A stretch of 20,128 nucleotides of DNA, taken from a virus. This document shows positions 1 through 20,128 of this stretch, piece by piece. Every line of letters begins with the position of its first letter. The stretch's first letter is position 1. A program made the position numbers and the translations under genes. The notes under the pieces are model-generated. The model searched no databases. It saw only the letters and a list, made by a program, of their open reading frames with translations, and was not told the DNA's origin. The DNA lies in IMG/VR virus record IMGVR_UViG_3300045964_000006, positions 1 through 20,128 of that record. One strand, given 5' to 3'.

Positions 1-2193
1 GCGCACCTGCTCGCGTTCTGAAACCCAGATCGCGTCGGCTGCCTCTTCATCTGCACGCCGTTGCTTTGCCTTGCCGAGTAGGACGGCACCAATCAGGAAT
101 GGTGCGGCTAGCAGTCCGAAACCTGTCGCGGCGAGTGCACCGGCAAGAATGCCTCCGCCTGCAAGTCCTACGGCAGTCCCGAAGGCTGCGCCCAAGCCGC
201 CAATTGCGCCGCCTATACCACCGAGGATACGCCCGCCCGTTGAGCGCCCGCCTAAACCAACACCAAGCAACCCACCAATCAATCCGCCGCCAACCAATCC
301 GCCAATTCCGCCAATTGAAGCAAACGCGCCGCCACCGCCTGACGCTGCAATGACGCCTGGACCGGCAGCACTGGCACCGGTCGGCAAGCCCGCAAATACA
401 CCAGTATTGGCCGAAATTGAAGGTGCAATCGAAACACCACCACCTCCGCCAAAACCGCTAAATAGACCGCCAAGCAAACCACCGCCGCCGCCAAAGAGCC
501 CGCCGCCTCCGCCAAAACCGCCAAAATTGGCACCCAATCCGCCTAGCAATCCACCTTTGCCAATGCCCTGACCTGTTGCGCCACCTTTGCCAAACAACAA
601 CATCTCGATGATGCCGGTTGAGAGCTCTGCCGCCATTTGCGAGAAGAAATTGCGAATCGCCCCCAGTGTCGCGTCAAGAAACGCCTTTGGACCACGCAGG
701 AATCCTTCGCGGAACGTTGCCTCGAACGTTGCGACAATGTTCTGCCTGAACTGTATGGCCAGTTCGCGGGTTTCCTCAAATAACTGTTTAACGTTTTCGC
801 GTGCCGCCGCCGTGATTGGTCCCAATGCTTCAGCATATCCCGGCTGCGGCTGGCCTGGAATCCCCGCACCGCCAACGCCGATTGGAACGCCGCCAATATC
901 GGTTGCAAGTTTTGCACCACGCCCGATGACGGCATCAATTCCCTCCAGGCCTTTCTTTATTGCGGCGAGTCGTTCAGCCTGCACAAGCTCCGCATTACCT
1001 AAACGCAAACGCTGCACCTGATATTGGCGTTCTATTTCCGCCGCTTCCTTAGTTGCTGCGAAACCGCGGTTTTTGAGTTCCTGATAAGCGGATTCCAGCC
1101 GCATCATTTCGCGATATGCGTCTTTGCGAACGTCCTGCAACTCGAAGACGTCAGCACCGAACAGTTCGCGGTATGTGAGATCAATACCCTCAAGCGCTGT
1201 CCTTGCCCCAGCCGGCAGTTCAAATGCCTGTGCTCGCGGTGCTCGAGGTGCTCTCGCTCGCCGGTTGAGCCCCGACATCGCATGGCGTTGCCTTTCCTCG
1301 TATTCGGTAATATCGCGTTGCCTCTGAGCCGCACCAAATGCACCCGAGTACCTGTCAATCTGTTCTTGCGTGATGTATGGGCCATAGGCACCAAACGGCA
1401 CTTGTGGTTCGGGCACTCGCTGCCCGGCCGCACGAGGTGTTGCAATTCCACCGCCTGTTGAGATGTATGTCTGCGCAGTAACGCCAAGAATAAGATAGGG
1501 CGCTAACTTGTTTATGGTAGGCTCCAGCGCAACAAACGTGTTGTTGATTTGCCTTGCGAGCCCCTGCATCGCAATGCCGCCAACTGCACCCAGGTTCTCC
1601 AGAGCACGTGCAGTGCCGACAAATGCATCACGCAATTCGGCACCTACGCGAATCTTCATAGACTCGATTTGCTTGTTCAGCACGTCGAAGGCGTCGGCAC
1701 CTTCCTTTGCCTTCTTTACGGTTGCATAGTCCAGAACCGCGCCAAGTTCCTTCAGACGCGGCGTCAAATCCGTATAACCGCTGATGAGCTGTTGCACCTG
1801 CTCAACTGTTTTGCGCTGCGCTGCGGCAGTTTTTTCGATGTCTTGCGCAAGTTCAGCACCTTCCTGCCCAAAAGCAACGATCGCCTTTGTCGCACCTAGT
1901 GCGGCAACGCCCGCCAAGGTAAACCCTGCGGTAACGCCGGCTAGTCCAACCGTCAGCGCACTAACACTGGAAACAACCGCAGGCGGAATGCCCGGAATCG
2001 GCGGAATGCCTGGAATATTGGGAGGTCGTGGAATGCCAGGCACACCCGGAACGTTAGGAAATGACGGAACGCCCGGAACACCTGGAACACCCGGAACACC
2101 CGGACGCGGTTTCGGAATCGCCTTATCAACCGCTTGCTCGATATCCTTTTGAAATTCGCGCGTATCAGCGCGAACTTTGATTACAATCGGCAT
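1..2193 (-). CDS. Tail tape measure protein (C-terminus cut by window edge)
   Basis: The frame stays open from an ATG at 2193 to the left edge (731 codons), so the 3' end is missing. Tape measure proteins span the tail tube lumen and set tail length. Residues 31-71 are a run of PGV/PGI triplets. A hydrophobic, Gly/Ala-rich segment follows (about 72-110), then long helical charged stretches (about 115-480) and, from about residue 530, a very Gly-rich hydrophobic region with GGG, GGLLGG and GGLIGG blocks that could insert in membranes. The call rests on length, composition and position after the tube and chaperone-like genes; I see no catalytic motif. The start overlaps the upstream stop as TAATG, which fixes it and implies coupling. 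The Pro/Gly repeat near the N-terminus is unusual for this class. Confidence 0.82.
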   Translation of the reverse strand, partial: MPIVIKVRADTREFQKDIEQAVDKAIPKPRPGVPGVPGVPGVPSFPNVPGVPGIPRPPNIPGIPPIPGIPPAVVSSVSALTVGLAGVTAGFTLAGVAALGATKAIVAFGQEGAELAQDIEKTAAAQRKTVEQVQQLISGYTDLTPRLKELGAVLDYATVKKAKEGADAFDVLNKQIESMKIRVGAELRDAFVGTARALENLGAVGGIAMQGLARQINNTFVALEPTINKLAPYLILGVTAQTYISTGGGIATPRAAGQRVPEPQVPFGAYGPYITQEQIDRYSGAFGAAQRQRDITEYEERQRHAMSGLNRRARAPRAPRAQAFELPAGARTALEGIDLTYRELFGADVFELQDVRKDAYREMMRLESAYQELKNRGFAATKEAAEIERQYQVQRLRLGNAELVQAERLAAIKKGLEGIDAVIGRGAKLATDIGGVPIGVGGAGIPGQPQPGYAEALGPITAAARENVKQLFEETRELAIQFRQNIVATFEATFREGFLRGPKAFLDATLGAIRNFFSQMAAELSTGIIEMLLFGKGGATGQGIGKGGLLGGLGANFGGFGGGGGLFGGGGGLLGGLFSGFGGGGGVSIAPSISANTGVFAGLPTGASAAGPGVIAASGGGGAFASIGGIGGLVGGGLIGGLLGVGLGGRSTGGRILGGIGGAIGGLGAAFGTAVGLAGGGILAGALAATGFGLLAAPFLIGAVLLGKAKQRRADEEAADAIWVSEREQVR
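1981..2103 (-). repeat. Elastin/collagen-like PGV/PGI repeat in tape measure
   Basis: Codons 31-71 of the tape measure encode tandem P-G-V and P-G-I triplets with a few interruptions (SFPN, RPPN). At DNA level the plus strand shows repeated ggaacacc/ggaatgcc-type 9-mers. The unit resembles elastin-like VPG and collagen-like GXP repeats. In-frame 9-nt units make length variation by slippage possible. Confidence 0.75.
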
Positions 2194-2507
2194 TACGTTC
2201 TACCAGTCAGCCGCTTCAACTTCATTTCACGCTCTTTCAACTCACGTTCTTCCTCTGCCTTCTCGCGTTCCTGCTTTTCGATTTCGCGCCCGGCAGCCTG
2301 AAGCGCTCTCAGTGCTACCCATTCTTCACTTGTCAATGCATCCGGATAATTAAAAACCGCGCCGACTTCGTGAAGTTCTTTCAAGTCCCATGCGCGGATC
2401 ATAAGTTGCAGTAAATCGCGCGGCAGTTCGTCTTCGTCTTCGAGGATCGCTTCGCCCTGTTCTATTCGTTCATTGCGACTGGATTCGCTTTTGAACCCTT
2501 CGAACAA
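2193..2507 (-). CDS. Tail assembly chaperone-like protein, downstream member (possible frameshift product)
   Basis: An ORF of 104 residues lies directly before the tape measure. Its C-terminal third is a highly charged E/K/R helix (about residues 70-100), probably coiled coil. Many siphoviruses have two small chaperone ORFs here (lambda gpG and gpT), the second made only as a fusion by -1 frameshifting. The independent start would be a TTG at 2507 with only a weak, distant GGA upstream. The frame is open about 26 codons further upstream, overlapping the end of the preceding gene in the -1 frame. It may therefore be expressed as an extension of that gene. The family is assigned from position and composition only; I do not recognise the sequence. 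Confidence 0.6.
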   Translation of the reverse strand: MFEGFKSESSRNERIEQGEAILEDEDELPRDLLQLMIRAWDLKELHEVGAVFNYPDALTSEEWVALRALQAAGREIEKQEREKAEEERELKEREMKLKRLTGRT

Positions 2508-2515
2508 GGCAACAC

Positions 2516-3253
2516 TCAGTCCTTTAGGTCGGCTCCCCAGTGCTCGGCAAACGCCCGCACGATCACACGCTTGTGAATCGGATCCACGGCGCGCAGGAAT
2601 TCCTCACGCGTCGATGCATTGAATTCGGCGCCCGCAATCGTCGCGCCTTCAATCCTCGTTACAAGCGCATCATAAAACGCCGTACTCGCGCCTAGATTCG
2701 CGTGCGTAATAAAGCGCGGCTGCTTCGTTCCCCGCACCTGCACTATTCGCTGTATGCCGCGCCTGTAAGCCGTCCACTCACCTTCAGTCGGGCGCCGCAG
2801 CACATGCATGACCTCGGCGTAGGGCTCTGACGCATCGCCGAGCGACAGCCTGACTTTGACCTCAGTCGCGCCCATAAGCGGAAAGCCGTGCCCATTCGTT
2901 GATGCCTTCTCAACCATTGCGCTGCAGGTATAAAGCGCGCCCACGGCCTTTATTTTGTGTTCCGAGGGCATCACAGCGCGAAGTTCATCTGTCAGCGCAG
3001 TCCAGTCACTTGAGCCGGCGCCCGTGTCATATCCTTTGACGTGCGTCGCGCAGGCATCCCAGAGCCCGACATTGGCCGCATCATCGTCATAAATCGTCTC
3101 GGTCTGGTTATCGTCAAGCGAGACTTCCTCGTGACGGATTCGGTTGTCACGTTCGACAAGCTGCGCCTTCGTCGGCCGCGTGAACCGATGCGAGACTTCA
3201 ACGCCGGCAACCTCGAGCGAGATTTCAACTGTTTGTTCTTCGAGCTGATACAT
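2516..3253 (-). CDS. Putative tail assembly chaperone / tail protein, upstream member
   Basis: A protein of 245 residues between the tail tube and the second chaperone-like ORF. The N-terminus (about residues 5-35) reads like a substrate-loading domain with an alternating pattern and the segment HRFTRPTKAQL, as seen in phage proteins that follow the tube. The rest is mixed alpha/beta without a catalytic motif I recognise. The ATG at 3253 has an upstream AAGG and follows the tube stop by 8 nt. By synteny it would occupy the lambda gpG position, binding the tape measure during tail assembly. At 245 residues it is longer than lambda gpG (about 140), so other tail roles remain possible. Confidence 0.6.
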   Translation of the reverse strand: MYQLEEQTVEISLEVAGVEVSHRFTRPTKAQLVERDNRIRHEEVSLDDNQTETIYDDDAANVGLWDACATHVKGYDTGAGSSDWTALTDELRAVMPSEHKIKAVGALYTCSAMVEKASTNGHGFPLMGATEVKVRLSLGDASEPYAEVMHVLRRPTEGEWTAYRRGIQRIVQVRGTKQPRFITHANLGASTAFYDALVTRIEGATIAGAEFNASTREEFLRAVDPIHKRVIVRAFAEHWGADLKD

Positions 3254-3261
3254 AAGCCTTC

Positions 3262-4332
3262 TTACCTGAAATCGGTGGTTGTGGAATTGATGACAAAGGC
3301 GCGCGGAAGATCGGCCGGCGTTGATTGCACAACAGCCTCGATTGCGACGCCATATGCCGCATTGCCTTCATTGTCCGTCGGCGCTGCTGTCCTGAAATAG
3401 AACTTCGGCACCTGAATGCCAATCTGATTCTCCTGCGGACCGGCCCCAATCACGGGCCCGTTAACAGCAATTACGAGGTTCGTGCATTGCTCGTTCTCGA
3501 GCACAAGATCGTATTCAGGATTGGTCGTTTGAAGCAGGAAGGTAAAACCAATGTCAAGCGATTGTTCCTGGCGCTGCACGCGCGTAATGACGTTTGCCGT
3601 GCCGTTCGGAGGCGTCACGGGCATTGTCAGCTCAGGGTCAGACGGGCAGCGATCGCCTACAAGCAGGTTGTTATTCAGCGATACGGCAAGATCAACGAAA
3701 TTGCAGCCCGCGGCGCCCAGATCAACAACCGTTGATGACGGGTTTGTATACCGCACAATAATGCCTGACTTCGGGCAGCCCGTAGCGGCGGAATATGCAG
3801 GCAGCCCGGTTATGCCGTGCGGCTTGACGTGATTGCCCGTACCAACGAACGAACAGGTCAGCGTCGCACGTTCGCGCCTTGTCTTGCCAAGTGACGCCGT
3901 AGCCGCAACCATTCCTGTTTCGAGCACATCAGACGGCCCGTTTTCAACGATCATTGACGTTCCGGGCAACTGCGATCCCTCGTCCTCACCCTGCAGCGGT
4001 GCAACGTGCTGAAAGCCTGTGCCGGCGGCCGTCGTTGTCACCGTCCCGCCAAAGGCGCGCAGCCACAACCTGCCGTATATATCGAAAAGCGCCTGCTGCG
4101 TACTCAGGTCAATTCCTGGCTGCGTCCAGTAATCGTTGCAGAGATGCGTGGCGAAGTGCGTACCTGTGCCGATATATCCAGCGTCAGACGTCTTATCAAT
4201 CGTCGGCAGCAGGTAGAAAGGGTTAGCCGATACAAGCGCTTCGAATTCCGCACCCGTATCCGGCGGTGTATTGTACGGATCTTCGGGCAGTTTGCTTGCC
4301 CAAAGTTTGGTATTGCGAGTGCGGAAAGCCAT
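3262..4332 (-). CDS. Major tail (tube) protein
   Basis: This 356-residue protein probably forms the tail tube. It begins MAFRTRNTKLW; the ATG at 4332 is chosen over an upstream in-frame start at 4365 because AAAGGAG sits 8 nt before it. The sequence is rich in Thr, Gly, Asn and Val, with beta-strand-like stretches throughout and few charged helices, which suits a tube subunit. It sits between the putative tail terminator and the chaperone/tape measure genes, the usual place. The strong ribosome-binding site fits a protein needed in many copies. No enzymatic motif is visible. It is somewhat longer than simple tube proteins, so an extra surface domain is possible. Confidence 0.7.
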   Translation of the reverse strand: MAFRTRNTKLWASKLPEDPYNTPPDTGAEFEALVSANPFYLLPTIDKTSDAGYIGTGTHFATHLCNDYWTQPGIDLSTQQALFDIYGRLWLRAFGGTVTTTAAGTGFQHVAPLQGEDEGSQLPGTSMIVENGPSDVLETGMVAATASLGKTRRERATLTCSFVGTGNHVKPHGITGLPAYSAATGCPKSGIIVRYTNPSSTVVDLGAAGCNFVDLAVSLNNNLLVGDRCPSDPELTMPVTPPNGTANVITRVQRQEQSLDIGFTFLLQTTNPEYDLVLENEQCTNLVIAVNGPVIGAGPQENQIGIQVPKFYFRTAAPTDNEGNAAYGVAIEAVVQSTPADLPRAFVINSTTTDFR

Positions 4333-4340
4333 GTTGGATT

Positions 4341-4347
4341 CTCCTTT
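4341..4347 (-). promoter_or_regulatory. Shine-Dalgarno site of the tail tube gene
   Basis: The minus strand reads AAAGGAG, 8 nt before the ATG at 4332. It decides that start over the in-frame ATG at 4365, and it overlaps the last bases of the upstream gene. Confidence 0.7.
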
Positions 4348-4795
4348 AGCAAATGTAGAGAACAAGTTCCCCGGCGGCGAAATGAATAAGCTCTGCGCCG
4401 CTATTGAACATTTGAATAAGCTGAAACTGCACCTGCGAGTGCGCCGGCAGCGATGGATCGTTCAACCCAAACTGCGTGATGATCGCGTCAATCTCGGCAT
4501 TGAACCTGTCATAGGAATTGTCATCATCGGTGCCGATATAGTGATAATGCGAGCCGAGGATCTGATAGCGCGGTTCAACTGACACGTGATTGGACATCTC
4601 CTCAGTTGCCGGACTTGCCACGCGCTTTATCATCCAGCCGTGAATGCGGTTAGCATCGTCAGGCGAGCGCATGATCGCGTTCCAGTCCGTCGCGCCGTTC
4701 TGACCGAGCATGTCGCGCCGCCACACCACAGCCAGTGGCGCAGCAATCTTGATCTGCGCTGCTATTGCTTCTCCTATTTCGCGTTCGCTTTGCAT
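4346..4795 (-). CDS. Putative tail terminator / minor tail protein
   Basis: This 149-residue protein starts with an ATG at 4795 directly after the upstream TAG (TAGATG). It lies between the HK97 gp10-like gene and the tail tube, where tail terminator (gpU-like) proteins are normally encoded. The N-terminus is a helix (SEREIGEAIAAQI), followed by strand-like segments and the stretch RYQILGSHYHYIG. It ends with a hydrophobic strand. Terminators cap the tube and join it to the head. I recognise no diagnostic motif, so the role is inferred from synteny and size. Confidence 0.5.
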   Translation of the reverse strand: MQSEREIGEAIAAQIKIAAPLAVVWRRDMLGQNGATDWNAIMRSPDDANRIHGWMIKRVASPATEEMSNHVSVEPRYQILGSHYHYIGTDDDNSYDRFNAEIDAIITQFGLNDPSLPAHSQVQFQLIQMFNSGAELIHFAAGELVLYIC

Positions 4796-5284
4796 CTAGG
4801 CTGCTATGTCCAGTCGATCGACCCGCGTATAGCTCTCGATGACATCCGAGCGCTGAAGCGCCGCCAGAACTTCATTGATTGACGGAAAGACAAACGGGCG
4901 CGCGCGCATCCGCCTTGTGCCCAGCTCGAGGAAAGTTTCGTAACCAGTATTGATGACGAGATCAGCTTCAGTCTTCGATGGTGTTGAATAGCCTCTAAAA
5001 ACTTCCTGAAGCAGCCTGCCGCTTCTGATTGCCGGCGCCTGACCTGGCGCACTGGCGCGATAATCGCGGCCTTTTGGGTTCTTATAAACTCGCCCGCTTT
5101 TTGGCTCTCTAAAGCTGCGAATCATCTGCGCCTGAATGTCGCGCGCGACGTGTTGCACAAGCGCCTCGAGCTGCGCCTCCTCTAGCGGACCAATAACAAC
5201 TTCGATCTTTTCGACAACGACAAGCGAAGCCACATCGGTAAACTTGCGACCGCCCAGCGGCGTGAATCCTGGTATCAGTGCCAT
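4796..5284 (-). CDS. HK97 gp10-like neck/tail completion protein
   Basis: A protein of 162 residues. Residues 118-134 read FLELGTRRMRARPFVFP, the typical C-terminal signature of HK97 gp10-like proteins (a GT-R-M-ARPF-P pattern). Residues 78-90 (SAPGQAPAIRSGR) match the family's usual Pro-Gly loop before a helix. These proteins act in head-tail joining and tail completion. The ATG at 5284 overlaps the end of the upstream gene by 10 nt, so the two are probably coupled. The following order (putative terminator, tube) agrees with the standard siphovirus tail module. Confidence 0.78.
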   Translation of the reverse strand: MALIPGFTPLGGRKFTDVASLVVVEKIEVVIGPLEEAQLEALVQHVARDIQAQMIRSFREPKSGRVYKNPKGRDYRASAPGQAPAIRSGRLLQEVFRGYSTPSKTEADLVINTGYETFLELGTRRMRARPFVFPSINEVLAALQRSDVIESYTRVDRLDIAA

Positions 5285-5751
5285 TGATCTATTGCCTCAC
5301 AGCGCAGGTGATAGACATGACCCGGCTTCATTGCGTTTTCGACCTGCACGACCCTGTAATGCTGCGCCTCGCCTGTCATTGTCGATTCGATACGTACAGT
5401 CGCGATCTTCAATAGCTGCTCCCAGGTGACATCGGATGACGTGATCTCAACGCGCCACTGCTCGACGGTGCCTGATTCGATCGTGGGGATGCGTCGCGCT
5501 GTCCAGTCCGTATCGAGAATTGCCATGAGCTGCTCGCCTTCACCTGGCGTGACAGAGAAAAGCTCTAAGGTCGCGTCTTCGCCAAACAAGACAATGCGTT
5601 CGCGATTGACTAAGTTCGGATAAAGAAAATTGGCGAGTGCGAGATTGAAGCTGCCTTCAGGAAGTGCAGGCGGAATGGGCACAACTGATTCGGCGCCGCC
5701 CATTGAGCCTGAAAGTTCTACGCCTGCAAGAGTGTTGGCTGCAAGTGACAT
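5275..5751 (-). CDS. Putative head-tail joining (head closure) protein
   Basis: A 158-residue protein encoded just before the gp10-like gene. Its second half (from about residue 60) is beta-rich with a phrase pattern common to head-closure or stopper proteins (LFSVTPGEGEQLMAILD, later EITSSDVTWEQLL and a final strand HVYHLRCEAIDQW). The first 40 residues are low in charge and may be flexible. The ATG at 5751 follows the tail-fibre stop by 11 nt with little Shine-Dalgarno signal. I do not recognise it by sequence; the role is inferred from its place upstream of gp10. Confidence 0.5.
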   Translation of the reverse strand: MSLAANTLAGVELSGSMGGAESVVPIPPALPEGSFNLALANFLYPNLVNRERIVLFGEDATLELFSVTPGEGEQLMAILDTDWTARRIPTIESGTVEQWRVEITSSDVTWEQLLKIATVRIESTMTGEAQHYRVVQVENAMKPGHVYHLRCEAIDQWH

Positions 5752-5762
5752 TCACGTTTTAT

Positions 5763-8438
5763 TCAATACACTGCCCACTTGTCGTTCAGGTAATCGCGCA
5801 CCTGATCGCGTTCCGTTGACGAAAGGGCTCGTTTGTAGATGACCATTTCGGCAATATCGCCCGTAAGAAAGAATCCACCCATCTCACCAATGCGCATGGG
5901 TCGCGTAGCCGCCAACGTAATCGGCGCACCGACAAAACCGGCTGATGACAACACAACATTGTCAACGCATATCTCGCCCGCATTGCCGTTACGAAAAAGC
6001 TCGACCACATGAAAGGCATCATCCCAGCCAGCAGGCTGAGCCACAGTCATGCGCCCGCTCGTCTGGTCTGCCCCACAATCAAAATAAAGAGCGTCAGCGT
6101 ATGTCAGATGACAAGAAAGCCGCTCCGTTTCGAAGTCGACCGCCCCCCAGCCAAACGTAGAATTATTTGCCGCCGTGCCGGTTTGCTTTTGGACAATGAA
6201 TATTGTCGTGTGATTACCAGTGCTTGACACAAATGTGTTTAGTACTGCAACGTCTGGTGTAAGATTCAGTTGATTACCTCCACCAAATCGCAGCACCGGC
6301 AGGCCATTCTGAACGTTCGTCATGAAGTATGGCCGTGGTGCGCCAGTGTTGGAGAAGATGAACGCATTGGAAGATTCATCTATCCACGTATCGACCTGCG
6401 TACCGTTTGCCTGCGCAAGCGAATCAGCACGCAGCCACAAGCCAAGACCGCTAAGGTGCGAAGGGTCAAACGTACCGCCGACAAAGTTCGCTACACTGGT
6501 GGGGGCAATGTCGGGTAAGTGCCTGCCTGTAGCATTGGAATAAAACCCATCCACGTCTTCATAGGCAATCGTTAGAACGTCGCCACCAAGCGCAGGAGCA
6601 CCTAAGGTGAAATGCACATGCGTTTTGTCCGTCTGCCGAACGGCGCTTGATATTGTTGCGGGACTGCCATTAATAGTGATCGTAAAGCCACTGGTATAGT
6701 TAACGGATTTAACTTCATCGTTAAATACGGCATCAACAATATCATCGCCAACACCCCCGATGGATGCTGAAGCGAAAGTAAGACTGCCGCCGCCGGAAAT
6801 ATCGGCACCCACTTCGGAAGCCAACATATTCGCGCCGCCATTCTTCGTGAATGTGTGATCGTTTCCTACACCGGCAGCAATACTCACAAACTGTAGATCG
6901 CCGATCAGTTCATTGCTTGCATCAATCAGATCGTAAACAGTCTGTGTCCACGCACCACCATCACCATTACTGTGCTCAATATCCAGCATACCTATACGCG
7001 TGTAATGAGTGCCGGAGCCGGTTTTTATAATGGCGGTTTGGCAGCCACAACTTAGAAGAAGATCGCAAAAGCTGGCATGATGAGTGAAGGGAAAATCAAA
7101 GCCATACTTGCAAGCCCAGCTTTCAGCAAACACACAGCGTGTAAGCTCACCAAACTTGATGCCTGTGTAATGGCCGAATACTTGAACTCCTTCGATATAC
7201 ACGTAATCGCCAGTGTTATTACCTGGCACTTTCACGCCGTAGGAATTGCTGTGAGTAGGTTCGGCAATTAACGGGAGGCCAGCCGTGCCTGTGTAGTTAA
7301 ACGAGCCTGTGTACACAAGAACGTGCTCAAAGCGATTTGAAACGCTTTTTTCAAAATTAAGGCATGTAAACGTCGGGTTGGGCGGCACTTCAAAAATGAG
7401 ATCACGGAGATTTACTCGTGTGTTGTTGTAAAGGCCGGTGATCGGCGGAGCCATTACAGCCGCGCCAGCAGGCGGAACACTGGCAATCATTGCCGCTGTG
7501 CCTGATGCGCCCGTGAGTGTGCTTTTCAAGACAGTATAAGCAAGCGGCGTAGCGAGGCCAGAATTTGAATAGAACTGAGTCGGCGGTGTTAACGCTCCAA
7601 TAACATTGATAGTTGCGGGGTTCTCTGTGTTATCGCGTTTTGGGATTACAATTTGCGCATTCGCGGCGCTCGTATCCTGCAGCGCACCGCCGATGATGTA
7701 CTCACCAGCTGGTATATAAATGGTGCCACCGCCTGCAGCCGATACGGTGCTGAGGAGAGATTGAAACGCCGCAGTATCATCGGTTACACCGTCACCAACC
7801 ATTCCATTGTCTTTGGCATCCCACCATCCTGCCGGGAGTCCACCGCCTCCACTGCCCGCCTCGAGCGCATCGACGCGCGTATCAAGTGCAGCATCGGCGG
7901 ACTGGAGCGCCGTGATGTTTGTTTCAGCCGTATCGAGACGCGCATCTGTCGCAGTGTCCACAGACTGAAGTGACGTAATCGAGCCTTCAGCCGCATCGAG
8001 CCGAGCATCGAGTGAAATGTCAGTGCCCTGAAGAACGGTGACCGTGGATTCAAGTGAATCAAGCCGAGTATCGGCGGCAGTATTAGCGGTAACGAGAGAT
8101 GCAAGCTGCGCCTCGAGTTCCACGATGAAGTCTTCATCCAGCCCAGCAATCATCACATACTGCTTGTCAGGAATGTTCTTGTCTGTCGCGGTTGTGCCCT
8201 GCTGCGCTCTTGCAAACGTAATGTTATTGCCGACCGGCGCAACCGTAACGCGCAGGATCTCACGATCAGGATCGAGTGATGGCGTGGCGTAATCCGTTGC
8301 ATTCCAGCAGGTCAGGTTGAACGGCACGGATGGCAGGCGCGATGCATCGCCAGGAAAGAGCGTTGCGGTGGTTGCGGCGGCATCGAAGCCGATTGCAACT
8401 CTCACCCATACAAAGTTTTTGAAATTATCAAAAGCCAT
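5763..8438 (-). CDS. Tail fibre / tailspike: coiled coil, pectate-lyase-like beta-helix, LamG-like end
   Basis: This 891-residue protein is the probable receptor-binding or polysaccharide-degrading tail protein. Residues 1-100 form an N-terminal domain that probably attaches to the virion. Residues 104-194 are heptad-rich with 21-residue repeats ending in LDARLD-type motifs, a likely trimeric coiled coil. GSGGGG is a linker. Residues about 206-250 (NGMVGDGVTDDTAAF, then a GGGTIYIPAGEY motif) are the signature start of pectate-lyase superfamily beta-helices. Residues about 562-645 resemble a SwmB-type beta domain. Residues about 662-891 resemble a LamG/concanavalin-like lectin domain with a terminal helix. 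The ATG at 8438 has no Shine-Dalgarno and abuts a hairpin T-tract. Its place between head-completion and neck genes is unusual. Confidence 0.85.
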   Translation of the reverse strand: MAFDNFKNFVWVRVAIGFDAAATTATLFPGDASRLPSVPFNLTCWNATDYATPSLDPDREILRVTVAPVGNNITFARAQQGTTATDKNIPDKQYVMIAGLDEDFIVELEAQLASLVTANTAADTRLDSLESTVTVLQGTDISLDARLDAAEGSITSLQSVDTATDARLDTAETNITALQSADAALDTRVDALEAGSGGGGLPAGWWDAKDNGMVGDGVTDDTAAFQSLLSTVSAAGGGTIYIPAGEYIIGGALQDTSAANAQIVIPKRDNTENPATINVIGALTPPTQFYSNSGLATPLAYTVLKSTLTGASGTAAMIASVPPAGAAVMAPPITGLYNNTRVNLRDLIFEVPPNPTFTCLNFEKSVSNRFEHVLVYTGSFNYTGTAGLPLIAEPTHSNSYGVKVPGNNTGDYVYIEGVQVFGHYTGIKFGELTRCVFAESWACKYGFDFPFTHHASFCDLLLSCGCQTAIIKTGSGTHYTRIGMLDIEHSNGDGGAWTQTVYDLIDASNELIGDLQFVSIAAGVGNDHTFTKNGGANMLASEVGADISGGGSLTFASASIGGVGDDIVDAVFNDEVKSVNYTSGFTITINGSPATISSAVRQTDKTHVHFTLGAPALGGDVLTIAYEDVDGFYSNATGRHLPDIAPTSVANFVGGTFDPSHLSGLGLWLRADSLAQANGTQVDTWIDESSNAFIFSNTGAPRPYFMTNVQNGLPVLRFGGGNQLNLTPDVAVLNTFVSSTGNHTTIFIVQKQTGTAANNSTFGWGAVDFETERLSCHLTYADALYFDCGADQTSGRMTVAQPAGWDDAFHVVELFRNGNAGEICVDNVVLSSAGFVGAPITLAATRPMRIGEMGGFFLTGDIAEMVIYKRALSSTERDQVRDYLNDKWAVY
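7857..8129 (-). repeat. 21-residue coiled-coil repeats in tail fibre
   Basis: Residues 104-194 of the fibre contain three and a half imperfect 21-residue (63-nt) units with the pattern ADxRLDxxExxITxLQ. The heptad spacing of Leu, Ile and Val suits a trimeric stalk. The units have diverged at DNA level and are protein repeats, not a CRISPR array. Confidence 0.75.
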
Positions 8439-8445
8439 AAAAGCA

Positions 8446-8493
8446 AAATGACCACGAACGGGTTGGGGCCGATCCTCCCGTCCGTGGTCGTTT
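8446..8493 (-). terminator. Stem-loop with T-tract (probable terminator) before the tail fibre gene
   Basis: Arms 8446-8462 and 8477-8493 pair over about 17 bp with one mismatch and one G-U pair on the minus-strand RNA. The stem is followed by TTTTGCTTTT, which runs up to the fibre start codon at 8438. The shape is that of an intrinsic terminator for upstream head genes. The loop side carries GGGAGG, and a CCTCCC tract lies just upstream at about 8510-8515, allowing a short alternative pairing. Attenuation or processing is possible instead of full termination. Confidence 0.6.
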
Positions 8494-8548
8494 CAAGTCA
8501 GGAGAAGGAGGGAGGTAAAAATCCCTTGTCACAATGCGAAAGCTGCAA

Positions 8549-8725
8549 TCACGGTTTCTTTTCCACTTTCGGCGCCGGCGACACGCACGGCTGCGGAAGG
8601 CACGAACATTCGCACTTGCAACCGCCTCGTGATGGCAATTGAAACGCGCTCAGCTTCTGACACGCCTGCATCAATCCAAGCGAAAAGCAGAAGAGCATTG
8701 CCGCGAAATACAGCCGCCATTTCAT
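8549..8725 (-). CDS. Cys-rich small putative lipoprotein
   Basis: A 58-residue ORF. The N-terminus is a secretion-signal shape: MKWR, then a hydrophobic stretch to residue 19, then MQAC, which resembles a lipobox with Cys22 as the lipidated residue. The mature part has a tight cluster C-x-C-x-C-x-C-x4-C at residues 36-47 followed by a Pro/Lys tail. The ATG overlaps the upstream stop as TGATG, so the two small ORFs are probably coupled. Size, lipobox and Pro content resemble outer-membrane spanins (Rz1-like) or superinfection-exclusion lipoproteins, but the Cys cluster fits neither well. A competing frame, 8529-8735 from a GTG, overlaps it and looks less protein-like. Function unknown. Confidence 0.55.
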   Translation of the reverse strand: MKWRLYFAAMLFCFSLGLMQACQKLSAFQLPSRGGCKCECSCLPQPCVSPAPKVEKKP

Positions 8726-8814
8726 CAAGTGTCACGATTGAACCATTGCCATAACAGAGCTGCTAAGAGCAGCGAAATGCATATGCATCCGATGCCGATG
8801 AGCAGGTTTTGCAT
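8725..8814 (-). CDS. 29-residue single-pass membrane peptide
   Basis: This very short ORF begins with an ATG at 8814 that overlaps the upstream stop (TGATG), and it ends in the same type of overlap with the next ORF. The product is almost wholly one hydrophobic helix (about residues 4-21, rich in L, I, A and C) followed by WQWFNRDT. Paired TGATG junctions on both sides are the main support for translation. It could assist the lipoprotein, act in lysis, or simply be a coupling leader. No family is recognised. Confidence 0.5.
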   Translation of the reverse strand: MQNLLIGIGCICISLLLAALLWQWFNRDT

Positions 8815-9110
8815 CAGCCTTGCGGCGGTGGCGGCACGTCCGGCCAGTTTTCCCAGCCTTCGGCCACATAATCGCTATCAGCGTAGAAGCGCGGATGACC
8901 TGGAGCATTCGGCACGTGATAAATAATCACGTTCGGCTGCGGATAGTAGGGCACCTGAAGCTGCGGCTCTACGACGTTCTCCGCATCGCGCTTGTTCCAG
9001 AGATATTCAATGCCCTGCATAATGCAATCGAGTTTTCTATGCAGTAGCTCGCGATCCTCACTCGGTGAGAGTTCCGCAAGCACTTCCTTGTATGTCGGCT
9101 TATCTGCCAT
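8814..9110 (-). CDS. Hypothetical phage protein, head-completion region
   Basis: A 98-residue protein; the start MADKPTYKEV at 9110 is chosen because GAGGTG sits just before it and the upstream gene ends 7 nt away. A longer in-frame version from 9170 would overlap that gene. Residues 1-45 form charged amphipathic helices (EVLAELSPSEDRELLHRKL, then WNKRDAEN). The second half is Pro- and Tyr-rich and ends WPDVPPPPQG. I recognise no family. The position after the connector suggests a virion or assembly role, but nothing in the sequence proves it. Confidence 0.65.
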   Translation of the reverse strand: MADKPTYKEVLAELSPSEDRELLHRKLDCIMQGIEYLWNKRDAENVVEPQLQVPYYPQPNVIIYHVPNAPGHPRFYADSDYVAEGWENWPDVPPPPQG

Positions 9111-9117
9111 AAACACC

Positions 9118-9417
9118 TCACGCAACCGCGACGCCGATTCGCCTTCGATACCAGCGCGCGCGTTCCTCACAATTTGCCTTCACCTGCTGGGCGCTAAGCC
9201 CGCGGCCATTGACGCTCACGTCGTGATGATCTGCGGCTTTCGCCGTCTTCACGTCCCAGGCATCAGCCGTTGCTTTCATTGCGCCATCGCTCGTGTATGT
9301 GCCGTCTTCTTCCGAATAGGGCAAAAGGCACGCGGCCACTTCACTCGCCGATAGCACCGGATGCTTGGCGCTCTGTGCGTGCATCTCAACGAATGCTGTG
9401 GCCTCGTTACCGCTCAT
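9118..9417 (-). CDS. Putative head-tail connector / small head-completion protein
   Basis: A 99-residue, mostly helical protein encoded two genes after the capsid. The segment HPVLSASEVAACLLPY, a central Trp-Asp helix (WDVKTAKAADHHDV) and the closing charged helix (ANCEERARWYRRR) resemble the small helical connector (gp6/gp15-like) class that closes the portal ring. The ATG at 9417 overlaps the previous stop by 4 nt (ATGA). The assignment rests on general pattern and position. Confidence 0.5.
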   Translation of the reverse strand: MSGNEATAFVEMHAQSAKHPVLSASEVAACLLPYSEEDGTYTSDGAMKATADAWDVKTAKAADHHDVSVNGRGLSAQQVKANCEERARWYRRRIGVAVA

Positions 9418-9623
9418 CGTCTCTTTGGCGCCTTTACTGCTTTGGTTTCAGGAGGCGCTGCGATCGCTTTTGCTTCACTCTCGTCAAACCGGTAGCTCTC
9501 GAGCTCCGCCTTTTCGATCTCGCATCCCTTGCCGACCAAAAGACGGCGAGCGTCGGGATGTCGCTCCGGCACTCGCCTTCCATCAGCAGTAACAAACCAG
9601 CTTTGCTCAGCAACCACTTTCAT
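9414..9623 (-). CDS. Small basic hypothetical protein after capsid
   Basis: A 69-residue ORF whose ATG directly follows the capsid stop (TAAATG). The first half contains strand-like segments (QSWFVTADGRRV, then RRLLVGKGCEIEKAEL). The end is Ala/Lys-rich and disordered (ETKAVKAPKRR). Many phages encode a short protein between capsid and connector; some are capsid decoration or connector-related proteins. I do not recognise this one. Confidence 0.6.
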   Translation of the reverse strand: MKVVAEQSWFVTADGRRVPERHPDARRLLVGKGCEIEKAELESYRFDESEAKAIAAPPETKAVKAPKRR

Positions 9624-10934
9624 TTACGGAGTCACGACATCAGCATTCACGAATGCGCTTGGCCTTCGAATAGCCAATGCAAGCCTTGCCTCGCAGACGA
9701 TCGTCTGGAGGTTCTTGATGATGTCGTCGTCCTTGAGGCCCACGATGAAGGTCACACCCCAGCGCTCGAAGATCGTCCCGAACGTGAAATCACCCACGAG
9801 GGCAAAGCCTGCTGTCATAGCTGAGGACGGCACGACAGGCACGCCAAACACGCGCGACACGCCCGCATCCGCCGGTGAGCCGAAATACCAGACGCCGTTG
9901 GAATTTGACATCCGCACTGACTGCCAGTTGGCCGGGTTCATCACGATGCCGGTCGGATAACCAGCACCGCTCGATACGACCTGCGTGATGGCAAGCGAGA
10001 TGGTATTGAGCGCGTCGGTCGTGAACGCCTGAGTGCCAATGCCAGGAGTATTGAGCACGCCGAGGATTTCCGGCGTCGTGCCTGTTCCCGTGAGCAGCTT
10101 CTCGTCGATCTTGAGAAGCAGCAGCCTTCTGAGATCATCCTCGAGTACGGCACGCAGTGACGGCACATCATCGAGCGCCTGAAGCGTGACAGCCGTCCAC
10201 TCGGCAATGGTTTCGATCGGCGCATCAACGGGCGTCCAGCGCGGCTGTACTTCAGGCTTGAGCGCGCCTTCTGCGATGAATGCTGGTGCGCCGGTGATCG
10301 GCATAGTTGCGCGGAAGAACCGCACCGAACTCGTTCCGCTTACTGGCACAACCCTGAAGAGGTCATAGACCGTTGGCATAGCGCCGTAGTGCGGCGGTGC
10401 GGTTGGGTCCGTGGTGCGCGGTCCGAAGTGCGAAGACATGATCGGATCGCCTGCAGCCTTGACTGTGCCGGGTACTTCGATTCGGTATGTGATGCCGTGG
10501 AAGTGACCGGCCTTAACTCGCGCCTGGTAATCCTTCGACTCGAGGAAATTCTGAAACACGCTTGGCGCTGGCTGCGCTCCAATCCAGCGTTTGAACAAGT
10601 CCGACTCAAATGCCTTGCGATCAAAGCTGATGGTGCCGGTCTTGGACGCGGTGCCATTGCCGTTGCCGTTGCCGTTTGCGAACGGAACGGTGTTGACGAC
10701 TTTGGCGTCCTCTTCGGCCTTTTGCTTCTCGGCATCAATTGCGCTTTTTGCTTCCGCTGCAGCCGCCTCGAGCTGCTTGGCTGCGCTGTATTGCTTTTCG
10801 ATCGTTGAGAGATCGATGTGCATCTTCTGCGCCTTCTCGATGTCTTCAGCCGTTGGCTTATCGACAGTCGTTGCAGTTACGAATTGCTCGCGCAGCGATG
10901 CGAGTTGAGTTGCAAGTTCAGATGCGTAGGGCAT
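9624..10934 (-). CDS. HK97-fold major capsid protein
   Basis: This 436-residue protein forms the head shell. The start at 10934 (MPYASELATQ) has AGGAGGA 6 nt upstream, which beats the longer in-frame start at 11024 inside the protease gene. Residues 1-80 are a charged Ala/Glu/Lys coiled coil, the scaffold-like delta domain that HK97-type proteases remove. A flexible (NG)4 run lies at about 87-94. After it comes the capsid body, with typical phrases such as EGALKPEVQPRWTPVDAPIE and VMNPANWQSVR and the closing domain around VGDFTFGTIFERWGVTF. It overlaps the protease by 17 nt. The strong ribosome-binding site suits the most abundant virion protein. Confidence 0.92.
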   Translation of the reverse strand: MPYASELATQLASLREQFVTATTVDKPTAEDIEKAQKMHIDLSTIEKQYSAAKQLEAAAAEAKSAIDAEKQKAEEDAKVVNTVPFANGNGNGNGTASKTGTISFDRKAFESDLFKRWIGAQPAPSVFQNFLESKDYQARVKAGHFHGITYRIEVPGTVKAAGDPIMSSHFGPRTTDPTAPPHYGAMPTVYDLFRVVPVSGTSSVRFFRATMPITGAPAFIAEGALKPEVQPRWTPVDAPIETIAEWTAVTLQALDDVPSLRAVLEDDLRRLLLLKIDEKLLTGTGTTPEILGVLNTPGIGTQAFTTDALNTISLAITQVVSSGAGYPTGIVMNPANWQSVRMSNSNGVWYFGSPADAGVSRVFGVPVVPSSAMTAGFALVGDFTFGTIFERWGVTFIVGLKDDDIIKNLQTIVCEARLALAIRRPSAFVNADVVTP

Positions 10935-11502
10935 CGTTTGTCCTCCTGGATTCCTCGCTGCTCGCGAGTCTGAGTAGTTGAATGCGGCGCATCTCAATGC
11001 GTCGCGCTTCGAGGTCTGCATCAATTTCGACTGCCTTCACACTCGCAATGTGCGCAAGCGGATTGGCAGGCACAGTCACGATCGACACTTCGTAGAGATC
11101 CAGCTCTTTCAGTTGGCGCACACCAGCCTTCGTGTCGTATTCGTCATCCACGACGTTGAAGCCGATCGACATTGCGACCTGCTTGCCGCGCTCGAGCCGT
11201 TCGCGCATCACCTTCCTGACGAGCTGCGCTGAAGGCGTTGAATGAAACTCACCCGCTACGCGCAAACCTTCAGGTGTCTCGTGAGCGCTCGTGATGGTGC
11301 CGATTGGCTCTGTCCAGTCGTGTGCGTTTGCAAGAAAGCCGCGTTTTGGAAAGTCGTCTAGAGTCTTGAGGAAGGCACCTGGCAGGATTACATCGTTCTG
11401 GCGGTCTACGTTTGAAAATACTGCGGCCACGCCTTCAAAGCTGCCGCATTCAGTCGGCTCGCCAAGAAGCTTGCACTCACACTGGAACTCGCGCTTTTGC
11501 AA
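10918..11502 (-). CDS. HK97-family prohead protease
   Basis: A 194-residue protease of the U35 prohead family, which cleaves the capsid delta domain during head maturation. Family landmarks are GVAAVFSNVDRQNDVILPGAF (residues 24-44; the full stretch continues the pattern), NAHDWTEPIG with His61, the MSIGF motif with Ser112 and LYEVSIVTVPANP with Glu138 near the usual third catalytic site. The start is a TTG at 11502 with AGGA 9 nt upstream; no better ATG precedes the conserved region. It overlaps the capsid start by 17 nt. A long hairpin lies directly upstream, and part of its 3' arm is repeated at this ribosome-binding site. Confidence 0.9.
   Translation of the reverse strand: MQKREFQCECKLLGEPTECGSFEGVAAVFSNVDRQNDVILPGAFLKTLDDFPKRGFLANAHDWTEPIGTITSAHETPEGLRVAGEFHSTPSAQLVRKVMRERLERGKQVAMSIGFNVVDDEYDTKAGVRQLKELDLYEVSIVTVPANPLAHIASVKAVEIDADLEARRIEMRRIQLLRLASSEESRRTNDALRI
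10941..10947 (-). promoter_or_regulatory. Strong Shine-Dalgarno site of the capsid gene
   Basis: The minus strand reads AGGAGGA, 6 nt before the ATG at 10934. It lies inside the end of the protease gene and decides the capsid start. Confidence 0.85.
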
Positions 11503-11526
11503 TTCGTCTTGTCCTGAAAAAGCGAA

Positions 11527-11575
11527 AGCGCCGCCACCTTGTCCTGGACTCCTCTCCAGGAAAGGTGACGGCGCT
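11527..11575 (-). terminator. Long stem-loop upstream of protease (terminator or RNA regulatory hairpin)
   Basis: Arms 11527-11548 and 11555-11575 form about 21 pairs with one bulged base and one G-U pair on the minus-strand RNA; the loop is GAGGAG. TTTCGCTTTTTC follows the stem, as in an intrinsic terminator, though the T-run is interrupted. A 9-nt piece of the 3' arm (CAGGACAAG, 11538-11546) recurs at 11508-11516, where it supplies the protease Shine-Dalgarno. Transcription stop, RNase III processing or translation control all fit. The gap 11503-11619 holds nothing else I can support. Confidence 0.6.
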
Positions 11576-11619
11576 CATCTCGTCACATTGCCGAATATGT
11601 CGGCTGCCCTAATTTTGAA

Positions 11620-11820
11620 TTACTGCGGTGCTACGTCGCCTTTGTCCGCCTTTTCGTCGCCTTTGTCAATGTCTTTTCGTGACGGATGCCATTTCGTGCG
11701 CCGCTCGCACCCCGAACACAGCACCATTACAGGCCGCAGGAATCGGCCATTGGACATCACAATCGGCACTCCGCAGCCGTCGCAATAAATCGTGTCAAGC
11801 GTATTTGAATTGCTTTTCAT
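11620..11820 (-). CDS. Small Com-like zinc-ribbon protein
   Basis: A 66-residue protein with two CxxC knuckles about 20 residues apart (YCDGCGVPIVMSNGRF, then VLCSGCERRTKW), which should bind one zinc ion. The layout resembles the Com zinc-finger proteins of Mu-like phages, which bind an RNA hairpin and activate mom translation, and other phage zinc ribbons. The C-terminal 20 residues are Lys/Asp-rich and disordered. The ATG at 11820 follows the minor head gene by 4 nt. The gene directly precedes the long hairpin at 11527-11575. RNA binding is only an inference. Confidence 0.65.
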   Translation of the reverse strand: MKSNSNTLDTIYCDGCGVPIVMSNGRFLRPVMVLCSGCERRTKWHPSRKDIDKGDEKADKGDVAPQ

Positions 11821-11824
11821 AACT

Positions 11825-12619
11825 TCAAGCTGCAGGCGGCAGGATCACTTGCGCCGGCGCTTGTCGCGGCACCTGCGGCAGCGGCGTCTCCTCCGGCTTA
11901 TCGCCCGTGTTCCTGCGATACTGGATAAAACAGCGGCAGCGCGATTGGCACTGGCTCTCGCCAATCGGCGTCACATTCTCGATTCGTTCCCACTCACTTG
12001 ATGCAAGCTCCGGGCAGTCCTCGCAGTGCTCTGCACGCGGATCGAGAATGCGACGCGCCTCGAGCACGCCTGCTGCCTTCGCCGCGTTTGTCTTTGCCTG
12101 CGAGAAGGTGCGGTAAGTTGATTCTGAATACATCGCAGAGCGATTGACGAGCTGCGCGGGCGATACTTGGCCGGCTTGCAACTGCGCCGCCATCCGCACC
12201 TCGTATGCTGTCTCAGTGCGTACGCGCGTCTCGGCCAGATTCCACGCCGCAATCGTCATCGCCGCGAAGCCGCCAGTCGCGAGCACTGTGTTAACCGTAT
12301 GCGATAAGGCAATCTGCTCCTGCATCTTCGCCTGGTAATCACGCGGTGAGAGCGGCCCGAGCTCGCGCGCGCGCTTGGCGACCTGAGCACGTAGAGCTTC
12401 AGGCGGTATCGCATAGACCTGCTCGGGCGTGAGCACGTCAGCTTCAGTCACGACGCGATTGATCTGCTGCCAGATCACAAGCGCAATCGCAATCGCCAGC
12501 ATCTCGATGACGTGCTTCGATTCCGAATCAGCCTGCATACGACGCAAGGCCGCGTCGGAGATGACACGGCCTCGTCGATCGCGATACTGACCAGTTGCAG
12601 GATCGTAAGTGAAGTTCAT
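11825..12619 (-). CDS. Minor head / head morphogenesis protein (Mu F / SPP1 gp7-like)
   Basis: A 264-residue protein, largely helical, with a Cys-rich C-terminal knot. Cys199 and Cys202 (EHCEDCPELAS), then VTPIGESQCQSRCRC with Cys224, Cys228 and Cys230, match the end of phage head morphogenesis proteins of the Mu F-like class. These bind the portal and are packaged in few copies; their role is in head assembly or DNA delivery. A hydrophobic helix lies at about 37-55. The Pro-rich tail (from about 240) looks disordered. The ATG overlaps the preceding stop by 4 nt (ATGA). Position after the portal block agrees. Confidence 0.78.
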   Translation of the reverse strand: MNFTYDPATGQYRDRRGRVISDAALRRMQADSESKHVIEMLAIAIALVIWQQINRVVTEADVLTPEQVYAIPPEALRAQVAKRARELGPLSPRDYQAKMQEQIALSHTVNTVLATGGFAAMTIAAWNLAETRVRTETAYEVRMAAQLQAGQVSPAQLVNRSAMYSESTYRTFSQAKTNAAKAAGVLEARRILDPRAEHCEDCPELASSEWERIENVTPIGESQCQSRCRCFIQYRRNTGDKPEETPLPQVPRQAPAQVILPPAA

Positions 12620-12786
12620 TTCGCCCGCTCGCGACGCTTGCGCTCTTCTTCAGCCTCGCGCTGTTCGCGTTGCCTGCGCTGCTCGTCAGTTTCATTTGGA
12701 TCACGCTGATTGCGCGGATCGTTTGGGTTGTTTGGATCCTGCTGCGGATCGTTCGGATTCTGCTGTTGTTTTGGATCTGTTGGCAT
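12616..12786 (-). CDS. Small low-complexity Q/N/D/P-rich protein with charged helix
   Basis: This 56-residue ORF is too unusual for homology calls. Residues 1-32 repeat NDP/DPN motifs among Gln and Asn; residues 33-56 are an uninterrupted E/R/Q/K helix, probably coiled coil. AGGAGA precedes the ATG at 12786 by 8 nt, and its stop overlaps the next ATG (ATGA), both supporting translation. Position just before the minor head protein hints at a scaffold or assembly role, but this is inference. The Shine-Dalgarno partly lies in the hairpin at 12797-12830. Confidence 0.65.
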   Translation of the reverse strand: MPTDPKQQQNPNDPQQDPNNPNDPRNQRDPNETDEQRRQREQREAEEERKRRERAK

Positions 12787-12796
12787 TTCGATATCT

Positions 12797-12830
12797 CCTC
12801 TCTTGCATCACGTTGTTACTTGCAGAGAGG
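12797..12830 (-). promoter_or_regulatory. Inverted repeat overlapping a Shine-Dalgarno site
   Basis: Arms CCTCTCTGCA and TGCAAGAGAGG on the minus-strand RNA (12821-12830 and 12797-12807) pair with one bulged A around a 13-nt loop. The 3' arm includes part of the AGGAGA that serves the ATG at 12786, so folding could mask the ribosome-binding site. There is no T-tract, so termination is unlikely. Confidence 0.4.
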
Positions 12831-12860
12831 GGCAGGGTGAATCTGCACTCACGAGCAAAG

Positions 12861-12959
12861 CTATTTCTTTTTCGGCATAGGTTTCTTGAGCTTTGCAGAT
12901 TTCTTTGGTGGCTTGGTTTTATCCACCGTGCTCGTCTTCTCTGACGGCTTCTTTGCCAT
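12861..12959 (-). CDS. Lys-rich 32-residue basic peptide
   Basis: The ORF encodes a protein with Lys in roughly 40% of positions, plus Pro, Ser and Thr (MAKKPSEKTS, ending KKPMPKKK), like a histone H1 tail. GGAGG lies 11 nt before the ATG at 12959 and only 2 nt before an in-frame ATG at 12968, so the shorter form is preferred. No fold is expected alone. Such peptides bind nucleic acid, and the neighbouring packaging and head genes suggest DNA or RNA contact, but this is inference. Confidence 0.55.
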   Translation of the reverse strand: MAKKPSEKTSTVDKTKPPKKSAKLKKPMPKKK

Positions 12960-12977
12960 TCGCGTCATCACCTCCCT

Positions 12978-13259
12978 TCAGGTTGTCTTGCCCTTGCGTC
13001 TCTGAATTTCCTTCTGTTCTTCGACCCATTCCTCGTGCGCCTTTTTCTTGAGACCTTCCGCGATGCTGTGAAGCTCTGGCCGATCTTCCGCCTTGCGATC
13101 ATTCCACCACTCGATTGCTTCGGCTTCAGTTTCGGATTCGAAACCCACTGACGTTAGCCCGCATCCACAACTGACATACCAAAGTGGCACATCATCGAGT
13201 TGGAACGCAGTAAGACACTCCCCACCACACCGTGGGCAGGGTTTTAGTTGATCGCTCAT
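12978..13259 (-). CDS. Lar-like restriction alleviation zinc-ribbon protein
   Basis: A 93-residue protein. KPCPRCGGE (residues 6-14), then WYVSCGCG and, after an acidic segment, EAEAIEWWNDR match the Lar-type zinc ribbon: two Cys pairs followed by an AxxxWN-R helix. Lar of the Rac prophage reduces type I restriction, and many phages carry relatives of untested function. A charged C-terminal helix extends from about 56 to 90. The ATG at 13259 overlaps the previous stop by 4 nt (ATGA), which rules out the longer in-frame start at 13415. Confidence 0.75.
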   Translation of the reverse strand: MSDQLKPCPRCGGECLTAFQLDDVPLWYVSCGCGLTSVGFESETEAEAIEWWNDRKAEDRPELHSIAEGLKKKAHEEWVEEQKEIQRRKGKTT

Positions 13260-13438
13260 CTCACCGCCTCGATTGTCCGTATCGATCGATTCCACTTCTC
13301 GATTGCGCCGATGCGCGTTGAGCAGGTCACCATATGCCTGCACATCGCACTGGAGCATCGCGCCAGGTACATAATGCCGAGGCGCACGACTTCGACTTGC
13401 GCACCGCACTTGCACGGCACTGGCGTTGCTTCGTTCAT
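13256..13438 (-). CDS. Small zinc-ribbon protein, Lar-like
   Basis: A 60-residue protein with CKCG near the N-terminus, C-x4-C (ARCSSAMCRHM) in the middle and AIEKWNR at the end, the same plan as the next gene. The ATG at 13438 overlaps the methyltransferase stop by 4 nt (ATGA). The GGTGAGATGA junction at its start recurs at the start of the next gene, suggesting tandem duplication of Lar-type units. Antirestriction is the family's known association; activity here is not shown. Confidence 0.65.
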   Translation of the reverse strand: MNEATPVPCKCGAQVEVVRLGIMYLARCSSAMCRHMVTCSTRIGAIEKWNRSIRTIEAVR

Positions 13439-14106
13439 CTCACCTGCTCCGCGTCGAGTATGCCTTGCGCATCGCATTCCCATAGCACGCGCTGGCGCAG
13501 ACGCTCGGCGGCGATTTCGCAGTATTCTTCGTCAATGTCAATTCCCACTGCCGTTAATGCCGCATCCTTTGCCGCACGCAATGTTGTTCCGCTTCCCATG
13601 AACGGATCAAGAATAGTTTGAGCTTCAGGAAAGAATCCAATGCACCACTTGATAAGCGCGAGAGGCTTCTGTGTTGGATGCTGCGGTTCTTCCAGTTGCA
13701 GGAATCGACGATTCAGTAGAAGCCTGCGTAAAGCACCATCCCGCGATGTATAGGCCAACTCACAGTCGGAAGTGCTTAAGTCTTGTCCCTTATCCCACAC
13801 AAGCCAACCCATCGAAGGCGGGAAAATATGCGGATAGTAATTCGCGCCCCACACCACAGCATCACGCGCCTTCTCAAGACAAAGCATCAACAGCCAGTCC
13901 GATGGTGCCGCACTGTCCCATCCCTTGAACGCATAGTTTCGTCCATTGCCCTTCTTGCGCTTTGATGCTGCTGGCTTGTGTCCGTCCTTGCCGATCCCAT
14001 AGGGCGGATCAGTCAAGAGCAAATCAGCCTGTGGTAAAAACGGCAACACCTCACGGCAATCACCGTGATAGATAGTCGCGTATTCATCCTGGTAATATGG
14101 CTTCAC
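13435..14106 (-). CDS. DNA adenine-type methyltransferase (DPPY motif)
   Basis: A 223-residue SAM-dependent DNA methyltransferase of the N6/N4 beta-class. The GTG at 14106 overlaps the portal stop (GTGA) and gives a start just before VKPYYQDEYATIYHGDC, the normal N-terminus of these enzymes. DPPY (33-36) is the catalytic motif IV, HPTQKP is at 143-148, and DPFMGSGTT (167-175) is the SAM-binding motif I. The family methylates A or C in a short site; DPPY favours N6-adenine. The region between (about 45-140) is short, so target recognition is small. The C-terminal DAQGILDAE tail (212-220) repeats the portal's end and looks appended. Confidence 0.88.
   Translation of the reverse strand: MKPYYQDEYATIYHGDCREVLPFLPQADLLLTDPPYGIGKDGHKPAASKRKKGNGRNYAFKGWDSAAPSDWLLMLCLEKARDAVVWGANYYPHIFPPSMGWLVWDKGQDLSTSDCELAYTSRDGALRRLLLNRRFLQLEEPQHPTQKPLALIKWCIGFFPEAQTILDPFMGSGTTLRAAKDAALTAVGIDIDEEYCEIAAERLRQRVLWECDAQGILDAEQVR
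13448..13473 (-). repeat. Direct repeat copy B (end of methyltransferase gene)
   Basis: This 26-nt element matches 14116-14141 at 23 positions; all three differences are synonymous wobble changes. It encodes DAQGILDAE near the methyltransferase C-terminus. With copy A it brackets the methyltransferase gene. Confidence 0.75.
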
Positions 14107-15503
14107 TTGATGCTTTCTGCGTCTAGTATCCCTTGCGCATCTTCCGGCCCGAACTTTTCCCACCACCCACGCAGTTCATCATACCGATCAGCAGGCTGCA
14201 TCGCCTTCTCTTCGATCATCGCAGGCGCACTGGCAGTGACTGGCGCGAGATCATCACCACCCTCACCCTCGAATGCCTTCATTCCCATTGCCACGCGCGC
14301 TTCGTTCCGTGTAATCAATCCTGCATTCCACTTCATCACTTCCTTCTCGGCAATCTGCTTTTCATCAGCCTGAAGCGCCCACACATCGCTTGTATCAAAC
14401 TCCACCCATTCGCCATTCGCATAGGCATACTCCGGCAACAACTGATTCGTGAGCTCCGTTGCAAACAGCTTCATCGTGGGAATCACGAACGTGTTCCACG
14501 CAGCCTCGAGCGCTGTCTTGTAGTTCGAGTAGGTTGCGTGCGTGTCGAAGTTGAAACCAAGCACGAGCCCAGGTATTCCCATCACTGCACAAACTCTCTC
14601 CTCCGGCACCACGTGCGCTTCTTTCAAGGCCATCTGCTGCGGCGAGAAACCGACGTGCGCCAGCTCCATTGGCGCTGAGAACACCGCAGGCGTTCCGGCA
14701 TTTGATCCTGTGGTGGATGCCATCAATGCCGCCTTCACCCGCTCCTGGTCAATCGTGTAGACCGAATCGCTGTTCGGCTTCGGCCAGAGGAAATAGGGCG
14801 GGATGCCGCCTTTGCCGAGGACATTCTTCGAGTAGTACGTTGCGGCTTCATCGCCCAGCACTTCGTTGAGCAATGCTCTCAATGGCGACAGTCCCACGCG
14901 GTGATTTCTTGGATCCAACCCATATCGAAAGTGGATGATGTCGCTGCGCTCAACGCGATACGGCTCGCCGCTGGCCTTGACCTCGTAGTGGGAAATAAAC
15001 TCGCTGTCATCGAGCGGCCACTTGGGTTCTACGTCGCTTGAATCGAGCAGCCACAGTTCCCTCAACCGTCCCAGCTTGTCGCGTCGCTTGAGGACGTAGA
15101 CATTGCCGTAAACGAGCCAGTAATACGCAAACGCCTTGAGCATCGTCGCGCCGGAGTAATAGCCATTCGGCATCTCCCAAATGCGCTGCAGCGGATGATT
15201 GCGCACTGGCACCCACTGATCCTGCTCGCGCTTGTCTTCCCTCAGCACCCGCACGAGCGGCTCGGCAAACACCGTCCCTGCCCAGTTCACCGCGGCCATA
15301 ATCAGCGATGACTGCGTGAGATCGAGCGATGCGCCAAGCGGCACGGCATTGAGTTGCGAAGGCCAGTCAGGCCAGAACACCTGCGCGGCAACGAACTCAC
15401 GCGCTGGCCGTGGATACACGGCAATCGACGAACCGCCATAAGGCGTGAAGTCCTTTGACGGCCCTTTGCGAACGAACGATGTGACGCGCTCAAATAAATT
15501 CAT
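14103..15503 (-). CDS. HK97-type portal protein
   Basis: A 466-residue portal, the ring through which DNA enters the head. Landmarks of the family include an N-terminal strand region, SLIMAAVNWAGTVFAEPLVRV (residues about 66-86 in shortened form), the YWLVYGNVYVLKRRD segment and the C-terminal FDTSDVWALQADEKQIAEK helix, with RNEARVAMGM following. The ATG at 15503 overlaps the methyltransferase stop by 4 nt (ATGA) and AGGA lies upstream, so it is preferred to the start at 15524. The last 20 residues hold DAQGILDAE, shared with the next gene. Position after TerL is standard. Confidence 0.9.
   Translation of the reverse strand: MNLFERVTSFVRKGPSKDFTPYGGSSIAVYPRPAREFVAAQVFWPDWPSQLNAVPLGASLDLTQSSLIMAAVNWAGTVFAEPLVRVLREDKREQDQWVPVRNHPLQRIWEMPNGYYSGATMLKAFAYYWLVYGNVYVLKRRDKLGRLRELWLLDSSDVEPKWPLDDSEFISHYEVKASGEPYRVERSDIIHFRYGLDPRNHRVGLSPLRALLNEVLGDEAATYYSKNVLGKGGIPPYFLWPKPNSDSVYTIDQERVKAALMASTTGSNAGTPAVFSAPMELAHVGFSPQQMALKEAHVVPEERVCAVMGIPGLVLGFNFDTHATYSNYKTALEAAWNTFVIPTMKLFATELTNQLLPEYAYANGEWVEFDTSDVWALQADEKQIAEKEVMKWNAGLITRNEARVAMGMKAFEGEGGDDLAPVTASAPAMIEEKAMQPADRYDELRGWWEKFGPEDAQGILDAESIK
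14116..14141 (-). repeat. Direct repeat copy A (end of portal gene)
   Basis: The partner of 13448-13473, encoding DAQGILDAE at portal residues 455-463. The two copies lie 668 nt apart, about the length of the methyltransferase gene between them. Confidence 0.75.
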
Positions 15504-16498
15504 ATTGCTAATCCTATCTGGCACAGAGTGCGCTTTTCGATCATCTCTGCGTATTGCGGGTTGAGTTCGATGCCGATTGCCTTGCGCCCCATTTCGATTG
15601 CTACCTTAAGCGTTGTGCCTGAGCCTGCGAACGGATCAAGCACAGTTCCTGCAGGCGGGCATCCGGCAATGATGCAGCGCTTGACTATTTCGGCAGGCAT
15701 GACAGCAAAGTGTGCATCGGCGAAACCTTCGCCTTGTATGCGCCATACGTCGCGCCAGTTGGCTAATCCATCGCCCAATGTAGCTGCCTTGCCGGAAGCT
15801 AACCCTCGATTTTCCGAATGCTCCCACTTGTTGTTACCGCCATAACGGTAGACCGATGATGACGAAACGGCCGCAATCCACTGAGGCGACATTGCGCATC
15901 TTGCATCCTGCCAGTTGTAGAAATACTTTGCATTCTTCGTCAGCAAAAATATGTGTTCGTGTGATCGCGTTGGCCTATCGCGCACGCTTTCCGGCATTGG
16001 TGCAGGCTTAGCCCAAATGATGTCGCTTCGCAGATACCAGCCGTCAGCGCGTAAGGCGAATGCAACGAGCCATGGAATCCCAATGAGGTCTTTTGGTTTG
16101 AGCCCTTCAATCTTGTGCGAGCTGACTGGCCTTGCGAAGTTCGCGTCATATGCAGGATTCGGCACTCGAGATCCGTTCGTGATTTCGCGCTGTATACCAT
16201 TGCCGCGTTTTTGTCCTGAGTAATTACCCCACGAACCTGAATAACTGTCCCCCAGATTCAACCACAACGAGCCATCATCAACGAGCACGCGCCGCACTTC
16301 CCTAAACACTTCAACCAACCTTGCGACGTATTCATCCGGCGTCTTTTCCTGCCCGATCTGCCCATCTACGCCATAGTCACGCAAGCCGTAGTAAGGCGGG
16401 GACGTGATGCACGTGTTCACGCTTGCAGTCGGAACCTCGCGCAAGCAATCAAGCGCATCGCCGACAAGCAGGTGTAATGGCGGTGACTCTATCAGCAT
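15500..16498 (-). CDS. Site-specific DNA methyltransferase (SPPY type)
   Basis: A 332-residue SAM-dependent DNA methyltransferase of the beta class. Motif IV is SPPY (33-36), which is often seen in N4-cytosine but also in some adenine enzymes. Motif I is DPFAGSGTT (288-296), followed by GIELNPQY. The middle (about 95-255) is longer than in the second enzyme and should contain the target-recognition part. The ATG at 16498 directly abuts the TerL stop (TAGATG). Possible roles are protection from host restriction or marking DNA for packaging. No restriction enzyme gene is adjacent, although a PD-(D/E)XK nuclease is encoded upstream. Confidence 0.9.
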   Translation of the reverse strand: MLIESPPLHLLVGDALDCLREVPTASVNTCITSPPYYGLRDYGVDGQIGQEKTPDEYVARLVEVFREVRRVLVDDGSLWLNLGDSYSGSWGNYSGQKRGNGIQREITNGSRVPNPAYDANFARPVSSHKIEGLKPKDLIGIPWLVAFALRADGWYLRSDIIWAKPAPMPESVRDRPTRSHEHIFLLTKNAKYFYNWQDARCAMSPQWIAAVSSSSVYRYGGNNKWEHSENRGLASGKAATLGDGLANWRDVWRIQGEGFADAHFAVMPAEIVKRCIIAGCPPAGTVLDPFAGSGTTLKVAIEMGRKAIGIELNPQYAEMIEKRTLCQIGLAI

Positions 16499-17773
16499 CT
16501 ACACCACCGTGATTTCAACCACTCGTTTGGAAAGCATCAGATCCGTGAAGCCGTGAACCATTGCGTCAAGCCTGTTGGGTGACTCACCGCCTGGCTCCCA
16601 CGAGCACAGCTCATCTTCGAGTTCAGGAAACGAGCCAACGTGATGAATGCGCCGCTGCTCGTAAAGCGCGCTCACCGGCTCAGCGCGCGTGAATTTACCA
16701 CGGCTTGCATGCACACCGCGATAGCTTACGCTTGCATCAATCGACGCGATTGTCTGGCGCACCATCTCGCCGCCCTGATTCGTTTCAGCAACAAGGCGAT
16801 CAGCGCTGTACTTGTGATAAGCACTGACCGCCTGCATTGCCCAGGCGTGGGGCGAACCCTGCATGCTCAAATCGTCAAGCAAATAACCATGACCGTCAGC
16901 GCCGAGCCCTTGCACTGTGATACCACATGCATTCCCCGTCGTTGTTGCTGACGGATCGACACTGACGATCACGCGTACCAGTTCCGGATACTTCACCACT
17001 CGCGTTGATTCAATCCATTCGCGCTTCCAGAGCGCGCCTTCAACATCCTCGATCAGTTCGCCGCCCAGCTCCTGCCGGCCTCGTCGCGTGCCGCCATAGA
17101 GCCTGTAGAGTTCGCTTCTCACATCCGGATGCAGGTGCGGATTGTCATCCGTCGTTGCGCGCGTCACGACAGTGTTCGGATCGGTGAGCAATTCCTTCAG
17201 ACGCTTACGCGGTGCCGGCGTTGTTGAGATCACGCAGTGCGGACGTGCGCCTAATCGCAAACCGAGCCGCATATTGTGCCAGCACTCATCGAGCCATCGC
17301 GCTGCAGCGAGTTCTTCGAACCACGCGAGATGATGCTGCGGCCCTCGCAAGCGTTCGACATCAGCCGGCGTGTGCGCGCCGAATAACATTGCTCGCGAAC
17401 CATTCGGCCATGTCAGCTCACCCCAGCTTCGGTTGAAACGAATGGAGCGATTAAACGCGAGCAATCCTGTTTCGCCTTCAACGCACGTCTTGCGCGCATC
17501 GCCTAAAGTCGGGGCAACGATCGCAATGCGAACCTGGGCGTGATGTGTTGCGTAGTCGTTCACGTAATTCGCCGCGGCGAATGTCTTGCCACCACCACGA
17601 CCACTCATCAAAACCCAATTAAGCCAGCGACCCTCAGGCGGGAGTTGATGCGGCAACAGGTTCACTTTCACCGAAGGCTGCTTCGTGTGCTTCGAGAATG
17701 CGAACTGCCTTGTCTGCCATAACTCCGTAGAGAATCGCCAATTCGTTTGCTGGTTGTTTTGAAACATAGACAT
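16499..17773 (-). CDS. terL: Terminase large subunit
   Basis: A 424-residue packaging motor. Residues 57-64 (SGRGGGKT) are Walker A and 148-154 (HLAWFEE) are Walker B with the catalytic Glu. STTPAP (183-188) is the coupling motif. The RNase H-like nuclease carries Asp273 (SVDPS), Glu330 (VAETN) and Asp403 (RLDAM). It hydrolyses ATP to move DNA into the head and cuts the concatemer. The ATG at 17773 gives a 140-nt overlap with TerS and has no Shine-Dalgarno; a GTG at 17671 would reduce the overlap to 38 nt and leave 29 residues before the Walker A Lys63. The start is thus uncertain. Confidence 0.92.
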   Translation of the reverse strand: MSMFQNNQQTNWRFSTELWQTRQFAFSKHTKQPSVKVNLLPHQLPPEGRWLNWVLMSGRGGGKTFAAANYVNDYATHHAQVRIAIVAPTLGDARKTCVEGETGLLAFNRSIRFNRSWGELTWPNGSRAMLFGAHTPADVERLRGPQHHLAWFEELAAARWLDECWHNMRLGLRLGARPHCVISTTPAPRKRLKELLTDPNTVVTRATTDDNPHLHPDVRSELYRLYGGTRRGRQELGGELIEDVEGALWKREWIESTRVVKYPELVRVIVSVDPSATTTGNACGITVQGLGADGHGYLLDDLSMQGSPHAWAMQAVSAYHKYSADRLVAETNQGGEMVRQTIASIDASVSYRGVHASRGKFTRAEPVSALYEQRRIHHVGSFPELEDELCSWEPGGESPNRLDAMVHGFTDLMLSKRVVEITVV

Positions 17774-18044
17774 CAGAGCGTGAAGCGCGCGCCATTGCAG
17801 CTAATGCTTTCAACGACTCCTGAAGAACATCGAAGATGAGTGCATCAAGTATCTCGCCTTTTTTCCTGCCAGCTTCTGCCACTTTCTCGGGCGAGAGCTG
17901 CGATTTCCAACTGGAGACAACCTGATGCGAGAGATTGTACTGCCGTGCAGTTTCAGTGACGCCCTGTCCAGCCATCAAAGCAGACATGACAGCGGCTTTG
18001 ACTTCTGGCGGATGCCCATCTCTGCCTCGTCTGCCTTTCGCCAT
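17634..18044 (-). CDS. terS: Terminase small subunit (HTH)
   Basis: A 136-residue protein that should recognise the viral packaging site. Residues about 12-50 form a helix-turn-helix (EVKAAVMSALMAGQ, then TETARQYNLSHQVVSSWKSQL), like terminase small subunits and transposase-type HTH domains. The rest is helical (residues about 52-118), suited to oligomer formation, and the end is Ala/Pro/Glu-rich. The ATG overlaps the upstream stop as TAATG. It is directly followed by TerL, which supports the call over a plain regulator. Confidence 0.78.
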   Translation of the reverse strand: MAKGRRGRDGHPPEVKAAVMSALMAGQGVTETARQYNLSHQVVSSWKSQLSPEKVAEAGRKKGEILDALIFDVLQESLKALAAMARASRSDVYVSKQPANELAILYGVMADKAVRILEAHEAAFGESEPVAASTPA

Positions 18045-18619
18045 TAACGCCTCTCAAACCGCTCTTCCATCGCGATGCGATATGCATCAAACGCACGTCC
18101 TTCGACTGGACACAAGTTCGTTACGCCTTCCTCATCGAGATAGCGAGCAATGCACTGACCGGTTGAATCGTAGATCATCGTCATCGCCTGGATGATATCC
18201 GGTTCGCCAAAAATCACATAGGCGCGTGCGTTCGGATACGGACTCGCGCGTTCGAGATCACGCGCTTGTTGGCAAAGCGAAACGTACCTTCCGACTTCGA
18301 GCCACGGTTTGATTTCGAAGTATGCAATCCAGTCAGGAATAAAAAAATCCGGCAGGTATGGTTTGCCGGCAAGCACAAAACCTTCCGGTTCGTATTGCCA
18401 GTGTACTTGCAGGTTTTGAAAAAACACCGCCCAGCGCGCTTCGAGTCTTGACCTGAAATGCCGATTCAACCATCGCGTCTGAATGGCGGTGCCTCTCGGC
18501 GTTTCGATTGGTTCAGCAACAGGTTTGCGAACCGCTCGCGGATCTTCCACACAGCGCGAGTCTGCCGCGTGGCAGTTCCTGTTCCGTCCAGGCAGGTTCG
18601 GTTCGCAAAGTTTATTCAT
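18044..18619 (-). CDS. PD-(D/E)XK-type nuclease, phage-associated
   Basis: A 191-residue protein. The pattern E60 (SRLEARWAVFF), P90-D91 (YLPDFFIP) and E102-I-K104 (YFEIKP) is a complete PD-(D/E)XK nuclease active site. Proteins with SRxEARWAVFF...YLPDF...EhK are widespread in phages, mostly annotated hypothetical. The domain covers about residues 50-145; the N-terminus is variable and may be disordered. The ATG at 18619 overlaps the previous stop by 4 nt (ATGA), so it is preferred to the TTG at 18643. Possible jobs are DNA branch processing before packaging or host DNA breakdown. Substrate unknown. Confidence 0.75.
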   Translation of the reverse strand: MNKLCEPNLPGRNRNCHAADSRCVEDPRAVRKPVAEPIETPRGTAIQTRWLNRHFRSRLEARWAVFFQNLQVHWQYEPEGFVLAGKPYLPDFFIPDWIAYFEIKPWLEVGRYVSLCQQARDLERASPYPNARAYVIFGEPDIIQAMTMIYDSTGQCIARYLDEEGVTNLCPVEGRAFDAYRIAMEERFERR

Positions 18620-18819
18620 AGCGTTGGTGAGCGGCGGTTCCAAACTCGCAAAACTTCACTGCGTGAACGAAAGTCCTTTGTGCGCATACCGCAATCCAGA
18701 TTCCTGCAATGAATGAAAAATGAATTTGGCGCACCTTCCTGCGCAATCTGGATTACGTGGGCTAGCTTTCCGCAATGTGCGCATCGTTTGATTTCCGGTT
18801 GCGTTGATTGCCTGTTCAC
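18616..18819 (-). CDS. Lar-like small zinc-ribbon protein
   Basis: A 67-residue protein with CAHCG (residues 13-17), then HCRNLDCG (37-44) and RSEVLRVWNRR near the end. This is the Lar-type plan of two Cys pairs followed by a W-N-R helix. The GTG at 18819 overlaps the previous stop (GTGA). It is the third Lar-like ORF in the window and the only one upstream of the terminase. The antirestriction role is known for Lar only. Confidence 0.7.
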   Translation of the reverse strand: MNRQSTQPEIKRCAHCGKLAHVIQIAQEGAPNSFFIHCRNLDCGMRTKDFRSRSEVLRVWNRRSPTL

Positions 18820-18974
18820 AGCGCGAAAGTTTTGCCAGCCAGGTTAAATGCGAGCGCGAAAAGCGCGGCAGCCAGTACGAGCCGACCAATTTCTTTCAAG
18901 TACGTGTTGCCTGCGAAGACGTAGACAGCACCACCAACGAGTGCCATCAGGATCGGAAAGATTGCAGTGATCAT
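18816..18974 (-). CDS. Small two-helix membrane protein
   Basis: A 52-residue protein with hydrophobic helices at about residues 2-21 and 31-47, joined by the polar link NTYLKEIG. AAAGGAG lies 5 nt before the ATG at 18974, one of the best ribosome sites here. Similar short two-segment proteins are common in phage early regions. A holin-like activity is possible by topology, but no endolysin is beside it and I cannot show it. Confidence 0.65.
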   Translation of the reverse strand: MITAIFPILMALVGGAVYVFAGNTYLKEIGRLVLAAALFALAFNLAGKTFAL

Positions 18975-18993
18975 TGCGTCTCCTTTCGGCGAT

Positions 18994-19161
18994 CTACAAA
19001 CGCGCTAGCAGAAGCAAACATTTCGATTCTCCTTCCAGTTTTCGTTTGAGGATTGCAAGCAACTCACGTGCGCGCAAAACATCGCACGTATGAGTCGCGT
19101 GCACAAGGATTCCATCGATGAGTTCGATGAGTTCCGCGATAGTCAGTTTGCTTTCGTCCAT
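18994..19161 (-). CDS. Small helical protein, unknown
   Basis: A 55-residue ORF too short for most calls, beginning MDESKLTIAELIELIDG. It is predicted helical throughout (residues 5-20 and 27-43) and ends with a short Leu-rich tail. It overlaps the preceding gene by 19 nt, with no good Shine-Dalgarno, so translation would depend on coupling. The next gene starts 20 nt later. No family is recognised. Confidence 0.5.
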   Translation of the reverse strand: MDESKLTIAELIELIDGILVHATHTCDVLRARELLAILKRKLEGESKCLLLLARL

Positions 19162-19625
19162 CGTCCGTACACGTCGCGCAGCCAGTGCGGTTCACGAAAA
19201 GGAAATTCAGAACGCATCGAAAGTGGTGCGCAGCTACAAGCGCAGGCACGAGCATGTGAGTTGAGTGCGCCCGATTCGCCTGGAATTAACAGCGTCTGCC
19301 ATCCGGTATTCTCGCAGTAGCGGCATGCGCCTTCAGGAATCGGCTTTGACGGCCGAAAGCTGTGAGTGTTCGCTTCGCGCATTCGTTGCCACACCTGAAA
19401 GAGTTCGCCTGGCTGCATTGCTGCCCTGACTGTGCGTTCTCTGAGAGCGCGAAAGTACGCCGGCTCGAGGTCAGCTTCAGGAATCGACCCGCAGACTGCG
19501 GCCCACTCCTGAACTTCGCCCTGAAGTTCGCCCTCGTTCAGCTCACGAGCCCCCGCCCTTCGCCGCGTTGAGGTCACGATTTGCGATAATGCGTTCAACC
19601 ACGCGATTGATCTTGTTTTCGTCAC
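19143..19625 (-). CDS. Phage protein with Cys-rich putative zinc site, replication region
   Basis: A 160-residue protein. Its helical first 90 residues include WAAVCGSIPEADLEPAYFRA and an Ala-rich helix. The second half holds CRYCENTGWQ and, after a loop, CACSC, a DnaJ-like cysteine pattern seen in phage replication accessory proteins. A GTG at 19625 has AGGGA about 6 nt upstream and gives an 83-nt overlap with the preceding gene; a second GTG at 19577 would give 35 nt. The role could be helicase loading by position only. Function unknown. Confidence 0.62.
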   Translation of the reverse strand: MTKTRSIAWLNALSQIVTSTRRRAGARELNEGELQGEVQEWAAVCGSIPEADLEPAYFRALRERTVRAAMQPGELFQVWQRMREANTHSFRPSKPIPEGACRYCENTGWQTLLIPGESGALNSHARACACSCAPLSMRSEFPFREPHWLRDVYGRWTKAN

Positions 19626-20067
19626 TGGTATTCCCTAAAAGTAACTCTTCTTTTTGTATTGAAGATGAAGATGAAGATGAAGAAGGAGCGTTACAATCGC
19701 GTAACATCTCCTCTTTTCGGTGTTCTTCGCGATGCCTTCTCACTCGTAACTTACTGCCTTGTCGTAACTTATGCTCGCGCTGCATTCGGCGGTTGGTCAC
19801 CGTTACATTCTTGCGACCAAACGTTACATGTGCAGAAAGTGACCTCTTAAGTTCCTTCAAAGTTTTTAAAACTTCGTCCTCTGAACAGCGGCATATTTGA
19901 GCCAGTTCGCGCAGTGTTCCGGTAAGTGTTCCGGTGCGTCCGTTGTCGTGCATGGCGAAGAGCATTTCTATCCAGGCTCCGCGAGTGGCAAGCGAACATT
20001 TCGCTAATGCCGTGTCCTTCTTCCAGTCACCCGTATACAGCAAAATTGCCGGTTGTTTTTCAGCCAC
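19543..20067 (-). CDS. Replication-type N-terminal domain protein (DUF1376-like), start uncertain
   Basis: A 174-residue protein from a GTG at 20067. Residues 1-70 (PAILLYTGDWKKDTALAKCS, then RGAWIEMLFAMHDNG, LRELAQICRCSEDEVLKTL) resemble the winged-helix start of phage replisome-organiser proteins. A basic central stretch (about 85-115: RRMQREHKLRQGSKLRVRRH) could contact DNA. A run of eight Ser and a short C-terminal helix follow. The frame remains open to the window edge, so the true start may lie beyond it. It is the first gene of the coupled run that leads into packaging. Confidence 0.6.
   Translation of the reverse strand: MAEKQPAILLYTGDWKKDTALAKCSLATRGAWIEMLFAMHDNGRTGTLTGTLRELAQICRCSEDEVLKTLKELKRSLSAHVTFGRKNVTVTNRRMQREHKLRQGSKLRVRRHREEHRKEEMLRDCNAPSSSSSSSSIQKEELLLGNTSDENKINRVVERIIANRDLNAAKGGGS
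19660..19683 (-). repeat. TCTTCA x4 microsatellite encoding poly-Ser
   Basis: Four copies of a 6-nt unit on the minus strand encode eight Ser in the replication-type protein. Slippage would change the linker by two residues per unit without changing frame. Confidence 0.8.
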
Positions 20068-20128
20068 TGAATCTTCATCAAGGTGCGGTGGGGGATGACG
20101 TATTACTCCCAGGAGCGGAGAGCTAAGC

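Follow-up and report, generated by a model that had tools for sequence, protein, structure and literature searches.

The window analysed here, a virus record of 20,128 bases, carries a head-gene operon on the minus strand. The genes follow each other in the order terminase, methyltransferase, portal, the methyltransferase of interest, a 60-aa Cys-rich ORF, a Lar-family gene, a MuF-position protein, prohead protease and capsid (Table 1). The portal start was set at MNLFERV at 15503, as aligned with the related loci L004 and L005; the mechanically called ORF begins at 15524. Overlaps of start and stop codons, GTGA on one side and ATGA on the other, leave no intergenic room around the methyltransferase. 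A GGAG motif is found eight bases upstream of the start of the Cys-rich ORF, both in the window and in L005.

Table 1. Features at the portal–methyltransferase junction of the window.
Feature	Position	Strand	Basis or remark
Portal gene	14103..15503	-	PF04860 2.5e-49; last 12 codons hold tail copy 1
Tail copy 1, DAQGILDAE, portal 3' end (GATGCGCAAGGGATACTAGACGCAGAA)	14115..14141	-	
GTGA overlap, portal stop / methyltransferase start	14103..14106	-	sequence
DNA methyltransferase, 223 aa, probable inserted cargo	13435..14106	-	PF01555 1.2e-20, phrog_67
Tail copy 2, DAQGILDAE, methyltransferase 3' end (GATGCGCAAGGCATACTCGACGCGGAG); orthologous to the L005 portal 3' end	13447..13473	-	
ATGA overlap, methyltransferase stop / Cys-rich ORF start	13435..13438	-	joins portal to Cys-rich ORF in L005
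60-aa Cys-rich (zinc-ribbon-like) ORF, probable original downstream neighbour of the portal	13256..13438	-	L005 order
Lar-family restriction-alleviation protein, more cargo between portal and MuF-position gene	12978..13259	-	PF14354 4.6e-10; phrog_599

The portal and the methyltransferase have similar C-termini, DAQGILDAESIK and DAQGILDAEQVR, respectively, and the nine-codon copies at both gene ends encode the peptide DAQGILDAE. As DNA, they form a 26-nt direct repeat (13448-13473 and 14116-14141, 23/26 identical, spacing 668), which is the best repeat within the surrounding 4 kb. The preliminary description had placed a direct repeat with a shared peptide here, and the shared tail is confirmed as a real observation. 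It had also reported three wobble differences, all synonymous. Over nine whole codons the copies are 23/27 nt identical, and all differences are indeed third-position and synonymous, yet they number four, the fourth (GAA/GAG) falling outside the 26-nt frame. No RNA structure was indicated at the two gene ends (z -0.23 and 0.18).

Short C-terminal helices are common in proteins, and a number of unrelated gene-end pairs reach 17-18/27, so that chance or convergence of helical, Asp/Glu-rich C-termini was considered as a source of the likeness. A 23/27 match, however, was reached in 0/20,000 codon shuffles of the methyltransferase tail. In a survey of 2,302 pairs of nearby gene ends from all fetched loci, matches of at least 21/27 between unrelated genes were limited to the window pair and its counterpart in L004. 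Furthermore, the copy continues into DNA orthologous to the portal end and next-gene start of L005. This comparison with L005 excludes chance, whose probability we regard as negligible. Three other gene-end pairs with at least 21/27 were rejected, two as tandem paralogues and the third as apparently spurious antisense ORFs. The pairs of L063 and L012 are tandem paralogues, those of L008 and L038 resemble spurious antisense ORFs. The tandem paralogous small genes of L063 (1181 and 1585) and L012 (1431 and 1682), which belong to other phages, have near-identical 3' ends. Two degenerate-DNA scans of 2.9 million viral contigs found the tail confined to the phage group of the window.

L005, the only close relative lacking the methyltransferase, presents the junction without this gene. 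Its portal is 83% identical to that of the window and ends in DAQGILDAEQVR, and its stop codon overlaps (ATGA) the start of the Cys-rich ORF, as the methyltransferase stop does in the window. DNA identity between the two is approximately 80% in the portal and 72% in the 150 nt before the tail, and rises to 98% from the tail onward, over the remaining 309 nt of L005. The breakpoint between the two sequences thus falls at the tail. Compared with the L005 portal end, copy 2 differs at 2/27 positions and copy 1 at 4/27, and copy 2 and L005 also share CAGGTGAGATGAACGAAGC after the tail. The earlier proposal that recombination at the 3' end of the portal gene inserted or exchanged the methyltransferase gains support from this junction without the gene and from the position of the breakpoint. 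Related portals both with and without a following methyltransferase, the comparison proposed at that time, do exist, L004 being occupied and L005 lacking the gene.

The cargo itself is predicted to be an N6/N4 DNA methyltransferase of the beta class, based on PF01555 and the motif order, with DPPYGI at residues 33-38, ahead of the target-recognition region, and the FxGxG-type DPFMGSGTT at 167-175, behind it. Its body stops near residue 208, which is also as far as its homologues match, and residues 212-223 form the portal-derived tail. At approximately 40 other loci, no methyltransferase homologue had the tail; they end near ...RLxQxVL or in unrelated extensions. Comparable scars were likewise absent at other methyltransferase loci, the best match being 16/24. 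The portals paint a different picture. Among 13 aligned portals, which share 58-88% identity with that of the window, Ala463, Leu467, Asp468 and Ala469, located in or beside the tail, are invariant. Portals of 58-67% identity, which have no methyltransferase at this place, retain the (D/E)AxxxLDA tail motif, and several of them are followed by a Cys-rich ORF. Because portals conserve the tail and methyltransferase homologues lack it, the peptide belongs to the portal, and the methyltransferase, to whose family it is foreign, acquired it. Portal relatives were not found in bacterial and archaeal genomes, and the portals of annotated phages, at most 33% identical among the matches listed, offered no informative site.

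The preliminary description had further suggested selection on the peptide itself, perhaps as a docking or degradation tag; a tag for packaging, and selection acting on both proteins, were considered here as well. Some constraint is indeed likely, since 18/81 possible single changes are synonymous, and four out of four would be unlikely without it (about 0.2%). Yet constraint on the portal copy alone, which accounts for the larger share of the differences from L005, explains most of the synonymous pattern. The methyltransferase copy of L004 (ESQGILDAE) has two amino acid replacements, and its absence from all other methyltransferase homologues examined does not favour a tag either. In the AlphaFold model of the methyltransferase, the body is mostly confident and the tail is a low-confidence appendage, the last two residue blocks having pLDDT values of 72 and 55. 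A selected tag is thus very improbable, and the tail is better described as an ordinary portal-family C-terminus. An occurrence of the tail independent of genomic context, which the preliminary description had named as evidence against its reading, was seen for the portal, in L005 and in distant portals without the methyltransferase, and not for the methyltransferase.

L004 represents a second occupied locus. Its methyltransferase is 55-57% identical to that of the window and has the same junction, LWE-x-[DE][AS]QGILDAEQVR (ATGAACGAAGC). Its tail, ESQGILDAEQVR, matches the portal end of L005 without a difference in the final 21 bases of the repeat and in the 20 bases that follow. The common junction points toward one event ancestral to both loci, after which the recognition region was exchanged or changed fast, and the data fit such a single shared event. 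Between the two methyltransferase genes (L004:1724-2425 and window 13435-14106), the DNA is approximately 84% identical at the ends and about half identical in the centre, where the target-recognition region is expected, as if this region had been exchanged or was evolving fast. L004 also has a 59-aa ORF without a family match (L004:1591-1770) between portal and methyltransferase, which the window lacks, and the insert therefore has different left boundaries in the two occupied loci.

L005 may never have had the methyltransferase, or it may be derived, a crossover between the tail copies having deleted the gene and created a hybrid portal end. Several observations speak for the second history. 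The L005 tail reads GGG like the portal copies and then CTC...GCGGAGCAGGTGAG like the methyltransferase copies, and is thus compatible with a hybrid of the two. The 98% identity downstream, as opposed to approximately 80% between the portals, indicates a recent exchange at the tail. The favoured portal tree groups L004 with L005 (support 83/87) and does not place L005 outside window and L004; it thereby permits L005 inside the group, which may then be an excision product and not the ancestral empty site. The mycobacteriophage Brujita, discussed below, has the same pattern as L005. Such a crossover could have been intramolecular, or it could have joined a portal of the L005 type to a methyltransferase tail of the window type. 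On the other hand, the portal is followed by a Cys-rich ORF without a methyltransferase also in the distant L008, L012 and L014, so that the ancestral order was probably without it. We consider a derived L005 quite possible, if somewhat short of probable. It is compatible with our main explanation, because the portal origin of the tail holds whether L005 is derived or not.

Our main explanation is that the shared peptide marks a recombination junction, at which the methyltransferase was set between two copies of the portal 3' end, and we hold this to be very probable. Originally, the portal would have been followed directly by the small Cys-rich gene through an ATGA start-stop overlap. The methyltransferase would then have been placed at this junction, bracketed by two portal 3' end copies, either (i) through illegitimate insertion with a short target duplication, or (ii) through a crossover with a partner genome carrying a methyltransferase ahead of such an end. 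The upstream copy would still close the portal, and the downstream copy would be translated in frame and extend the methyltransferase at its C-terminus, while keeping the ATGA overlap and the GGAG for the Cys-rich gene. We infer that the preservation of these two signals suffices to maintain copy 2, even if the peptide has no role. Afterwards, the repeat could serve as short homology for loss or exchange of the methyltransferase. A donor of the methyltransferase was not found. The advantage of the gene may lie in the protection of phage DNA from host restriction.

Between the portal and the MuF-position gene lies a cargo slot whose contents vary among the loci: nothing in L006 and L077, and a Cys-rich ORF in L008, L012 and L014. 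In L007 the Cys-rich ORF comes first and the methyltransferase second; in the window and L004 the methyltransferase precedes the Cys-rich ORF. Cys-rich ORFs of similar make-up directly adjoin the portal in L007, L008, L012 and L014. Among the aligned portal relatives, L004 and L007 are the only ones with a methyltransferase in this interval. The related methyltransferase of L007 (L007:4483-5208), located behind the Cys-rich ORF, suggests a second, separate entry into the slot. The family names of the cargo (methyltransferases, Lar-family) suggest that it concerns host restriction. The start regions of the Lar-family gene and the 60-aa ORF (13252-13270 and 13431-13449) have GGTGAGATGA and the ATGA overlap in common, with 84% identity over 19 nt; this likeness could come from similar ribosome-binding sites, or be an older scar of the duplicated-end kind.

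Another methyltransferase gene (15500-16498; PF01555, 3.7e-49) lies between the terminase and the portal in the window. This gene is missing from L005 and also from L003, a phage that has 99.7% identity to the window over 7.4 kb and in which the terminase end and the portal start read as those of L005. By eye, no matching scar was seen at the ends of the 15500-16498 methyltransferase.

A similar arrangement has been described in mycobacteriophages, where gene 68 of Island3 is missing from Brujita and its last 18 residues match those of the upstream gene 67 (Pope et al. 2011, PMC3029335). The authors proposed recombination between sequences of about 50 bp and did not distinguish insertion from deletion (PMC3029335). 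We fetched both genomes and recomputed the comparison: the ends of gp67 and gp68 are identical at 50/54 nt, and the single copy of Brujita (gp66) continues into the sequence downstream of gp68. In both systems, the extra gene ends in a near-identical copy of the last codons of the resident gene, and a relative has one copy on the same flanks; in the window, the tail is moreover foreign to the family of the cargo. The single Brujita copy matches one Island3 end in its upstream part and the other in its downstream part. The systems differ in that both Island3 genes are annotated as hypothetical and the Island3 and Brujita genomes are nearly identical, whereas the window has a recognisable DNA methyltransferase as cargo and a portal as resident gene, with a repeat that is shorter, at 27 nt, and copies that have diverged further. 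The window is thus a further clean, well-resolved example of an anatomy published already in 2011, and not new in kind.

Other known phenomena share part of this anatomy. Short conserved boundary sequences have been discussed as sites of homologous exchange in phage mosaicism (PMC3029335). As with these, the exchange point is formed by a short homologous gene end, or coincides with one, and both frames stay intact; unlike them, the homology in the window lies inside coding sequence and is copied from one specific gene end. Restriction-modification genes can insert with long target duplications (Nobusato et al. 2000; Furuta et al. 2010, as cited in PMC3031569 and PMC3154945). The likeness is a modification gene flanked by direct target repeats, and the differences are that the window is from a phage, its repeat has 27 nt and no endonuclease was recognised beside the methyltransferase. 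Finally, like a phage moron, the methyltransferase sits between genes that are adjacent in relatives (L005, L008, L012, L014), but it is start-stop coupled into a structural operon.

The window represents mosaicism at a gene boundary by way of a duplicated gene end. Whether duplication of the upstream 3' end is a general route for single cargo genes into tightly overlapped structural operons is a broader question, and we think this rather unlikely. If true, the copied end would supply both the overlap and the ribosome-binding site, and cargo could enter and leave with translation unbroken. Two such scars in unrelated phages, the group of the window and Island3, make their frequency worth counting. 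Annotators should bear in mind that a C-terminal peptide common to neighbouring proteins can be a trace of recombination rather than a motif with a function. At this locus, phage gene uptake has left a readable scar, of which both flanks, the unoccupied site and the source of the extra peptide are traceable.
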